From Bacteroidota bacterium (GTDB taxonomy: Bacteria > Bacteroidota > Ignavibacteria > UBA10030 > UBA8401): DNA of 64,000 bases. Below, one piece after another: positions 1 through 64,000 of the stretch. Below the pieces are notes generated by a model. That model searched no databases and was not told where the DNA came from. It saw nothing but the letters and a program-made list of their open reading frames with translations. The DNA lies in NCBI GenBank assembly GCA_021796215.1, contig JAJYOK010000002.1, forward strand, positions 124,001 through 188,000, read 5' to 3'. Each line of letters starts with the position of its first letter. Within the stretch, counting starts at the first letter, position 1. Both the position numbers and the translations under genes were made by a program.

Positions 1-186
1 AACATGCTGCAAAACGCATTTTCCGGTGGACCGTTTCAAAATGTGGTGAATATTATTCAGGATCAAAAACTGACGCCAAACACTTCGCGAATCATGCTGA
101 ACGGAGTTCCGCTTTCATCGCAGGAATTGCAAATTCTGTTGAATCAGAATAAAAATAAAATCAAATCTGTTACTTTTGAAGAATAA
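1..186 (+). CDS. 3' end of an unknown protein gene
   Basis: The frame is open from the first base of the window to a TAA at 184-186, so this is probably the C-terminal part of a gene that starts upstream; an ATG at 4 exists but no ribosome site can be judged. About 61 residues are visible, rich in Asn and Gln and ending in a charged tail. I recognise no domain. It stops 27 bases before the FecR gene and is on the same strand, so it may belong to the same transcription unit. Confidence 0.5.
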   Translation, partial: NMLQNAFSGGPFQNVVNIIQDQKLTPNTSRIMLNGVPLSSQELQILLNQNKNKIKSVTFEE

Positions 187-213
187 TTGCACCGACCTAT
201 TTGGAGAACGCGC

Positions 214-1314
214 ATGAAAAAAATTATACTGTTGTCATTCGTCGTACTGCTTGCAACAGCCCAGAGCATAGCACTGTCGTCTCCCGCTGCTGATTCTAAA
301 AAGCCGATCGCGACAGTCTTCAAACCGGTTGGCACAGTAGAGTATCAAACCGCAGGCAAAGGTTGGACGAAAGCGACGCCGGCAATCCCGTTGTATCCGG
401 GTGATCGTGTACGCACGGCTGAAAATTCTTTCGTCATTATAAAATTTCTCGAAAACTCCATCCTTCGTGTGCAGCAAAAAACTGAGATCACAATCAACGG
501 AGAGATTTCTGCGGACAAGGAATTTTCGAAAAATGTAAACGTGCGGTACGGTCAGCTTGGCTTCAATGTTCAAAAGCATGCAAATGAAAAATTTGAGTTT
601 ACAACACCGACCTCTGTCGCTTCGATTCGCGGAACGCAGGGGGCGTTAACCAGCACAGATAGTTCGTTCCAGCTTATTCTCGGATCGGGTGTTGTCGTCG
701 TGACTAACTTGTTCTCAAATCAAAACATCACTGTGAACGGCGGGCAAATGGCAATTTCGCTCGCTAACGGTCAGCTCAATGTGAAGCAGGCAACGCAGGA
801 AGAGTTGAACCAAATGAACCAGTCAACATCTGGAAACGGCAACGAAGGCGGTCAAGGCAACAACGGCGAAGGCGGACAAAGCAGCGGCTCATCATCTGGT
901 GGAGCAATGACATTCGGCTTCAACGTTACTGCACCTTCCGTTACAGAGGGGCAATCGTTCGATGTGACAGTCGAATTTACTCAGACGTCGGTTCCGCTTG
1001 ACTCTCTGAAATCGCTTGTCTCATATTTTGCTCTTGCTTATAAGGCACCTGCCGCAAGCATATACAAAGAACTGCCGGGCACAATCAGCGGATCGTCGGT
1101 GAAATTCACAATTCCGGAAAGCGATGCGATAGCTCCATCAATTCAAGTCTATGTGATCTTGCGGACTACAACCGGCGTGCAACTCACATATCCTCAGTCG
1201 AATCCAGAGAGCAACCCAATCGTCATCCCGATTCAATCCGCAAATATGAACGAGCTGAAGATTGAGTTTACTGACCCGAGTGGGAAGCGCAAAACAATGG
1301 TTATTGATTATTAA
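214..1314 (+). CDS. FecR-domain exported protein
   Basis: Start chosen at ATG 214, preceded by GGAG at 203-206 and followed at once by a signal peptide (MKK then a hydrophobic stretch to about residue 25); the open frame also allows a TTG at 187, which would place nine residues before the signal. Residues about 35-190 form a FecR domain (PF04773 type: GTV, then PGDRVRT, then a 'SVASIRGTQGA' segment). A Gly/Asn/Ser-rich linker follows near 205-230, then a beta-rich Ig-like domain at about 235-345 that resembles the N-terminus of the next protein. FecR domains act in the periplasm in signal perception or polymer binding. Here there is no neighbouring sigma factor; the partners are a barrel protein and a CHASE2 cyclase. 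The role is inferred from context only. Confidence 0.85.
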   Translation: MKKIILLSFVVLLATAQSIALSSPAADSKKPIATVFKPVGTVEYQTAGKGWTKATPAIPLYPGDRVRTAENSFVIIKFLENSILRVQQKTEITINGEISADKEFSKNVNVRYGQLGFNVQKHANEKFEFTTPTSVASIRGTQGALTSTDSSFQLILGSGVVVVTNLFSNQNITVNGGQMAISLANGQLNVKQATQEELNQMNQSTSGNGNEGGQGNNGEGGQSSGSSSGGAMTFGFNVTAPSVTEGQSFDVTVEFTQTSVPLDSLKSLVSYFALAYKAPAASIYKELPGTISGSSVKFTIPESDAIAPSIQVYVILRTTTGVQLTYPQSNPESNPIVIPIQSANMNELKIEFTDPSGKRKTMVIDY

Positions 1315-1348
1315 CGTATCCGCCGAATCGGCGGCGAAGTTGCTTACA

Positions 1349-1398
1349 CCGCTTGCAATTCTATAATGGTTTTTATAGATTGCAAGCGGTTTTTATTT
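1349..1398 (+). terminator. Intrinsic terminator after the FecR gene
   Basis: Arms at 1349-1365 and 1374-1389 pair almost perfectly (CCGCTTGCAA core, one bulged base) around an 8-base loop and are followed by TTTTTATTT. A smaller hairpin (CCGCC/GGCGG) lies just upstream at 1320-1334. It separates the FecR gene from the barrel gene, so at least part of the transcripts should stop here. Confidence 0.85.
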
Positions 1399-1429
1399 AG
1401 TATCGGTCATTTCTTTCGGGTGCTTCCAT

Positions 1430-3850
1430 ATGTTTTTTGCTAAAAAAGTTCATTCCTTCGCGGCATTATGCTGCGTCATGCTGTTAATTGCGTCAGTTCA
1501 ATCTCACGCACAAATTAACAGTTATATCCGCTCATTGACGACACAGCCTGCAAAAGAAGGGGCAGATTTACAGATTTCTGTATCACTCAATAACACATCG
1601 GATATTGAGCGAGTGTTGTTGTATTACAGATCATTCGGAACGACAGAATACAAAATTTTAGAAATGCCGGTGGACCGCGACTCAGCAAGTGTCACAATTC
1701 CCGCTGCAGATGTTGCTCCTCCGTTCATTGAGTGTTACGTTCTTGCGCAGACAAACTCCGGCAAACAGGAAACATATCCGTACCAAAACGCGCAAACGAT
1801 GCCGACCAGAGTTCCTGTTGAACCGCGCTCACCGAAAGATCAGGAAGTCATCATTCTCAGTCCCGACAGAAACGATTATCTTCTTCCTTCGGATATTTAT
1901 ATTTCTGTTTCGTTAGTCTATGCAACGGATAACATTGATCGTTCACGGACACAGGTATTCTTCGACAATGTTAATGTTTCCAGCAAAGCAGTCATAATGG
2001 GAGATTTGGTTGTTGTATCGGCAAACGGATTGCCTGCAAACATTCCGGCGGGACTTCACACAATCACTGTTAAAGTTTTTGATAAAAAGGGCGTGCTTTA
2101 TCACACACGAACACGTCCGTTCAATGTCATTACCACAGAGGTTGCAAAGGAAATCGGAACGCGCATGATGTACTCTGCCGATGCACAAGCTGAGATACGA
2201 CAGGAAAACATTAAGGGTACCGTTACTGACTACGACAGGCTCGATGCACGCGGAAACGCCCGATACGGAATCTTAAAATCAACTGCGAACCTTCACCTCA
2301 CATCAGAAGAGAAGCCCGATCGCCAGCCTCAAAACAGGTACTTCTTAAGTCTCGACGCACAATATGCGCGGGCAAGTATCGGCGACGCGTATCCGCACTT
2401 ACCTACAACAATTATGGATGGGCGGCGCGTCCGCGGAGTGACATTCGATCTTCTGCTCGGCGCATTCAATATGAATTACGCAACAGGAGAAATTACGCGG
2501 CGCACGGTGCTCGATGACAGCACGCACCAACTTCTCTCCTTCCGCCGTACGCTCACTGCGGTCCGCCCGTATTTCGGAAAAGGTGAAAACTTTCAGCTTG
2601 GCTTTACTTATTTAAAATCCACTGATCAGTACGGTTCAACCGATACAACGAACACGACATTAATGCCGCAGCAAAACGTTGTGTTTGGATCGGACATGCT
2701 CATTGCGTTTGATGATCATCGCGTTGAACTTACCGGGCAAGGCGCCTTCAGCCTGAACAACACGAACATTGCGGCACCGGAATTCACTGACGCGCGTATT
2801 GATTCATCAACAGGATTATCGGACAGCGATAAGAAAACGCTCAAGCAGTTTCTTCCTTATGTCTCAAAGATCATCGCCTTCAATGAAAACCTCCAGCCGC
2901 TGAACCCTGCCGGATTAACATCGCTCGTCTATGAAACCGGCCTTGCCTTGAATTATTTCGGCAACTATTTGAAGGGCACATATGTGTATCACGGGCGCGA
3001 TTACAATTCTGCCGGAACAACAGCGCTCCGCAATGATGTGAAGGGATACAACGTTTTTGACAGGCTTCGGCTTTTGCAGAATAAATTATTCCTTTCCGCG
3101 AGCTACGAACAATTGCAAAACAACACTGCCAATACGGAGATTGCAACAACAACATACGACAACATGCTCACTTCAATTTCTGTTTATCCGGCGAGCAATT
3201 TGCCGAATGTCACGATCGGTTATGGCATCAATAAAAACCATAACCCTATTATCTACGATTCAAGTCTCGCGGGGTACGATTCAACTATTGCCTTGCGCGC
3301 TATCAATGATAGAACAAACCGATACTTCGTTCAGAGCACATACGATTTCACCTCCTCACTGGGCAGACACAATGTAACGCTCAGTATTGATAATGCTGTC
3401 AAAGACGATCAAACACCGAATAATCAGGATGTTAAAAGCTTTAACGGATTTTTTCTGATCAACACTATCCACAGTTTTCCATTGGAAAGCACAATCGGTT
3501 ACTCAATCAGTACTAATTCCATTCCTCAGGTTCAAGTTGCAATAGATACAATCAACGGTGTTCTAACTCCGAAAACTATAACATCTTTTGCTTCGTTGAA
3601 CTATCAAACTGTTACGTTAAACGGGCGTTATCGGCTTATCAGTGATATCTTGAGAATCTCCGCCACATTTGCTCCAACATTCGGCGACTTTAAACGAACA
3701 TTGTATGATGTCAGCCTTCAGTGGACAATTGCACATAATCAAAACGCAATGTTCGAATATCAATACATTGTCAACTCTCCTTCTGCCGCTCAAACGCTGT
3801 CAAGCAGCAACGATTCATTCGTAAGTCTGCTGTATCGTGTGAATTTTTAG
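1430..3850 (+). CDS. Large outer-membrane beta-barrel protein with N-terminal Ig-like domain
   Basis: 806 residues with a signal peptide ending near AHAQ (residue 28). Residues about 36-130 are an Ig-like beta domain that aligns by eye with the C-terminal domain of the preceding FecR protein. A second beta-rich part covers about 135-235. From about 245 on, alternating polar/hydrophobic strands with many aromatic residues run to a C-terminal Phe (VSLLYRVNF), the usual end signature of outer-membrane barrels. No enzymatic motif or TonB box seen. It sits between FecR and a membrane cyclase, so a surface sensor or anchoring role is possible, but no function is assigned. Confidence 0.7.
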   Translation: MFFAKKVHSFAALCCVMLLIASVQSHAQINSYIRSLTTQPAKEGADLQISVSLNNTSDIERVLLYYRSFGTTEYKILEMPVDRDSASVTIPAADVAPPFIECYVLAQTNSGKQETYPYQNAQTMPTRVPVEPRSPKDQEVIILSPDRNDYLLPSDIYISVSLVYATDNIDRSRTQVFFDNVNVSSKAVIMGDLVVVSANGLPANIPAGLHTITVKVFDKKGVLYHTRTRPFNVITTEVAKEIGTRMMYSADAQAEIRQENIKGTVTDYDRLDARGNARYGILKSTANLHLTSEEKPDRQPQNRYFLSLDAQYARASIGDAYPHLPTTIMDGRRVRGVTFDLLLGAFNMNYATGEITRRTVLDDSTHQLLSFRRTLTAVRPYFGKGENFQLGFTYLKSTDQYGSTDTTNTTLMPQQNVVFGSDMLIAFDDHRVELTGQGAFSLNNTNIAAPEFTDARIDSSTGLSDSDKKTLKQFLPYVSKIIAFNENLQPLNPAGLTSLVYETGLALNYFGNYLKGTYVYHGRDYNSAGTTALRNDVKGYNVFDRLRLLQNKLFLSASYEQLQNNTANTEIATTTYDNMLTSISVYPASNLPNVTIGYGINKNHNPIIYDSSLAGYDSTIALRAINDRTNRYFVQSTYDFTSSLGRHNVTLSIDNAVKDDQTPNNQDVKSFNGFFLINTIHSFPLESTIGYSISTNSIPQVQVAIDTINGVLTPKTITSFASLNYQTVTLNGRYRLISDILRISATFAPTFGDFKRTLYDVSLQWTIAHNQNAMFEYQYIVNSPSAAQTLSSSNDSFVSLLYRVNF

Positions 3851-3952
3851 ACTCAGATGAAACCGGAAAATTCTAAACGCATCGTTCCGTGCCTGCACGT
3901 GAAAGCGCGTTTCGGTAAAATGGCGCGCCTGTATGCGTAGTGAAAAAAGACC

Positions 3953-6163
3953 ATGGACATAAAAAAGATCCGTTCCGGCACGCAGGCGTGGCTGACGCGC
4001 TTTGTCATCAGTACAGCCATTGCATTCCTTATCATCACCTTTGTTACCGACGCATTTTTTCAGTTTGGTTTCTTTGATCGCTCAAAGCTTTCTTTTATTG
4101 ATAAAGATTTTGCCGCCCGTGGGCCACTTCCGATTCCACGAGATTCGCTTGATGTCGTTCTCGTAACAATTTCCGACAAAACCGATAACACGCTGCCTGA
4201 ACACTTTCCCTATCCGCGAAGTTATTATGCACACGCAATACGAAACTTGAATCGCGCCGGCGTTCGCGCCATCGGCATTGACTTGACATTCGAAGACCCG
4301 GATAAGAAGGGGCTTGCCGGAGACAGCGCATTGTTTAATGCAATTCGCCAATACAAGAATGTTGTTGTCGCAGGCAAAACTGATATTCGCGTTGATGAAG
4401 CGAACATTATACGGCAAGATGAAGATTTTCATTCCATTTTTTATCCCGCTGACAGTTCCGTCGGCATTGTGTACGTTCCAAACGATCAGGATGGAATTTA
4501 CCGACGCTATTGGCCATTCACCAAAGTGCCTGGGCAGAAACGTTATATTCCGACATTCGCATTCGCTTTGTATAATAAATACCTCCATCTCCCGTCCACA
4601 GCAACATGCAAAGACACAACGAATGCTTTTCTTCTTGACAACCACCGCATTCCGAAGTACGATGATGTTTCAATGCTGATCAATTATGTGGGACCGGCCG
4701 GGCAACAAACGTACCGCATATTCGATCTCGCCGATATTCTTGACGACGAAACACTTAAAACAAAAGAAGAGCTTGAATACGGCGTCGACATCAATACCTT
4801 CGACGATCCCGATATAGGCGTATTGCAAAGCGGTGTTCTCAAAAATAAAATCGTCATTATCGGTCCGGCATTTCCGGAATCAAAAGATATTTTCCCGACT
4901 TCAATGGCAATGCCGGGAAATCCCGATGAGAATCTGATGTACGGAATGGAGATCCATGCAAACGCACTTCAGACTTTGTTGAACGGAAACTTTATCGTCT
5001 CATTGCCGTTGAGAGAACGAGTTTTGGTTGCCTGGTTCTTTTCATTGCTGACTTTTTTTATCGTTTCACTGTTGAAGCATATAAAGTTGAAGCACAGTTA
5101 TTTGTTGGAAATTGCTGCCGTGCTTTTCATTGGAATTGAAATTTACGCCATACTCTACTTTTCGGAATACTTTTTTGCAGCGCATCGCACATTAATGCCG
5201 GTTGTTTCTCCGATTGCGGCAGTTTTTGCAAATTATGTCGGCAGCGCAGTGTATCAATATCTCACTGAGCGAAAACAAAAGGTGATGATCAAAGGAATGT
5301 TCAGTCAATATTTGAATCCGACTGTCGTTGACGAGCTGATTGCGCATCCGGAAAAACTCCGCTTAGGCGGCGAACGAAGAGAATTGACTGTGCTCTTCAG
5401 TGATATTGCGGGCTTTACAACTTTTTCGGAAAAACTTCCACCGGAAGAACTTGTTCTTGTGCTCAACGAGTACTTGAGCGCGATGACCGAGATTGTTTTC
5501 AAAAATGACGGCACTCTCGATAAATACGAAGGCGACGCCGTGATGGCGTTCTGGGGCGCCCCTGTTGAATTGGATAATAATGCCCTTCATGCTTGCAACG
5601 CCGCACTCGAAATGCAGGAGCGGCTTGTGATAATCCGGGAGAAATGGAAAAAAGAAGGAAAGCCGGACGTCTTCGTTCGCATCGGTTTAAATACCGGAGA
5701 CATGGTTGTCGGCAACATGGGCGGCACCGGGCGGTTCGATTACACCGTGATTGGTGATAGTGTGAACTTAGGATCACGCCTCGAAGGTGCCAACAAACAG
5801 TACGGCACTTACATCATGGCAAGCGAACGGACGAGAGATCTCGTGAAAGATTTTTTCATTTTCCGCGAGCTTGATCTTCTCATCGTGAAAGGGAAAACAA
5901 AACCGATCACCGTGTTCGAACTTATCGGCAGAAAAAATGACAGCGTTCATCAACAAAAGCTCGATGCTATCGAAGAATACGGCAAGGGCTTAGCATTATA
6001 CCGGCAGAAACGATTTGAAGAGGCGATCGAACAATTCAAAAAAGCGCTAAGTATAAACCCCGACGATCAGCCATCCAAGATTTATATTGAGCGCTCCCAT
6101 TTGTATCTCGCCGCGCCGCCGCCGGATGATTGGAATGGCGTCTTCGTTCTGAAAACCAAATAA
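3953..6163 (+). CDS. CHASE2-domain class III adenylate/guanylate cyclase with C-terminal TPR
   Basis: 736 residues. One N-terminal membrane segment (about 20-40), an extracytoplasmic CHASE2 sensor domain (about 60-350), three membrane helices (about 355-440), a class III cyclase catalytic domain (about 475-655) and a TPR motif (about 675-715). In the cyclase the two metal-binding Asp residues are present (LFSDIAGFT and GDAVMAF), as are the transition-state Asn and Arg (VNLGSRLEG), so it should be active in making a cyclic nucleotide from ATP (or GTP). CHASE2 is an extracytoplasmic input domain of unknown ligand. It lies in line with FecR and barrel genes, suggesting envelope sensing. Confidence 0.93.
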   Translation: MDIKKIRSGTQAWLTRFVISTAIAFLIITFVTDAFFQFGFFDRSKLSFIDKDFAARGPLPIPRDSLDVVLVTISDKTDNTLPEHFPYPRSYYAHAIRNLNRAGVRAIGIDLTFEDPDKKGLAGDSALFNAIRQYKNVVVAGKTDIRVDEANIIRQDEDFHSIFYPADSSVGIVYVPNDQDGIYRRYWPFTKVPGQKRYIPTFAFALYNKYLHLPSTATCKDTTNAFLLDNHRIPKYDDVSMLINYVGPAGQQTYRIFDLADILDDETLKTKEELEYGVDINTFDDPDIGVLQSGVLKNKIVIIGPAFPESKDIFPTSMAMPGNPDENLMYGMEIHANALQTLLNGNFIVSLPLRERVLVAWFFSLLTFFIVSLLKHIKLKHSYLLEIAAVLFIGIEIYAILYFSEYFFAAHRTLMPVVSPIAAVFANYVGSAVYQYLTERKQKVMIKGMFSQYLNPTVVDELIAHPEKLRLGGERRELTVLFSDIAGFTTFSEKLPPEELVLVLNEYLSAMTEIVFKNDGTLDKYEGDAVMAFWGAPVELDNNALHACNAALEMQERLVIIREKWKKEGKPDVFVRIGLNTGDMVVGNMGGTGRFDYTVIGDSVNLGSRLEGANKQYGTYIMASERTRDLVKDFFIFRELDLLIVKGKTKPITVFELIGRKNDSVHQQKLDAIEEYGKGLALYRQKRFEEAIEQFKKALSINPDDQPSKIYIERSHLYLAAPPPDDWNGVFVLKTK

Positions 6164-6180
6164 AAGCCGCTTTACACTTC

Positions 6181-6220
6181 CACCCCGTTGGACATCTCAC
6201 CAAAGGGTGCAATCATTTTT
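6181..6220 (+). terminator. Terminator after the cyclase gene
   Basis: CACCC (6181-6185) pairs with GGGTG (6205-6209), with TTGG/CCAA extending the stem inside. CAATCATTTTTATTT follows. It lies between the convergent cyclase and lipoprotein genes. Confidence 0.6.
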
Positions 6221-6827
6221 ATTTAAGTCCCAACACAGCTTTTGCAAACAACAATTGATCTTCGCCAAATGAGGTTAATAATGCGTCGGATTTTTCCTGC
6301 CGCAGTTCCAATTCATACATCCGTTTCTCGCTGCGGAACACAAGCACGCGCCGCAGCAAATAATCTTTTGCGTAAATATATAAGCAAAACCGCGGGTCAT
6401 TTTTAAAAAGCGACGGCGTTCGGATAATTCTGCTCACAACATTCAACTGCGCTAATTTTTCCTGAAGTGAAACATTTCCGAGCACACATATATCTTCATT
6501 CGCAAGCATTGCTCTCGTTGCGGCTGATGAGTGGAGTTCTTTCAAAACCATAACAGCGGAACGATTTTCATTGACAAGGCGCATAAGGTTGCCGGGTCCG
6601 GAAGCCGAGAGCTTTTCCCGGAACCAGCCGGATGGCAGGATAAAAGATTCTTCGCGAGATGGAGGAGTGGAATGAAGTGCAGGTGCTTCAGTCGTTGCAC
6701 GTTGAGAAACACAGCCGGGAAAAATTGCGGAAAGTCCTGCAAAGACTACGAGAAGAATAAACAAACGCCCTTGTGTCAAAACATATCCTTGGCGAACAGG
6801 GAAAAACCGAAGCTCGGCACCACTCAT
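6219..6827 (-). CDS. Putative lipoprotein of unknown function
   Basis: 202 residues. The ATG at 6827 directly follows the TGA of the PorV-like gene (TGAATG), which suggests translational coupling. A hydrophobic segment (about 22-37) ends at a Cys (FPGC), a weak lipobox, so it may be a lipoprotein. The rest is mixed alpha/beta without a motif I recognise. It may serve the PorV-like protein encoded just before it. Confidence 0.6.
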   Translation of the reverse strand: MSGAELRFFPVRQGYVLTQGRLFILLVVFAGLSAIFPGCVSQRATTEAPALHSTPPSREESFILPSGWFREKLSASGPGNLMRLVNENRSAVMVLKELHSSAATRAMLANEDICVLGNVSLQEKLAQLNVVSRIIRTPSLFKNDPRFCLYIYAKDYLLRRVLVFRSEKRMYELELRQEKSDALLTSFGEDQLLFAKAVLGLK

Positions 6828-7973
6828 TCACTCTGCGTCCCGGCGATACTTTTCTTCTTCAATGACAAGCCGAAGCGAAATGCGGTGGGAGTTTCCTAAT
6901 TGATCTGCGCCGTTAAACTTTGCAAATGCATAATCAATATCGAGCTTCGGCAAATGCACGCCCGCTCCGAGCGTAAGGTTGCCAATATCGTTCATCCCGA
7001 CACGGAGTGCGGCAATATGTTTGAATTCGTATTCAACGCCGCCGTGCGGATCGAAACTTACCGGACCGACATGCGCCATAGCTGAATACTTTCTGTCCTC
7101 AAAACGAATATCAACATCTACAGCGGGCGCGAACCGTCCTCCTAAAAACTGAAAAGAGTATGCGCCGCCGACTTTGACGGTGGGCGAGATCAACTCGTTC
7201 GTTCCCGTGCTCCACGCGACAAGCGTAGTCGTAACATCCTGAATATTTGCACCCAGCATCAAATTCTCCGAAGCCGCATACAATCCGCCGACATCAAATC
7301 CGATGCCGGTGGCGTAAAAGTCGCCAATAGTTCTCCGAATCAATTTCAGATTTGCGCCCCAATATAAATTTTCCGAATGCTGTTTGGCATATGTGAAATA
7401 AACAGCCCAATCCGCGGCGTTGAAAAAAGTAATCTGACTATAATCCGGCCTGATGTCGGGACCGTCGTTAAAAATACCGTCTCCGTTGATGTCATTCCAT
7501 GCGCTGCGCGTGTCGGGGATGCCATCGATGCCGAGACGAAAGATGCTCACGCCAAAAGACGCCGCATTATATTCAATCTGCTTACTGCTCTCTCCATCTT
7601 GATTCATCGTCGTAGAATCGGTTTGCTGATTCTTCCCGTACGGAAACGCGACAGCCGCATAATCATAATTCACCAGACTGCCGAACTGCTCGTCGTGCAT
7701 CAGCGAAATTTCTGGATACGTAATGCGCGCGAGCCCTGCAGGATTCCAATATCCCGCTGTGACATCGTTCGCCAATGCAACATACGCGCCGCCCATTCCA
7801 AGCGCGCGCCCGCCAACACCGATTGCCATAAACTCTCCGGCATACTTAGCAACTTGAAAACCACCCGCAAATGCTGGCTGAAAATTTGCCGGGACAACGA
7901 GGAAAAGAAGGAACGCCGATGAAATGAGGCTGAAAAAATATTTATTGAAAATCCCTTTGGGAAAGATGTTCAT
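6828..7973 (-). CDS. PorV/PorQ-like outer-membrane protein (UPF0164 type)
   Basis: 381 residues from the ATG at 7973; a longer open frame to 8054 would run through a terminator-like hairpin and put 27 residues before the signal peptide. After the signal (cleavage near AFAGG) comes the family signature: VGGRALGMGGAYVALANDV and then YWNPAGLA, typical of the PorV/UPF0164 14-strand barrels of Bacteroidota and Ignavibacteria. PorV handles T9SS cargo at the outer membrane, but many paralogues of this family exist, so a role in secretion is inference. T9SS-tagged proteins are encoded at 12867 and 30388. Its promoter region is described separately. Confidence 0.85.
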   Translation of the reverse strand: MNIFPKGIFNKYFFSLISSAFLLFLVVPANFQPAFAGGFQVAKYAGEFMAIGVGGRALGMGGAYVALANDVTAGYWNPAGLARITYPEISLMHDEQFGSLVNYDYAAVAFPYGKNQQTDSTTMNQDGESSKQIEYNAASFGVSIFRLGIDGIPDTRSAWNDINGDGIFNDGPDIRPDYSQITFFNAADWAVYFTYAKQHSENLYWGANLKLIRRTIGDFYATGIGFDVGGLYAASENLMLGANIQDVTTTLVAWSTGTNELISPTVKVGGAYSFQFLGGRFAPAVDVDIRFEDRKYSAMAHVGPVSFDPHGGVEYEFKHIAALRVGMNDIGNLTLGAGVHLPKLDIDYAFAKFNGADQLGNSHRISLRLVIEEEKYRRDAE

Positions 7974-7990
7974 AGCATCACCGTAGTCAT

Positions 7991-8024
7991 AAAAAAACCG
8001 AATCTCTCTTCGCGAAATTCGGTT
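7991..8024 (-). terminator. Terminator-like hairpin in the leader of the PorV-like gene
   Basis: On the minus strand AACCGAAT (8024-8017) pairs perfectly with ATTCGGTT (8003-7996), and the stem runs into seven T residues. It ends 18 bases before the ATG at 7973 and lies downstream of the predicted promoter, so it would act as an attenuator. An upstream CTCTCT run can pair with AGAGAG in the hairpin loop, giving a possible competing structure. Confidence 0.65.
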
Positions 8025-8062
8025 CATCTTGTTAGAGAGAAATGAGCATAACACTCAAACAC

Positions 8063-8091
8063 AATATACACACCACACTTTACTCTAACAA
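8063..8091 (-). promoter_or_regulatory. Predicted promoter of the PorV-like gene
   Basis: TTGTTA (8091-8086), a 17-base spacer and TATATT (8068-8063) on the minus strand. Transcription would start near 8056, giving a leader of about 80 bases that contains the hairpin at 7991-8024. Confidence 0.5.
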
Positions 8092-8096
8092 TTGAC

Positions 8097-8109
8097 GATA
8101 ATCATTATC
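8097..8109. promoter_or_regulatory. Fur-box-like palindrome GATAATCATTATC
   Basis: A perfect 6-1-6 palindrome equal to 13 of the 19 bases of the classical Fur box, placed directly upstream of the predicted -35 of the PorV-like gene and 169 bases upstream of the divergent methyltransferase gene. A Fur-family protein is encoded at 60456, but the palindrome near that gene has a different sequence, so the regulator is not certain. Confidence 0.45.
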
Positions 8110-8277
8110 TACGTGTTCTAAATTACACAAATAAGCTTGAAAGTCAAATCGTTTTTGTGCGAGAAGCATTGCGCTTGTCCGCTTCCCAAAATACATCGCT
8201 ATCCGATTAAACCGACGGATTTCATTTCAGCAATGAAGTGCGTACATTGATCTCGCTGCTCTAAGAGAAGGATTTTA

Positions 8278-8826
8278 ATGAGAAAACTAACACATGATGA
8301 AATCGCTGCACGCCGCACACCGCTGGAAAAAATACCGGAACGCAGGCGGTTTCCGATTTATGGCTGGGCTGATAATATCCGAAGTCTCTACAATGTCGGC
8401 TCAATATTCCGCACATCGGACGGCGCAATGATCGAAAAATTATTTCTCACAGGATTTACTCCACACCCACCGCGGAAAGAGATCGAGAAAACCGCGCTCG
8501 GCGCAACAAATACAGTCCCATGGGAATATTACAAACACCCGCAAGAACTTCTTGGAAAATTGCAAGCAAAGAAAGTAAAGATTTGCGTGCTCGAATTGAC
8601 ATCGGGAAGTAAACCATATTACACAATTACACCGCAGGAATTTCCACTCTGCCTTGTGGTGGGAAATGAAATCACCGGAGTCTCAAAAGAAATCATCGAG
8701 CATGCCGACCTTGCAATTGAAATCCCAATGTTCGGCAACAAGCAATCGCTTAATGTCGCCGTTGCGTATGGCATCGCATTATTCGATCTCGTACGAGTCA
8801 TTCAATCGTATGAAAGAGTGAAATAA
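8278..8826 (+). CDS. TrmH/SpoU-family RNA methyltransferase
   Basis: 182 residues, a minimal SpoU-type (SPOUT) 2'-O-methyltransferase. The family motifs are present: NIRSLYNVGSIFRTSDG (motif 1, Asn and Arg for catalysis), VVGNEITGVSKE (motif 2) and IPMFGNKQSLNVAVAYGIALF (motif 3, knotted SAM site) with no extra RNA-binding domain. The target, tRNA or rRNA, cannot be told. AGAGAAGGA lies just upstream of the ATG. Its 3' end overlaps the convergent regulator gene by 25 bases. Confidence 0.92.
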   Translation: MRKLTHDEIAARRTPLEKIPERRRFPIYGWADNIRSLYNVGSIFRTSDGAMIEKLFLTGFTPHPPRKEIEKTALGATNTVPWEYYKHPQELLGKLQAKKVKICVLELTSGSKPYYTITPQEFPLCLVVGNEITGVSKEIIEHADLAIEIPMFGNKQSLNVAVAYGIALFDLVRVIQSYERVK

Positions 8827-9446
8827 TCGTTCTTCTCAAGCGTATGAATCCGCACAACTCCTGCGCGTACTAGCGTTGTGAGAATGCGCGACGCGCGGCG
8901 TAGCGACACATTGATAAGCTCAGCATACTCTTTCACCGTAATGCGCTCGTGCGTGTCGAGATATTCGAATAATTTTCGCTCGTTGCTGCCGATGACAAGT
9001 TTCAACGGAGGTGCATCGGGGCGTTCGTCGCGCAGCACTTTGATGACTTCCTTGCTCGCGATCAGCGTTTGATCCTTCACGCGGATATAGACCTTATTTT
9101 CTTCGCCGTTCCCGCTCAGAAGGTAATGCGGCTTTTCGACGCTCTGTTCTACCGATGCGACAATCACATCCTTCTCATCGAAGGGAATAACTTCAATATC
9201 AATTCCGATTGGCGGATCACAAAGCTGTGTTGCGGCAAAATCAATGAGATCAATCTCAGATTTTTCGCTTTCAACTCCGAAAATTCCTCCGTCATCATCC
9301 ACACCGAATAGGATCACGCCGCCTTGTGTATTTGCGAGCGCAATCAGCTCACGCGCTATTTTTTCCGGAGAAGAAATCTTTCGTTTGAATTCAATGCCGA
9401 TTCCTTCTCCTGATTGTATGAACTCTCTCACGTCTCCGGGTGTCAT
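8802..9446 (-). CDS. AlbA_2 (Schlafen-type) domain protein with C-terminal HTH, probable transcription regulator
   Basis: 214 residues. Residues about 1-120 form an AlbA_2/divergent AAA_4 domain (IEFKRK, then ALANTQGGVILFGVDDDG); the last about 65 residues look like a winged helix (ITVKEYAELINVSLRRASRIL). Proteins of this make-up are usually annotated as DNA-binding regulators. It is the last gene of a rel-ruvX-mtgA run, starting one base after the mtgA stop, and overlaps the convergent methyltransferase gene. Target unknown. Confidence 0.8.
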   Translation of the reverse strand: MTPGDVREFIQSGEGIGIEFKRKISSPEKIARELIALANTQGGVILFGVDDDGGIFGVESEKSEIDLIDFAATQLCDPPIGIDIEVIPFDEKDVIVASVEQSVEKPHYLLSGNGEENKVYIRVKDQTLIASKEVIKVLRDERPDAPPLKLVIGSNERKLFEYLDTHERITVKEYAELINVSLRRASRILTTLVRAGVVRIHTLEKNDYFTLSYD

Positions 9447-9447
9447 A

Positions 9448-10254
9448 TCAATATCCTCGCGCCGCCATTCGTAATGAAATGATCTCAGCCCGTCTTTGCA
9501 CGTACCGTGAATCTTGATTCGGCTGATGCTTCAACGGACTTGGAATCACTGCCGCCAGCCGTACTGCCTGATCCCGCGTCAAATCCGCAGCTGATGTTCC
9601 GAAATACTTTCGCGCCGCAGCCTCGATGCCATAAATTCCGCTGCCCCATTCAATTTCGTTCAAATAGAGCTCAAGAATTCTTTCTTTAGAAAGAATGTTT
9701 TCCATACGAAGCGCTATGATCAGCTCTTTCAATTTTCGCAAAGGATCTTTCGATGTAGAGAGAAAAAGATTCTTTGCTAACTGCTGTGTAATTGTACTGC
9801 CGCCCCGTGCGGCTCTTCCTTTTTCTATATCTTTCTGGACGGATTCTTTCATTTCGTACCAATCAACACCGTCGTGTTCGTAAAATGTTCCATCTTCCGA
9901 AACGATCACCGCGTGAATAAGAAACGGTGAAATCTGCGACAGCGGAATCCACGTTCGATGAATCTTTAAAGTTTTTCCTTGAGATTTCGCTTCCTCAATG
10001 CGTTGTTCCATCAATGCAGTGCGGGCTGGATTTGTTTTGCGGAGTTTTAGCAGTCCGTCGTTCGGAAGTGTGAAATATTCAAACAAACAGAAAATAAAAA
10101 CCGTAGCGAGAACAATAATAACTTTATGCTTTTTTGACCACGCAAAAAGCTCGTATGCGCGCCCTTGTTTGCGGCTTGTCGGTTCACTTCCGCTGGCATC
10201 CTGAATAGGAGAATTGGCAGAAGCATCCGGTTCTGTATCAACAACCATCAACAT
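9448..10254 (-). CDS. mtgA: Monofunctional biosynthetic peptidoglycan transglycosylase (GT51)
   Basis: 268 residues: a short cytoplasmic tail, one membrane segment (about 47-65) and a GT51 domain that polymerises lipid II into glycan strands. Catalytic Glu in VSEDGTFYEHDGVDW, then RGGSTITQQLAKNLF, KELIIALRMEN and the second Glu region LYLNEIEWG are all present. No transpeptidase domain, so it is the MtgA type. Start overlaps the ruvX stop by 7 bases; two further Met codons near the start make the exact start uncertain by three residues. Confidence 0.93.
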   Translation of the reverse strand: MLMVVDTEPDASANSPIQDASGSEPTSRKQGRAYELFAWSKKHKVIIVLATVFIFCLFEYFTLPNDGLLKLRKTNPARTALMEQRIEEAKSQGKTLKIHRTWIPLSQISPFLIHAVIVSEDGTFYEHDGVDWYEMKESVQKDIEKGRAARGGSTITQQLAKNLFLSTSKDPLRKLKELIIALRMENILSKERILELYLNEIEWGSGIYGIEAAARKYFGTSAADLTRDQAVRLAAVIPSPLKHQPNQDSRYVQRRAEIISLRMAARGY

Positions 10255-10685
10255 CCTAATGAGTGTTTTGTTTGATCGAGAAAGCTTTGTAAAATTAACG
10301 CCGAAGCCATTGCGTCAACGCGTCCTTTCTGTGTTCGCCGCTGTTTCTTCGTCGTTCCCATGTCAATTAATGTCCGCTGCGCCATTTGCGTCGTGAACCG
10401 TTCGTCCCAGCGGACGATTTCTGCCGTGACTAGCGAAGAGAGCTTTGTGATGAAGCGTTCAACTTCTTCGGCTTTCATTCCTTTTTCACCTTTCAACGTG
10501 AGCGGCATACCGACAACGATAATCTCCGCATCATACTGCTGCACGAAATTGGCTATCGCTGTTGTTGCCGCATCATTATTCGGAATGGTTGCAACGCTTT
10601 GAGCGATAATGCGAAGCGGGTCGCTCACCGCTACACCGATACGCACACTTCCATAATCAACACCAAGTACACGTCGTTCACTCAT
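10248..10685 (-). CDS. ruvX: RuvX/YqgF-family RNase H-fold nuclease (putative Holliday junction resolvase)
   Basis: 145 residues. GVDYGSVRIGVAVSD carries the first catalytic Asp, VVGMPLTLKG and WDERFTT the middle motifs and RVDAMASALIL the last Asp. YqgF proteins are implicated in pre-16S rRNA processing and Holliday junction cleavage. Its ATG overlaps the rel stop by four bases (ATGA), and mtgA overlaps its own stop, so the three genes are translationally linked. Confidence 0.93.
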   Translation of the reverse strand: MSERRVLGVDYGSVRIGVAVSDPLRIIAQSVATIPNNDAATTAIANFVQQYDAEIIVVGMPLTLKGEKGMKAEEVERFITKLSSLVTAEIVRWDERFTTQMAQRTLIDMGTTKKQRRTQKGRVDAMASALILQSFLDQTKHSLGC

Positions 10686-12862
10686 TCTTCGAACCGTTCC
10701 GCCTTCACAACGCCTTTGATCCTTCGCAATTTGTCAACAATGTCGTTCAAATGTTCTGTGTTTTTGACGTAGAGAATAAATTGACCTTCGAACAACGAAT
10801 CTTTTGTCGTTACATTCACACTGCGGATGTTAGTATTGTTGTACGTCGAAATCGTGTGCGTGATGTCGTTCAACAAACCTGTTCTGTCATCACCGGAAAT
10901 TCTGACGCCCGCAATGAAATCCGCTTCCGATGCCGGCGGCCATGAAACTTCCACAAGACGCTCTTCATCATTCAACCGCATGGCGAGAACGTTGCGGCAG
11001 TTGCGGCGATGAATCTTGATGCCCTCGCCACGCGTGACAAATCCGACAATATCATCGCCGGGGATCGGATTGCAGCATTTTGCATAATGATGCATGAAGT
11101 TGTCGCTCGAGCCGAACAGCGAGATTCCGCTCGTCATGCTCCGTGCGGTACTCACAAATTTCTTGAAAAGCGTCGGCGGCAGCTCTTCCTTCACTTCATC
11201 ACCGCCGGGATGCTTGGTCCTTTCTACCAACAATTCGATCATCGTATCGGGATCAAGTGCTTGCTGATTGAGCTGCAAGTAGAACGCCTGCAGATTGCTG
11301 ATGCGCTGTTGATGAAGAAACTTCGCGAGATCGTCTTCATTAATATGCAGCTTTGCTTTTTTAATCCTCCGCTCCCATAACTCTTTCCCTTCGTCAACAT
11401 GCTTCCGCATTTCTTCTTTAATCCACCGGCGAATGTGAGATTTCGCCTTATGCGTGACGACAAATTTTTCCCAGTCGGCGTTCGGAGTTTGCTTTTTCGA
11501 TGTGATAATTTCAACCTGATCGCCGCTGCGGAGAATAGTGCTCAACGGAACAATTCTCCCGTTTACTTTTGCGCCGATTGTCTGCGAGCCGATCTTTGAG
11601 TGAATTTCATAAGCAAAATCAACCGGCGTTGCGTTCTTCGGAAGAATTTTCAAATCGCCTTTCGGCGTGAACACATAAATTTCATCCTGATACAAATTGA
11701 GCTTAAAGCTTTCCAGCAATTCTTTCGGCGTCTCATCGCTTCGCTGTTCAAAAATTTCCCGCACCCAGTTCACCCAATTTTCAAGTTCTTTGTCAATTGT
11801 GGAGAGATTCTCCTTGTACATCCAGTGCGCTGCAACACCGCGTTCGGCGATCTCATGCATCGCCTTGGTTCTGATCTGAACCTCCACCATCTTTCCTTCG
11901 GGACCAACAACCGTGGTGTGAATAGACTGATACCCGTTCTTTTTCGGGATGGAAATATAATCTTTGAAACGCTCGGCAATTGGTTTATAAAATTCCGACA
12001 CGATACCGTACACATTGAAGCAATCGTTGTTGTCGTCCGAATCGAGAATAATGCGCACGGCGAACATATCATAAATTTCGTCCAGCGGCTTCCCGCGCGT
12101 TATCATTTTATTGTAAATGCTGTAGAGATGTTTCGGCCTTCCGGCAATCTCAAATTTGAACCTGCTTGCTTTGAGTTGATTATCAATCGGCGCGATGAAT
12201 TTGCGGATATAATGCTCGCGTTCCCGCCTCTTCGATTTGATCGCGTGTGCAAGTTCCTCATATTCTTTTCGATGAAGATATTTGAAGGCGAGGTCTTCCA
12301 GTTCCCATTTGATTTTTGCAAGACCGAAGCGATGTGCAAACGGCGCATAAATGTCGAGCGTTTCTTTTGCAAGGCGCTGCTGCCGCTCGGCGGGAAGGTA
12401 TTCGAGCGTGCGCATGTTGTGAAGGCGGTCTGCAAATTTCACAATCATCACGCGGACATCGTTCACCATCGAAAGAAGCAGCTTGCGGTAATTTTCCGCC
12501 TGCGTGATCTCGTGACTCCGGAAAATGTCGGTAATTTTCGTCGCGCCGTCAACAATGTCGGCAATCGTATCGCCGAATTCTTCCCGAATATCTTTAATGC
12601 CGAATTCCGTATCTTCCGCTACATCATGAAGCAAAGCGCACGCAACAGAAACATCATCGAGGGCGATTTCTTTTGCAACAACCGTTGCCACTTCATACGG
12701 ATGATAAAAATATGGTTCACCGGAAGCACGGATGTCATGCTTGTGCGCTTCGAGACTCAGCTCGAATGCACGCGTGATCAAATCCTCGTCAACGCTCCGG
12801 AGGTTTTTCCGGCAGATGGCGAGAAGATCATCCAGCTTCTTTTTGTATTTTGCCTGAACCAT
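10682..12862 (-). CDS. rel: Bifunctional (p)ppGpp synthetase/hydrolase, RelA/SpoT family
   Basis: 726 residues, usual length for a long Rel. The HD hydrolase domain is intact (YFYHPYEVA, LLHDVAEDTE, HNMRTL) and the synthetase domain has its motifs (DYISIPKKNGYQSIHTTV, EVQIRT). TGS follows at about 395-460, then a helical region, a zinc-finger/RIS segment with a Cys pair (YAKCCNPIPGDDIVG) and a C-terminal ACT domain (about 650-725). Both activities are expected, controlled through the ribosome-binding C-terminus. It is the only Rel in the window and leads the rel-ruvX-mtgA run. Confidence 0.96.
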   Translation of the reverse strand: MVQAKYKKKLDDLLAICRKNLRSVDEDLITRAFELSLEAHKHDIRASGEPYFYHPYEVATVVAKEIALDDVSVACALLHDVAEDTEFGIKDIREEFGDTIADIVDGATKITDIFRSHEITQAENYRKLLLSMVNDVRVMIVKFADRLHNMRTLEYLPAERQQRLAKETLDIYAPFAHRFGLAKIKWELEDLAFKYLHRKEYEELAHAIKSKRREREHYIRKFIAPIDNQLKASRFKFEIAGRPKHLYSIYNKMITRGKPLDEIYDMFAVRIILDSDDNNDCFNVYGIVSEFYKPIAERFKDYISIPKKNGYQSIHTTVVGPEGKMVEVQIRTKAMHEIAERGVAAHWMYKENLSTIDKELENWVNWVREIFEQRSDETPKELLESFKLNLYQDEIYVFTPKGDLKILPKNATPVDFAYEIHSKIGSQTIGAKVNGRIVPLSTILRSGDQVEIITSKKQTPNADWEKFVVTHKAKSHIRRWIKEEMRKHVDEGKELWERRIKKAKLHINEDDLAKFLHQQRISNLQAFYLQLNQQALDPDTMIELLVERTKHPGGDEVKEELPPTLFKKFVSTARSMTSGISLFGSSDNFMHHYAKCCNPIPGDDIVGFVTRGEGIKIHRRNCRNVLAMRLNDEERLVEVSWPPASEADFIAGVRISGDDRTGLLNDITHTISTYNNTNIRSVNVTTKDSLFEGQFILYVKNTEHLNDIVDKLRRIKGVVKAERFEE

Positions 12863-12866
12863 ATTT

Positions 12867-14237
12867 CTATTTCAGCAATACCATCTTTCGCGATTCGGTA
12901 AAACGTCCGGCGTGTAAGCGATAGAAATAAATTCCACCGGCAACATCCATTGCATTCCACAATTCCTGTTGATTCCCGGCTTCTTTCACTCCGTCAACAA
13001 GTGTTGCAATTTCTTGCCCCAGTACATCATAAATTTTCAATGTCACATGCGCTTTTTCAGGGAGCCGGTAACAAATGATTGTGGTAGGGTTAAATGGGTT
13101 CGGATAATTTTGTAAAAGAGAAAAATCCTTTGGTTGTATGTTTTGTCGAAGCTCAACAGAAGTTAGAGAGTAGTGTTTACCGTTTACATTCGCTTCTGAA
13201 ACTTTGGAAGATCCCATATAGTTACTTATTTCTATCAGACCGATACTATCAGCATAAGTATAAATCATCTCATCGTCAATGGTTGGACGAAAATCAACGC
13301 CATAGCTATAAACCTCTCTGGACTGAGAGAAAACAACGTCGCTGCTGATTCCCGATGATTGCCTGATCACTGTATATTTCGGATCATCATAGTTACTTGA
13401 TGACCAAAATGCTATTTCGTAAACTTGACCCGCAGGTGCGCTAAAATCCATTTCTACTTCTTCTTGCCCATCACCGACATAACGAAACACATAGTTCTTT
13501 TCCTGTCGCAAGTATTCAGATGAGTAACCTTCAATCAAATTGGCGTATATTTTCCCATTCGGCATCAGAGTGTCTTTAGCGACGCTAAACGTACTTCCAC
13601 CCATTCCATTCAATGTCCACCAGTTGCCGGGTTGCAATGGCAAATAAATTGAAGGATATGATTTTCGAAGCAATTTACCGTCAATGATTGCGCCGGTAAG
13701 AAGAAAACCCTGAGAGTCAGCAAACCCTAGAATACCTAACAGATCGCCATAAAAAACAATACCAAGACTATCGGTGATCAAAATGTCTTCTTGATGTAAG
13801 ATGTATGAACTGTGCATTTCGGAAAAACACCATAAATTTCTTACTCTGCCAATAACAGTATCCATCATCATCCCTTCAAATCGTATGGAGATAGTATCAT
13901 CAAGTTGCGGAATAACATTCACAGTATCTCCTGGCTCTTTGTTGAAATCAAACCACAACTCCTCCTTCATTGTAACGGGATTGAAACGAAACACCTTGTT
14001 ACTGTCTGTCCGCTCGTAGCGTGTGGCACCGAGAATGGTGTCTGAATGCAAAATCATCATGTACGTTTTGCCATTTGGCATTACGGTATCTTTCATTGCT
14101 TTTGAAAGAAAGCCGCGAAATTCCCATTGATCGCCAACGTGCAGCGGATAAAAGGGCGCCGCTTGAGTAACAGTAGATTCTTCGGCAAAAGAAAAAGAAG
14201 TTGCAAATAAAACGGCTACGAACATTTTCGCTTTCAT
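12867..14237 (-). CDS. Secreted protein with T9SS C-terminal sorting domain
   Basis: 456 residues with a signal peptide (cleaved near SFAEES). The C-terminal about 85 residues are a typical type A sorting domain: QNYPNPFNPTT, then IYDVLGQEIATLVDG, then GIYFYRL and MVLLK. Such domains direct passage through the type IX system and are removed at the surface. The body contains two similar beta-rich parts (both with a PLHVGDQW/PLQPGNWW-like start and 'DTVMPNGKTY/DTLMPNGKIY'), which suggests an internal duplication. No catalytic motif found. Confidence 0.85.
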   Translation of the reverse strand: MKAKMFVAVLFATSFSFAEESTVTQAAPFYPLHVGDQWEFRGFLSKAMKDTVMPNGKTYMMILHSDTILGATRYERTDSNKVFRFNPVTMKEELWFDFNKEPGDTVNVIPQLDDTISIRFEGMMMDTVIGRVRNLWCFSEMHSSYILHQEDILITDSLGIVFYGDLLGILGFADSQGFLLTGAIIDGKLLRKSYPSIYLPLQPGNWWTLNGMGGSTFSVAKDTLMPNGKIYANLIEGYSSEYLRQEKNYVFRYVGDGQEEVEMDFSAPAGQVYEIAFWSSSNYDDPKYTVIRQSSGISSDVVFSQSREVYSYGVDFRPTIDDEMIYTYADSIGLIEISNYMGSSKVSEANVNGKHYSLTSVELRQNIQPKDFSLLQNYPNPFNPTTIICYRLPEKAHVTLKIYDVLGQEIATLVDGVKEAGNQQELWNAMDVAGGIYFYRLHAGRFTESRKMVLLK

Positions 14238-14249
14238 TTTATGTACTCC

Positions 14250-15389
14250 CTATTTCAGCGACAATATCTTTTGCGCTTCGGATCGTATCTGGCGCGCCGC
14301 CTTCAATTTAGGTCCGATGTCCCTGTGCGTTTTTCCTTCATCTGAAGCATAGCGTACAATTGCTCCGCATTGATCAATCGCTTCCTGATACCGGCGCTCA
14401 TTCATTGCAAACTGTGCAAGCTTCAGCCGGCATGTCACTTCCGCGTAGATATTGCGCACAGGTGCGGAAAGTGTGCTCGCAAGCAGGCGTTGCACACAAG
14501 CTTTAATCGCAGAGCTGTCTTTCAACTTCTCATCCGCTGATAATAATCCCCACAGAAACGAACGGTTATCCGGGTATCGGGCAAGTGCTTTCTGTGCAAG
14601 CACAACTGCGTCGTGATACTTCTGCTCCTGAAAATAAATCCACATCAAACTGCTCATTGCAAGATAATTATTATACGTTCCGTTTGCGATTGTTTTCGAA
14701 ATCATTTCGATCCCTTCGTTACGCCGATCCGAAACAAACGGAAGCCACGACAACATTTCTGTCTTTTCGCTTCTCCAATAATAATATGTGCCAAGTCCGC
14801 TCATGGCATCAAAAAAATCAGGCGTGATTTCCAAACAACGCTCAAACATGCGTGCAGAATTCATTCCGTCAAGAATTGCGCCGACGATATTCCCCTTCTC
14901 TGATTTCCAAAACGCCCGATACGAGAGCGCAGTTCCTTCATAATAAAAGCCCCATGCCTGCGTTCCTTTTGAGCCTAAATACGCTTCTCCCAGCAATTGA
15001 CTTTTTTCGAGAAGAGAATCGAATAATTGTTCATCGAATGTTGATTCATAATCGGAAAATTCAGCCGCCATTACTCCTGCAAGATATATATAGCCGGCAG
15101 GATTTCGCGCATCCAATGCAATCGCCGCGCGAAACATTTTCTTTGCCGCCGGATAATCTTGCCGGAGTGTTAAGTTAATACCGGCAAGAATGTTTTCGTG
15201 AACGCTGTCGTTCGGAATTTTCTGTCCGAAGCACAACAACGGCAGCACGAACGCTGCTATGAGAATTGCTGTCACACGAAAAGAAAAAAACCGGACAAAC
15301 GGATTGGCAGATGAATGGATAAATGGATTGATGGGCTTAGTTTTTCCAACAATCCAGCAATCCAACAATTCAATAATCCAATCATTCAT
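14250..15389 (-). CDS. TPR-repeat exported protein of unknown function
   Basis: 379 residues as an open frame. A hydrophobic segment (about 40-57, VTAILIAAFVLPLLCFG) looks like a signal peptide, followed by several TPR-like helical pairs to the end. The first about 35 residues (MNDWIIELLDCW...) are encoded by a low-complexity inverted tract, so the true start is probably a later GTG or TTG, such as the GTG coding the Val at about residue 39. It may be transcribed with the T9SS cargo gene 12 bases downstream. Confidence 0.7.
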   Translation of the reverse strand: MNDWIIELLDCWIVGKTKPINPFIHSSANPFVRFFSFRVTAILIAAFVLPLLCFGQKIPNDSVHENILAGINLTLRQDYPAAKKMFRAAIALDARNPAGYIYLAGVMAAEFSDYESTFDEQLFDSLLEKSQLLGEAYLGSKGTQAWGFYYEGTALSYRAFWKSEKGNIVGAILDGMNSARMFERCLEITPDFFDAMSGLGTYYYWRSEKTEMLSWLPFVSDRRNEGIEMISKTIANGTYNNYLAMSSLMWIYFQEQKYHDAVVLAQKALARYPDNRSFLWGLLSADEKLKDSSAIKACVQRLLASTLSAPVRNIYAEVTCRLKLAQFAMNERRYQEAIDQCGAIVRYASDEGKTHRDIGPKLKAARQIRSEAQKILSLK

Positions 15390-15392
15390 TTT
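15301..15392. repeat. Degenerate short-word inverted tract A (GGATT/AATCC words)
   Basis: The left part (15301-15336) is made of GGATTG, GAATGG and GGATAA-like words; the right part (15345-15390) is made of CAATCC, CAACAATT and AATCATT-like words, the complement of the same vocabulary, around an AAAAACTAAG-like spacer read on the minus strand. It overlaps the 5' end of the TPR gene. Confidence 0.55.
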
Positions 15393-15457
15393 ACTATTGC
15401 TCTGATGACTTCGTGGAAAGTTTTAGACATTCTGTATGGCTTAATGTTATAGTCGGC

Positions 15458-16087
15458 TCACGGTTCTGTTCCGAAAATCCTGTCACCTGCATCGCCTAAT
15501 CCGGGAAGAATATAACCCTTGTTATTCAACTCGCGGTCTAAAATCGCGCAGAAAATCTGTACATCGGGGTGATGGTGTGCTACCACATTCACTCCTTCCG
15601 GTGCGGCAACCAAACAGACGATTCGAATATTTTTTGCGCCTTTATTTTTAAGGAAGGTCACCGCAGTTGTTGCACTTCCACCTGTGGCAAGCATCGGGTC
15701 AATTAAAACCACCAAACTCTTCGCAAGGTTTTTAGGGAACTTTGAATAATAATCTACAGGCTCCAGCGTTTCTTCGTTGCGATATAATCCCACATGACCT
15801 ACTTGCGCTTCCGGAAGAATATCCAAAAAACCTTCCACCATTCCGAGTCCGGCACGCAGCACCGGCACGATAATAATATTCTCTTTAAGTTTGTAACCTT
15901 TCGTTTTCTCTAACGGTGTCTCAACCGAAAATTCAACAACGGCAAAATCTTTCGTTACCTGAAACGCCATCATACCTGCAATGCGTGAAAGCGTTTGTCG
16001 GAATTGGTAGTTCGGTGTCTGTTTGTCTCGAAGGAACGTAATATCGCGCTGAATAAGCGGATGGTGAATAACGGTAAGATTTTCCAT
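15458..16087 (-). CDS. upp: Uracil phosphoribosyltransferase
   Basis: 209 residues from the ATG at 16087 (GGAG eight bases upstream); a longer frame to 16324 overlaps the next gene and is rejected. It makes UMP from uracil and PRPP in pyrimidine salvage. The PRPP loop (DPMLATGGSATTAV) and the uracil-binding C-terminus (PGLGDAGDRIFGT) are intact, and the length matches the family. Confidence 0.97.
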   Translation of the reverse strand: MENLTVIHHPLIQRDITFLRDKQTPNYQFRQTLSRIAGMMAFQVTKDFAVVEFSVETPLEKTKGYKLKENIIIVPVLRAGLGMVEGFLDILPEAQVGHVGLYRNEETLEPVDYYSKFPKNLAKSLVVLIDPMLATGGSATTAVTFLKNKGAKNIRIVCLVAAPEGVNVVAHHHPDVQIFCAILDRELNNKGYILPGLGDAGDRIFGTEP

Positions 16088-16106
16088 AGTGAAGGCTCCG
16101 AGAAAT

Positions 16107-17474
16107 TTATGAACGCGGGAGTTTCTTTTTAATTTGTTGCGCACCAACAAGAATGCCATCCCATAGCGGCGCATACGGTGGAGTATAAATGAGATCAAGC
16201 TGTGCAACATCGTCAACGGACATGCCGTGACGAACCGCGGCAGCAAAAACATTCGCGCGAAGCACAGCGCCTTCTCCGCCGACAATATTTGCACCGAGCA
16301 AACGAGATGAGCGCCGGTCGGCAATCAATGTGATAAGCAATTCCTTGCTTCCCGGCATCATTCCAACTTTTGATGGAACACGAACAGTGTCCGTTACAGG
16401 ATCGAAATTCGATTCCGCCGCTTCCGGTGCGCTCAATCCGACATGTGCAATTTCTTTTGTGAAAACGCGGACGCCGATAGCCCGCATTGTTCCTTCGAAC
16501 GCCGCATTTCCGCCGGCGGCGTTCTCGCCCGCAATCCACGCAGTTTTACTCGCGGTCGTTGCTAAAGGAATATACATCGGCTTGCGCGTGATGATATTCC
16601 GCAGTTCGCAGCAATCGCCCGCGGCATAAATATCTTCTGCACCGAGCGCTTTCATTTTATCGCTCACAGAAATTCCGCCAAAGTTTCCGATTTCTATTCC
16701 GGCATTTTCCGCAAGCGAAGAATTCGGCTCAACGCCGATCGCGACAATGACAAGGTCGGTTTCTATCGTCATGTTTTTCGTACCGACAGCAACCGCATTT
16801 CCCTTTGCACCAACACCGAACCATTCTACAGTTGTTTCTGGATGGAATGTAACGTGATGATGTGCGAGTTCTTCCACAACAGCTTTCTTCGCATCAAGCT
16901 CAAGATGTGAAAGAGGGAACTTGCCGCGATGAATAATATCCACGCTAATACCGCGTGCGGTGAGTGCATCAGCCATTTCCATTCCAATGAACCCGGCACC
17001 GATGATTACTGCATGGTGCGGATGCTCTTCGTCGAGAAATTTCTTTAGTGCATACGCACTATCAAGCGACTTGATTGTAAAAACGTTGCGCGCATTTGCA
17101 CCTTCGATGGAAAGCTGTTTGGGTTTTGAACCGGTGGCAACGATCAATTTGTCGTACTTATCTGTAAACGTTGTACCGTCGTTCAAATCACGAATGTGAA
17201 TTTCTTTTCTGGTAGGAACAATTTCCTCAACAAGATGGCGCGTTTTTGCGGCAACTCCTTTTTCTTTCAACAGTCGTTCAGGCGAATAGATGACAAGCTG
17301 TTGCGGATCGGAAATTTCATTGCTGATGAAATACGGGATTTCACAGATGCCGTATGAAATAAACTCACCTTGTTCATACAAAACGACATCGGAATCAGGC
17401 GAAATCCGCTTTGCTTTGCTCGCCGCACTTGGACCCGCCGCTAATCCGCCGATAACAAGAATTCGCCGCTTCAT
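16107..17474 (-). CDS. FAD-dependent CoA-disulfide reductase-like pyridine nucleotide oxidoreductase
   Basis: 455 residues. N-terminal FAD Rossmann motif (VIGGLAAGPSAASKAKR), single redox Cys in SYGICEIPYF (about residue 46) in place of the usual SYANCGLPY, NAD(P)-binding IIGAGFIGMEMADAL near 155, FAD motif DIYAAGDCCE near 290 and a C-terminal dimerisation domain. The single-Cys arrangement matches CoA-disulfide reductases and NADH oxidases (Cdr/Nox), which reduce CoA or low-molecular-weight disulfides or oxygen. Which substrate is used here is not visible. It overlaps the der stop by four bases. Confidence 0.88.
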   Translation of the reverse strand: MKRRILVIGGLAAGPSAASKAKRISPDSDVVLYEQGEFISYGICEIPYFISNEISDPQQLVIYSPERLLKEKGVAAKTRHLVEEIVPTRKEIHIRDLNDGTTFTDKYDKLIVATGSKPKQLSIEGANARNVFTIKSLDSAYALKKFLDEEHPHHAVIIGAGFIGMEMADALTARGISVDIIHRGKFPLSHLELDAKKAVVEELAHHHVTFHPETTVEWFGVGAKGNAVAVGTKNMTIETDLVIVAIGVEPNSSLAENAGIEIGNFGGISVSDKMKALGAEDIYAAGDCCELRNIITRKPMYIPLATTASKTAWIAGENAAGGNAAFEGTMRAIGVRVFTKEIAHVGLSAPEAAESNFDPVTDTVRVPSKVGMMPGSKELLITLIADRRSSRLLGANIVGGEGAVLRANVFAAAVRHGMSVDDVAQLDLIYTPPYAPLWDGILVGAQQIKKKLPRS

Positions 17475-18787
17475 TTCGATTTCTTTCTGAAAGAAAGGGC
17501 GAGCGGAACACCGGAAAATCCAAACCGCACGCGGAGACGATTTTCTAAATAGCGTTTATATGTTTCGGTAACAAGCTGAGGTTCGTTTGCAAAAAAAACA
17601 AACACCGGCGGATTCGCTTTTACCTGTGTAACATATTTTATTTTAATGTCTTTTCCCGTTTTTGTTGACGGCGGATAATGCTGGATATCCGCAAGCAGCT
17701 GGTCATTCAATTCACTGGTGTTGACGCGTTTCAGCATTTCGGTATGAACTTGTTTTGCAACGTCGAGCAGTTTTCCTATGCGCTGTTTGGTCAGCGCAGA
17801 AATGAACACAATAGGAATATAATCGAACTTCCGAAGGCGTGCACGGAGCGTTTCTTCATATAATTTTGCCGTGTTCGTCTCCTTCGCAATAACATCCCAT
17901 TTATTTACGCCGATCACAACGCCGCGATTGCGGGCAACCGCAGATTCGACAACATGTAAATCCTGATTCTCCAACGGCTCATTCGCATCAAACAAAATCA
18001 TAGCAACGTTACACCTCTCTATACTGCGAAGCGTCCGAACCGTGGAATAAAAATCAACGCTGTCGCGCAATCTTTTTTTCTTGATTAAACCGGCAGTATC
18101 AATAAAAACAATTTCTTCGCCGTGATATTTCATCACCGTGTCAACCGGGTCGCGCGTCGTGCCGGCAATCGGTGTCACGATACTGCGTTCTTCGCCGGTA
18201 AATGCATTCACCAGCGATGATTTGCCGACATTCGGTTTTCCAATCACTGCAAGCTTAAGTCGTGTATCTTTATCGCTGTCTTCATTGTTTGCCGAAAAAT
18301 CTTCTGTAATGAGATCAAGAAAATCTCCGACTTTTCTTCCCGCCAACGCGGAAAGTGAAATCGGATCGCCCAGTCCAAGTTCATGGAACTCTAAAGTCGC
18401 TGGTTCAGCCGAAGCATTATCAACTTTGTTGACAACAAGAGTGACTTTCTTGTTTGCTTTCCGGAGTATGTGTGCGATCTCTTTATCAATGCCAGTAGCA
18501 CCTTCGTGTGCATCCACCATGAAGATCACTTTGTCCGCCTCACTGATCGCGATCTGTGATTGCTCACGAATTGCTTTTTCAAAAACTTCTTCAGAAGCGG
18601 GAACAAAACCGCCCGTGTCAATGAGTGTGAACTGTTTGCCTGCCCACTCTGCTGTCGCGTAGTGCCGGTCGCGCGTAACGCCGGGCTCATCGTGGACAAT
18701 CGCTTTTTGTGTGCCAATGATACGATTGAACAATGTGGATTTTCCCACATTGGGACGACCGACGATGGCGATAAGGTGAGTGGACAT
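17471..18787 (-). CDS. der: Ribosome biogenesis GTPase Der (EngA)
   Basis: 438 residues with two tandem GTPase domains (GRPNVGKSTLFNR near 10 and GKPNVGKSSLVNAF near 185), each with DTGG/DTAG and NKVD/NKWD motifs, and a C-terminal KH-like domain. Der is needed for 50S subunit maturation. Length and order are standard. Confidence 0.97.
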   Translation of the reverse strand: MSTHLIAIVGRPNVGKSTLFNRIIGTQKAIVHDEPGVTRDRHYATAEWAGKQFTLIDTGGFVPASEEVFEKAIREQSQIAISEADKVIFMVDAHEGATGIDKEIAHILRKANKKVTLVVNKVDNASAEPATLEFHELGLGDPISLSALAGRKVGDFLDLITEDFSANNEDSDKDTRLKLAVIGKPNVGKSSLVNAFTGEERSIVTPIAGTTRDPVDTVMKYHGEEIVFIDTAGLIKKKRLRDSVDFYSTVRTLRSIERCNVAMILFDANEPLENQDLHVVESAVARNRGVVIGVNKWDVIAKETNTAKLYEETLRARLRKFDYIPIVFISALTKQRIGKLLDVAKQVHTEMLKRVNTSELNDQLLADIQHYPPSTKTGKDIKIKYVTQVKANPPVFVFFANEPQLVTETYKRYLENRLRVRFGFSGVPLALSFRKKSK

Positions 18788-18916
18788 AAGAACAGGGGAA
18801 AAGTGAATGTGAATTCTTCTTTAACAAAATAGAAAAAAATGGCGTGAGTTTCAACGAAAGGAATGGAAAGGGTTGAAAAAAGGACGAGTGTGCTCTAAAA
18901 AACTGCGGTACCGGTA

Positions 18917-20074
18917 CTACAACGCATTCAGGGCAAGAAATTCTCTTACGAACTTTGAAAGCTGATCATATTCAATAAGAAATGCATCGTGCCCAAACGG
19001 AGTTTTTATCTCGCGATATGTTGAATGCCGAATATGCGAAGCAATTTCTTTCTGCTCGTGAACAGGATACAGGACGTCGGTATCAATTCCGATATTTAAC
19101 GATGGAACAGAAATTGAGGCAAGCACTTCATTGACTTCTCCCCTTCCGAATGCAACGTCGTGCAAGTCCATTGCATACGTGATATACAGGTACGTGTTCG
19201 CATCGAATCGTTCGACAAGCTTTTTCCCTTGATAACGAAGATAACTTTCAACTTGAAAAAGATTCGCCGTATCGAACCGGGCAGTTTTTAATTCTCCGTT
19301 TGTTTTCAATCTCTCACGATGAAAGCGCTGAAGGAAAGAGACATCGCTTCGATACGACATCATCGCAATCTGACGGGCGATGGAAAGCCCTTTTTCCGGC
19401 TGGCGAAAATCGTAGTAATTGCCGTTTCGCCACTCAGGATCGTTCATGATCGCCTGCCGGGCTATATCGTTCAGCCCGATGCACCACGGCGAATGCTGGC
19501 TTGCAGTTGCGATGGGAATAATTGATTGCACAATGTCGGGATACATCAACGCCCACTCAAGCACTTGCATTCCACCAAGCGAGCCGCCGATAACTGTACG
19601 TAGTTTTTTCACACCCAAAAAGTCAATCAGCGCTTTTTGTACACGCACCATGTCGCGCACAGTCATCTGCGGAAAATCCATACCGTACGGTTTTCCGGTT
19701 TTCGGATCAGGGGAAACAGAACCGGTTGTACCATAGCATCCGCCGAGAAAATTGGACGAAATGACAAAATATTTCGATGTATCAAGACCTCTGCCTTCAC
19801 CAATGAACGGCTCCCACCATCCTGCGCTTTTCCGCCCAGAAGATGACGGAGTCTGATCGTCTGAAGAAAATCCGGCGGCGTGAGCGCTTCCTGTAAGCGC
19901 GTGGCACACAAGAATTGCATTATCGCGCGATGCATTCAATTTGCCGTATGTTTCGTACGCAACATGCACCGGCGATAATTCTTTTCCGCAATCGAATTCA
20001 AACGGATGCGCCGCTGAAAATAACTCGGCGATCTGTGTTTCGACAATTGGAATATTTTTTACTTCAATGGACAT
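18917..20074 (-). CDS. metX: Homoserine O-acetyltransferase
   Basis: 385 residues from the ATG at 20074. The open frame extends to 20146, but that extension passes through a hairpin terminator and the end of metY, so the shorter start is preferred. Alpha/beta-hydrolase acyltransferase: nucleophile Ser in GGSLGGMQVLEW, catalytic Asp and His near the C-terminus (IDTDVLYP, PFGHDAFLIE). It transfers an acetyl group from acetyl-CoA to homoserine, the first step of direct sulfhydrylation to methionine. It works with metY upstream and should fall under the SAM riboswitch if transcription passes the internal hairpin. Confidence 0.95.
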   Translation of the reverse strand: MSIEVKNIPIVETQIAELFSAAHPFEFDCGKELSPVHVAYETYGKLNASRDNAILVCHALTGSAHAAGFSSDDQTPSSSGRKSAGWWEPFIGEGRGLDTSKYFVISSNFLGGCYGTTGSVSPDPKTGKPYGMDFPQMTVRDMVRVQKALIDFLGVKKLRTVIGGSLGGMQVLEWALMYPDIVQSIIPIATASQHSPWCIGLNDIARQAIMNDPEWRNGNYYDFRQPEKGLSIARQIAMMSYRSDVSFLQRFHRERLKTNGELKTARFDTANLFQVESYLRYQGKKLVERFDANTYLYITYAMDLHDVAFGRGEVNEVLASISVPSLNIGIDTDVLYPVHEQKEIASHIRHSTYREIKTPFGHDAFLIEYDQLSKFVREFLALNAL

Positions 20075-20084
20075 GCAATTTGTA

Positions 20085-20121
20085 AAAATGAAGTGCCGCA
20101 TATCTGCAACATGCGGCACTT
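20085..20121 (-). terminator. Hairpin between metY and metX
   Basis: An 11-base perfect stem (AAGTGCCGCAT at 20091-20101 with ATGCGGCACTT at 20111-20121), 9-base loop, followed on the minus strand by CATTTTTA. It lies 17 bases before the metX start and may lower or stop read-through from metY. Confidence 0.6.
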
Positions 20122-20135
20122 TTGGAATCTGTGAG

Positions 20136-21503
<1,368 letters not shown>

Positions 21504-21560
21504 TTATCACTCGGATAAAAATTATACCGAGTGCTGGAATTAATACTAAGTACGCTTCAG

Positions 21561-21677
21561 TTAGAAGCTGTACCGTAGAACTGATAACGTCTTGGTCTTA
21601 TACAGCGGCGGGGCAACAACAGAGAAAGTGCCCGAAGAAGTACGCGGAGAGATGCTCAAGGACTGACCTTGAAGCAT
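21561..21677 (-). CDS. Possible 38-residue leader ORF between riboswitch and metY
   Basis: ATG at 21677, TAA at 21561-21563, lying after the riboswitch terminator and 90 bases before metY. The peptide is rich in Ser, Thr, Pro and basic residues (it contains SPRTSSGTF). No clear ribosome site is present and a chance frame of this length is not rare, so this is only a candidate. Confidence 0.2.
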   Translation of the reverse strand: MLQGQSLSISPRTSSGTFSVVAPPLYKTKTLSVLRYSF

Positions 21678-21710
21678 AAAAAAGATGTAAGTTTGAAATG
21701 TTATTCATAA

Positions 21711-21744
21711 TAAAAAAACCTCTTTGGAAGATGTCCAAAAGAGG
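21711..21744 (-). terminator. Expression-platform terminator of the SAM riboswitch
   Basis: On the minus strand CCTCTTTTGGA (21744-21734) pairs with TCCAAAGAGG (21728-21719), one bulge, and continues into TTTTTTTA. It lies about 20 bases after the aptamer, as in transcription-terminating S-box switches. Confidence 0.88.
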
Positions 21745-21763
21745 TCAAAGAACTCAGTCTTGG

Positions 21764-21884
21764 TTCATCTTCTGATCCCGCTTTACGGGACCTCAGAAAT
21801 TAGCACCTGACGTTCTGTCTGTTTAACAAACCGAACCGGTTGCTGTGGTTTCACAGGGTCTGTCCCTCCGCCACTCTTGATGAA
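21764..21884 (-). ncRNA. SAM-I (S-box) riboswitch aptamer
   Basis: On the minus strand the conserved S-box order is seen: P1 strand TTCATC (21884-21879), then AAGAGTGGCGGAGGGAC, then CCCTGTGAAACCACAGCAACC, AGGTGCTAATTTCTGA, the P4 helix (GTCCCG/CGGGAT), and the closing P1 strand GATGAA (21769-21764). SAM-I switches bind S-adenosylmethionine and stop transcription of methionine genes when it is plentiful. The downstream terminator and metY-metX fit this role. Confidence 0.95.
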
Positions 21885-21915
21885 GCATCTTATTTTCAAA
21901 GAAACTACTTCTAAT

Positions 21916-21943
21916 AATATAATCTTAAAACAAGGGTTGTCAA
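21916..21943 (-). promoter_or_regulatory. Predicted promoter of the riboswitch-metY-metX unit
   Basis: TTGACA (21943-21938), 16-base spacer and TATATT (21921-21916) on the minus strand, about 30 bases upstream of the aptamer. Confidence 0.65.
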
Positions 21944-21990
21944 GAGGGAAAAGAAAAATATTTTTCAGCCTGTTTCTTTGCGAAATTTCA

Positions 21991-22019
21991 TTGCACGGTA
22001 ATGCATTTCTTCGTATTTT
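21991..22019 (+). promoter_or_regulatory. Predicted promoter of the Yip1-like gene, inside an inverted repeat
   Basis: TTGCAC (21991-21996), 17-base spacer, TATTTT (22014-22019). GCACGGTAAT (21993-22002) and ATTGCCGTGC (22037-22046) form an inverted repeat (9 of 10 pairs) that brackets the promoter. Confidence 0.4.
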
Positions 22020-22062
22020 CTATACAATATAGAACAATTGCCGTGCCTTCAACGTTCACTGC

Positions 22063-22764
22063 ATGATAACGTGTTTAGTATGTTCAACTAAAAATGACGA
22101 TGCTGCTGTAATATGCAGCTCATGTGGCAGCTACCTTCAGGAGCGGGTGCCAAACCTCGATTTTTTTCCAATGATATGGAAGATGATCGAATCGCCGCGG
22201 GTAGCACTCCGCCGCGTATTGGTTGCCGAGCATAAAAATTACGTTCTTTTTCTCAATTTGTTCTTTGGCATTGCTCTTTCTTTTGCGCTGCTCTGGCTGC
22301 GCCATGCAGGCAATGAATTCGACAATTTGATTTACCTCTTATTGCTCGGAATTTTCATCGGGCTGTTGCTTGCATATCCGCTGGGTATGGGTGCCGTTTA
22401 CGGTATTCACGCGCTGGCAAAGCTTTTTAGTGGCAAAGGAACTGTACGCAACACGTATGCGGTAATTGGTTGGTCTCTTACACCAATAATGCTATCGGTT
22501 GTTTTCGTTTTACCGATCGAGCTTGCATCAATGGGCTTGCTGCTCTTTACTACAAACCCATCTGCACTCGAAGTCAAACCGGCAGTTTTTTCTTCGCTTG
22601 CCGGACTTGACGTCATCGCTGTTCTTTGGTCTGTTTATCTCGCGGCAACAGGTGTGCATATTGCTCATAAACTTAATTTCGTGTGGGCGCTGCTCATCGT
22701 GCTTTTCGTCATGATTGTGCTTTTCTCCGGAATTTATGCGCTGTTCGCGGCGTTAGTGGTATAG
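22063..22764 (+). CDS. Zinc-ribbon plus Yip1-like integral membrane protein
   Basis: 233 residues. The N-terminus has a CxxC...CxxC zinc ribbon (CLVCS and CSSCGS), followed by a short linker and about five membrane helices (about 62-80, 88-112, 125-160, 172-195, 205-230) resembling the Yip1/YIF1 domain. Such proteins are common in bacteria, but their function is unknown. The four same-strand genes from here to 24064 may form one unit. Confidence 0.7.
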   Translation: MITCLVCSTKNDDAAVICSSCGSYLQERVPNLDFFPMIWKMIESPRVALRRVLVAEHKNYVLFLNLFFGIALSFALLWLRHAGNEFDNLIYLLLLGIFIGLLLAYPLGMGAVYGIHALAKLFSGKGTVRNTYAVIGWSLTPIMLSVVFVLPIELASMGLLLFTTNPSALEVKPAVFSSLAGLDVIAVLWSVYLAATGVHIAHKLNFVWALLIVLFVMIVLFSGIYALFAALVV

Positions 22765-22788
22765 CAGAGACCGGCAATCATACTATTC

Positions 22789-23175
22789 ATGGACCGGCAG
22801 CAATTTGAAAATATCGTCGAAGAAGCATTTCAGCATCTTCCGCCATTGTTCAAAAAAAATATAGAGAACGTAGAAATTGTCGTCGAAGATTTTCCTTCAC
22901 CGGATATCAACAGAAAAATGAATACAGGAGCGGAATCAATGCTGTTAGGATTGTATCAAGGCGTTCCATTGACGCATCGGGGAACAGGATACGGAATGGT
23001 GCCGGTTTTACCGGACAGGATATTTCTCTTCCAGCGCAACATCGAACAGTTTTGCAGGAATGATGACGAAGTGAGATTCAAAATTTATGAAGTATTGTGT
23101 CATGAAATCGGACATTATTTCGGTATGAATGAAAACCAGATCCGCTCTGCAATGAAAGATTGGAAATATACATGA
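22789..23175 (+). CDS. Small zincin-like metallopeptidase (PF06262 type)
   Basis: 128 residues. The C-terminal half holds HEIGHYFGMNE, the HExxHxxG(M) signature of the small DUF1025/MMP-like zincin family. N-terminus FENIVEEAFQHLPP and VEIVVEDFP also match this family. No signal peptide, so probably cytoplasmic. Substrate unknown. Confidence 0.85.
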   Translation: MDRQQFENIVEEAFQHLPPLFKKNIENVEIVVEDFPSPDINRKMNTGAESMLLGLYQGVPLTHRGTGYGMVPVLPDRIFLFQRNIEQFCRNDDEVRFKIYEVLCHEIGHYFGMNENQIRSAMKDWKYT

Positions 23176-23245
23176 CGGCGGTCGGCACCAATAATATTTC
23201 AGTTGAACTGATTTCTCAAATACCATAAGGAAAGGATTCAGCTCC

Positions 23246-23545
23246 ATGGCAAAGGTTATACTCACCATTCAATACGAAATTGAAGAAGGAAAACGCGAGG
23301 CGTATCTGAAAGCGATTGAACAGTTGAAGCAGCATTATGCGGCGAACGAACACGTTGCATATTCTGTCTTCGAACAAAAACGAAAAAAGAATGCCTTCTT
23401 CGAAACATTCACCGCCGCCACAGAAGAAGCATTCACTAAGTTCGAGGAGAGCGATGATGAGGTGGCGGATAAACTCAGTGAACAATTAACCCGCTTCATC
23501 AAAGATGGAAAAGCGAGATACGCAACGTATGTTGAAACTAACTGA
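23246..23545 (+). CDS. Small protein of unknown function, possible ferredoxin-like alpha/beta barrel
   Basis: 99 residues, preceded by AAGGAAAGG. The pattern beta (VILTIQYEI), helix (KREAYLKAIEQLKQHY), beta (HVAYSVFEQ), beta (FFETFTA), helix is like dimeric alpha/beta-barrel proteins (ABM/Dabb type). No motif gives a function. It lies 31 bases before the hemerythrin gene and may be co-expressed with it. Confidence 0.65.
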   Translation: MAKVILTIQYEIEEGKREAYLKAIEQLKQHYAANEHVAYSVFEQKRKKNAFFETFTAATEEAFTKFEESDDEVADKLSEQLTRFIKDGKARYATYVETN

Positions 23546-23575
23546 AACATACGCTAAAGGGAATCAGAGAAGAGT

Positions 23576-24064
23576 ATGAAGAATTCAATGACTGTTCGTG
23601 ACCCTATTGCGATGTTTATGAAAGAGCATGATTCCGCGCTTGTACAGCTCCGCATTTTGAAGAAATCTGCTGAAGAAATTAAAAAGAAAGGGTACACAGA
23701 AAAAGTATTCAAACAACTTCTCAAAGCAACAGAGTTCGTTGATGAAGAAGTCCGCGTGCATAACGGGAAAGAGGAAAGCGCCCTCTTCCCGATCATTGAA
23801 CGATATGTTGACGGCCCAACAAACGTTTTGCGCGATGACCACGTACGAATGGCAAAAATTTACAAGAAACTTTATTATTCAATTAGCACACTCAAAACAA
23901 GTCACGATGACAAAACTGCGCGTGTGGAGCTTTTCGACGCCGCAGAAAGTATCGTGCAGCTCATGGTGAATCATATCCACAAAGAAAATCTCATTCTTTT
24001 CCCGCTTGTCAAAAAATTTCTCACGAAAGATGAGTTGAGAGAAGTGGCTCAGCGGCTTTTGTAA
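23576..24064 (+). CDS. Hemerythrin HHE-domain protein
   Basis: 162 residues, four-helix bundle with the di-iron ligand pattern: His in KEHDSAL, His and Glu in VRVHNGKEESALFP, His in RDDHVRM, and HIHKENLILFP near the C-terminus. Bacterial hemerythrin-like proteins bind oxygen or nitric oxide or act in iron and redox stress. No DNA-binding domain is attached. The gene is the last of a four-gene plus-strand group. Confidence 0.88.
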   Translation: MKNSMTVRDPIAMFMKEHDSALVQLRILKKSAEEIKKKGYTEKVFKQLLKATEFVDEEVRVHNGKEESALFPIIERYVDGPTNVLRDDHVRMAKIYKKLYYSISTLKTSHDDKTARVELFDAAESIVQLMVNHIHKENLILFPLVKKFLTKDELREVAQRLL

Positions 24065-24099
24065 AATCCCCCCGTTTTCCCTCTAATCCCGAGCAGTAA

Positions 24100-24813
24100 C
24101 TATTTGATTTTAAAATGCTGGGCGTCGAACGACTGGCCAGTGACGCCTTTCGATTCATCCGATGCAAGAAAGACGAAAGGGTCAAGTATTTCTTCCGGCT
24201 TTCGCAGTGAATTCTGATCTTCTTGCGGAAATGCCTGATGCCGCATTTCCGTCGCAACGCCGCCTGGGTTAATCGAGTTCACGCGGATATTTTGTGACCG
24301 CACTTCTTCTGCCAAAAGCCGTGTCATTCCTTCCAGTGCAAATTTAGAAACAGCATACGCTCCCCAGCCAGCTTTTGCAACTTTCCCCACCGACGACGAA
24401 ACGTTGATGATTGAACCTCCGGGATTGAAATGCGGAAGCAAATGTTTCGTCATAAGAAACACGCCGGTCACATTCACCGCCATTACTTTTTGCCATTCAG
24501 CCAGGGCATACTCCGCCAAAACGCTGCGGGAACCAAGCACCCCGGCGTTATTAACAAGAATATCGATCCTGCTCCACATAGAAGTACACGCCGTAACAAA
24601 TTCCTTAACTTGATTCTCGTCGGTAATGTCGGTTCTCTCAAACATAGTTTTCCCGCCGCGCGACATTATCTCAAGACTTACCGTGCGGAGTAAATCTCCA
24701 TTCCGGGCACATAAACAAACCGATGCGCCTTCTTCTGCAAATCGCTTTGCGATCGCACGCCCTAATCCACGTGAGGCACCGGTAACAACAGCAATTTTAT
24801 TTTTGAGTTTCAT
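24100..24813 (-). CDS. Short-chain dehydrogenase/reductase
   Basis: 237 residues. NAD(P) motif TGASRGLGRAIAKRFAEEG, NNAGVLG, catalytic Ser (NVSSSVGKVAKAGWG) and YAVSK. FabG-like fold, but nothing tells acyl reduction from another alcohol/ketone reaction. It lies six bases after arfB, on the same strand. Confidence 0.9.
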   Translation of the reverse strand: MKLKNKIAVVTGASRGLGRAIAKRFAEEGASVCLCARNGDLLRTVSLEIMSRGGKTMFERTDITDENQVKEFVTACTSMWSRIDILVNNAGVLGSRSVLAEYALAEWQKVMAVNVTGVFLMTKHLLPHFNPGGSIINVSSSVGKVAKAGWGAYAVSKFALEGMTRLLAEEVRSQNIRVNSINPGGVATEMRHQAFPQEDQNSLRKPEEILDPFVFLASDESKGVTGQSFDAQHFKIK

Positions 24814-24819
24814 TTGGCT

Positions 24820-25260
24820 TCACTTGTCTTTATCAGCATCAATGTTTTTTCTTCGCATAGTTTTCAGGGCAGACCGTTTTTTCTTTTCATCAACACGCCG
24901 CCGCCGTGCCGCTTCTGCCGGAACTGTTGCTTTCCGTTCTTTTTGCGGACGGCTCGCACGCTTCAACAATTCAACAAATTTCTCAATTGCCTTCTCCCTG
25001 TTCTTCCACTGGCTTCGTGATTCCTGCGCAACAACCCGAAGTATGCCTTTTGAATCAATCCTGTTTTTGAGGTTGTGACGGAGAAGCTGTTTTGTGGCGA
25101 CATCAAAGCACGTTGTCGAGGAAAAATCAAAAAGTAATTCGACCCGCGTGGAAACGCGATTCACATTTTGCCCGCCTGGACCACCGCTGCGGGAAAATTT
25201 GAATTGAATTTCCGACAAAGGAATATTGATGTTATCGTTAACACGAATGGAATTTTCCAT
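24820..25260 (-). CDS. arfB: Peptidyl-tRNA hydrolase ArfB-like (release-factor-like) protein
   Basis: 146 residues from the ATG at 25260. A longer frame to 25296 runs back into the ccmF terminator and is rejected. It has the GGQ loop (SGGPGGQNVNRVSTRVEL) and a basic C-terminal tail (RRRRVDEKKKRSALK), the marks of ArfB/YaeJ, which enters the empty mRNA channel of stalled ribosomes and frees the peptide. No codon-recognition domain. Confidence 0.92.
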   Translation of the reverse strand: MENSIRVNDNINIPLSEIQFKFSRSGGPGGQNVNRVSTRVELLFDFSSTTCFDVATKQLLRHNLKNRIDSKGILRVVAQESRSQWKNREKAIEKFVELLKRASRPQKERKATVPAEAARRRRVDEKKKRSALKTMRRKNIDADKDK

Positions 25261-25263
25261 ATC

Positions 25264-25290
25264 ATAAAAAAGCCCCGTCATGCGGGGCTT
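25264..25290 (-). terminator. Terminator after ccmF
   Basis: Perfect 8-base stem AAGCCCCG/CGGGGCTT (25270-25277 and 25283-25290), 5-base loop, running into TTTTTTAT on the minus strand. It closes the ccm run ahead of arfB. Confidence 0.9.
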
Positions 25291-25318
25291 AGACAAAGAA
25301 TGAGAACGTCGCTTTTTG

Positions 25319-27640
25319 TCATTCAGGCAGCGTTGTATTCAGCCGCGCTTCCTTCGTTCGGCGAGCAATCGTAATAAGAAAACCGCTAATCACGATAAAC
25401 GTGCCAAGCCACACAAGATTAATGTACGGTTTAATCGTTGCTTCTACAACAAGAACATCGTTCTTTTTCTGCTGAGGCGCAGCATCGGGGTCAACAATCG
25501 TTATCGTGGCAGTTGAATTCTTTTCACTTGCCGGGCTGGGGCGTACGCTTTTGATTTTTATTTGTATTTTGCTGAGCGCTAACGAAGCAGGAACGAATTC
25601 AACCTGTCCGCGATTGTTATGCATTGCCGGAGTAACACGTTCTCTTTTTCCGTTATGCGTCACATCAAGGTTTACTTTCACGACATTCCCGAATTCAGGC
25701 GATGTGGAAAAATTATAATTTACGTACTCAATTGTCATCCCGTCAATGCGCTGCGGTTTTCCTTGATACAACGTAACTTCTGTTCCCTGCTTTGCATCCG
25801 GTTCATCAAGCGACAGAGGAGAAACATAAAAATCTTTTGTAAGAAGATTAATAATGTCTGGATTGCGAATCATCCCCTCGTTGTCACGCCCGTTGAACAT
25901 AACCGGGGAAACAATAAATCGCTTCTTTCCCTTTTCCACTTCAACATCAAAGGCAAATCTGCCCCGTTCCGTCGGACGATAACCAAGGTATGTCATTTTA
26001 TAGCCGAGAGCATCAACGGCTTTCCCTTGTTCCAGCGAAAGTGTTTCCTTGGTATCGTATTTCGCCGACGCAACAAATCCGAGGAACATCAACGCAATGC
26101 CGATGTGTGCAATAGCGCCGCCCGCCATCTTCGGATTACCTTTAACAATCCTGTATCCGACAATCAGATTGGTACAAAGCGTAAAGGAAGCTGCAAAAAT
26201 AAATATCACCATCGCAGCACTATGCGCACCAATCGCATAGGAAACTCCACTCATGACAGCTGCTAACAAAAGTGGAATGCGAAGGCTGCGAAGCAGCGAT
26301 TCCTTGTCGGAGTTTTTCCACCATAATAACTGACCGAGTCCCGAAAGAAGGGCAACCAAGATTGCCATCGGCAAGACTGTGATAACATAATACGTTGTAT
26401 CAACAGCAGAAATTTTATTTTTCAAGATGCTTGTTATGATAGGCGATGACGTTCCGATAACCACAAACAACGACGCAAAGACCAACGCCGACGCACCGAG
26501 AAACAATGCAAATTCACGGGAAAAGAAACTGTGTTCGACCGGAACCTTTGGCATTTCCTTCCTTCGCGCAAAAAATAACCCAAATCCTATTGATCCAAAA
26601 ACAACTATGATCAAAAGGAGCATCCAGTACACCCACATTCCCGGTTCGGCAAACGAATGAACAGATGTTTCTCCCAACACACCGCTTCGCGTGAGAAACG
26701 TCGAGTAGAGAACAAGAATATAGCACAACATACTGAGCACGAAATTCGTTTTGATGAAACTGCCGCTTCGTCGCTGAGAAAGCATTGTGTGAATCGAAGC
26801 CACGCACACAAGCCACGGTACCAACGAAGAATTTTCAACTGGGTCCCATCCCCAATATCCGCCCCATCCGAGTGTCTCGTATGCCCAATAGCCGCCGAGC
26901 ACAATTCCCGTCCCAAGTACCATTGCTCCGAATACCGTCCACGGAGTAGAAACGCGAATCCAACTCACATAATCACGTTTCAACATACCGGCAACGGCGT
27001 ACGCAAACGGAATTGACATTGATGTAAATCCGAGAAAAAGAACGGGCGGATGAATCACCATCCAATAATTTTGCAGCAGCGGGTTCAACCCGCGTCCTTC
27101 CAATGGGTATTGTGCCCAAATTCCTTTCGCGCGATCTAACCAAACAAAATTTCCGGCAACGGCAGGAACCGGTCCGGTATGAATCAGGTCCTTCGGAAAG
27201 ACATTCCAAATATATGCGAACGGGTTTTTAACGATGAGCATCAACACGAGGAACGTCAATATCAGTGAAAAAATCGCCATGAATTCGGACTCGTATCCTT
27301 TGCGTGCAGAATAATGGAGAAGCACTGCGCCAATCACTGAGGTGTAAAAAGCCCATAAAGTAAAACTTCCCTCTTGTCCTGCATAGAATGTCGAAAACAA
27401 CAGCGGTCCCGGTAAATCTGTCGAGCTGTAACTCCACACATAGTAAAACTGGAATTGATGCGTCATCAAGATGTAGATCAACGACACAGCAATTGCGATG
27501 ATTGCTATGACTGCGGTGTGATAGGCAATGCGGGCAAATTGCAGAATGCGTTTCGAAAATCTGCGGTGATTAAGAAAATAGAGAATTGTCGAAAGCAACG
27601 ACGCAGAAAATGCGACTTTAACTAAAATACTACCAATCAT
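25319..27640 (-). CDS. ccmF: Cytochrome c heme lyase subunit CcmF
   Basis: 773 residues, about fifteen membrane helices in the first about 520 residues and a periplasmic C-terminal domain before a last helix. The heme-handling WWD-type motif is present (WGGYWGWDPVENSSLVPWL near 240) and the family stretch FLTRSGVLGETSVHSF. CcmF takes heme from CcmE and joins it to apocytochrome c. It is the last gene of ccmABCDEF. No CcmG or CcmH gene lies in the window. Confidence 0.95.
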   Translation of the reverse strand: MIGSILVKVAFSASLLSTILYFLNHRRFSKRILQFARIAYHTAVIAIIAIAVSLIYILMTHQFQFYYVWSYSSTDLPGPLLFSTFYAGQEGSFTLWAFYTSVIGAVLLHYSARKGYESEFMAIFSLILTFLVLMLIVKNPFAYIWNVFPKDLIHTGPVPAVAGNFVWLDRAKGIWAQYPLEGRGLNPLLQNYWMVIHPPVLFLGFTSMSIPFAYAVAGMLKRDYVSWIRVSTPWTVFGAMVLGTGIVLGGYWAYETLGWGGYWGWDPVENSSLVPWLVCVASIHTMLSQRRSGSFIKTNFVLSMLCYILVLYSTFLTRSGVLGETSVHSFAEPGMWVYWMLLLIIVVFGSIGFGLFFARRKEMPKVPVEHSFFSREFALFLGASALVFASLFVVIGTSSPIITSILKNKISAVDTTYYVITVLPMAILVALLSGLGQLLWWKNSDKESLLRSLRIPLLLAAVMSGVSYAIGAHSAAMVIFIFAASFTLCTNLIVGYRIVKGNPKMAGGAIAHIGIALMFLGFVASAKYDTKETLSLEQGKAVDALGYKMTYLGYRPTERGRFAFDVEVEKGKKRFIVSPVMFNGRDNEGMIRNPDIINLLTKDFYVSPLSLDEPDAKQGTEVTLYQGKPQRIDGMTIEYVNYNFSTSPEFGNVVKVNLDVTHNGKRERVTPAMHNNRGQVEFVPASLALSKIQIKIKSVRPSPASEKNSTATITIVDPDAAPQQKKNDVLVVEATIKPYINLVWLGTFIVISGFLITIARRTKEARLNTTLPE

Positions 27641-27756
27641 AAAATGGCTACCTCTTTATCACTCATCAGACAACGAGCCGAAATTAGCCCTCTGGAGGAA
27701 TCACCTGACAAGTCTGGAAAAATAAACCCAATTACACTCTGACTACATATGCTGTA

Positions 27757-28146
27757 CTACAGTGACTTCTTTACTGCAGAAGCATTTCCCTGATATTTTG
27801 ACGGACATTTTGTGAGAACCTCGCTGGCATAAAACGCACCGTCCTTAAAACGACCCTTGGCAACAATATTCGGTGCGATCTCAAAATTGTTCGGTTTACC
27901 GCCCTCGAGAATAACTTTCTCCTCTTCGTTGTTGTCGTCTTTCATGTAGAAAATAAACTGCCCCGTCTTTGCATCAAATTGAGATTCCTTGTCGCGGAGC
28001 CAAGAACCTTTCACTTGTACTTTTTTGCCAAGCTTTTCTGCTTTGGCGAAATTTGTGTATTCTACATTGCTGTCCATAAACGAGACCGCGCCGAAGATAA
28101 CAAAGGCAACAATAACGATGCTGCCGATAATGACTTTCAACTTCAT
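27757..28146 (-). CDS. ccmE: Heme chaperone CcmE, Cys-type variant
   Basis: 129 residues: one N-terminal membrane anchor and a periplasmic OB-fold (KVQVKGSW, FYMKDDNNEEEKVILEG, APNIVAKGRF). The usual heme-linking motif HxxxY near the C-terminus is here CPSKY (LTKCPSKYQG), so a Cys takes the place of the His. Cys-type CcmE proteins are known from some archaea and sulfate reducers. It receives heme through CcmABCD and hands it to CcmF. A 116-base gap follows before ccmF. Confidence 0.9.
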   Translation of the reverse strand: MKLKVIIGSIVIVAFVIFGAVSFMDSNVEYTNFAKAEKLGKKVQVKGSWLRDKESQFDAKTGQFIFYMKDDNNEEEKVILEGGKPNNFEIAPNIVAKGRFKDGAFYASEVLTKCPSKYQGNASAVKKSL

Positions 28147-28158
28147 AAAAACTCCTTC

Positions 28159-28293
28159 TTACTTCTTTATTAACTTTTCTAATTTTGAAATTCTGCCGTC
28201 AAGCCGAAACAAGTATATTAAAAAACCCGCCCAAATCATGAGCACAATAATCATCACAATATATAATTGATGGTCTGCAAGAAAGTCGAACAC
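28159..28293 (-). CDS. ccmD: CcmD-like small membrane protein
   Basis: 44 residues, GTG start at 28293 with AGGAG six to ten bases upstream. One membrane helix (about 12-29, IVMIIVLMIWAGFLIYLF) then a basic, coiled tail (LDGRISKLEKLIKK), the typical CcmD pattern. CcmD helps release holo-CcmE from CcmABC. It lies two bases after the ccmC stop and 12 bases before ccmE, exactly where ccmD is expected. Confidence 0.88.
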   Translation of the reverse strand: MFDFLADHQLYIVMIIVLMIWAGFLIYLFRLDGRISKLEKLIKK

Positions 28294-28295
28294 GG

Positions 28296-29006
28296 TTACT
28301 CCTGTGGTTGTTGGGAATGAAGTTCAAGACGCGATGAGCGCACTTTGATATCGAACATCCAAAAATAGAGCAATGTAAATCCAATGAGCGATGCAAAGAA
28401 TACCAGCAGCATGTTCGGCGCCATTTTAAATTGCACCACCGGTCCCGCGCCTTGCGGATCACCTTTTGAACCGGGGTGAAGCCCCGTCATAATCCGCGGC
28501 ATCACAAAAATAAAGAACGGAACTGTAACACCAGCAATAATAGAATACACAGCTGAAAGCGTTGCGCGTTTCTCTTCAACATCAACAGCAGAACGAAGCG
28601 CGAAGTACGCACCATAAATCAGCAGCAGTACAAAAATTGATGTCTCGCGTGGATCCCAATTCCAAAACGAGCCCCAGTTAAACTTCGCCCACAGCGAACC
28701 TGTAATGGTCGCCAGGATACAAAACATCGTCCCTAATCCTGCGGCGGAAACGGAACGAAGATCATAATCAAGATTTTTTGTCATGAGAAAACGAATGCCG
28801 TAAATTGTCGAAGCAATAAATGCCACAACCGTTGTCCACGCCATCGGGACGTGAAAGAAGATGATGCGGGCTTTTTCTTCCAGTCCCGGAATAATCGGAA
28901 ACTCGTACCATTTTTCAGGCGCGGGCACCATCGGAAAAAGAATCGCCGCAAAAATAACAAGCGTCAGCCAAATGACAAGCCCGATTTTCGCCGTTGTGCT
29001 TTTCAT
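28296..29006 (-). CDS. ccmC: Heme exporter/handling protein CcmC
   Basis: 236 residues from the ATG at 29006; a start at 29030 is possible but would overlap ccmB. Six membrane helices, the WWD motif (WGSFWNWDPRETSIF) and the flanking His residues (FFHVPMAW, GLHPGS). CcmC passes heme to CcmE in the periplasm. Confidence 0.93.
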   Translation of the reverse strand: MKSTTAKIGLVIWLTLVIFAAILFPMVPAPEKWYEFPIIPGLEEKARIIFFHVPMAWTTVVAFIASTIYGIRFLMTKNLDYDLRSVSAAGLGTMFCILATITGSLWAKFNWGSFWNWDPRETSIFVLLLIYGAYFALRSAVDVEEKRATLSAVYSIIAGVTVPFFIFVMPRIMTGLHPGSKGDPQGAGPVVQFKMAPNMLLVFFASLIGFTLLYFWMFDIKVRSSRLELHSQQPQE

Positions 29007-29013
29007 TAAACAA

Positions 29014-29691
29014 TCAATCCTTCCACACAAAACTGAACAACAATATAGAAATCGTTACGACAACTACAGTATACGAAATAAGAATCTGAAACTCACCAAG
29101 CGCCTCTGCAAATGCTGCACCTTCCGTTGAAAGCCGCGTTGCATTCATCACTGTCAACAATAGTGGCAACATAATAGGAAACGACAATACAGGGTAGAGC
29201 GTTCCCCGCGTGTTCGCTTTCGCAATAATTGCCGCAATAATTGTCGAAGAGCTTGCCAAAGCGCAGCTTCCTAAAAAGATTGTCATCCAAAAAATAGACG
29301 GCGTCAGTACCACAAACCGGTTGACCAAAAGCTGATACAGAACGGCAATCAACATATTAAGCGAGAAAATAAGAACAAAATTGAAGAAAAGTTTGCCGAG
29401 CAGTACAGAGGTCGGGCGGGAAATCAATTGCAGTGTTGCGGAAGTGCCGCGTTCTTCTTCACTGACAAATGTGCGCGATAATCCGGACATGCCGGAAAAG
29501 AAAATGATCACCCACAAAATTCCCGACAACACGTCGGTGCCGACAACTTCATTGCCGACGGAAAAAAGTACAAGCGCAAGCGCTGTCACGACAAACATGA
29601 GAAGGGCGTTCAGGGCGTACCGCGTTCTTATCTCGGAATGCGAATCTTTGAGAAAAATATATATTGCCGGCGCTGTAAAGATTTTCATCAC
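29014..29691 (-). CDS. ccmB: Heme ABC transporter permease CcmB
   Basis: 225 residues, six hydrophobic helices, with SEEERGTSATLQLISRP after the second helix and SFPIMLPLLL near 170, both typical of CcmB. With CcmA and CcmC it forms the release complex for holo-CcmE. It lies 31 bases after ccmA. Confidence 0.93.
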   Translation of the reverse strand: MMKIFTAPAIYIFLKDSHSEIRTRYALNALLMFVVTALALVLFSVGNEVVGTDVLSGILWVIIFFSGMSGLSRTFVSEEERGTSATLQLISRPTSVLLGKLFFNFVLIFSLNMLIAVLYQLLVNRFVVLTPSIFWMTIFLGSCALASSSTIIAAIIAKANTRGTLYPVLSFPIMLPLLLTVMNATRLSTEGAAFAEALGEFQILISYTVVVVTISILLFSFVWKD

Positions 29692-29722
29692 ATTAAAAAG
29701 ATACTACTTTCATGCTGGATAT

Positions 29723-30391
29723 TCAAGATGAAGATTTTCTTGTTTTTCTCTCATCAAGATTCAGAACTGTATCGGCATACTTCACATCGTCTTTCTCATT
29801 CGTTGCGATGATGAGAATGCCATGCTTGCGCTGCTCGGCAATCACCGATCGCACAGTAGCAATGCCTTCTTCGTCAAGATTGGATGTCGGTTCGTCCATC
29901 ATAAGAATTTCCGGGCGATGAAGCAAAGCCGCGGCAAATTTCAATCTCTGTTTCATACCGGAAGAATACGTCCGCACTTCATCATGCCGCCGGTCGAAAA
30001 TATTAAAACGGCGAAGCAGTTCTTCAGCGTCACCAACAAAATTATTTTGCTCCAAGGGAGGCTTCGATAAGCCGCGGATTTTGCCGAACAATGTCAGATT
30101 TTCTATTCCGGAAAACTCTTCATACATATTCAGATACGGTGCGATAAAACCGATACGTCGGAAAAGAACATCCATATTCACTTCTTTTCCCTCAATTGTA
30201 ACACGAATGGCTCCCTTCGTCGGCGAAAGAAGTCCGCATAGAATTTTCACCAACGTGCTCTTGCCGGAACCGTTGCGTCCCGTAACGGCAAACACCCCGC
30301 CTTCATGCAAAGTAAAAGAAACGGAATCGAAAATAACCCGGCGGTTAAATTCTTTTTTCAGAGATTCTGCAGAAAATATTATGGGCTTCAT
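29723..30391 (-). CDS. ccmA: Heme ABC transporter ATP-binding protein CcmA
   Basis: 222 residues: Walker A GRNGSGKSTLVK, signature YSSGMKQRLKFA, Walker B ILMMDEPTSNLD and switch His region. The ATP hydrolysis frees heme-loaded CcmE. Its ATG overlaps the stop of the metalloprotease gene by four bases, so the ccm genes are tied to the secreted-protein genes upstream. Confidence 0.94.
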   Translation of the reverse strand: MKPIIFSAESLKKEFNRRVIFDSVSFTLHEGGVFAVTGRNGSGKSTLVKILCGLLSPTKGAIRVTIEGKEVNMDVLFRRIGFIAPYLNMYEEFSGIENLTLFGKIRGLSKPPLEQNNFVGDAEELLRRFNIFDRRHDEVRTYSSGMKQRLKFAAALLHRPEILMMDEPTSNLDEEGIATVRSVIAEQRKHGILIIATNEKDDVKYADTVLNLDERKTRKSSS

Positions 30392-32055
30392 TTGAGAACT
30401 GCAAACTTTCCTTTCCGTTCACCCGCTTTATCTGAAATAACGTAGAAATAGATACCGCTCGCAACACGCCGCCCTTTGCTGTCGCGTCCGTCCCATGAAA
30501 TGCACCGCTTGCCGGCGTGTATTTCAACAGGCGATTGAATTTCATTCACAAGGCTGTAGCTCGACATAAAAATAAAAACCTTTGGATTGCTTAACGGATC
30601 GTCTCCAATCGGAAAATACATAAGACTTTTGGAAGGATAAAATGGATTCGGAAACGGCTTTTCCGTTGATACTATCTCTACTACTCCCTGCGTTAATGCC
30701 GTTACCTTCCAGTTCGTCGGATCGGGAACAGAAAATGAGTAAGCGACACCATTTCCCTGCTGAGAAGCAGTGAGAGAAAATCCGAAGGTGCTATGACTGG
30801 CAGAACGCGCATCTTGTGTATTTGCATTCGAGACAATAAAATATGTGGAATCAGAATTTACTGTTGCAAGAAAATAGTGTGAGACATAACTTTGACTCGC
30901 TCCCGCGAATGTGTAGCTGCCACCGGCAACCGGCTCTGAATCTTCAATGTGCAGCGGCGGAAAAAGTTTTCCGTCGGGATAATAATTAACTGTATCAGCA
31001 TGCATTCCCGTGTTAAAATTCCAAAGCGAAAATTGCTTGAATTCCTCTCCAATGTCGCTCCCGTTCCCTGAAATTGTCTGCTCCAGCGCAAACCACGGCT
31101 GCATTGAACCAATGGTATTCCACCATGTCCGCATGATTTGAGTTCCAAATCGCCTCATCAAATAAACTCCCCAGATCGCACGTTCATATCCCGGCGTCTG
31201 GTTGCTGTATGACAAATACAGCGGCGATGTTTCAATATACCTAAAATACTCCCCGATATCGAAAACATAATCTTTGACAGCCGGAAACACCCTTGATTCC
31301 ATTGACTCAGCGGTCATTTCATAATATTGAAAATCATTGAGCCACACACCGGCACTGCCTACCTGAATTGCATGAAAAAATTCGTGCGCCGCCGTGACTT
31401 CAATGGCGGCAACGCCTTTCGTTCGAAACCCTGTCCCAAAATCATTATCAATAACGATCCACGTTGGGTAACGAGGATTCGAAGATGACGGATTGATTGC
31501 CGTATTGTCATCCCAATCCGTATAACCGAAACCGTTCGCTCCTAAATCTTGAATATAAATGTCGAACTCATTTCCGCCGTCAGCGCCATTATCCGATGGT
31601 GGGGCAGGAAAATTGAACTCTCCGATTTCCGTATGCCACACTGAATCAAAAATTGCCGCTGCAGTGTCCACATATTGTCTCACAGAATTTGCAATTCGAT
31701 TTCCATTTTGATCTACCATTGCTGGCAAATTACTGCTTGCGGCACTTGTATCAAAATGAATACGAAATTTTCCGCCGGGAGAAACAATGCTCGTTTCAAG
31801 CACAGGTCTTACTCCGACCGTGATACGTTCTGACCGGATTACGTGTGAAGGGTGTACTCTTGAATCAACAAACAGCGGCGTGAGACATTTCCCTGAATAC
31901 GAATCAAGCCCGTTCCGCAGCGAATCTGGTCCCCCGGCGCTTGCGATGAATTGCAAAGCTACAATCAACAAGAACACCTCTGCAATTCTTCTCAATGACG
32001 CGTGTTGCTGCCATTCAGACACAGTCCGATCAGCCTCTGGCTGAATAGTCATCAT
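30388..32055 (-). CDS. Secreted zinc metalloprotease-like protein with C-terminal sorting domain (MXAN_6640-like)
   Basis: 555 residues with a hydrophobic segment near 25-40 (signal or anchor). A zincin motif HEFFH lies in VTAAHEFFHAIQVG with a downstream Glu in YYEMTAESME, resembling the MXAN_6640 family of putative metalloproteases. The last about 85 residues (KPFPNPFYPSKS ... ISWDGRDSKGRRVASGIYFYVI) match T9SS or FlgD-like sorting domains. A surface or secreted protease is likely, substrate unknown. Its start overlaps the FG-GAP gene by four bases. Confidence 0.75.
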   Translation of the reverse strand: MMTIQPEADRTVSEWQQHASLRRIAEVFLLIVALQFIASAGGPDSLRNGLDSYSGKCLTPLFVDSRVHPSHVIRSERITVGVRPVLETSIVSPGGKFRIHFDTSAASSNLPAMVDQNGNRIANSVRQYVDTAAAIFDSVWHTEIGEFNFPAPPSDNGADGGNEFDIYIQDLGANGFGYTDWDDNTAINPSSSNPRYPTWIVIDNDFGTGFRTKGVAAIEVTAAHEFFHAIQVGSAGVWLNDFQYYEMTAESMESRVFPAVKDYVFDIGEYFRYIETSPLYLSYSNQTPGYERAIWGVYLMRRFGTQIMRTWWNTIGSMQPWFALEQTISGNGSDIGEEFKQFSLWNFNTGMHADTVNYYPDGKLFPPLHIEDSEPVAGGSYTFAGASQSYVSHYFLATVNSDSTYFIVSNANTQDARSASHSTFGFSLTASQQGNGVAYSFSVPDPTNWKVTALTQGVVEIVSTEKPFPNPFYPSKSLMYFPIGDDPLSNPKVFIFMSSYSLVNEIQSPVEIHAGKRCISWDGRDSKGRRVASGIYFYVISDKAGERKGKFAVLK

Positions 32056-34388
32056 CTTTTCCCCTTCACAAAATAAATCGTCACTACATTGCGCTCCGGA
32101 TCGGTGTATGCGATGTCATATACTCCGTCGCCATTGAAATCGCCAAAACGAAACACAGAGTACGGAGGTAAATCTAACAAGAACTTCGGAGAATAAAACG
32201 TCCCGTTCCCTTTTCCCTTCAGAAAAAGCAGTTGAGAAGTTTTCCCATTCTGCACAACAATATCGTTAATGCCATCACCATCAAAATCTACGATTTGAAT
32301 TTGATCCGGTTGTGTAATAAGGATGTCGTTCATGACAACAGAAAAATCTCCGAACCGCCCTCCGCCTTTCCCGAGCGCCAAACGAATCATGTTTGAAGGG
32401 GCAGAATAGAGAATACAATCCCGAATGCCATCTCCGTTAATGTCGGCAAAGGTAAGATAGCAGCGTTTCATCACAGAATCAGGAAAAACATACGAAAGTG
32501 TTTTTCCCCTGTACTCACCTGCTGAATCGCTGAACGTAATTCCTAAATTGTATTTCCCCGTTCCTGTTTCATAATAAATGTAAGCAAGATCGGGTTTGCC
32601 GTCGTCGTTATAGTCATTCACAGCCGCGGCAAGCAATCGCGACGGAATAACCGGCTTGAAACTGCGCTCGATAAATCGTGTACCGGAGACCTGCCGAAAA
32701 TAGGATAAAGAATTCTGGCGGGCGCTTGAATAAACGTAGAACTCTATGGTTTTATCTTGCAATGAAGCGTCTGGTAGAAAAACCCGCGGGCGTTCCGCTG
32801 TTGGAATGCTATAAGTGAATTCAGCCGGAAGCTGATCAGTCTTCGGCTGAGAAGAAAAATCTTGCAGAGAAATTGTGCCGTTGTTTTGTTCGCTTCGCGA
32901 CGGCAAACCCATGGTCAAAACCGAAACCTTCGCACCCGATTCGTGACTGATAAGAAAAGTAACTGACGAATCGCTTTGCGCATAGACACGTACAGCTGAG
33001 GGAGATTCTACAGTTGGAAAAGCAGTTTGGCTTGTGAAATAATTATCCGATTTCGTGTTGTGGAAAATTGATATCGTCGAAGAAATTGCATTTACAACGG
33101 CAATATCGTCGCGGCCGTCGCGATCAAAATCTCCGATTGCAATGCCGCTCGGCGTTTTCCCTGCAGCTAACGATATTTCACCCGATTGAGTGTGTAACGG
33201 AGCACTGCGGTGTGCATTCCAGTAAAAAGAAATTTCTTTCGTCGCTTGTTCAATCACGGCAAGATCATCCCATCCGTCGCCGTCGAAATCCCCCGGCAAT
33301 AGAGCTGTATAATTAGAAGGACAGCCGAATATCATTTCATCTTTGAATTTGCCATCGCCCGAATTTGCAAACACACCGAATGTTCCATTCCGTTGATCTC
33401 CCGCAACAATATCCTCTGTTGTTCTCGACCGGATTGGCAGCAGAAAAAAATGATCGGGAGAACCTGTGTATTCAAGCGTTTGGTAATGTTCAAAATTCAC
33501 CATGCCGTCGCCATGATACAATTCAAGGATATTCTTCTGGAGAAATGCAACGCCAAAATCGGTGATGAAGTCGCCGTCAAAATCTCCGAAAAAAACCGAG
33601 ACGGAATCCTGACCAAACAATAAAACATTCTGCTGTGAAAATTGCAGGTCACCCATTCCGAAATAGAATAAATATTCATTAGTCAGCCAATTATGAATCA
33701 CAAGGTCGGGAAATTCATCGTCATTCAGCTTCACAACAGCAACATTGGCGACCGGAATATCGGGAAAAATATTCTCCGCATCTCTGAAACTGCCTCTGCC
33801 ATCGCTGCGCAACACTGAAATCCCAGACGAAAGCTTTCCATAGACCATAATGTCGGGATTCTTGTCGTCATCAATATCTGCAATCATTGCACGTTCAGGG
33901 TAGAAGCCAACTTTGTACACAGCGGTAGCAAAAACTGAATCCTGAACCGAACTAAGGAATATCTGAATTTCATTTCTCTCACGATGTACCACAACGACAT
34001 CATCTATTCCATCGTGGTTCAAATCCCCGACAGCAAGAAAAGTCGCATCAGAAGTGTGCCCGATTTCGCGTCGTTGAGCGACAGCACCGTCTTCATTTGT
34101 TGACAACACCACAAGCGATGAGTCCATCTGATCATAATAAATAAATTCGGGAAGAGACGATGAGCTGAATTTGCCGGCAAGAGGAAGCGACGGCTCATCG
34201 GGAATGTTGCTGAAACTTACGAGGCCAAATGTTCCGCCGGCAATAAGCTGGCCGACTGCACTGGTATTACGGATAAGCACAAGAAAAAAAACACCCGCAA
34301 CCGTTGAGCGTTTGAGATGGGTGGGAAACAAAAACAGCCATGTTTCCCTCAGCCGTGCAAGGATGGGAAATTCAGGAACGGGAACCAT
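32052..34388 (-). CDS. FG-GAP/VCBS repeat exported protein
   Basis: About 778 residues from the ATG at 34388. The frame is open to 34457, and a TTG at 34331 just before the signal-like stretch (HLKRSTVAGVFFLVLIRN) is also possible. At least ten FG-GAP-type repeats with Ca-binding D-x-D/N-x-D-G-x-D-D loops (GDLNHDGIDD, GDFDGDGWDD, GDFDRDGRDD, ADINGDGIRD, VDFDGDGIND, GDFNGDGVYD), so a beta-propeller is expected. Such proteins mediate surface adhesion or complex assembly. It overlaps the thioesterase and metalloprotease genes at its ends. Confidence 0.8.
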   Translation of the reverse strand: MVPVPEFPILARLRETWLFLFPTHLKRSTVAGVFFLVLIRNTSAVGQLIAGGTFGLVSFSNIPDEPSLPLAGKFSSSSLPEFIYYDQMDSSLVVLSTNEDGAVAQRREIGHTSDATFLAVGDLNHDGIDDVVVVHRERNEIQIFLSSVQDSVFATAVYKVGFYPERAMIADIDDDKNPDIMVYGKLSSGISVLRSDGRGSFRDAENIFPDIPVANVAVVKLNDDEFPDLVIHNWLTNEYLFYFGMGDLQFSQQNVLLFGQDSVSVFFGDFDGDFITDFGVAFLQKNILELYHGDGMVNFEHYQTLEYTGSPDHFFLLPIRSRTTEDIVAGDQRNGTFGVFANSGDGKFKDEMIFGCPSNYTALLPGDFDGDGWDDLAVIEQATKEISFYWNAHRSAPLHTQSGEISLAAGKTPSGIAIGDFDRDGRDDIAVVNAISSTISIFHNTKSDNYFTSQTAFPTVESPSAVRVYAQSDSSVTFLISHESGAKVSVLTMGLPSRSEQNNGTISLQDFSSQPKTDQLPAEFTYSIPTAERPRVFLPDASLQDKTIEFYVYSSARQNSLSYFRQVSGTRFIERSFKPVIPSRLLAAAVNDYNDDGKPDLAYIYYETGTGKYNLGITFSDSAGEYRGKTLSYVFPDSVMKRCYLTFADINGDGIRDCILYSAPSNMIRLALGKGGGRFGDFSVVMNDILITQPDQIQIVDFDGDGINDIVVQNGKTSQLLFLKGKGNGTFYSPKFLLDLPPYSVFRFGDFNGDGVYDIAYTDPERNVVTIYFVKGKR

Positions 34389-34845
34389 GTTTGCGCCGCT
34401 GCAAGCGTTCTTCACGGCGTCGAAGTGCTTCTTCATACCTTCGAATTTCCTCCTCACCGTCCGGTTCTACTTGCGATGAACTAACCGGGTTGCCGTCGTC
34501 ATCAATAGAAACAAATGTGAGGTACGCCGAATTGGCATGTTGTACAGTACCGGTTAATAAATTTTCTGAGAACACTTTTACTCCAACTTCCATCGAAGTA
34601 CGAAAAACGCGATTCACCGAAGCTTTCAATATTACTACTTCTCCGGCTCGGATGGGGTGAAGGAAATTTAGTTCGTCAACAGAAGCAGTAACACAGACAC
34701 GCTTCGAATGCCGCGAAGACGCAATCGCCGCAGCGAGATCAATCCAGTGCATCAATTGTCCGCCGAGCAGATTTCCCAAACGATTCGTGTCGTTCGGAAG
34801 AACAAGCTGAGTCATATTCACTTGCGATTCTTTGACTTTTGCCAT
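34372..34845 (-). CDS. Acyl-CoA thioesterase, hotdog fold (YciA type)
   Basis: 157 residues from the ATG at 34845 (GAGG upstream); the longer frame overlaps bamD. Hotdog motifs: LGNLLGGQLMHWIDLAAAIASSRH, FLHPIRAGEVVILKASV and VFSENLLTG. It hydrolyses acyl-CoA esters; chain length cannot be read. The 3' end overlaps the FG-GAP gene by 17 bases. Confidence 0.92.
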   Translation of the reverse strand: MAKVKESQVNMTQLVLPNDTNRLGNLLGGQLMHWIDLAAAIASSRHSKRVCVTASVDELNFLHPIRAGEVVILKASVNRVFRTSMEVGVKVFSENLLTGTVQHANSAYLTFVSIDDDGNPVSSSQVEPDGEEEIRRYEEALRRREERLQRRKHGSRS

Positions 34846-34855
34846 ACTGCCTCGT

Positions 34856-35668
34856 TCACATGCCGCTTGCTGATCCGGCGGACACACTGCCCGCAGCGGA
34901 TGTTTTCGACATCGCTTCTTCTACGTCGCTCTTTAACTGTTTCGCCTCAGGAAGCAGATCACTGTCGGGATATTTTGTAAGAAGGGTGCTAATCGCATCC
35001 AGAGATTCGGTGTATTGTTTACGCTGAAACAATGCCCGCGCTTTCGCAAGCAGCGCATCATCGGCATATTGTGAATCATGATAATGCTCAAGCACATAAT
35101 TAAAATAGACAATCGCCGCTTTGTAATACTCAAGGCGATAATACAACATGCCGTCGTCGTATTGTTTCTTTGCGAGCTTGTCGTTCAACTCCGTAATTTT
35201 TTGTTCGGCATCTTTCACCAGCGAATCGGTCGGCGAATATTCAATGAACGATTGAAAATCATCGATCGCTTCACGGGTGTATTTCTGATCAAGCTGCGAA
35301 CGCGGCGACAAATTGTAGTACGACATTGCACGCATGTATCTCGCCTTCGGAACCAATTGGCTCGACGGCATCGTGCGGATCAGCAAATCAAATTCTGCCG
35401 CCGCAAGAATGTATTCGCCCCGTTCGTACCGGCATTGTCCTAAATAGAATTGCGCTTTATCCGCAACGGTGCTTCCGGGGAATTGAACGGTAATAATTTT
35501 GAAATCTTCAATAGCGTCGAGATAATCTCCGTTGTTGAATTTCTCCATTGAAAGCGCATAACGTGCTTCCGGCGAGAGCGCTTCTATTTCTTTCGTAGAC
35601 GAACAACCGGCAAAGAAAAAAACTAAGCCAACTGCGCTATAAAGGAAAAATATAAATGTGTGTTTCAA
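34856..35668 (-). CDS. bamD: Outer-membrane assembly lipoprotein BamD
   Basis: 270 residues from a TTG at 35668, which overlaps the preceding stop as TTGA. The lipobox (FFFAGCSS) then falls 22 residues in. The open frame reaches 35800, but that part has no signal and lies inside the upstream gene. Five TPR pairs (NGDYLDAIEDFK, YERGEYILAAAEFD, REAIDDFQSFI, EYYKAAIVYFNYV, KQYTESLDAIS) match BamD/YfiO, the partner of BamA in barrel insertion. A Ser/Gly/Ala-rich tail ends it. Confidence 0.88.
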   Translation of the reverse strand: MKHTFIFFLYSAVGLVFFFAGCSSTKEIEALSPEARYALSMEKFNNGDYLDAIEDFKIITVQFPGSTVADKAQFYLGQCRYERGEYILAAAEFDLLIRTMPSSQLVPKARYMRAMSYYNLSPRSQLDQKYTREAIDDFQSFIEYSPTDSLVKDAEQKITELNDKLAKKQYDDGMLYYRLEYYKAAIVYFNYVLEHYHDSQYADDALLAKARALFQRKQYTESLDAISTLLTKYPDSDLLPEAKQLKSDVEEAMSKTSAAGSVSAGSASGM

Positions 35669-36762
35669 TGAATCGGTTCCTTCAATTGTACAAATGTGAG
35701 TGTCGTATTTGAAAGTGATTGCACGCGGTGAACGATGCCGGCGATAGTTGCGCTGTCCGTTGTTACTGACGGCTGCATCGAAGCATCCAATGGTATGCAT
35801 TCAAGCGATTGAATCTGCGCCGTGCTGTCGCTTTTTTCAAATTGAATGCGCACGGCAATACTGTGCTGTGTCCAGTAATGCTGGGGCTGGGCAAAAACAA
35901 AATTTCCCAGAGAATAAACGATATAACTTGTGCCTTTTTTCGCGATGCCATAGGGAACATGCGGATGATGTCCTAAAAATAACTGCACGCCTTGTTGAAT
36001 ACATTCTGCGGCAAATTCCCGCGTTCTTAAAGACGGGCGCCCGGTATATTCGTCGCCGCCATGGTAACTAACAATGACGAAATCAACTGAAGATTTGATA
36101 TAACGAATCGCAGGAAACAATTTTGCCGTATCCGTCACTGCAACATTATTCTGCCAGCCTTGCGCAAAATTCATCACGTCAGTAACTGCAAAAAGTGCAA
36201 AACGAATTCCTTTCTTCACAAACACAGACGGCACATACAAAAATGAATCCGACTTGCTGGTTCCGACATGAATAATATGGACAGAATCCAAATTATCGAT
36301 TGTCTCAAATAACGCTTTGACGCCGTAATCGAATGCATGATTGTTCGCCGTTGAAACATGCGTGATACCAAAATGTGCAAGCGAAACCGCGCCATTGGGC
36401 GGACCAGTAAAAATCAAATTAAATTTCGGATTCTGTGTTTCTCCATGTTGCTCGGACAATTGACACTCAAGGTTTGCAAACACAATATCAGCCGAATCAG
36501 TCAGCCATCGAATATTTCGGAACGGATAATCAACGTCGCCATGCAAAATATGCTGCCCAACCATTCTTCCAAGATTAATATCACCGAATGCAAGCATCGT
36601 CACCGTCGTGGACTTGGACGTTTTTTCTTTGTTCAGGTTTATCTTTTCATCCACAACAATAAACTTTTGAATTTCAACAGAAGCCCAAAACGAAACGGCA
36701 AAGCAGCTTACTGCCATAAATACAATGCCCGCACGCCTGCCGAATCCGCGCTTCATGCGCAT
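35665..36762 (-). CDS. CapA-family protein (metallophosphatase-like fold)
   Basis: 365 residues with an N-terminal membrane segment (about 10-27). CapA/PgsA motifs: AFGDINLGRMVG, NLECQLS, NNHAFDYG, VSYHGGDEYT, GHHPHVPYG and YSLGNFVF. CapA proteins take part in poly-gamma-glutamate capsule or wall polymer handling, but many members stand alone without capsule genes, as here. Start directly follows the stop of the unknown membrane protein. Confidence 0.88.
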   Translation of the reverse strand: MRMKRGFGRRAGIVFMAVSCFAVSFWASVEIQKFIVVDEKINLNKEKTSKSTTVTMLAFGDINLGRMVGQHILHGDVDYPFRNIRWLTDSADIVFANLECQLSEQHGETQNPKFNLIFTGPPNGAVSLAHFGITHVSTANNHAFDYGVKALFETIDNLDSVHIIHVGTSKSDSFLYVPSVFVKKGIRFALFAVTDVMNFAQGWQNNVAVTDTAKLFPAIRYIKSSVDFVIVSYHGGDEYTGRPSLRTREFAAECIQQGVQLFLGHHPHVPYGIAKKGTSYIVYSLGNFVFAQPQHYWTQHSIAVRIQFEKSDSTAQIQSLECIPLDASMQPSVTTDSATIAGIVHRVQSLSNTTLTFVQLKEPIH

Positions 36763-37392
36763 TCAACCACGAATTGTAAAGAACAAGTACACAGCAATTC
36801 CCGTCGCTGCGATGATAATCATCGGTTCTGCAAGACGTTCTATAAAAGGTGCTTCAGGAATAATCCCTTGCGCTACTGCGCGGCTCGAAGATTCCAGCGA
36901 TGCAATCTGAGAAATTGGAATTGTATCTGTGAAACTCCGCTCAACGGTTCCTGCCCACATCACCTGGCGATTGCTTGCATTTACGATTGTGCCGCGCATT
37001 TGCAACTTCGCTCTTCGCGCAGCCTTTCGCTCTCCTAAAAAAGTTTCACTGAACGGATTTTCATATTGAACACTCACATGCGAGACTGTCAACGACACGA
37101 TTGCATCAACATTCGTTTCCTGCAGAAAGACGGAACGAAACCGTTTCTTCATCTCTTCAAGAATGACATAGTGAAAAGTGTGAGTAACCGAATCCGTGTC
37201 AAACACAATTGCGATCGCTGAGGAATCTGTCGCAGGCAGCTGCGCTGCAATACTGTCGGTTGCTTCAGCACAGAGCCGGGAAAAAATATCGCCATTGGTC
37301 GGAATATTTTCTTCGTTCGATGCGAAGCACACCGCAGACGCAGCGATGAACATGAGAAGCAAACGCCAGTATCGAGCTTGTTTCAAACTCAT
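36763..37392 (-). CDS. Unknown exported protein with C-terminal membrane helix
   Basis: 209 residues. Signal-like N-terminus (LLLMFIAASAVCFAS), a periplasmic mixed alpha/beta domain (about 30-175; GTIVNASNRQVMWAGTVERSF) and a last membrane helix (about 190-206). The layout suggests a periplasmic domain tethered at the C-terminus. I do not recognise the family. It overlaps gdhA by one base. Confidence 0.6.
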   Translation of the reverse strand: MSLKQARYWRLLLMFIAASAVCFASNEENIPTNGDIFSRLCAEATDSIAAQLPATDSSAIAIVFDTDSVTHTFHYVILEEMKKRFRSVFLQETNVDAIVSLTVSHVSVQYENPFSETFLGERKAARRAKLQMRGTIVNASNRQVMWAGTVERSFTDTIPISQIASLESSSRAVAQGIIPEAPFIERLAEPMIIIAATGIAVYLFFTIRG

Positions 37393-38714
37393 CAGGCATA
37401 GATTCCGCGGAGTTTCAATGTCTTTGCCACCTTATCAATCGCGATGATATAGGCACCGATTCTCAACGAGACTTTGTAATGTTCTGCTGTGGAATACACC
37501 GCTTCAAACGCATTTTTCATCATGCGTTCCAACCGCCGATTGACGCGCTCAATTGACCAGAAATATCCAACGCGGTCCTGCACCCATTCAAAATATGAAA
37601 CGGTAACTCCGCCGGCGTTTGCAAGAATGTCCGGGATAACAACTATGCCTTTGTTTTGCAGAATAGGATCCGCTTTTGCCATTGTAGGACCATTGGCTCC
37701 TTCACAAATGATTTTCGCTTTGATCTTGGCAGCATTTTTCGGCGTGATCTGATCTTCCTTTGCCGCCGGAACCAGTACATCACATTCAAGTTCAAGAAGT
37801 TCTGCCTGTGTAATTTTTTCTGCGCCGGGAAAACCATTCAACACTTTGTGATCTCGCGCCCATTCAATTGCTTTCGCAACATCAACGCCCTTTTTGTTGT
37901 AATAACCGCCGGTAACATCGCCCACGGCAACAACTTTACATCCCTGCTGCTGCAACAGCAATGCCGACACGGAACCAACGTTTCCGAAACCTTGTACGAC
38001 GACCGAAGTTTCTTTCGGCTTCATTCCTAATTTTTCCATTGCACCGAGCGTAACAATCATGACACCGCGTCCCGTCGCTTCGCGGCGCCCGACAGATCCG
38101 CCGATAATAAGCGGCTTACCCGTCACAACAGCTGTTGAGGTGCGTTTCATGTGCATACTGTACGTATCCATGATCCACGCCATGACCTGCTCATTCGTTC
38201 CCATATCCGGCGCCGGAATATCGCGGTCTTCTCCGAAAATATCGAGCATGTTCGCCGTATAGCGCCGGGTAATCTTTTCAAGCTCGACAGGAGTGAGCTT
38301 TGACGGATCACACCGCACACCTCCTTTTGCACCGCCGAAAGGAATATTTACAACAGCGCACTTCCACGTCATCCATGCGGCGAGTGCTTTCACTTCATCT
38401 ATATTTACGTCAGGCGCAAAGCGCAAACCGCCTTTTGAGGGCCCGAGAATATCGTTATGAATAACACGGAATCCTTCAAAAATTTCCACTTCGCCGTTAT
38501 CCATTTGAATCGGAATGGAAACAATCACTTGTTTCGCCGGTGTCTTGAGAAAATCATACACTCCCCGTTCCAGCCCCAGCAATTCTGCTGCGACATCGAA
38601 ACGTTCCATCATTGATTCAAAAGGATTTTCTTTGTCTTTGATCGGTGCGGGCTCTTGATACGTGAGTGTGTCATTTACATTCAACCCTAAAGGGGCTTTC
38701 AACTGGTTGTCCAT
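37392..38714 (-). CDS. gdhA: Glutamate dehydrogenase (Glu/Leu/Phe/Val family)
   Basis: 440 residues from the ATG at 38714 (GGAGG about 11 bases upstream). Active-site Lys in PFGGAKGGVRCDP, substrate-side KGGLRFAP, and NAD(P) Rossmann motif VVQGFGNVGSVSA. Length and the FEWVQDRVGYFWS motif fit glutamate dehydrogenases that link 2-oxoglutarate and glutamate. Confidence 0.94.
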   Translation of the reverse strand: MDNQLKAPLGLNVNDTLTYQEPAPIKDKENPFESMMERFDVAAELLGLERGVYDFLKTPAKQVIVSIPIQMDNGEVEIFEGFRVIHNDILGPSKGGLRFAPDVNIDEVKALAAWMTWKCAVVNIPFGGAKGGVRCDPSKLTPVELEKITRRYTANMLDIFGEDRDIPAPDMGTNEQVMAWIMDTYSMHMKRTSTAVVTGKPLIIGGSVGRREATGRGVMIVTLGAMEKLGMKPKETSVVVQGFGNVGSVSALLLQQQGCKVVAVGDVTGGYYNKKGVDVAKAIEWARDHKVLNGFPGAEKITQAELLELECDVLVPAAKEDQITPKNAAKIKAKIICEGANGPTMAKADPILQNKGIVVIPDILANAGGVTVSYFEWVQDRVGYFWSIERVNRRLERMMKNAFEAVYSTAEHYKVSLRIGAYIIAIDKVAKTLKLRGIYA

Positions 38715-38718
38715 ATTT

Positions 38719-39573
38719 TTAAATGCCTCCCGTTGCCATCTGTTCCAGACGTGCAATTCGTTCTTCAATTGGCGGGTGCGTGGAGAATAATTTCATCATA
38801 CTCCTGCCCCGCAGTGGATTAACGATAAAGAGATGTGACGTTACAGGCTGTGCACTCTGCAACGGATGTGTTTCATTGCCGCGCTCTAATTTACGAAGAG
38901 CGTTGGCAAGTCCTAACGGTTTGTGAGAAAGTTTTGCTCCGCCTTCATCGGCAGAAAATTCGCGCGAACGCGAGATCGCAAGTTGAATTAATACTGCAGC
39001 AAGCGGGGCAAGAATAAGCAGCGCCAATTCGGCAAACGCATTTCCCGAATCGCGGTCACTGCGCCTTCCGCCGCCGAACATTAGTGTCCAGCCCGCCATG
39101 CGCGCAATAAATGTAATCGTGCCTGCCATAGTCGCGACAATGGTGCCTGTAAGAATATCGCGGTGCTTCACATGAGCAAGCTCGTGAGCGATGACGCCTT
39201 CCAATTCGTCTTCGCTTAACAAGTGCAGAATTCCTTCCGTTGCAGCAACAGCCGCGTGGTCAGGATTTCTTCCCGTCGCAAAGGCATTGGGGGTTTCTTC
39301 CGGAATGATGTACACTCTCGGCATGGGAATCTGTGCTTCCGTCGAAAGCTTTCGAACAATCCGGAATAATTTCGGCGCTTCAGATTCTGTTGCTTCACGT
39401 GCTTTGTACATCATCAACACCATTTTGTCGGAAAACCAATACATCCCGACATTCATTACCAGCGAAAAAAGAAATGCTGTCACCAAGCCTTGCTCTCCTG
39501 CTACTGCATCGCCGATGAGCAGGAGAACACCCATCATCAGCGTCATGAGAAAAACAGTCTTCAGCGTATTCAT
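38719..39573 (-). CDS. htpX: Membrane zinc metalloprotease HtpX
   Basis: 284 residues. Two N-terminal helices, HELAHVKHRDIL (HExxH) near 128, two more helices, and SREFSADEGGAKLS with the third Glu ligand. The C-terminus STHPPIEERIARLEQM is typical. HtpX clears damaged membrane proteins. It heads the long minus-strand run. Confidence 0.95.
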   Translation of the reverse strand: MNTLKTVFLMTLMMGVLLLIGDAVAGEQGLVTAFLFSLVMNVGMYWFSDKMVLMMYKAREATESEAPKLFRIVRKLSTEAQIPMPRVYIIPEETPNAFATGRNPDHAAVAATEGILHLLSEDELEGVIAHELAHVKHRDILTGTIVATMAGTITFIARMAGWTLMFGGGRRSDRDSGNAFAELALLILAPLAAVLIQLAISRSREFSADEGGAKLSHKPLGLANALRKLERGNETHPLQSAQPVTSHLFIVNPLRGRSMMKLFSTHPPIEERIARLEQMATGGI

Positions 39574-39708
39574 TCTTCTAATTCCTTTTCACAGGATTGT
39601 CTAAAATAGGCAAAATTTGCTCGATTTTCAAGGGACGAATTGGCAGAGACGTAGAGTGAAATTCTGAAAAGAAAACAAATCTTCGGAGGGAAAAATTTCG
39701 AGTTGTTA

Positions 39709-40569
39709 TTAAGGGATGCGGTGCTTCTTCACTGCGTTTTGCAATTGCTCGATTGTGAAATCAGGCGAGTCATCAACAAAATGGCGGGAAAAACGGCGCG
39801 CGCGGCGAATTTCTTCATCATCAACATCTGCCACAATCATGTCCTCATCAAAGAGTTTTGCGGTCACGGCGACGTTGCCTGACGGCGTTATGATTTCTGA
39901 GCCTCCCCAAAAGCTCACACCGTCTTCAATGCCTACACGATTGGAAAATACAAGATAGGAACTTAGCAGCCGCGCGTACGTTTTATGATGTTCGCTATTC
40001 ACTACCGCATTGGAAAGTTTCTCATGAGGCCCGGACAATCGCGCGGGACTCGCGGCAAGCGCAATGATTATCGTTGCGCCGGAATGTGCATGAATGTACG
40101 GAAGCGAAAGATGCCACAGGTCTTCACAGATAAGAATGCCTAGCTTGCCATATTTGGAAGAAAACGGAACGACCGACTTTCCCTGATTGAAATAACGCAT
40201 TTCTTCAAACATGCCGTACGTCGGCGGATAAATTTTTCGATGTCCTGAATATATCTTTCCATCTTCAAAAACAAAAGCCGAATTATAGATGCCGAAATTT
40301 TCCGCTTCTTCGACACCGCCGGCAATAATTGTAACTGACCGGCTTAGCCGTATCAACTCAGCTATCTCAGGCTTTGGAGACACAACATTGACGGCAACAT
40401 CCCAATTCAAATCACGAACGGAATAACCGGTAAGACTCAACTCTGGAAATACAACGATCTGCGCTTTCTGCTTAATCGCCTTCTTCACAAAAGCGACATG
40501 GCGTTTCACATTGCCGGAAAGGTTTCCGACAGCGGCATCAACTTGAGCTACGGCAATTTTAAATCTCAT
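39709..40569 (-). CDS. Carbon-nitrogen hydrolase (nitrilase superfamily), NAD synthetase amidase-like
   Basis: 286 residues. The Glu-Lys-Cys triad is present: FPELSLTGY, HRKIYPPTYGMFEE and ILICEDLWHLS. The stretch IYPPTYGMFEEMRYF resembles the glutaminase domain of NAD synthetases and related amidases, but no synthetase domain is attached. It should release ammonia from an amide; the partner is unknown. Confidence 0.9.
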   Translation of the reverse strand: MRFKIAVAQVDAAVGNLSGNVKRHVAFVKKAIKQKAQIVVFPELSLTGYSVRDLNWDVAVNVVSPKPEIAELIRLSRSVTIIAGGVEEAENFGIYNSAFVFEDGKIYSGHRKIYPPTYGMFEEMRYFNQGKSVVPFSSKYGKLGILICEDLWHLSLPYIHAHSGATIIIALAASPARLSGPHEKLSNAVVNSEHHKTYARLLSSYLVFSNRVGIEDGVSFWGGSEIITPSGNVAVTAKLFDEDMIVADVDDEEIRRARRFSRHFVDDSPDFTIEQLQNAVKKHRIP

Positions 40570-40592
40570 CGAGGAATTCTTTCGTGAACATT

Positions 40593-41048
40593 CTATGAGA
40601 CGACAACATCATCGGGAAGCTCATTCGGGTTACTGCCGCGAGCCGGAAATTCCTTCTGCAACACAGCACCGATTTCCTTTATCATTGAACAAATGCCGTG
40701 GCAAAATTTTCCATCTTTAAAATGACTGCTCATCGTATCAGCAAGAGAGTCCCAGAACTTATCCGGCACCTTCTTATGAATTCCTTCATCACCGACAATG
40801 TGAAACGCACGGTCGGCAACGCAAATAAACAGCAGCACTCCTGTTTTTTCTTCGGTCTTGTTCATTCCAAGATGATGAAATTCCCGCAGGGCAAGTTCGG
40901 CAATAGAAAATTTTCTGTCGCGCCATCCGCGCCTGCGCCGGATACTGACACGAATTTCTCCGGAAGTTTTTCCTTCAGCTTCGGAAATTGTACGCGCAAT
41001 CGTGCGCAGTTCTTCTTCTGTCAATAATGGCGGAGATGAAATATGCAT
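40593..41048 (-). CDS. TPM-domain protein (soluble)
   Basis: 151 residues from the ATG at 41048 (GAGGAAG upstream); a longer frame would overlap the response regulator gene. TPM domain: LTEEELRTIARTISEAEGKTSGEIRVSI, then VLLFICVADRAFHIVGDEGIH. No signal or membrane helix, unlike the TPM protein at 45912, so it may be a cytoplasmic partner of the LemA-TPM pair. Activity unknown. Confidence 0.8.
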   Translation of the reverse strand: MHISSPPLLTEEELRTIARTISEAEGKTSGEIRVSIRRRRGWRDRKFSIAELALREFHHLGMNKTEEKTGVLLFICVADRAFHIVGDEGIHKKVPDKFWDSLADTMSSHFKDGKFCHGICSMIKEIGAVLQKEFPARGSNPNELPDDVVVS

Positions 41049-41061
41049 AGTAAAATCTTCC

Positions 41062-41790
41062 TCAACCTGAAATGTCAATCATTTTAATATCTTTGATATA
41101 CGGAACAGTCTTATCTTCTTTCAACGCCTTAAGCTTGTTAATCTTTAACTGCATGCGATCAACATGCTCGCTGATAATTTTCAAATACATGCTCACATCT
41201 TTGGCAATGGAGCTTTGCAACAGAAACTGGACGTTAAGCTTCATCCCTTCAAGCGGTGCAAAGAGATCCTGACTAATTCCCAACACAAGCTCCTGAATCG
41301 CCTCAACACGCTTTCCGCTGATCTCTAATTCAGAAAGTTCGCCGCGCAAACGCACCCGTTCCACCACGCTCATAATTGTCCGCGGCAGAACCGGCGTTGA
41401 GATTTCTTCCTTCACAAGAAAATCTTCCACACCAAGCTTCATCGTTTCAACAGCAAGATTGAAATCGCGATTGATGGTGATGAACACGACCGGAATACTG
41501 ATGCCGTGTTCAATCAGTCCTCGCGTCACTTCTACACCGTTCATTCCCGGCAAATAATAATCCATAAGAATGATGTCGAAGTCAGTATTCGCCTTTACTT
41601 CTTCCAATCCTTCTTCGCCGCTTCGCTTCCATGTCAAATGAAAGCTGTGGTCGGGATAATTGCTGAGATAATGCTCCACCAGTTTCCCGAAATCCTGATT
41701 GTCTTCAACCAGCAATATTTTTATTGGCTCATCCAAAATACCGCTCACATGATTATGATGGCAAAAGTGCGATGGCGCTCCAATATTCAT
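41062..41790 (-). CDS. Response regulator with degenerate DHp-like C-terminal domain
   Basis: 242 residues. Receiver domain about 20-145 with the acidic pair (LLVEDNQD), phospho-Asp (ILMDYYLPG), Thr (VFITINRD) and Lys (DFLVKEE). The C-terminal about 85 residues are helical and match a histidine-kinase DHp domain, but the H-box reads ISQDLFAPL, with Gln in place of His. No ATPase or DNA-binding domain follows. The start may be the GTG at 41748, four bases after the preceding stop, since the ATG at 41790 overlaps that gene by 38 bases. Confidence 0.85.
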   Translation of the reverse strand: MNIGAPSHFCHHNHVSGILDEPIKILLVEDNQDFGKLVEHYLSNYPDHSFHLTWKRSGEEGLEEVKANTDFDIILMDYYLPGMNGVEVTRGLIEHGISIPVVFITINRDFNLAVETMKLGVEDFLVKEEISTPVLPRTIMSVVERVRLRGELSELEISGKRVEAIQELVLGISQDLFAPLEGMKLNVQFLLQSSIAKDVSMYLKIISEHVDRMQLKINKLKALKEDKTVPYIKDIKMIDISG

Positions 41791-42175
41791 AAACCGCCAT
41801 TACGATGGCAAAAAAATCGCCAAACACGATTGATTTGCTCATAAAAGTATTCGCGCCAAGCTGGTACGCATGGCGCACATCTTCCACGCGATCAGAACTG
41901 CTCAGAACAATGACCGGTATTCGTCGAAAGCGTTCGGATTGTTTCAGAAATTGTAAAATTTCTTTCCCGTCGCGCCCGGGCAAATTCAGGTCTAGAAAAA
42001 TCAAGTCCGGGTACACAGCATCTTTCCAAGAATCAAACGCATTCATCGCACTCTCTCCATCGTGAACGATGGAAAGAGCAACGTCGGGGTCAACCTTTTC
42101 GAACGCACGGCTGAGAATTCGAATATGATCGTCGTTGTCTTCGATAAAAAGTATTGATAATGTCTTGCGTTCCAT
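41753..42175 (-). CDS. Single-domain response regulator (Rcp1 type)
   Basis: 140 residues, receiver domain only: FIEDNDDHIRIL, phospho-Asp in LIFLDLNLPGRDG, VLSSSD and FMSKS (the Lys). Typical of phosphotransfer regulators next to phytochrome-like kinases. It lies nine bases after the histidine kinase gene and should be its partner. Confidence 0.92.
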   Translation of the reverse strand: MERKTLSILFIEDNDDHIRILSRAFEKVDPDVALSIVHDGESAMNAFDSWKDAVYPDLIFLDLNLPGRDGKEILQFLKQSERFRRIPVIVLSSSDRVEDVRHAYQLGANTFMSKSIVFGDFFAIVMAVYEYWSAIALLPS

Positions 42176-42184
42176 GCTCTCTCG

Positions 42185-44755
42185 CTATTTGGGAAGCGAA
42201 AAATAAAATGTCGTTCCCTTGCCGACTTCCGAATCAAGCCAAATCTGTCCTTGATACAGCTCGATAATTTTTTTCACAATCGCCAAGCCTGCGCCGGTTC
42301 CTTCATACTCATCTTTCAAATGAAGCCGCTGAAAGATAACAAATATTTTTTCGAAAAATCGTCTTTCAATTCCCAGCCCGTTGTCTTCAATACTGAACAA
42401 TATCTGCCGGTCATCTTCCTCAACCGAAATTGTGATCTTCGGGTCGGGTTTGTCGTTGAATTTAATCGCATTGGAAATCAAATTCCGAAAGACAAGCTTC
42501 ATTTGCGTCGGATTGCAACGATACTTCGGATAATGTTCAGGTTGAATAAGAGTAATCTTTTTTTCTTGAATTGAAAATTTCAAATCTTCCAGCGCGTCGG
42601 CAATTACCGTTTCTAACGGCACCATTTCCATCGCTTCCGCTAAGCGCGACACGCGCGAAAGCTGCAGCAATTCGTTGATCAATTCTTTCATCCGTACGCA
42701 CGACTGGACTATAGATTGCAAATATGTTGTTGCCTGATCGTCGCGGCCGCGGGAAAATTCATTAAGAAGAATTTTGCTGTATCCTTCCACTGTGATCAAC
42801 GGTTCTTTCAAATCGTGAGAGACAACGTACGTGAAATCATCCAGCTCGCGGTTACGATTCTGAATCTGAATTGACTTCCTCACCGTTTCGTCATAGAGCC
42901 CGGCTTTCTCAAGCGCAATTGCACCGAGGTTTGCAAAATTCTCAAGCAGCCGCATGTGCGTCTCGTTGTATAACGACGGCACATTACTTTGAATCGCCAA
43001 GATACCGATAATCTTCTGCTTGGAAAGCATCGGCACATAAATAAGCGAAAACATCTGATTGGATCCTTCGCGTATCGCGCTGCCGGAAACAATGGGACCA
43101 GAGTTCGCAGCAAGCTCAATTACGGATTCTCTTTTCTCAATCACTTTTGCGACGCTTGAATGTTGTTCCACATCCCGCCGGATTGATGAAGGCTGAACAT
43201 GGTGAAATTCCCCATTGATAATTTCATAGCTTGCTACCGATGTAATCGTACGCGATTCTTCGTTGTACAGATCAACGCTGAACGCGTCGAACAGAAGAAC
43301 TTCGCGTAAATGCTGCAGGAGCGTTTCACAAATTTCCTCAGCATTTAATTTTGCAGTTAAGTCACGGCTCACTTCGTACAGCACACGAAGCCGTTCCAAC
43401 TGTGTTTTGTTTTCTTCTTCCAATTGTTTCCGGCTCGAAATATCGCGCGCCATATTCATCATTGCCACCGGGTGTCCAAACGCATTGAACAGCAATGTCG
43501 TGTTCATGCTTACCGCAATGATTTTCCCTTCTTTGTTTCTCCAATGAACATCGAAATCGAGCAGATATTTTCTCTTCCTCAACTCGGAAATCCAGAGCAG
43601 GTAACGTGACATATCCTCTTCAAGAAGCCACTGGTACGGGAAGACTTGACCGATCGCTTCCGGTTTTTTCAAACCGGTGATGTGTTCAAATGCTTCGTTC
43701 ACCTGCAGCACCTTGCCTTCAAGATCCGTCACGACAAGCGCATCGCCGACAGTAAGGATGCCGTCAATAACTGTGCGAAACATCTGCTCGGATTGCTGGA
43801 TTTCATTTTCAAAATGTTTTCTTCGCGTAATGTCGCGGTGAATACCAAGCGCAGACTGTTTACCTTCGTAATCTACCATGCTCACCATTACTTCAACGTC
43901 GAAAGTCTCGCCGTTTTTCCTCAGCCCTTTGTATTCATAACGGGAAGGAGCAACTCTTCCTTCAGCGCGGGCGCGGCTTCGTTCCGTTACACGTTCGCGA
44001 TCTTCATTCGCAATTACAGTCAAAATTGATTTCCCTACCAGATTGCCCGGATCCGCGTAATGATGCATTTTTGCAAAAGCAGGATTGACATACACAAACT
44101 TCATGTCCCGCACCACCGCCATACCATCGCTCAGGTTCTCGATAAGCGAACGATGACTTTCGAGGTTTTTCATCGAATGCTTTTGACAATCCTCAATCTT
44201 CAACAGCATACCAATACGGTGCACCAACGTCTGCGAAAGAAGCTCAAGCTCCTTTTCATTTACGAGATGCGGCGGGGCAACTACTTCAACTACGCCGGCG
44301 GTTTGTTTTTGTGCAACAGCGGGAAGACGAACAACAATGTGGCGAGAAAAACGAACCGGCATACCGTTGACCTTTTTCGCCGGAATTGTAGAAGGCTTTT
44401 GTTCTGCGATAACACGCTTCAGATGAGAATCAGTCCGGGTATGCTTCGCGATCTTTGCCGCAACGGTGTCAGAATAACCGGAACTGCCGAGCACAATTAT
44501 TTCATCCTCATCTACACGGTACAACGTCAGTGCATCAATCCCGAGCAAATGTTGAAGCTGAGGAAGAAATTTACTCACGGATTTCGCCAATGTCTCTTTC
44601 CCATTGCTATTGGGCAGAAAACGATCATTGAGCGCCGAAAAAATCCGGTCAAGTTTTTCTAATTTTGTCAATGTTGTAGAGACGCTTTTCACGGTTAGCT
44701 GTTCTTTTTCCAAAGGCATTCCTTTGGAACATGGATCGTGTTTAGGTTCACTCAA
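42185..44755 (-). CDS. Multi-domain sensor histidine kinase (GAF-PAS-PAS-GAF-HisKA-HATPase)
   Basis: 856 residues with no clear membrane helix, so likely cytoplasmic. A GAF-like domain at about 50-195, PAS domains at about 205-320 and 325-450, a GAF domain at about 460-620, HisKA (VVSHDLKEPLITVEGYSK, His near 645) and HATPase_c with N box (FRNLISNAIKFN), G1 (EDNGLGI) and G2 (GTGAGLAIV). Signal unknown. It is the first gene of a three-gene two-component unit. Confidence 0.93.
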   Translation of the reverse strand: MSEPKHDPCSKGMPLEKEQLTVKSVSTTLTKLEKLDRIFSALNDRFLPNSNGKETLAKSVSKFLPQLQHLLGIDALTLYRVDEDEIIVLGSSGYSDTVAAKIAKHTRTDSHLKRVIAEQKPSTIPAKKVNGMPVRFSRHIVVRLPAVAQKQTAGVVEVVAPPHLVNEKELELLSQTLVHRIGMLLKIEDCQKHSMKNLESHRSLIENLSDGMAVVRDMKFVYVNPAFAKMHHYADPGNLVGKSILTVIANEDRERVTERSRARAEGRVAPSRYEYKGLRKNGETFDVEVMVSMVDYEGKQSALGIHRDITRRKHFENEIQQSEQMFRTVIDGILTVGDALVVTDLEGKVLQVNEAFEHITGLKKPEAIGQVFPYQWLLEEDMSRYLLWISELRKRKYLLDFDVHWRNKEGKIIAVSMNTTLLFNAFGHPVAMMNMARDISSRKQLEEENKTQLERLRVLYEVSRDLTAKLNAEEICETLLQHLREVLLFDAFSVDLYNEESRTITSVASYEIINGEFHHVQPSSIRRDVEQHSSVAKVIEKRESVIELAANSGPIVSGSAIREGSNQMFSLIYVPMLSKQKIIGILAIQSNVPSLYNETHMRLLENFANLGAIALEKAGLYDETVRKSIQIQNRNRELDDFTYVVSHDLKEPLITVEGYSKILLNEFSRGRDDQATTYLQSIVQSCVRMKELINELLQLSRVSRLAEAMEMVPLETVIADALEDLKFSIQEKKITLIQPEHYPKYRCNPTQMKLVFRNLISNAIKFNDKPDPKITISVEEDDRQILFSIEDNGLGIERRFFEKIFVIFQRLHLKDEYEGTGAGLAIVKKIIELYQGQIWLDSEVGKGTTFYFSLPK

Positions 44756-44760
44756 AAAAA

Positions 44761-45777
44761 TTACGGCATTGTCCTTCCAACTAACTCAGCCGCAGAACGC
44801 AGGGAATTCATCAAACGGAGAAACGTGTCGGGTTTCAACGATTGAAACCCATCGGACAACGCTGCTTCCGGATGCAGATGAACTTCCATCATCAATCCGT
44901 CTGCGCCGGCAACAATCGCCGCTTGCGCCAGCGGAGGGACCAAATCCCACGCGCCGGTACCGTGGCTTGGATCAACAATAATCGGCAAGTGAGAAAGTTT
45001 TTTTATGAGCGGTACCGCATTGAGATCGAGTGTATTGCGCGTGTACGTTTCAAATGTACGAATGCCGCGTTCACATAAAATAACGTTATAATTTCCTTTT
45101 GAAAGAATGTATTCCGCAGCCATGAGCAGTTCTTCAATCGTTGCCGCAAAAGAACGCTTCAGTAAAACCGGCTTGCCAAGCTCGCCCGCTTTTTCAAGCA
45201 GCGAAAAATTGTACATGTTGCGGGCGCCGATTTGAAGAATATCGGAATGTTCTGCAACAAGCGAAAGTGTTTCTGCATCCTTCACTTCCGTCACAACGCT
45301 CAAGCCTGTCCGCTCGGCGGCTTCTTTCAGATATTCTAGGCCTTCAAGCTTCAATCCTTGAAACGCATACGGCGAAGTGCGCGGTTTAAATGCACCGCCG
45401 CGTAAAAATTTCGCTCCTGCGCTTTTTACAAGTTCGGCTACTTCTAAAATCTGACTGCGGCTTTCAACCGAACACGGCCCGGCAATAATGCCGATCTCTT
45501 TTCCTCCGAAACTTCCTTTTCCTACCGCAACGACAGTCTGTTCCGGCTTAAAATCCCTGCTGACCAGTTTAAACGGCTTGGAAACCGAAACGCAATCAAC
45601 AACACCAGGCAGTGTGAGAAAAATTTCAGAATCAACTTTTGCTTTGTTGCCTGTGATTCCAATTGCAACGCGCTGAACGCCGGGAATTTCGTGCGGAGTG
45701 AATCCAAGTTCAGTAACGCGGTTCTTTACAGTTTCAATTTCTTTTCGTGAAGCGTCAGTCTTTAATAAAATTAACAT
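44761..45777 (-). CDS. aroF: 3-deoxy-7-phosphoheptulonate (DAHP) synthase, type I-beta
   Basis: 338 residues. An N-terminal ferredoxin-like regulatory domain (about 1-75, [14 protein letters not shown]) is joined to the barrel with [44 protein letters not shown] and VDPSHGTG. This Thermotoga-type arrangement is fed back by Tyr or Phe through the N-domain. First step of aromatic amino acid synthesis. It lies just before the kinase gene in the same direction. Confidence 0.95.
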
Positions 45778-45802
45778 TCAGTACTTTAACTTACTTGGTT
45801 TG

Positions 45803-45908
45803 TGTTCTGAGTTTTGAGTTTCGGGTTTCTACTTTCGCACTTTTAACTGTCAACGTGAATCATGTATCCTGAAACATGAATCACTCCAAACTCAAAACCC
45901 GAAACATT
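45803..45908. repeat. Degenerate short-word inverted tract B (TTTTGAG/CGGGTTT words)
   Basis: Left arm (45803-45830) has GTTTTGAGTTTCGGGTTT; right arm (45882-45908) has AACTCAAAACCCGAAAC, its complement in shuffled order. Between them GTGAATCATGT (45855-45865) and ACATGAATCAC (45874-45884) form a near-perfect inner hairpin. It lies between aroF and the TPM gene. Confidence 0.6.
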
Positions 45909-45911
45909 TTC

Positions 45912-46661
45912 TCACCATCCTCCGCTTGCACCACCGCCGCCAAACCCGCCGCCTCCGCCGGAAAAACCGCCAAATCCTCCGCCGCCTCCAAAGCCGCCTC
46001 CACCGCCGCCGAAGAAACCGCCGCCGCCCCATCCGCCCCAATATGTTGAGCGATGGTACCCACGCGAGGAAACTCCGTACCGGCGGCCGCCGGTAAATAA
46101 ACTGGAAAAGAGAACAAAGAAAATTCCGAATGTAAGCAGCAATGCGCCCCACGAAACGACATTATCCGAACGACGGGACGCTTTGTACTCTCCCCTCGTT
46201 GCTTGCATAATGGCAGTGATGCCGTTTTGTATACCGCCGAAAAAATCTCCTTGCTGAAAACGCGGACGAATTTCATGACGAATGATCTGGTCGCACAACG
46301 CATCCGGCAACACTCCTTCCAAACCGTAGCCAACTTCAATCGTCATTTTTTTATCATCTTTTGCGATGAGAAGAAGCACGCCGTTGTCTTTTCCCTTTGC
46401 ACCGATCTTGTTTTGTTCCGCAACCTTGATCCCGAAATCACGAATATCATTTTCGCCAATCGTCGGTATCATTAGAACAACAACTTGATTGGAGGTAGAA
46501 TCTTCAAATGTTTTCAACTGCGATTCTAAGGTCTGCCATTCGCTGTACGAAAGCGTATTGGTGAAGTCCGTGACACGCTCGTGAATCTGCGGCACCGCCA
46601 CGTCTTGTGCCGACACACGAAAAGCAATGAGCAAGAGAAAAAACGGAATGATTTTTTTCAT
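45912..46661 (-). CDS. TPM-domain membrane protein with Gly-rich C-terminus (YgcG type)
   Basis: 249 residues: signal peptide (ends near VSAQD), TPM domain (about 30-165; VTDFTNTLSYSEWQTLE, KMTIEVGYGLEGVLPD), one membrane helix (about 175-192) and a Gly/Phe-rich tail. Known partner of LemA-family proteins; starts five bases after lemA. Function in the envelope is not settled. Confidence 0.9.
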   Translation of the reverse strand: MKKIIPFFLLLIAFRVSAQDVAVPQIHERVTDFTNTLSYSEWQTLESQLKTFEDSTSNQVVVLMIPTIGENDIRDFGIKVAEQNKIGAKGKDNGVLLLIAKDDKKMTIEVGYGLEGVLPDALCDQIIRHEIRPRFQQGDFFGGIQNGITAIMQATRGEYKASRRSDNVVSWGALLLTFGIFFVLFSSLFTGGRRYGVSSRGYHRSTYWGGWGGGGFFGGGGGGFGGGGGFGGFSGGGGGFGGGGASGGW

Positions 46662-46666
46662 TGGAA

Positions 46667-47275
46667 TCAGAATTTGACTTGCGGTGCAGACTGTGCCTGT
46701 GCTTCTGCCTGGAAATATGCTTTCGGGCCGAAGCCGCCGAAGCCTGCAATGAAAGATGTTGGGAGAGTTTTGATTGACGTATTATATGCCTGCACGACTT
46801 CGTTGAATCGGCGGCGCTCCACTGCAATACGATTTTCCGTTCCTTCCAATTGCGCCTGAAGCTGCAAGAAGTTTTCGTTCGCTTTTAAGTTCGGGTAATT
46901 TTCCGAGACGGCCATCAAACGCGTTAATGCCGAAGTCAATTCTCCCTGCGCTTTTTCAAACATTTGGAATGACTGCGGATTCTTCAGCACTTCGGGAGAA
47001 ATGACCATCTGCCCGACTTTTGCGCGGGCATTTGTCACTTCTTCCAGCGTTTGCTGCTCGTGCTTTGCATAACCTTTGACTGTCTCGACAAGATTGGGAA
47101 TAAGGTCGTACCGCCGCTGATATTGATTTTCAACTTGAGCCCAGGCACCGGTAACTCCCTGATCCAATGCAACTAATTTGTTGTACGTGGAAACGCCCCA
47201 GCCGATTACTATGACTGCGATAAGAAGAATTCCTCCCAACACTGAAAGCGTAATAATTAAGCCTTTAGATTTCAT
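46667..47275 (-). CDS. lemA: LemA-family membrane protein
   Basis: 202 residues with one N-terminal membrane helix and a long helical domain: VENQYQRRYDLIPNLVETVKGYAKHE and AVSENYPNLKANENFLQLQ are the family marks. LemA-TPM pairs are common in Bacteroidota. It is the first gene of the pair. Confidence 0.93.
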   Translation of the reverse strand: MKSKGLIITLSVLGGILLIAVIVIGWGVSTYNKLVALDQGVTGAWAQVENQYQRRYDLIPNLVETVKGYAKHEQQTLEEVTNARAKVGQMVISPEVLKNPQSFQMFEKAQGELTSALTRLMAVSENYPNLKANENFLQLQAQLEGTENRIAVERRRFNEVVQAYNTSIKTLPTSFIAGFGGFGPKAYFQAEAQAQSAPQVKF

Positions 47276-47350
47276 ACTATGCGCCTTTGGAAATTGGTGA
47301 ATTTTTTAGAAATGTCTGCAGAAAGGTAAGGAATGGCGGGCAGAAAAACA

Positions 47351-47397
47351 AGACTTCAATAGCTATCCAATAGCTTGAAGCAGTCAGATAGCTATCA
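47351..47397. repeat. Degenerate short-word inverted tract C (AGCTAT words)
   Basis: A run of CTTCAATAGCTATCC, AATAGCTTGAAG and GATAGCTATC words; the outer CTTCAA/TTGAAG and the palindrome GATAGCTATC allow hairpins. Between lemA and the acyl-CoA dehydrogenase gene. Confidence 0.45.
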
Positions 47398-47404
47398 TTT
47401 CATT

Positions 47405-48544
47405 TTACTTCAACAAATCACGTGAAATAACGACACGCTGAATTTCCGATGTCCCTTCGTAAATCTCGGTGATTTTTGCATCGCGGAGATACCGCTCAAC
47501 GTTGTATTCTCGAATATAACCATAACCGCCGTGTATTTGAATGGCTTCCAGCGCAGCTCGAACTGCTGTTTTTGAAGTAAACAATTTCGCCATTGCGGCA
47601 TGCTTTGAAAATTTCTGCCCGGCGTCCTTCATCATTGCAGCCTGAAGGGTGAGCAATCGCGCAGATTCAATTTCCGTCGCCATGTCGGCAATTTTAAATT
47701 GAATCGCTTGCAACTCTGCGATCGGCCTGTCAAACGCTTTCCGTTCTTTGGAATACTTAATTGAAGCATCAAGACATGCTTGCGCAATTCCTAACGCTTG
47801 CGCGGCAATACCGATTCTCCCGCCGTCGAGCGTCTTCATCGCAAACCTGAAGCCGAATCCTTCGTCGCCGATTCTGTTTACAGCCGGCACGCGCACATCC
47901 TGAAATGAAAGTGAAACCGTATCCGAGCTGCGAATGCCAAGCTTGCGCTCTTTTTTCCCCGGCGCGAATCCCGGCATTCCTTTTTCAACAATGAACGTGC
48001 TGATGCCGTGCGCACCTTTCGACGGATCAGTCGCCGCCATGACGAGCACAACATCGGCGTTGTAGCCGTTCGTGATCCAGTTTTTGATTCCGTTCAGAAT
48101 ATAAAAGTCGCCGTCGCGCACGGCGAGCGTGTGCTGATTCGTCGCATCGCTTCCTGCTTCCGGCTCTGAAAGCGCAAACGCGCCGAGTAATTTTCCCTGC
48201 GCAAGCGGAACTAAATATTTCTGTTTCTGCTCTTCCGTTCCGTACGCTTCAATGCCGTAACAAACGAGTGAGTTGTTCACAGACATGATCACACCGACTG
48301 AAGCATCAACGCGCGAAATTTCTTCCATCGCCAGCGCATAGCTCACCGTATCCAATCCGGCGCCGCCGTGCTGTTCCGGCACCATCATTCCCATGAAACC
48401 GAGTTCGCCTAATTTCTTTATCGCTTCATGAGGAAATTCTTCTTTTGCATCGCGTTCTTCTGCGGTCGGCGCCAATTCATCAACAGCAAATTGCCGCGCA
48501 GTTTCGCGGGTCATCTTTTGCGTTTCGGAAAGTTCGAAGTTCAT
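47405..48544 (-). CDS. Acyl-CoA dehydrogenase
   Basis: 379 residues from the ATG at 48544. Standard short/medium-chain fold: FALSEPEAGSDA, WITNG, IAAQALGIAQA, and the catalytic Glu in YEGTSEIQRVV near the C-terminus. It oxidises acyl-CoA to enoyl-CoA with FAD. It probably belonged with hbd and thiolase, now separated from them by the restriction-modification genes. Confidence 0.94.
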   Translation of the reverse strand: MNFELSETQKMTRETARQFAVDELAPTAEERDAKEEFPHEAIKKLGELGFMGMMVPEQHGGAGLDTVSYALAMEEISRVDASVGVIMSVNNSLVCYGIEAYGTEEQKQKYLVPLAQGKLLGAFALSEPEAGSDATNQHTLAVRDGDFYILNGIKNWITNGYNADVVLVMAATDPSKGAHGISTFIVEKGMPGFAPGKKERKLGIRSSDTVSLSFQDVRVPAVNRIGDEGFGFRFAMKTLDGGRIGIAAQALGIAQACLDASIKYSKERKAFDRPIAELQAIQFKIADMATEIESARLLTLQAAMMKDAGQKFSKHAAMAKLFTSKTAVRAALEAIQIHGGYGYIREYNVERYLRDAKITEIYEGTSEIQRVVISRDLLK

Positions 48545-48601
48545 AGTCCTCACTTATGTTTGAAGTGTGCATTTAAGGTGTACTATATTGTGGAGTACAC
48601 G

Positions 48602-49435
48602 TTATTTTAGGCTTGTTTGAAAAACTAAAAAGGGACCATTCAAAGGATGTTTAAGCGTAAAGTCTTTTAGCGATGCAAAGTTTCTCTGTTTTAATTCCAA
48701 CTTCATGTTTGAGAATAACTTTTCTTTTGCGACTTCGTCATAACAAGGCAAAAGAAAGTTTATTGTGTTATTTAATATTTCCGGAAACAGCTTATCGTTA
48801 AGAAGGTTACCCTCTTTCTTTACTTCGGTCATTATTCTAAAACGAAGCTTTACCGAAGCTTTTTCTATGTTCCTTACTTTACTGAAGTTACCTTGCTGTG
48901 AAAAGATTGTAAGAAGTGTTTTCTTTATGTCTTCTGAAAGTTGAATATCGCTTTGCTTCAACCGCTCTTCTAAGACTTGTCCAAAAGACTGACTGATAAG
49001 ATTTTCTATCGGCGTCGTTTCAAAAAAACTTCCGTGAACTAGACAAACTTTGACTTTTGTTTTCTTTCTGCCTCTCACCAAATAAAAAACATCTCTTACA
49101 GGAAGTGAATAAACGTCATCTCCCGCTTTCTCCATTTGTTCTTTGATAATGCTATTCTCGCCTTGAATGATTTTCGAAATTTCTTTTGTTCTTGAAGGTA
49201 TTGTCGAATTAAACGACGAAACAGTGTATGAAACACTGTCTTTTAACTCGATTAATTCGCCGCCGGTGAGTTGAGAAGGTTGTGGATTGATCTTGATTGC
49301 TAAGTCGGGGAAAACACCGCTATTCACGCACGACAACAGCTTTTTGTCAAACGGAAATTTGTCGAGTTTTTTAATTTGCAGAAGCTTTTCTTTGCCGTCA
49401 AGCAAAGAGTCAAAAAATTTGTATATAGAATACAT
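48602..49435 (-). CDS. Putative type II restriction endonuclease
   Basis: 277 residues, not recognised by close family. A PD-(D/E)xK-like site is visible: FPD (Asp44) and, 18 residues on, ELK (Glu63, Lys65) in GELIELKDS. The gene starts one base after the stop of a DNA methyltransferase in the same direction, the usual layout of a type II system. It is clearly AT-rich: one 60-base row counted (48661-48720) has 32% G+C, against 55% in a row of the acyl-CoA dehydrogenase gene. Recognition site unknown. Confidence 0.75.
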   Translation of the reverse strand: MYSIYKFFDSLLDGKEKLLQIKKLDKFPFDKKLLSCVNSGVFPDLAIKINPQPSQLTGGELIELKDSVSYTVSSFNSTIPSRTKEISKIIQGENSIIKEQMEKAGDDVYSLPVRDVFYLVRGRKKTKVKVCLVHGSFFETTPIENLISQSFGQVLEERLKQSDIQLSEDIKKTLLTIFSQQGNFSKVRNIEKASVKLRFRIMTEVKKEGNLLNDKLFPEILNNTINFLLPCYDEVAKEKLFSNMKLELKQRNFASLKDFTLKHPLNGPFLVFQTSLK

Positions 49436-49436
49436 T

Positions 49437-50357
49437 TTATTCCGAGAATAAGTTTAAAGTTGAACTGCCTTTTTTTGATGAAAAATATTCTTTGACTGAT
49501 CCCCAAATCTCTTTCAAGTTTTCCGTGTTAATGTAATCCTTATAATATTTATTTATCGAATCAGCTTCTCTGATAGCTTTCAATCTTTTTTCAATACATT
49601 TTGCGTTTTCAGGATCAATTTCAAGCCCAATAGACTTCCTTCCCAATTGTTCCGCAACGACCAACGTTGTCCCTGTTCCTGCAAATGGATCAAAAACTAC
49701 ATCTCCAACATTTGAAGAAGAAAGAATGATGCGAAGCAGAAGAGCAATCGGAGATTGTTGTTTATGAAACCGCGCGCCATCTGATGTTCGTAGCGCTTCA
49801 TCGCCAGCAAAATAGCCGGATGTTAATTCTCGGATGTCATCCCAAACATCAGTCACGTAAATACCATTTTCTCTTTCAAATTTATAATTGGCAGGAAGCG
49901 GCGGCGAAATTCTCAATTTGTTAAACACGCGAGGCGGAACATTTTTTGTAGCAAAAACAATTATTTGATAATGCTTGCCATACTTATAATTGCTTGGCAC
50001 TGCTGAGGTTTTTTTCTTCCATATAATTAAGTTCTGAAATGTCCAGCCGGCATCACGCAAACACTGAAGGACTTGCTCTGTGTTTTTTTCTCTCTGCATA
50101 AAATAAATTGCCCCCCCATCAGAGGTCACATCGTAGATTCCTTTGCACGTCTCCAACATTAATTGCCAATAGTGTTCATCCGGCAAATCGTCATCAAAAT
50201 AATTGTAATCCTTATTTTGATTAAACGGAGGATCAAGAAATGTCAAATCAACTTTCTCACCGAATAATCGCCGAGAAAGTAAATCAATAGAATCGGAATT
50301 TATTATTTTCCAACCTGCCTGCCGGTAGGCTGATTCATTTCGCTTGCTCATACTCAT
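49437..50357 (-). CDS. DNA N4/N6-amino methyltransferase (beta class) of a type II system
   Basis: 306 residues. Motif IV DPPF ([10 protein letters not shown]) precedes motif I ([26 protein letters not shown]), the beta-class order. The first about 15 residues, including AYRQAG, are not part of the family fold and are encoded through a palindromic element at 50314-50330; the start at 50357 overlaps hbd by 23 bases. A counted row (50161-50220) is 32% G+C. It should protect the site cut by the neighbouring nuclease. Confidence 0.9.
50314..50330. repeat. Short palindromic element inside the methyltransferase 5' end
   Basis: CCTGCCTGCCGGTAGGC: the core GCCTGCCGGTAGGC is an imperfect palindrome centred on CCGG. 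Similar GC-rich palindromes are common as dispersed repeats in environmental genomes; copy number cannot be judged from this window. Confidence 0.4.
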
Positions 50358-51198
50358 AAAATCCTTTGCCGGTTTTTCTTCCTAAATGCCCGGCGGCAAC
50401 CATTTTTTTCAACAACGGGCACGGACGATATTTCGAATCGCCAAGTCCTTCGTGAAGTACGTTCATAATGGAAAGACACACATCAAGCCCGATGAAATCC
50501 GCCAACGTCAGCGGTCCCATCGGATGATTCATGCCGAGTTTCATCACCGTGTCAATCGCTTCCGGTTTTGCCACACCTTCCATCACGCAATACATCGCTT
50601 CGTTTAACATCGGCAGCAAAATTCGATTTGAAATAAAGCCGGGATAATCGTTCACTTCAACGGCAATTTTTTCGAGCGACTCGCTTGCCGCTTTCACTGT
50701 GTTGAACGTCGCATCCGATGTTGCAAGTCCGCGGATAATTTCCACCAACTTCATCACCGGCACCGGATTCATAAAATGCATTCCGATCACTTGTTGCGGG
50801 CGCTTCGTCACCGCTGCAATTTCCGTGAGCGAAATTGACGAGGTGTTTGAAGCAAGAATTGCTTCTGCCGGCGCATTGATGTCAATCGTTCTGAAAATAT
50901 CGAACTTAATATGTTTATTTTCCGTTGCCGCTTCAACCACAAGGTGGGCAGACTTGACGGCTTCGGCAAGCGAAAGCGACGAGGAGATGCGACTCAGTGT
51001 TTGCTGCTTTGCATCTTCATTCAACACGCCTTTTTTGATTTGCCGGTCAAGGTTGGACTGAATATTTTTTAAGCCGCGGCCAACGAATTCCTGTTTCACA
51101 TCGTTGAGCACAACATTGTAACCATATTGTGCGAACACATGAGCAATGCCATTGCCCATTGTTCCGGCGCCGATGACAGTGATGTTTTTGATGTTCAT
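50335..51198 (-). CDS. hbd: 3-hydroxybutyryl-CoA (3-hydroxyacyl-CoA) dehydrogenase
   Basis: 287 residues from the ATG at 51198 (AGGGAA upstream). NAD motif [19 protein letters not shown], catalytic His in [17 protein letters not shown], and [12 protein letters not shown]. It oxidises or forms 3-hydroxyacyl-CoA, acting between enoyl-CoA hydratase and thiolase; no hydratase gene is in the window. Confidence 0.95.
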
Positions 51199-51210
51199 GG
51201 TTTTCCCTGT

Positions 51211-51270
51211 TTCGAGGTTCATGGTTCGTAGGTTAAGGGTTCAACCTTCTATCTTTCATTTTCCATCTTA
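51211..51270. repeat. Degenerate short-word tract D (GGTTC and CATTTTCC words)
   Basis: GAGGTTC, ATGGTTC, GTAGGTTAAGGGTTC follow each other, then AACCTTC, TATCTTTC, ATTTTCC, ATCTT. AGGTTAAGGGTTCAACCT includes a 5-base inverted pair. Between the thiolase and hbd genes. Confidence 0.45.
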
Positions 51271-52446
51271 CAACGCTTCTACAATCATTCCGCTTGCTTC
51301 GCCGCCGCCGATACAAATTGCCGCCAGACCATACCGCAGACTGCGCTGTTTCAACGCGTGAAGCAGCGTCACAACGATCCGTGCGCCGCTCGCTCCGATT
51401 GGATGTCCGAGTGCAACTGCGCCGCCGTTGACGTTCACTTTGTTCACATCAATGTTCAGAGTTTTATTCACAGCAAGAGCGACAACAGCAAACGCTTCGT
51501 TGATTTCAAATAAATCAATTTGCAATTGCGTCATGTTCGCTTTCTTCAGAACTTTTGGAATAACATCGGCGGGAGCTGTTGTAAACCACTCCGGTTTCTT
51601 TGCCGCAGACGCTGAAGCGTGAATTTTCGCCAGCGGTTTAAGTCCGAGAGACTTTGCTTTCGCCGCCGACATCACAACAACCGCCGCCGCGCCGTCATTG
51701 ATCTTTGAAGAATTTGCCGCCGTGACTGTTCCATCTTTTTGGAACGCAGGGCGAAGTGTTGGAATTTTTTCGAAGTTGGTTTTCTTCGGCTCTTCATCTT
51801 CAGCAACGATAACGTCATCCTTATTTTTCTGTGGAATGCGGACAGAAATAATTTCTTCAGAAAACCGTCCCGACTTTTGCGATCCCTGCGCGCGTTTGTA
51901 ACTCAAAATAGAAAATTCATCCTGCGCTTCACGAGGCACTGCACATTCTTTCGAACACAACTCAGCGGCAACTCCCATATGATAGTTGTTATACACATCC
52001 CACAACCCGTCTTTCACCATCGAATCTACCAGCTCGCCGTTGCCCATGCGATAACCAGTGCGGGCTTTTTCCAAAAGATACGGTGCATTCGACATGCTTT
52101 CCATTCCGCCGGCAACAACAATTTCCGCATCGCCCAACTGAATCGCCTGCGATGCGAGCATAATTGCTTTCATGCCGGAGCCGCACACTTTGTTGATCGT
52201 CATACATTCGACAGACGGAGGAAGTCCGGCAAAGATCGCGGCTTGACGCGCCGGCGCTTGTCCTTCTCCGGCAGTGAGCACATTCCCCATGATAACTTCA
52301 TCAACTGATTCTTTTGAAACGTTTGCGCGGCGCAGTGCTTCGTCAATAACGATGGCACCCAACTTTGGAGCAGTCAATGCGCTGAGACTTCCGCCGAAAG
52401 ATCCGATCGGCGTTCGGCATGCACCAACAATGACAACTTCATTCAT
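51268..52446 (-). CDS. Acetyl-CoA C-acetyltransferase (thiolase)
   Basis: 392 residues. Active Cys in INKVCGSGMKA (about 88), His in GGAVALGHPIGASGAR and the second Cys in CIGGGEASGMI. Degradative or biosynthetic direction cannot be told. With hbd and the acyl-CoA dehydrogenase it fits short-chain acyl-CoA oxidation or polymer/acid formation. Confidence 0.95.
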   Translation of the reverse strand: MNEVVIVGACRTPIGSFGGSLSALTAPKLGAIVIDEALRRANVSKESVDEVIMGNVLTAGEGQAPARQAAIFAGLPPSVECMTINKVCGSGMKAIMLASQAIQLGDAEIVVAGGMESMSNAPYLLEKARTGYRMGNGELVDSMVKDGLWDVYNNYHMGVAAELCSKECAVPREAQDEFSILSYKRAQGSQKSGRFSEEIISVRIPQKNKDDVIVAEDEEPKKTNFEKIPTLRPAFQKDGTVTAANSSKINDGAAAVVVMSAAKAKSLGLKPLAKIHASASAAKKPEWFTTAPADVIPKVLKKANMTQLQIDLFEINEAFAVVALAVNKTLNIDVNKVNVNGGAVALGHPIGASGARIVVTLLHALKQRSLRYGLAAICIGGGEASGMIVEAL

Positions 52447-52506
52447 AGCTTCGCTCCTTTTTGTTGTCGGAAGGTACGAGAGAATGATTGAAAATGCAAA
52501 GTCCGA

Positions 52507-53388
52507 TTACTTCACAACGACGTCAGCGTGCCGCTCAATCGCTTTAATCATTGCCGAATAATCTTCTTTCCCAAAACCTAAAGAAACCGCTTCGGAAAAA
52601 ACCCGCTGAGCGGCTTCTGTCCCTTCTAAAGGAACGTTAAGTTTTTTTCCAGCATCAAGTATGAGATTTACATCTTTCAACATGTGCTCGACAATAAAGC
52701 GCGGAGTAAATTGGCGCGCGACGATTGTTTTTCCTTTGGTTTGATACATCGGTGCATTCATCGAAGAATTTCCGATGATTTCCAAAAGAACTGAAGGCGC
52801 AATGCCGGCTTTTGTTCCCATGACCAATGATTGTGCAAGCGTGTTCATCATTCCGGCTATGAACGTGTTGCACAATAATTTTGTATATGATGCAAGCTCT
52901 GCCCGTTCGAAACGCCACATCCGGCTTCCCAAAATCTTCAACATCGGTTCGACACGGGCTATAAGGCGCTCGGGACCACCGGGAAAAATCAACAGCGTGC
53001 CTTCAGCGGCTTGAGGAACGCTCCCAAGCACCGGAGAGTGTAGAAAATATTTTCCGTTTGATTCGTATAGCGCAGCTAGCTTTTGTGTTGTCTCAGGAGA
53101 AACCGTGCTCATGTCAACATGAATTCCGCCTGCCGGCAATCCGTGCAGAATTCCGTCCGCGCCGCTCGCACATTTTTCGAGAACTTCCGAATTGGAAATC
53201 ATCGAAAAAACATACTCGGATTTTTCCGCTACTGCTTTTGGAGAATCACACCACACAACGCCGCGCTTTAACAGCGGCTGTGCTTTTTCTTTCGTCCGAT
53301 TGTAAACTGAAAGATGGTATCCCGCTGTCAGCAGACGTGTAGCGATGGGAAATCCCATCATACCAAGCCCGACAAAACCAATATTCAT
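52507..53388 (-). CDS. Beta-hydroxyacid dehydrogenase (3-hydroxyisobutyrate/glyoxylate reductase family)
   Basis: 293 residues from the ATG at 53388 (GAGG upstream). NAD(P) motif GFVGLGMMGFPIATRL, NRTKEKA, catalytic Lys in ASYTKLLCN and the family stretch GKEDYSAMIKAIE. It may reduce glyoxylate, succinic semialdehyde or a hydroxy acid. Confidence 0.9.
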   Translation of the reverse strand: MNIGFVGLGMMGFPIATRLLTAGYHLSVYNRTKEKAQPLLKRGVVWCDSPKAVAEKSEYVFSMISNSEVLEKCASGADGILHGLPAGGIHVDMSTVSPETTQKLAALYESNGKYFLHSPVLGSVPQAAEGTLLIFPGGPERLIARVEPMLKILGSRMWRFERAELASYTKLLCNTFIAGMMNTLAQSLVMGTKAGIAPSVLLEIIGNSSMNAPMYQTKGKTIVARQFTPRFIVEHMLKDVNLILDAGKKLNVPLEGTEAAQRVFSEAVSLGFGKEDYSAMIKAIERHADVVVK

Positions 53389-53423
53389 TTTATCCTCTTC
53401 ACTTCTCAATAAAAAAGGCGGGA

Positions 53424-53443
53424 ATAAAACCCGTGCAACGGGG
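53424..53443 (-). terminator. Terminator after mnmA
   Basis: CCCGT/ACGGG stem (53430-53434 with 53438-53442), three-base loop, followed by TTTTATT on the minus strand. Confidence 0.65.
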
Positions 53444-53497
53444 CTCTATACTTTTCAGCCAGAGACTGTTCAAACTGTGTCTGAGTAAGAATGCTCT

Positions 53498-54622
53498 TTA
53501 TACAAACGAATCAATGATCGCGCCGCCAACTACATCATCGCCTTCGTAAAAGACCGCCGATTGACCCGGCGTAATCGCCCGTTTCGGTTCTTCAAACTCA
53601 ACTTTCACGTGCCCTTCGCCTGTGCCATCGCCATCAAGCTGCGTGACGCTTGCCGTGTCGCCGGAATCTTTGTACCGAATTTTCACGGTCAAGCGCTTTC
53701 CTTCTTTTAAGTCGTCGTACTTTATGAGATTAAGTTTGCGCGCTACAAAAGCTCTCTTCAGCAATTCCTTTTCATGCCCGACGGTAATAACATTGTCCTG
53801 ATAATTAATTCCGGTAACGTACACAGGCTCGGGCAATGCGACACCGATTCCCTTCCGCTGTCCGACGGTATAAAACGGAAAACCACGATGCGTTCCGATA
53901 ACTTTTCCATCCATCACAATGTCGCCGCCGTTTACAGATTCTTCCAACTTCGGCAGTTTAAATTTCAAAAACCGCTCATAGTTATCATCTGTGATAAAAC
54001 AAATTTCGTAGCTCTCTCCCTTTGCCGCTGTCTTAAGTCCAAACCGATCAGCAAGTGCACGAGTTTCCGCTTTCGTCAACTCCGCAAGCGGGAACAATGT
54101 TCGGCTGAGCGATTCCTGAGTCAGTCCCCATAATGCATAAGATTGATCTTTGTGAACATCTTTTCCGCGTGAGATCACATAGCGATTTGTTGCTTCATCT
54201 TTCCGTACGCGGGCGTAATGGCCGGTGGCAATAAAATCCGCGCCCAACTTCACCCCTTTGCGAATCATCTCTTCCCATTTGATTTTCCGATTGCAGATCA
54301 CACACGGATTAGGCGTTCTGCCATGAAGATATTCATCAACAAAATCGTCAATCACCAGCTTGCCGAAAACTTCCGAGAAATCGAGAACATAATGCGGAAA
54401 GCCGAGTTTTGCCGCAACCATCCGCGCATCATTGATTCCGTCAAGCGAGCAGCAGCTCTTTGCGTTGTCAGGGCTTCCTCCTACATCATCATAATTAAAT
54501 GTCTTGATCGTTATGCCGATGACATTGTACCCCTGTTCCACGAGCAACGCCGCCGCTACGGAAGAATCCACCCCGCCGCTCATTCCCACAACGACAGTTG
54601 TTTTTTTCTTTTGAATTTCCAT
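53498..54622 (-). CDS. mnmA: tRNA-specific 2-thiouridylase MnmA
   Basis: 374 residues. PP-loop GMSGGVDSSVAAALL, catalytic Cys pair in NPCVICN and ESYEICFI, and a C-terminal beta-barrel. It adds sulfur to U34 of Lys, Glu and Gln tRNAs. Length normal. Confidence 0.97.
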   Translation of the reverse strand: MEIQKKKTTVVVGMSGGVDSSVAAALLVEQGYNVIGITIKTFNYDDVGGSPDNAKSCCSLDGINDARMVAAKLGFPHYVLDFSEVFGKLVIDDFVDEYLHGRTPNPCVICNRKIKWEEMIRKGVKLGADFIATGHYARVRKDEATNRYVISRGKDVHKDQSYALWGLTQESLSRTLFPLAELTKAETRALADRFGLKTAAKGESYEICFITDDNYERFLKFKLPKLEESVNGGDIVMDGKVIGTHRGFPFYTVGQRKGIGVALPEPVYVTGINYQDNVITVGHEKELLKRAFVARKLNLIKYDDLKEGKRLTVKIRYKDSGDTASVTQLDGDGTGEGHVKVEFEEPKRAITPGQSAVFYEGDDVVGGAIIDSFV

Positions 54623-54735
54623 AATGTTAAGATAAGAATCTCACAATGAATTCACAACGGCAGTTACTAAACACATTTTGCATTTAACGAAAATTCGTTT
54701 AATTTGACAGGACAAAATAATTTCGAGAAACATCT

Positions 54736-55545
54736 ATGACCGATTCTTTAATTGAAGCAGTAAAACAAACCGCTGAAATTCCCGGCTACGTCAAATACTA
54801 TTGGGGATATCAGTACAGGCTGGGTTTGGAAGCGCTGCATCCGTATCTCAGTCGTCTTGGTGCATTTGCTCCAGGAAAATCTGTGGCGGAAATCGGTTCG
54901 GCAGAAGGGGGCGTCCTCGCCGCTTTTGTAAAGAATGGTGCTTACTCCGGTTTGGGTACCGACATCGCGCAAGAACGTTTGGATTTTGGAGAAAGAATTG
55001 CAACGCTCGAAAGTCTCCCCATGACATTTGTGAACCACAATATCATGGCGGAGGAGCCTTTGCCAGAATGGATCGGAAAATTCGATTTAGTACTTCTGCG
55101 GGACGTTATTGAGCATCTTGATGATACGCAGCTCGCTTTGCAGAACATCAAGAAAATTATAAAACCCGGCGGGTATCTTTTTGTGACTTTTCCCCCGTAT
55201 CATTCTCCCTTCGGCGGACATCAGCACACGCTGGCAAGTCTTCCCGGAAAAATTCCTTACATCCATCTCTTGCCGGATTTTCTTTTCCATCCATTGATTG
55301 CGTCGGGCAGACCGGCAGACATTGAGGAAGTGAAACGCCTTCAGCATATAAAACTAACACCGAAGAAATTCATACACGCTGCCGAAAGCGCGGGTTTTCA
55401 AATCTCTCACGCGGATTATTATCTGCTGCGGCCGGTTTTCAAAATGAAGTTCGGGCTTCCCACAATTTCGCTTACCCCGTTGTCGAATCTCCCGTTAGTA
55501 AAATCATTCCTGAGTCTTGAAGCTGCATATCTTCTGAAAAAATAA
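54736..55545 (+). CDS. Class I SAM-dependent methyltransferase
   Basis: 269 residues. Motif I VAEIGSAEGGVLAAFVKNG with GLGTDIAQE (acidic end of beta-2), then LVLLRDVIEHLDD and KPGGYLFVTFPP. Substrate unknown. Divergent from mnmA; AACGAA/TTCGTT (54686-54699) forms an inverted repeat in the promoter region. Confidence 0.88.
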   Translation: MTDSLIEAVKQTAEIPGYVKYYWGYQYRLGLEALHPYLSRLGAFAPGKSVAEIGSAEGGVLAAFVKNGAYSGLGTDIAQERLDFGERIATLESLPMTFVNHNIMAEEPLPEWIGKFDLVLLRDVIEHLDDTQLALQNIKKIIKPGGYLFVTFPPYHSPFGGHQHTLASLPGKIPYIHLLPDFLFHPLIASGRPADIEEVKRLQHIKLTPKKFIHAAESAGFQISHADYYLLRPVFKMKFGLPTISLTPLSNLPLVKSFLSLEAAYLLKK

Positions 55546-55599
55546 TTGCGGGTGGCTTCAAATTTTGTAGAGCAATTCAAAATCGAAGTGAACTTCTTT

Positions 55600-57048
55600 C
55601 TACAACTCATACGGGTTGCGGTATCTTCTTTCTCCCGTCTTTGGCTTCGCCATTTCTTGAATCACTGAATCCAAATCAATGCTGTGGCGTTTCTGGTTGT
55701 TCGATGTCCCGATTTTATCAGTCTGCTGCGAGCGTAGTGCATTGGGCGGAAGCGGAATTCCGTTCCTGAAAAGCCGCATCATAACACTGTCCTGTTTTAG
55801 GTTAATGGAAAAAGTGGAATCCGGTCCATTAACGAGCGAAGTGCGCGGGACGATTTTGTAATACATCGGCATTTGCGGAAAATCGCCAAGATTTTTCTGA
55901 AGCTCAACGGCAAAGTAATCGGTACCAGACTGAATATTGAATCGTCCGCCGCCGGAAGGAGGTGAAAAATCCCTTTCACCAAACTGCTGAACGATGGCGT
56001 TGGTGCGAGCCCGAATTGCTGATAATGACGACAAAGCTTGTTCCAGATTTCGCCGCACACTATCCATGTTAAACGCAATTTCTGAAAAACAAATTGTATC
56101 GGGCGTGAGAACAAGATATTTATTGCTCATCGGGACATTGTTGATTGCGCTGTAAATTTTCTGCGGCGCAACCGGCGGAGCGACATTTGCCACAAAAGTA
56201 AACGGTGCGCCGCGTGCTTCAAGATATTTTTTGAATCGCACACGCTGTCCCGGCTGCAGTGTCGCCGCAATATTCGACATCATAACCTTGTTGAAATTGA
56301 CAAGCTCAGTGTGAATGGCGAGGGAATTATTTTCTCCGACAAGCACTGAAGATTGAATTTTTTCCTTCGCGCTGCCGAGAATTGAATCAACAACCTGATG
56401 CTGGCTCGGTGTCATATTCAGTGCGCTGTAAAACTCCGAAGCAGTAACTGCAGAAGCCGAACCCTTTTTGTTTTTCGCAATTTCTATACGGTAACCGGAA
56501 TTCTTGCTTTCATCAATGCGCAACGCAGTCTGTTCGTGTGCGTCCAGCGGAAGCGTTCCGAACAATGCAAACTGAAGCACCTGATCTTTGCTCAAGTTTG
56601 TGAACAAGGGAAGAATTTTCCCCTGAATGACTCCTGATTCGTAGACATTCTGTACCTGCTGTTTCTTCTCAGAATAAAATTTGAAAAGCGAATCCCGCTG
56701 AAGAAAAATCCCGACACCGATCATAACCGCAAAAGTAACACTCAATGGTACCGCTAGCGGAAGAAATTTCCGACGGAATGGAAATACATTCTTCTGCTCC
56801 TCTGCGGTTCGTTCAAGTCTGTGAGAAAGTGAAGTCCAAAACCAATCGTTGCGTTTCAAGCGCGGTTTTAATAGAAGATGATTTCTGATTGCCCGAAGTT
56901 CTTCAAGTTCTTGTTTCGCTTCACTGTGCGAAGCAAGATACGTTTCGAGCTCACTTTTCTCGCGATCTTCAAGAGCGTCATCGAGATATAATGACAACGC
57001 GTTCGACAATTTCTTTTGCGACATTGTATTCATCATTGTTTCACTCAA
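55600..57048 (-). CDS. Probable anti-sigma factor for the ECF sigma factor
   Basis: 482 residues. An N-terminal helical anti-sigma-like region (LSLYLDDALEDREKSELETYLASHSEAKQELEEL), one membrane helix (about 95-115) and a long periplasmic domain. The Cys pair of zinc-type (ZAS) anti-sigmas is missing. It overlaps the sigma gene by eight bases. Released sigma would be controlled by a periplasmic signal. Confidence 0.78.
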   Translation of the reverse strand: MSETMMNTMSQKKLSNALSLYLDDALEDREKSELETYLASHSEAKQELEELRAIRNHLLLKPRLKRNDWFWTSLSHRLERTAEEQKNVFPFRRKFLPLAVPLSVTFAVMIGVGIFLQRDSLFKFYSEKKQQVQNVYESGVIQGKILPLFTNLSKDQVLQFALFGTLPLDAHEQTALRIDESKNSGYRIEIAKNKKGSASAVTASEFYSALNMTPSQHQVVDSILGSAKEKIQSSVLVGENNSLAIHTELVNFNKVMMSNIAATLQPGQRVRFKKYLEARGAPFTFVANVAPPVAPQKIYSAINNVPMSNKYLVLTPDTICFSEIAFNMDSVRRNLEQALSSLSAIRARTNAIVQQFGERDFSPPSGGGRFNIQSGTDYFAVELQKNLGDFPQMPMYYKIVPRTSLVNGPDSTFSINLKQDSVMMRLFRNGIPLPPNALRSQQTDKIGTSNNQKRHSIDLDSVIQEMAKPKTGERRYRNPYEL

Positions 57049-57676
57049 GCATAGGCTTCAAGATTTTTCGAAGCTGAGCGCGTGCGCGGGAAAGCCGCGA
57101 TTTCACCGTACCAACTTCGCACTCAAGCACCTCCGCAATTTCTTCATACGAAAGTCCGTCAACATCTTTAAGAACAACCGGCAGACGAAATTTTTCCGGT
57201 AAAGAATCTAGCGCCTTTCCAATGACCTCATCCATCGCATGGTCTTCCGGCTGTACTGCCATTTTCATTGTCAACTCTGTGTCGGCATCGTCCATCAATT
57301 TTTGAAGCGAAAGAAATTTCTTCGCCTTCTTTCTCCGCATTTCATCCCGTACTTTATTAACAGCAATACGGTACAGCCATGTGTAGAACGATGATTCAAA
57401 CCGAAATTTTGGCAGCGCTTGGTACACACGAATAAAAATTTCCTGTGCAAGATCATCAACAACATCACTGCGATTCAGAATTGAATAAATAAGATTTCTG
57501 ATGCGTTCTTGATAGCGCTCCACCAATATGCGGAACGCCCTCTCGTCACCACTTTGAAAAAGTGTGATGAGAACATCATCGTCTCTGCGTTCTCCAGAAA
57601 CTTCTGCATTTTCGTGTATCCCGCTCTGCGGGACTGCGCTGATCATCTGTCGCGATGTTTTTGTTGAATCATTCAT
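57041..57676 (-). CDS. ECF-type RNA polymerase sigma factor (RpoE-like)
   Basis: 211 residues: region 2 (DVVDDLAQEIFIRVYQALPKF, YTWLYRIAVN) and region 4 (LPEKFRLPVVLKDVDGLSYEEIAEVL, GTVKSRLSRAR), no region 3. It would direct transcription of a stress or envelope regulon; paired with the anti-sigma gene overlapping its end. Confidence 0.95.
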   Translation of the reverse strand: MNDSTKTSRQMISAVPQSGIHENAEVSGERRDDDVLITLFQSGDERAFRILVERYQERIRNLIYSILNRSDVVDDLAQEIFIRVYQALPKFRFESSFYTWLYRIAVNKVRDEMRRKKAKKFLSLQKLMDDADTELTMKMAVQPEDHAMDEVIGKALDSLPEKFRLPVVLKDVDGLSYEEIAEVLECEVGTVKSRLSRARAQLRKILKPMLE

Positions 57677-57783
57677 TTAGACGAGTTAATATAATGGATG
57701 TTCCTTTTCTTGAGAGAAGCAAACCGGCATTGAAATTTACGGATTTTTGGCAGAAAGTGTCAATCTCAAAGCTATCACCGTGA

Positions 57784-57831
57784 ATAAAAAAAGGGATTAG
57801 TTTTTCAAATTTCTTCGAAAAGCCAATCCCT
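57784..57831 (-). terminator. Terminator after the Hc1 gene
   Basis: AGGGATT (57792-57798) pairs with AATCCCT (57825-57831), with a TTTTC/GAAAA inner stem, running into TTTTTTTATT on the minus strand. Confidence 0.85.
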
Positions 57832-57854
57832 GCGTAAGAAAAAGCGGTGCGAAA

Positions 57855-58073
57855 TTACATCGCCGGCGATGCGGGTGGTGCTCCGGTTCCTTCTCCCTTA
57901 TCTTTCGCTTTGATCTCCTGAACTTCCTTCCGGATTTCCTGCGCTTTGCGTTTTAAATCATTCATTGCTTTACGCACGCGCGTTCCTGCTGATTTGTTTC
58001 CTTTTTCATAAAACTTGATGAAATCCTTTTCGAAACTTTGGACAAGTTCTGTCAGTTCGCTGAATCGGCTCAT
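57855..58073 (-). CDS. Histone H1-like protein (Hc1 family)
   Basis: 72 residues, strong AAGGAGG site. Residues 1-50 match the Bacteroidota Hc1-type pattern (LVQSFEKDFIKFYEKGNKSAGTRVRKAM, DLKRKAQEIRKEVQEIKAK); the last 17 residues are Gly/Pro/Ala-rich. Predicted to bind and pack DNA. Confidence 0.9.
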   Translation of the reverse strand: MSRFSELTELVQSFEKDFIKFYEKGNKSAGTRVRKAMNDLKRKAQEIRKEVQEIKAKDKGEGTGAPPASPAM

Positions 58074-58102
58074 TGCAACCTCCTTTTGTTATTATTAGTT
58101 TT

Positions 58103-58135
58103 GTATCCGGTCACCGCCACGAGTGAGCAGGATAC
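58103..58135. other. Hairpin between the DHS-like and Hc1 genes
   Basis: GTATCC (58103-58108) pairs with GGATAC (58130-58135), with an inner TCAC/GTGA. It may be a 3' end of the DHS-like transcript, though no T run follows. Confidence 0.4.
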
Positions 58136-58140
58136 GTAAG

Positions 58141-59253
58141 TTAGACTGAATATTTTCGCTTATTTCTGGCCTTGAAATATTCACGTTTCAACAATTCCAT
58201 ATTTTGTTCGCGCCGATCAATCAGGCGCTTCAATTTTCGGGGCTTTCTCTTTGCCAGCGCGTATGAAGTCAAAATTGGCATTGCTACAGTGGAATCAAGA
58301 TATGCCACTACTGTATCCGGCAATTGGTCCGGATCAATTTTTCCCCAGCTTACTGCTTCTGAGGGTGTCGCACCGGAAAGCCCGCCTGTATCAGGTCGAG
58401 CGTCTGTAATTTGAATAAAATAATCATGTCCCTTTTCGGGAATTCCAAGAACCTCCTGAATTTGCGGTTCAGTTTGAAGCATAAAATTTTTTGGGGAACC
58501 GCCGCCGAAAATCAACACAGCACTTTTGCCCTTGGAACGCTTCGCACTTAATACAATGGAAGCAGTTTCATTTACATCTAAAAGCGGGTCAAAATTCAAC
58601 TTGTTCCCGTCAATTTGTTTTTCTGCTACATTCATTCCAATGGAACTGTCTCCGGGCGAAGATGTATAAATCGGAACGCCAAATGTGTACGCCGCAGATA
58701 AAACGCTGTGATTCTTAATTCCCAGCGCCTTTTCACGTTCAAGAACATACTTTCCAACAAGATTATGAAATTCAGCGGTACTCATCGGCTTCTGAAATTC
58801 TGGAAGAGTGATGATTTTTCTATAAAAGGCATCAGTCGAAAGCAAAACATCGTAATCAAAAAGAATGTCATAAATCCGAATAACACCTTCTTTTCTCAAT
58901 AATCTGTCATCGATAAACGGGTTTCCCTGATGCAATTTGTGCCCAATTGCAAAATGTGTATCATGGTAGAGATTTGCGCCTGTGCTGACAATCCAATCCA
59001 CAAAACCGGCTTTCATCAGAGGAACAATACACGATCCGCCTAACCCCGCAGGCGTTAGCGCCCCTGTAATCGACATTCCAATTGTAACATCGCTTTCCAG
59101 ATATTTTGAAGCAAACAAACGACATGCTTCTCCAAGTCTTCCTGCATTGTAAGCTTGAAAATAGGACTCGACTAATTCAACAACAGAAGCATTTGGCTCA
59201 ATCGGTTTGGGCACAATAGGCTTGCCGTTGAGAAATTTTGACTTAACCGCCAT
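58141..59253 (-). CDS. Deoxyhypusine synthase-like protein
   Basis: 370 residues, deoxyhypusine synthase superfamily. [61 protein letters not shown] match, and the catalytic Lys is present in VSWGKI. Bacteria lack eIF5A, so such homologues are thought to make polyamines (for example homospermidine- or spermidine-type reactions) rather than hypusine. Which one is unknown here. Confidence 0.9.
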
Positions 59254-59301
59254 TGCTTACTTTATCCTTGAGGAAAGTGAATCGAACTCATTACTATGAT
59301 A

Positions 59302-59330
59302 AAAATATGCCTTTTTTTGAATAGAGTCAA
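59302..59330 (-). promoter_or_regulatory. Predicted promoter of the DHS-like gene
   Basis: TTGACT (59330-59325), 17-base spacer, TATTTT (59307-59302), about 50 bases before the ATG at 59253. Confidence 0.55.
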
Positions 59331-59453
59331 GGAAAATCTATGAATTTTGAAAGATTTGAAGGGTAGGCACAGACTGCTATTTTGAGCTAATTTTAAATAA
59401 ATTTCTTTAATTTAGCCAAAATAAAGAAGATATTTTCAAGATAAAAAATTCTA

Positions 59454-60212
59454 TCAGCCGACAAGTACGCTTCCACCATTCACATTCAAAACCTCACCAG
59501 TGATGTGCCGTGCAAAGTCCGATGCAAGAAATAAAACCGTACCCGCAATGTCCTCACTCGTAGCGACTCTACCCAAAGGAATACCCTTTAGAACTTCCTC
59601 AATCAGTTTATGATTCCTCAAAGTCTCACTGCTCATATCAGTATCCACCCAGCCAGGAGCTACACTGTTTATGTTAATATTATATCCACCCAATTCCGAA
59701 GCAAGCGACTTAGTCAGCGAAATAATGGCTCCTTTCGATGCTGCATAGTGAGAATGAAACGCTTCACCTCTCTGAGCTGCCGTACTGGACATATTAATTA
59801 TTCTTCCGTACCTTCGCTTTTTCATGTGAGGGATAACCGCATTTATCATATAAAACGTGCCATCAAGATTGACTTCCATCGTTTCCTTCCATGTTTCCTC
59901 TGAAATTTTACCTATTTCTCCATATGTCCAAATTCCAGCATTATTCAATAAAATGTCAATCTGACCAAACTTTTGAAGTGTCTTTTCAACTATTCTTGCG
60001 GCAGTTTTTGGCTTAGCAACATTTGCCTTTATAGCAATACACTTTCTTCCTAAACTGCTTACTCCATCTACAACCTGCTTGGCAGCAAAATCATTTGCTA
60101 AGTACGTAAAAACAATATCTGCTCCTGCTTTGGCAAACATTAGTGCACTTGCCGCGCCTATTCCTCTTGACCCTCCTGTGATAATTGCAACTTGTTCTTC
60201 CAGGTTTATCAT
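59454..60212 (-). CDS. Short-chain dehydrogenase/reductase (FabG-like)
   Basis: 252 residues. ITGGSRGIGAASALMFAKAG, NNAGIWTYG, NMSSTAAQRGE and YAASKG (Tyr and Lys) with the C-terminal VNGGSVLVG. It reduces or oxidises an unknown substrate. It is divergent from the Fur-feo operon, and an operator-like palindrome lies 16 bases before its start. Confidence 0.9.
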   Translation of the reverse strand: MINLEEQVAIITGGSRGIGAASALMFAKAGADIVFTYLANDFAAKQVVDGVSSLGRKCIAIKANVAKPKTAARIVEKTLQKFGQIDILLNNAGIWTYGEIGKISEETWKETMEVNLDGTFYMINAVIPHMKKRRYGRIINMSSTAAQRGEAFHSHYAASKGAIISLTKSLASELGGYNININSVAPGWVDTDMSSETLRNHKLIEEVLKGIPLGRVATSEDIAGTVLFLASDFARHITGEVLNVNGGSVLVG

Positions 60213-60227
60213 TTGAATTTTCCTTTT

Positions 60228-60246
60228 GTTAAGACAAGTTCTAAAT
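60228..60246 (-). promoter_or_regulatory. Second copy of the feo operator, upstream of the SDR gene
   Basis: On the minus strand ATTTAGA-5-TCTTAAC: same arm and spacing as the site at 60399-60417 (ATTTAGA-5-TCTAAAT), with 5 of 7 positions of the second arm conserved. Confidence 0.45.
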
Positions 60247-60368
60247 AAGTTTCCAAGAAATGCGACATAATGTACAAATTATAACCATGTATAGCAACAA
60301 AAATTGTTTAGACAAATAAGACTTTTTTAGTCCAATTAGCAAAAATAAATCACTTTTGACGTTTTTTC

Positions 60369-60397
60369 TTGACAAAACTATAGATGTTGATTATATT
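60369..60397 (+). promoter_or_regulatory. Promoter of the Fur-feo operon
   Basis: TTGACA (60369-60374), 17-base spacer, TATATT (60392-60397); a very good sigma-70-type match, about 59 bases before the Fur start. Confidence 0.75.
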
Positions 60398-60398
60398 T

Positions 60399-60417
60399 AT
60401 TTAGATTAAGTCTAAAT
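60399..60417 (+). promoter_or_regulatory. Probable operator of the Fur-family regulator
   Basis: ATTTAGA-TTAAG-TCTAAAT, a perfect 7-5-7 palindrome placed directly after the -10 and over the expected start of transcription, as for a repressor. It differs from the classical Fur box. Confidence 0.65.
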
Positions 60418-60455
60418 AGATTGCTTGGTATAATTGTTGCAGTTCTAAAACTGCA

Positions 60456-60914
60456 ATGAAAACACTGCAAATGGAAATAGAGGCGGCAAAAGAAAGTTTT
60501 GTAAAGTACCTCAAGACGGGCGATTACAGAATAACGCCGGAGCGACTTCAAGTGCTAGAAACGATATTGAACAAAGATGGTCATTTCGATGCCGACGAGC
60601 TTTTTCTACAAATGAAATCGAGCGGCTCGAAAGTATCGCGCGCAACAGTCTATAACACACTCGATCTTTTGCAGGACTGCGGGCTGATCTCTAAATATCG
60701 TTTTGGTGAAAATCATTCCCGTTACGAAAAAGCTTTCGGGCGTCCTCATCATGATCATCTTATTTGTCTTGAATGCGGCGACATCATTGAATTCGTTAAT
60801 GACCGTCTTTCAAAAATCCAAGCAGATGTATGCAAAGAAAATAATTTTAAACCGCAAAGTTCAACATTACAAATATTCGGCATTTGTTCAAAGTGCCAAA
60901 AGAAAGAGCAATAA
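60456..60914 (+). CDS. Fur-family metal-dependent regulator
   Basis: 152 residues. Winged helix (about 20-85; VSRATVYNTLDLLQDCGL), then the metal/dimer part with HHDHLICLECGDIIEF and a second Cys pair CSKCQ. Both Zn-type Cys pairs are kept. It leads feoA-feoA-feoB and likely controls this iron uptake operon and itself. Fur rather than PerR or Zur is inferred from context only. Confidence 0.92.
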   Translation: MKTLQMEIEAAKESFVKYLKTGDYRITPERLQVLETILNKDGHFDADELFLQMKSSGSKVSRATVYNTLDLLQDCGLISKYRFGENHSRYEKAFGRPHHDHLICLECGDIIEFVNDRLSKIQADVCKENNFKPQSSTLQIFGICSKCQKKEQ

Positions 60915-60917
60915 CAA

Positions 60918-61151
60918 ATGGAAATTTCCCCTCGTTCACTCTCAGAAATTCCTGTCGGAAAAAGAGTTCGCATTCATCAACTTGAATCAAAACCGGAGGT
61001 CTGCAACCGGCTTCGTGAGTTAGGTTTTTGTGAAAACGCAATTATCCGCTGCGTGATCAACGGTGAAGGTAATTTGATTTGTGAGGTCTGTAACACGCGC
61101 GTCGGTTTAAATCATTCTATCGCGCAAACAATAAAAGTTTCTATTGTATGA
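60918..61151 (+). CDS. feoA: FeoA-family protein 1
   Basis: 77 residues, SH3-like FeoA domain (SLSEIPVGKRVRIHQLES, CNRLRELGFCENAIIRC, NTRVGLNHSIAQTIKV). Accessory to FeoB iron transport. Three bases after the Fur stop. It is richer in Cys than usual for FeoA. Confidence 0.9.
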   Translation: MEISPRSLSEIPVGKRVRIHQLESKPEVCNRLRELGFCENAIIRCVINGEGNLICEVCNTRVGLNHSIAQTIKVSIV

Positions 61152-61402
61152 ATACAACAATAAATAAATTGTCACTTAATAATCTTACAGTTGGAGAAAA
61201 AGGAACTGTCCAGCTCATCTCAAACGCGTCGTTACACGTCAGGCAGCGGCTGCTTGAAATGGGATTGACAAAAGGAACAATAGTGGAAATTGTTCGCTAT
61301 GCTCCAATGGGAGACCCAATCGAAATTGCAATCCGCGGTTATCGCCTTTCTCTTCGACGTCTTGAAGCAGAATCGGTTTTTGTACAGAAAGATGTGCAGT
61401 AA
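61148..61402 (+). CDS. feoA: FeoA-family protein 2
   Basis: 84 residues, SH3-like FeoA domain (LTVGEKGTVQLI, RQRLLEMGLTKGTIVEIVRYAPMGDPIEIAIRGYRLSLRR with the usual MG and GY). It overlaps the first feoA by four bases (ATGA) and feoB by one, so all three are coupled. Confidence 0.92.
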   Translation: MNTTINKLSLNNLTVGEKGTVQLISNASLHVRQRLLEMGLTKGTIVEIVRYAPMGDPIEIAIRGYRLSLRRLEAESVFVQKDVQ

Positions 61403-63513
61403 TGTTCCGCGAAAAAATCCAATCAACAACACGATATGTTGCCATCATTGGAAATCCCAATGCGGGAAAGACGACGCTCTTCAATGCGCTGACGGGTATG
61501 CGGCAAAAAGTTGCAAACTATCCGGGTGTAACCGTAGAAAAAAAAGAAGGCAAAGTCATTTTCAATAATGGCGATTCTGCAACATTACTCGATTTACCCG
61601 GCACATACAGTCTCACTGCAAATTCTCCTGATGAAAAAATCGCCACCGATATTCTTTTCGGTAGAACAAGCCATACTCCCCTTCCCGAGTTTGTTATCTG
61701 CGTTGTTGACGCAAGCAATCTTGAACGTAACCTGTATCTTGTAAGTCAAATTATTGATCATCATACGCCGCTCATCATTGCACTGAATATGATTGACGCT
61801 GCTGAAAAATCCGGGATGATTGTCAACGCTCAAAAACTCTCTGACGAACTCGGCGTCAAAGTTGTCGCCACCATCGCAAACAAAGGAATCGGCATCGATG
61901 AACTGAAAACAGCGATGCAGTCTCACATTACGGTATCACAGAAAGCGCGTCAGTGGAGCCTCCCGAACGTTGTAAAGGAAGAATGCCGCGAATTACAAAC
62001 TATCCTGCAAGACGCACATCATCTTTCGGAACCGGACTCTTTCCACGAAGCAATTCAATTGCTCACTGCTGCATCGGCACTCAATGAACATCAAGATCGT
62101 TATGCACCCGAAGTGCTTGAACATGTAAAAAAAGATCATGAACATTTGGATATTCTCGGCATCGATCGGCAATCTGTGTTTATCGAATCGCGCTATGAGT
62201 GGATCAAGCATGTCTGTGAAATATCCCGCCAAATGAAACCGCAGGCACTCGAAACAACAAGCGATAAAATTGACAAGGTGCTGACACACAAAATCTTCGG
62301 GTTTATGATTTTCATTGCACTTATGGCGATGATGTTTCAGGCAATTTTCTCGTGGGCAAATGCACCAATGGAATGGATTGGGGAAGGATTCACCGCACTC
62401 GGAGCAAGGGTTACAGCAGTTATGCCAGCCGGCGATTTACGTGATCTGATTGTCAACGGCGCATTGGCAGGTGTTGGTGCAGTAGTAACATTCCTGCCTC
62501 AAATCTTTTTTCTCTTTCTTTTCCTCGGTATTTTAGAAGACACAGGTTATATGGCGCGGGCTGCATTTATTATGGATCGAATGATGAGTAAAGTCGGCTT
62601 GCACGGAAAATCATTTATCCCGATGCTCAGCTCGTTTGCATGTGCAATCCCCGGCATCATGGCAACACGCACTATTGAAAACCGCAAGGACAGGCTGGTA
62701 ACTATGCTTGTGTCGCCACTGATAAGTTGCAGCGCTCGTTTGCCGGTTTATGCTCTAATGATTGCAGCATTTATTCCCCAGAAAAAATTGCTCGGCTTCT
62801 TTTCCCTTCCCGGGTTAACTCTTGTTTCGATGTACCTGTTGGGACTTGTGGCGGCATTAACATTTGCGTGGATATTCAAAAAGACTCTTCTCAAAGGAGA
62901 AACGCCCGCCTTTATCATGGAACTTCCACCGTATAAACTGCCGTCGTTGAAATCCGTTGTGATGCATACATGGGAGCGCTCGTATTTATTTTTGAAACGT
63001 GCCGGAACATTTATTCTCGGTGTTTCAATTGTCTTATGGTTTCTCGCAACATATCCTAAAATCGAAAATGCAACTCCGGCTCAACAATTGCAGCAGAGCT
63101 TTGCCGGCCAAGCCGGGCATCTCATTGAGCCTGTTATCAAACCCTTGGGCTTCAATTGGAAAATTGGAATAGGATTGATCGGTTCCATTTTGCAGCGCGA
63201 GGTGTTTGTCAGTACGATGGGCACAATTTACAATATCAAAGATGCGAAGACAGGAGAGGCAAATCTTTCCTTGCGTCAAAAAATGCACAACGATGTTGAC
63301 CCGCTCACCGGTGCGCCAACATTTACTATCCTCACGGCAATTTGTTTGATGGTGTACTACGTGCTGGCAATGCAGTGCATGTCAACGGTAGCAGTCGTGC
63401 ATCGTGAAACCAACAGTTGGCGTTGGCCGATTTTCCAAATTGGCTATATGACCGCGCTGGCGTACGGAATGACATTCATCGTCTATCGTGTGGGACTTTT
63501 ATTAATAGCGTGA
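61402..63513 (+). CDS. feoB: Ferrous iron transport protein FeoB
   Basis: 703 residues. N-terminal G domain (GNPNAGKTTLFNAL, DLPGTYSL, NMID), GDI region (about 170-280), then about nine membrane helices with LEDTGYMARAAFIMDR and FACAIPGIMATRTI (Cys of the pore). It imports Fe(II) across the inner membrane. Normal length. Confidence 0.97.
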   Translation: MFREKIQSTTRYVAIIGNPNAGKTTLFNALTGMRQKVANYPGVTVEKKEGKVIFNNGDSATLLDLPGTYSLTANSPDEKIATDILFGRTSHTPLPEFVICVVDASNLERNLYLVSQIIDHHTPLIIALNMIDAAEKSGMIVNAQKLSDELGVKVVATIANKGIGIDELKTAMQSHITVSQKARQWSLPNVVKEECRELQTILQDAHHLSEPDSFHEAIQLLTAASALNEHQDRYAPEVLEHVKKDHEHLDILGIDRQSVFIESRYEWIKHVCEISRQMKPQALETTSDKIDKVLTHKIFGFMIFIALMAMMFQAIFSWANAPMEWIGEGFTALGARVTAVMPAGDLRDLIVNGALAGVGAVVTFLPQIFFLFLFLGILEDTGYMARAAFIMDRMMSKVGLHGKSFIPMLSSFACAIPGIMATRTIENRKDRLVTMLVSPLISCSARLPVYALMIAAFIPQKKLLGFFSLPGLTLVSMYLLGLVAALTFAWIFKKTLLKGETPAFIMELPPYKLPSLKSVVMHTWERSYLFLKRAGTFILGVSIVLWFLATYPKIENATPAQQLQQSFAGQAGHLIEPVIKPLGFNWKIGIGLIGSILQREVFVSTMGTIYNIKDAKTGEANLSLRQKMHNDVDPLTGAPTFTILTAICLMVYYVLAMQCMSTVAVVHRETNSWRWPIFQIGYMTALAYGMTFIVYRVGLLLIA

Positions 63514-63518
63514 AGATT

Positions 63519-63713
63519 ATGATTAACTGGCAGCAAATAGGTTCATTGCTCATTGTCGGAGGAACATTCTTCTGGCTTGTGTGGAGCAAAGTAAGAAAGA
63601 AGAGAACTACCAACGGAGAAGAACGCGGGCACTGCGCTTCGTGCGCTGCCGCTGAGGCGTTCAAACAGAAGAACGCTCTTATCCGATATCACGAAATAGG
63701 AAAATCTCATTAA
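63519..63713 (+). CDS. FeoB-associated Cys-rich small membrane protein
   Basis: 64 residues from ATG 63519; a GTG at 63510 overlapping the feoB stop (GTGA) is also possible. One membrane helix (about 6-22) then a basic turn and a CASC motif (HCASCAAAEAF). Small proteins of this type follow feoB in many genomes. Confidence 0.8.
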   Translation: MINWQQIGSLLIVGGTFFWLVWSKVRKKRTTNGEERGHCASCAAAEAFKQKNALIRYHEIGKSH

Positions 63714-63718
63714 ATAAA

Positions 63719-63897
63719 AAGTGCATCACCGGTTCCTCGGCAAAGGTTTATCCGGCAATGCACTTCACAACGCAATGGAGAATCGCAGTACGATTTCCCA
63801 TTGCTGTTTGCAATATACGGAAGAGGCAAACGGCAATCAAGAAGGGTTGTTGACGAGTACTCCATTGTAAAAACAACATATAAACAAAAAGGAGTAC
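63719..63897 (+). promoter_or_regulatory. Structured leader upstream of the exported protein
   Basis: Three helices: AAGTGCAT/ATGCACTT (63719-63726 with 63758-63765), GCAATGG.../...CCCATTGC (63772-63804) and GTTTGC/GCAAAC (63806-63811 with 63826-63831). A fourth possible helix pairs GTACTCC (63857-63863) with the ribosome site GGAGTAC (63891-63897). On the minus strand the first helix ends in TTTTTATTT and could stop transcription there. No known riboswitch class recognised. Confidence 0.4.
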
Positions 63898-63900
63898 ATC

Positions 63901-64000
63901 GTGAGTAAACTGACCTCTGTGTTTCTTGCAATACTCGTTATCTCAATCGCGGCGCAAACCGCTTCGGCAAACGAACGAAAGTTTGCATACGCTTATGAAA
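63901..64000 (+). CDS. 5' end of an exported protein gene
   Basis: GTG start with AAGGAG seven bases upstream (63889-63894). A signal peptide (SKLTSVFLAILVISIAAQ, then TASANE) is followed by ERKFAYAYE and the window ends. Function unknown; no domain can be judged. Confidence 0.7.
   Translation, partial: MSKLTSVFLAILVISIAAQTASANERKFAYAYE

Follow-up and report, generated by a model that had tools for sequence, protein, structure and literature searches.

Homologous Ig-like domains in a FecR-domain protein and the adjacent predicted outer-membrane barrel protein of a conserved FecR–barrel–CHASE2 cyclase cassette

Why should two neighboring proteins with different main domains, a FecR-domain protein and a predicted outer-membrane barrel protein, carry related Ig-like domains? 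The question is raised by a locus of a Bacteroidota bacterium (class Ignavibacteria) that lies at the beginning of the window, by which we mean the whole 64,000-nucleotide stretch analyzed (assembly GCA_021796215.1, contig JAJYOK010000002.1, positions 124,001 to 188,000). An earlier note on this DNA had described the two genes and aligned their domains by eye. Both genes are indeed present, fecR at 214-1314 and the barrel gene at 1430-3850, each on the + strand. FecR is read from an ATG start to give 366 amino acids (375 from an alternative TTG start at 187) and is the sole FecR match in the genome. It begins with a signal peptide, beyond which no membrane helix is predicted in its AF2 model. 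The FecR domain (PF04773, residues 64-161, 403-696 +; Pfam E 4.4e-10) scores 40.3 bits against a curated cut-off of 24, which places it within the family. It is followed by a low-complexity Gly/Ser/Asn linker (residues 205-226, 826-891 +), with pLDDT below 50 at 208-226, by the Ig-like domain (residues 237-344, 922-1245 +), identified by BLASTP, profiles and the AF2 model, and by a conserved C-terminal tail, NELKIEFTDPSGKRKTMVIDY (1249-1311 +), in which strands are predicted at 347-353 and 359-365 (AF2 model). The barrel protein (806 residues) has two N-terminal Ig-like domains. The first, which is the shared domain, was delimited by BLASTP and profiles (residues 28-136, 1511-1837 +) and the second, a beta domain, by the AF2 model (residues 139-242, 1844-2155 +). 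The predicted beta-barrel itself (residues 247-806, 2168-3847 +) comprises about 24 strands in the AF2 secondary structure and ends in Phe. The protein has no Pfam match and no PHROGs match.

The two genes are embedded in a longer array. Upstream, only the 3' end of a gene for a conserved secreted protein of 384 residues falls within the window (1-186 +; the gene starts outside it, L043:8033-9187), and its stop codon lies 27 bases before fecR. Downstream of the barrel gene is a gene for a 736-residue CHASE2–adenylate/guanylate cyclase–TPR protein (3953-6163 +; Pfam CHASE2 E 1e-44, cyclase E 4.7e-23). A PorV/PorQ-family outer-membrane protein gene (6828-8054 −; NCBIfam PorV_fam, over cut-off) is convergent with the cassette, and this convergent gene is retained in most order-level loci. 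Between fecR and the barrel gene lies a hairpin of 17-18 bp with one bulge, followed by a U-run (1348-1390 +; fold z-score -4.9), which occurs in one place only in the genome and is a probable intrinsic terminator or attenuator. Because of this hairpin and U-run, fecR and the barrel gene may not be transcribed together as one simple operon.

The two Ig-like domains are homologous. Pairwise BLASTP of FecR 237-344 against barrel 28-136 gave 29% identity over 97 residues (E 3e-12), and comparison of the full-length proteins gave 33% over 85 residues (E 3e-10), in agreement with the alignment made by eye. Profile–profile alignment, one of three checks that the earlier note had proposed together with structure prediction and a gene-pair co-occurrence search, was decisive. 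The barrel-domain profile, built from 58 orthologues (58 rows), aligned with the FecR domain of the window's own family, f1 (11 rows), with an hhalign probability of 99.3% (E 1.6e-20), and with the FecR domains of the sister family, f5 (14 rows), with a probability of 99.5% (E 5.8e-23). The same barrel-domain profile found the window FecR domain with a domain E of 4.8e-15 and recovered the Ig domain in every long FecR of 60 neighborhoods, where the only matches beyond long FecRs and barrels were two split barrel genes. In the genome-wide profile search the barrel (E 2.5e-38) and FecR (E 1.2e-14) stood out, and the next match had an E value of 0.19; there is thus no third convincing copy in the window's genome. 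Chance similarity is rejected by the BLASTP result, the profile–profile score and the genome-wide search alike.

The predicted structures agree with this conclusion. The AF2 models of FecR and the barrel protein (mean pLDDT 88.6 and 84.6, respectively) place the same elements in the same sequence in the two domains, seven strands with a three-residue helix ahead of strand five. In FecR these elements span 249-258, 269-277, 285-288, 295-300, helix 302-304, 309-318, 323-326 and 336-341; in barrel Ig domain 1 they span 47-53, 59-68, 75-79, 85-90, helix 92-94, 99-108, 113-116 and 126-131. We call the domains Ig-like because the profile of barrel Ig domain 1 matches the solved Ig-superfamily domain of the Porphyromonas peptidylarginine deiminase (PDB 4YT9, 5AK7; E 2e-5). 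By sequence comparison, the second domain of the barrel protein has no detectable relation to Ig domain 1 or to the FecR domain, and an origin of the FecR domain from this second domain was rejected for lack of a match.

Many secreted proteins of the order have similar Ig domains, with the pattern YYR...G...IP...EYY, and the domain type is thus a common one. The Ig domain of FecR might accordingly have been recruited independently from this pool, such that its likeness to the barrel domain would say nothing about contact between the two proteins; the f1 and f5 copies are, moreover, not firmly grouped in a wider Ig tree of 129 domains. We consider this origin distinctly unlikely, since in that same tree a branch with support of 98/91 sets the FecR and barrel copies together apart from 19 further Ig domains of the order, a separation weakened a little by the choice of outgroup, which was selected for its similarity to the barrel domain and so is not fully independent. 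The window's own genome, too, contains no other good match.

The genes for FecR, the Ig-barrel and the CHASE2 cyclase form a widely conserved cassette. In an order-level sample of 60 neighborhoods, 54 had room on the contig for an upstream gene, and in all 54 fecR lay directly upstream of the barrel gene; the cyclase gene was downstream of the barrel gene in 58 of the 60. At the class level (n = 20), FecR was present in every neighborhood and the cyclase in 18. Among 20 stretches fetched from other classes of the phylum, 11 contained the full trio and 7 had a barrel with neither FecR nor cyclase, the remaining 2 being a partial barrel lacking Ig and one further stretch of the same genome. The families with an Ig-barrel not flanked by FecR or cyclase are those of L172, L173, L174, L176, L178, L180 and L181. 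Homologues of the secreted protein of about 384 residues were found upstream of FecR in 43 of the 60 order-level loci and, at the class level, in some of the loci too. A second CHASE2 cyclase of the window's genome (L194, G000:C18:50008-51033) lies beside a caspase-like protein and another secreted protein, and there was no FecR or barrel within the 4 kb read.

The usual FecR of these cassettes, at the order level, at the class level and in other classes, is a short protein of about 225-270 residues that lacks the Ig domain. Among the loci surveyed, the Ig-bearing form is confined to two sister families, f1 and f5, in which the Ig domain follows the FecR domain and precedes the conserved C-terminal tail. 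As the tail is the same in short and long FecRs (for example, NELKLELRDPQGNKKELKLRYQ compared with NELKIEFTDPSGKRKTMVIDY), the Ig domain was inserted internally rather than appended at the end. In some members of f5 the domain is present three times in tandem, and L092, L093 and L163 encode FecR proteins of about 565 residues with three tandem Ig-like domains. The sister relationship of f1 and f5 is supported (SH-aLRT 92) in a tree of the barrel minus Ig domain 1, and on this tree the presence or absence of Ig in FecR requires three changes. Most simply, these represent one gain in the f1/f5 ancestor and two losses, which is the best-fitting history. In the order-level Ig tree every FecR copy falls on one side of a branch with support of 97/95. 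The FecR copies do not form one group in the wider tree, yet constraining them to do so was not rejected (p 0.29). Recent domain copying inside family f5 was rejected by the AU test (p 0.0024); for copying inside family f1 the AU test does not reject (p 0.28). The source of the FecR Ig domain was most simply a domain related to barrel Ig domain 1, and in the simplest case a copy of it.

What, then, might the inserted domain do? We favor, at about an even chance for the explanation as a whole, a trans-envelope cyclic-nucleotide sensing cassette in which the FecR Ig domain is a barrel-docking module. The barrel, in the outer membrane, would detect an outside signal, with its N-terminal Ig domains hanging into the periplasm; the soluble periplasmic FecR would relay the state of the barrel, and the CHASE2 cyclase, placed in the inner membrane, would make cAMP (or cGMP). 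We infer this topology and direction of signaling. In the f1/f5 ancestor, a domain related to barrel Ig domain 1 would have been inserted into FecR ahead of its tail, where it would most likely tether FecR to the periplasmic domains of the barrel, in the manner of the STN pairs of PupR/PupB and FoxR/FoxA. It is because of this STN–STN analogy that docking is favored, and direct binding of FecR to the barrel through the Ig domains is plausible. The earlier note had suggested that the two proteins bind each other or the same ligand. A functional link between FecR and the barrel is supported by synteny in several classes and by the fusion of the two in NsrA, described below.

The second part of that suggestion, a common ligand, fares less well. 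Both Ig domains could share one ligand, small or polymeric, such as a cell-wall fragment, so that FecR and the barrel would compete for it or be bridged by it. Homologous domains are, after all, present in two envelope proteins, and related Ig folds bind varied partners. This is nevertheless very improbable. Four residues that the barrel copy conserves at more than 90%, F69, G70, E78 and M79, have mostly disappeared from the f1 FecR copies, and Pfam and profile searches of the domains gave no match to known ligand-binding families.

The loss of these residues also bears on the main rival to docking, in which the Ig domain of FecR acts passively, as a spacer or stabilizer that lets FecR reach further between barrel and cyclase and makes no specific contact with the barrel Ig domain. 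Such a role, which we regard as possible but unlikely, fits the insertion of the domain between a flexible Gly/Ser-rich linker and the conserved tail, its copy number of none to three in tandem, and, on the most parsimonious history, a minimum of two losses, as well as the failure of the FecR copies to retain what is most conserved in the barrel copy. It also fits the coevolution analysis. Distance matrices revealed no coevolution specific to the two Ig domains: their partial correlation (r 0.36-0.42) was not above that of most other domain pairs, and although the Mantel p values for the Ig pair were 0.001-0.012, several other domain pairs correlate as strongly or more so. On the other hand, any domain would serve as a spacer, yet the one in FecR belongs to the same subgroup as the Ig domain of its neighbor, which would then be a coincidence, and the tree favors one retained origin.

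Docking by the Ig domain, to return to the favored explanation, has the same two findings against it, the lost residues and the lack of a coevolution signal particular to the Ig pair. The FecR Ig copy is absent from most cassettes and is therefore dispensable to the general mechanism; as most homologous cassettes lack it, Ig–Ig contact cannot be the general signaling step. Against the favored explanation also stands the probable terminator that separates fecR from the barrel gene. A broader proposition, that the Ig-barrel, FecR and CHASE2 cyclase form a relay widespread in the phylum and that one lineage evolved Ig–Ig docking by copying the N-terminal domain of the receptor into the regulator, convergently with the STN–STN pairs of siderophore signaling, is one that we advance tentatively and at less than an even chance. 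Were the Ig domains to dock, a regulator given a copy of a receptor domain would have arisen twice, with unrelated folds (Ig and STN). Sister genera with and without the Ig domain in FecR provide a natural comparison that is already at hand, and across much of the phylum the cassette names two candidate upstream partners for CHASE2 sensing, FecR and an outer-membrane barrel.

Both the pairing principle and the association of FecR, barrel and CHASE2 are already known in other forms. In this respect the earlier note, which knew of no described pairing of this kind, was mistaken in principle. In PupR/PupB, a crystal structure shows the C-terminal STN subdomain of the regulator bound to its homologue, the N-terminal STN domain of the barrel (PMC7186176); in FoxR/FoxA, too, regulator and bound barrel carry homologous STN domains, C-terminal in the regulator and N-terminal in the barrel (PMC11637429). 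As in the window, PupR and FoxR place the barrel-homologous C-terminal domain after a beta-solenoid FecR part. These systems, however, consist of STN domains, a TonB-dependent transducer, a membrane anti-sigma factor and a sigma factor, whereas the window has Ig domains, a barrel in which neither plug nor STN domain was detected, a soluble FecR and a cyclase. A profile match search of the 58 barrels yielded no STN or plug domain, and a TonB-dependent transducer with an STN domain was rejected as an identity for the barrel on the lack of any STN match among them. Indeed, of the features of FecI/FecR/FecA cell-surface signaling, the locus shows no STN domain, TonB plug, anti-sigma domain or FecR membrane helix: the window FecR has only FecR-type Pfam matches, and the sole membrane-like helix in its model is the signal peptide. 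The Ig version of the regulator/barrel domain pairing appears to be new, as neither the split, Ig-bearing version nor the lineage-specific insertion was found in the open-licence literature searched.

Other known systems share parts of the arrangement. The Ig domain of the Porphyromonas peptidylarginine deiminase is part of a secreted enzyme and has no FecR or barrel context. A Burkholderia operon encodes, like the window, a FecR-domain periplasmic protein beside a CHASE2 sensor, in this case a FecR-LysM protein and a CHASE2 histidine kinase (PMC5192318), and differs in its histidine kinase output, its LysM domain and its lack of a barrel. In Campylobacterota, a FecR-domain outer-membrane protein is encoded in a cluster with a CHASE2 cyclase that adjoins it; that cluster, compared here by its description, also has a phosphodiesterase and a TPR protein (PMC9239204).

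The nearest characterized system is NsrA–CyaK of Sinorhizobium meliloti. Both NsrA and CyaK are required to perceive an outside signal (PMC7529298; PMC13001267). As read from the pSymB DNA and later papers, NsrA combines in a single polypeptide a FecR domain (Pfam E 2.3e-15), TPRs and, as its C-terminal half, a region assigned as an outer-membrane barrel (PMC7529298), and the stop codon of nsrA overlaps the start of the CHASE2 cyclase gene cyaK. Profiles of the FecR and the cyclase of the window find NsrA (E 1.3e-13) and CyaK (E 5.5e-112), respectively. The window barrel profile found no match in NsrA, even with filters off, nor did the Ig domain, and kinship of the barrel sequences is therefore not part of the resemblance. 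As in NsrA–CyaK, a FecR domain, an outer-membrane barrel and a CHASE2 cyclase come from adjacent genes, with the cyclase gene adjoining the barrel gene. Unlike NsrA, in which FecR and barrel are joined in one protein via TPRs, the window has FecR and barrel in two separate genes, with Ig domains replacing the TPRs. The fusion of FecR and barrel in one lineage and their proximity in another is a classical sign of interaction, although no sequence match links the two barrels, and NsrA gives independent support for the trio. By its architecture, the window locus looks like a split version of NsrA–CyaK.

Follow-up and report, generated by a model that had tools for sequence, protein, structure and literature searches.

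The leader of a PorV/PorQ-family gene in a 64,000-nucleotide stretch of DNA from a Bacteroidota bacterium (the window) probably acts as a genuine, hitherto undescribed on/off switch of the type IX secretion machine (T9SS). The preferred reading, to which a probability of about 0.6 is attached, is a transcription attenuator that is off by default and controls porU together with the PorV-type gene. A leader of shared architecture and different letters precedes porU in this genome, across the order and in one further family. An attenuator upstream of the PorV-type gene had been proposed in an earlier note on this DNA, and the proposal is supported: the terminator, the leader and the promoter-like boxes are conserved in relatives.

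The PorV-family gene and its leader

The gene that the leader would control (6828-7973, minus strand) encodes an outer-membrane protein of 381 aa. It scores 110.7 bits against the PorV/PorQ family NF033709 of NCBIfam, above the cut-off of 90, and stays below the cut-offs of the narrower models PorV2 (NF052325, 206.9 bits against 325) and PorV (NF033710, 34.6 bits against 250); the product is therefore named PorV-family, not PorV. Directly after its stop the open reading frame list places a gene of 202 aa (6219-6827, minus strand), which has no match in Pfam or NCBIfam and probably belongs to the same operon. Elsewhere in the window, a minus-strand gene with a Schlafen/AlbA_2 domain and a winged helix (8802-9446) overlaps the end of a SpoU methylase gene on the opposite strand.

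As the earlier note had stated, a perfect stem of 8 bp and seven T residues precede the start codon. On the minus strand, AACCGAAT (8024-8017) pairs with ATTCGGTT (8003-7996), and a terminator scan counts 12 pairs when the G·U extension of this stem is included. The whole hairpin, AACCGAATTTCGCGAAGAGAGATTCGGTT (7996-8024), is recovered by scan, sequence and predicted fold, and its CCGAAT/ATTCGG is conserved. TTTTTTT, the U7 tract of the RNA, occupies 7997-7991, and the ATG of the PorV-family gene lies 17 nt further, at 7973. A six-codon frame, ATGACTACGGTGATGCTATGA (7990-7970, minus strand), opens with an ATG immediately behind the T tract and ends in a stop codon that overlaps the PorV-family ATG.

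Taken alone, the hairpin is not beyond chance. The 7 kb scanned hold 7 terminator-like sites, against 8.7 expected from shuffles, and the fold z-score is -2.2, with 5 of 200 shuffles equally good. What lifts it above chance is its conservation at the same place in relatives, together with the covariation in the sister leaders of porU.

Transcription probably starts near 8113, from a predicted -35-like box TTGACT (8142-8147, minus strand) and a predicted -10-like box TAATTT (8120-8125, minus strand). TTGAC stands at the equivalent site in most orthologue leaders of the same family, and TATCTT takes the place of the -10-like box in many relatives. The leader RNA, whose 5' end is thus predicted, would measure about 123 nt if terminated (7991-8113, minus strand), and the leader is matched by the R1 model described below. 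The promoter of the earlier note, presumably TTGTTA-17-TATATT at 8091-8063, is probably wrong, because it lies inside the conserved leader, where a start would also fall, and overlaps the first arm.

This first arm, S1, reads TTGTTAGAG (8083-8091, minus strand), is present in all 16 aligned leaders, and forms the 5' arm of a hairpin, P1. In the predicted minimum-energy fold of the window leader it is paired with the second arm, S2, CTCTAACAA (8029-8037, minus strand). S2 is contained in CTCTCTAACAA (8039-8029), and about 45 variable bases separate it from S1. Sequence, alignment, predicted fold and the swap and shuffle tests reported below suggest that S2 is common to P1 and to an alternative, antiterminator helix. 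The complementarity between CTCTCT (8039-8034) and AGAGAG (8009-8004) that had been pointed out earlier exists on the minus strand and extends to 7 bp, UCUCUCU (8040-8034) with AGAGAGA (8009-8003); the main partner of CTCTCT, the upstream arm at 8091-8083, had been overlooked. UCUCUCU would be the 5' strand of the antiterminator helix, and AGAGAGA, which belongs to the 3' side of the terminator, the third strand, S3; the swap and shuffle tests bear on both.

Conservation of the leader among relatives

A protein match to the PorV-family gene was found in all 60 relatives searched, whose names mark them as Ignavibacteria, Melioribacteraceae and other Bacteroidota MAGs. A model, R1, was built from 16 aligned PorV-family leaders, including that of the window. 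GTTAGAG, CTCTAAC and TTCGG formed part of the pattern by which the 16 were collected, and their invariance is partly by construction. At E<=0.01, R1 is matched in 20 of the 60 relatives, 19 times at the PorV-family orthologue (16 of these being the input of the model itself) and once at porU (G051). The window leader, one of the input sequences, is the sole R1 match in its own genome (G000), with an E value of 2.6e-17. The stem is conserved among relatives, so that the loss of conservation named in the earlier note as a refuting outcome did not occur, and the start codons of their PorV-family orthologues come after the T tract.

In 294 genomes of the class Ignavibacteria, 27 were matched by R1. 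The 16 matches outside the input comprise 9 before the PorV-family orthologue, 5 before porU-type genes and 2 that look unrelated. The porU-type matches come from G051 and from the four genomes that make up family f12; three of the five genes were examined with NCBIfam, and the other two (L101, L103) were assigned by eye. The matches in G237 and G260 resemble ordinary terminators. No such leader was seen in the PorV-family upstream regions read from families f2 to f4, and the coupling with porU is therefore not universal.

A sister leader upstream of porU

The porU sortase gene of the same genome scores 1003.3 bits against NF033707 (cut-off 420) and carries Peptidase_C25. Its leader (L113:1660-1835, G000:C14) reads TTGTTAAAGGTT...TCAACCTTTAA, followed by a CCGAACG...CGTTCGG hairpin, in the same layout as the PorV-family leader. 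With a U6 tract at the end of its first hairpin, it may contain two terminators in a row; the first hairpin of porU leaders in family f1 is likewise U-tailed, so that the polymerase would meet two successive terminators.

porU was found in 58 of the 60 relatives, and many of its upstream regions are alike: GGAG, TATMG, TTGTTAAAGGTT, a variable loop, CCTTTAAC, and CCGAA...TTCGG with a T tract. Of the 53 porU upstream regions that reach 200 bases, 39 conform to a single parsing pattern and 14 do not. R2, a model made from 14 porU leaders, gives matches at E<=0.01 beside porU in 22 of the 60 relatives. Eighteen of these belong to the 22 genomes of the window's family, and in three of the other four porU starts at a contig edge. 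The porU leader is the sole R2 match in the window's genome, and the 7 genomes matched among 395 of the phylum all belong to the same order. The two sets of leaders share a modest sequence similarity: the porU leader of G051 is matched by R1 with an E value of 0.001, and the PorV-family leader of G040 by R2 with one of 0.03.

The letters of the 5' portion recur more often than expected in porU leaders, with GGAG in 32 of 44 (4.0 expected) and ATMG in 35 of 44 (9.7 expected). Across the 60 relatives, the pattern GTTAAAGG..CCTTTAAC occurs at 17 places in porU leaders and 2 elsewhere, against 7 places for a reversed control. Within the window's genome, TTGTTARAG..CTYTAA occurs in the window leader and at one other place, while control matches number 5 and 4 on the two strands. 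A similar first hairpin with a U tract lies before a thiol-disulfide oxidoreductase gene in a single relative (G006, L204:270-405, G006:C1).

The conserved letters around the first hairpin could be those of a ligand riboswitch, in which this hairpin is the aptamer, S2 is shared with the antiterminator, and a ligand stabilises P1 and turns the genes off. The same shared-strand logic would apply, and the first hairpin of porU is long, with conserved GGAG, TATMG and TTGTTAAAGG around an internal loop. Nevertheless, a riboswitch is considered unlikely: the leaders are without Rfam match, the enclosed loop is free to vary in length and sequence, the outer P1 helices found before porU are absent from the PorV-family leader, and the controlled genes suggest no metabolite.

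Translation of the same segment has also to be weighed. In a ribosome-controlled attenuator, a leader peptide starting from the UUG in S1 (UUG-UUA-RAG) would melt P1 when translated. An ORF of at least 4 codons overlaps S1 in 38 of 42 porU leaders and in most cases (33 counts) starts at a UUG four bases before TAAAGG, an ORF starts from the UUG of S1 in 13 of 15 PorV-family leaders, and GGAG is located upstream. However, the UUG simply belongs to S1, the sequences and lengths of these frames differ with nothing shared beyond the S1 codons, and the window version is only UUG-UUA-GAG-stop. In f1 porU leaders GGAG lies about 19 nt from the UUG, beyond the usual distance of a ribosome site, and no start codon was found at the usual distance from it. 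The combination of conserved short ORF, ribosome site and regulatory codons expected of a leader-peptide attenuator was not found, and this explanation appears very doubtful.

Covariation and the third strand

Covariance of the leader among relatives had been suggested earlier as a check. P1 of the PorV-family leaders never varies among the 16 aligned and offers no covariation test; the stems of the porU leaders, P1 and the terminator, do covary. In 43 porU leaders (L101 was excluded, the pattern having matched the wrong place), 95.6% of 815 cells are paired and 7 of 19 pairs have changed on both sides. Cells with a double change total 40, compared with 9.4 for shuffled sets and a maximum of 14 for slid partners. 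The outer helix covaries too in the 14 f1 porU leaders, where 94.3% of 389 cells of the whole structure are paired and 11 double-change cells stand against 3.2 shuffled.

These pairs bear on the suggestion that TTGTTARAG and its inverted copy form a DNA operator bound by a dimeric repressor or activator. An inverted repeat with conserved letters is what such a site would look like, but the two copies lie at distances that differ by tens of bases, the S1-S2 pairs covary and tolerate G-U pairs, and a U-tailed hairpin comes next. A DNA operator is accordingly regarded as extremely improbable.

The involvement of the third strand was examined with a tri-strand test, which asks for a stretch pairing both upstream and with the terminator hairpin, in comparison with shuffled terminators. 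The set was confined to porU and PorV leaders whose terminator, as located, has a CCG close to its beginning; nine leaders were added to it, five further PorV-family leaders and four of f12 with a terminator found. The mean z is 2.40 for 24 PorV-family leaders, 1.08 for 42 porU leaders and 3.42 for the four porU-type leaders of f12, against 0.00 for 53 control terminators from elsewhere in the window. Mann-Whitney p values of 1.7e-9 (PorV-family) and 5e-4 (porU) overstate the evidence, as the rows share descent. The window's own leader reaches a z of 1.85, with 10 of 60 shuffles equally good, and many porU leaders, chiefly of families f3 and f5, showed no S2-S3 excess in this test. When terminators are swapped, the S2 of PorV-family leaders prefers its own over those of porU in 611 of 624 swaps, and the S2 of porU prefers its own over PorV-family terminators in just 335 of 624.

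A single site in S2 of porU provides a finer comparison. S2 has A or G there, and S1 mostly keeps U. GTC is present in the terminator of 6 of the 7 leaders that have G and of 3 of the 26 that have A (Fisher p 5e-4, among related rows); the four f12 leaders were excluded, and 7 leaders had another S2. The seventh leader with G, L155, was misread by the script, and its listed terminator does hold GTC. Two genomes of one genus, G004 and G012, differ in the A/G of S2 and the T/C of the terminator together. Exceptions to the rule are one f5 leader and two f3 leaders from a single genus. In f12, the terminator GGTCT fits the AGACC of S2 better than the GGTTT of S1 does. S3 thus tracks S2, not S1, which favours real pairing over a repeated protein site.

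Folding energies and proposed mechanism

P1 forms before the terminator in the predicted nascent fold of the window leader (to 8020). Across 15 PorV-family leaders, P1 with the terminator is computed to beat the antiterminator by a mean of 12.4 kcal/mol. With S1 blocked, the terminator still wins in 15/15, by a mean of 6.6 kcal/mol, and the antiterminator is the best nascent fold in 0/15. The competing CTCTCT/AGAGAG helix of the earlier note is consequently in a divided position, being backed by the statistics of swaps and strands and disfavoured by every one of these energies. Since the antiterminator is computed to be weaker, any working switch must be kinetic or assisted by a factor.

The same energies would suit a constitutive premature terminator with an idle hairpin, which senses nothing and sets a low expression or makes a small RNA. 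The terminator is favoured in every energy comparison, and the porU leaders of two relatives (G001 and G008) lack the second terminator and retain the first hairpin and U tract only. On the other hand, the complementarity of S2 and S3 can be followed from family to family, and the letters of the 5' element are conserved, making a device that senses nothing decidedly unlikely.

According to the attenuator reading, transcription would begin near 8113 and the nascent RNA would fold P1 from S1 and S2. This would leave the CCGAAT...ATTCGG terminator free, and the polymerase would halt in the U tract, presumably the default off state. A factor acting on S1 or on the conserved 5' element preceding it would, in the direction that seems most plausible, free S2, which could then pair with S3 in the terminator hairpin and allow transcription to enter the PorV-family gene. 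With a related switch before porU, the sortase and the PorV-type gene might answer one signal. We infer that the trigger is a trans-acting factor, either a protein or a small RNA, and our guess is that it recognises the conserved 5' element GGAG...TATMG...TTGTTARAG. Recognition is placed before or in S1 because the conserved letters lie there, and a protein is favoured over a metabolite. The window's genome has two NusG-domain genes (G000:C39:75313 and G000:C37:35725), and one of the two may be a specialised antiterminator paralogue, a lead and not a result. According to the available text of a study of Flavobacterium psychrophilum, porU is induced by high osmotic pressure (PMC9723704), which hints at an envelope signal.

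Comparison with known systems

The window leader has no match in Rfam, T-box, ribosomal protein leaders and known riboswitches included, at the gathering level or at E up to 10, and for seven porU leader loci the only two matches obtained scored far below the gathering level. A search of solved structures returned no match. No leader RNA before porU or porV was found in the literature searched, which is not proof of absence. Undescribed structured 5' regions that are absent from Rfam have been reported in F. psychrophilum, and the section on 5' cis-regulatory RNAs in the available text of that study names none before T9SS genes (PMC9723704).

Regulation of T9SS by PorXY and SigP is described for Porphyromonas gingivalis in the available text of PMC4800418. 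Like these regulators, the leader is proposed to control genes of T9SS components; unlike it, they comprise a two-component system and a sigma factor rather than a leader RNA, and they belong to a different class of the phylum. To our knowledge, one two-component system and one sigma factor are the known controls of T9SS.

Riboswitches with a common P1/antiterminator strand, such as the SAM riboswitch (RF00162), use the 3' strand of the first hairpin in two folds. The present leader differs from them in having no aptamer family match, a variable loop and no metabolic gene. A SAM riboswitch (RF00162, 69.1 bits) is found in the window itself, at 21762-21886 on the minus strand, before a pair of ORFs (20136-21470 and 18917-20146) that we take to be an O-acetylhomoserine sulfhydrylase-type enzyme and a homoserine O-acetyltransferase.

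Classical transcription attenuators typically possess an anti-antiterminator hairpin, and we know of no T9SS sortase or PorV-type gene among the gene classes that they control. The trp/TRAP and rplJL attenuators of B. subtilis have mutually exclusive antiterminator and terminator helices, as described in the available portions of PMC3913778 and PMC4538822. The present leader resembles them in its position before a gene, its intrinsic terminator and its proposed alternative helix and anti-antiterminator hairpin, and departs from them in being without an Rfam match to a known leader and in the computed weakness of its antiterminator. It occurs before the sortase in much of the order and before the PorV-type gene in two or more of its families. 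A leader conserved in this way would give direct access to the signal that the cell senses as it makes the T9SS machine, and would add a new RNA family to Rfam. As judged from sequence comparison, it probably represents a new family of attenuators whose mechanism is of a known kind, acting on an unexpected pair of genes.
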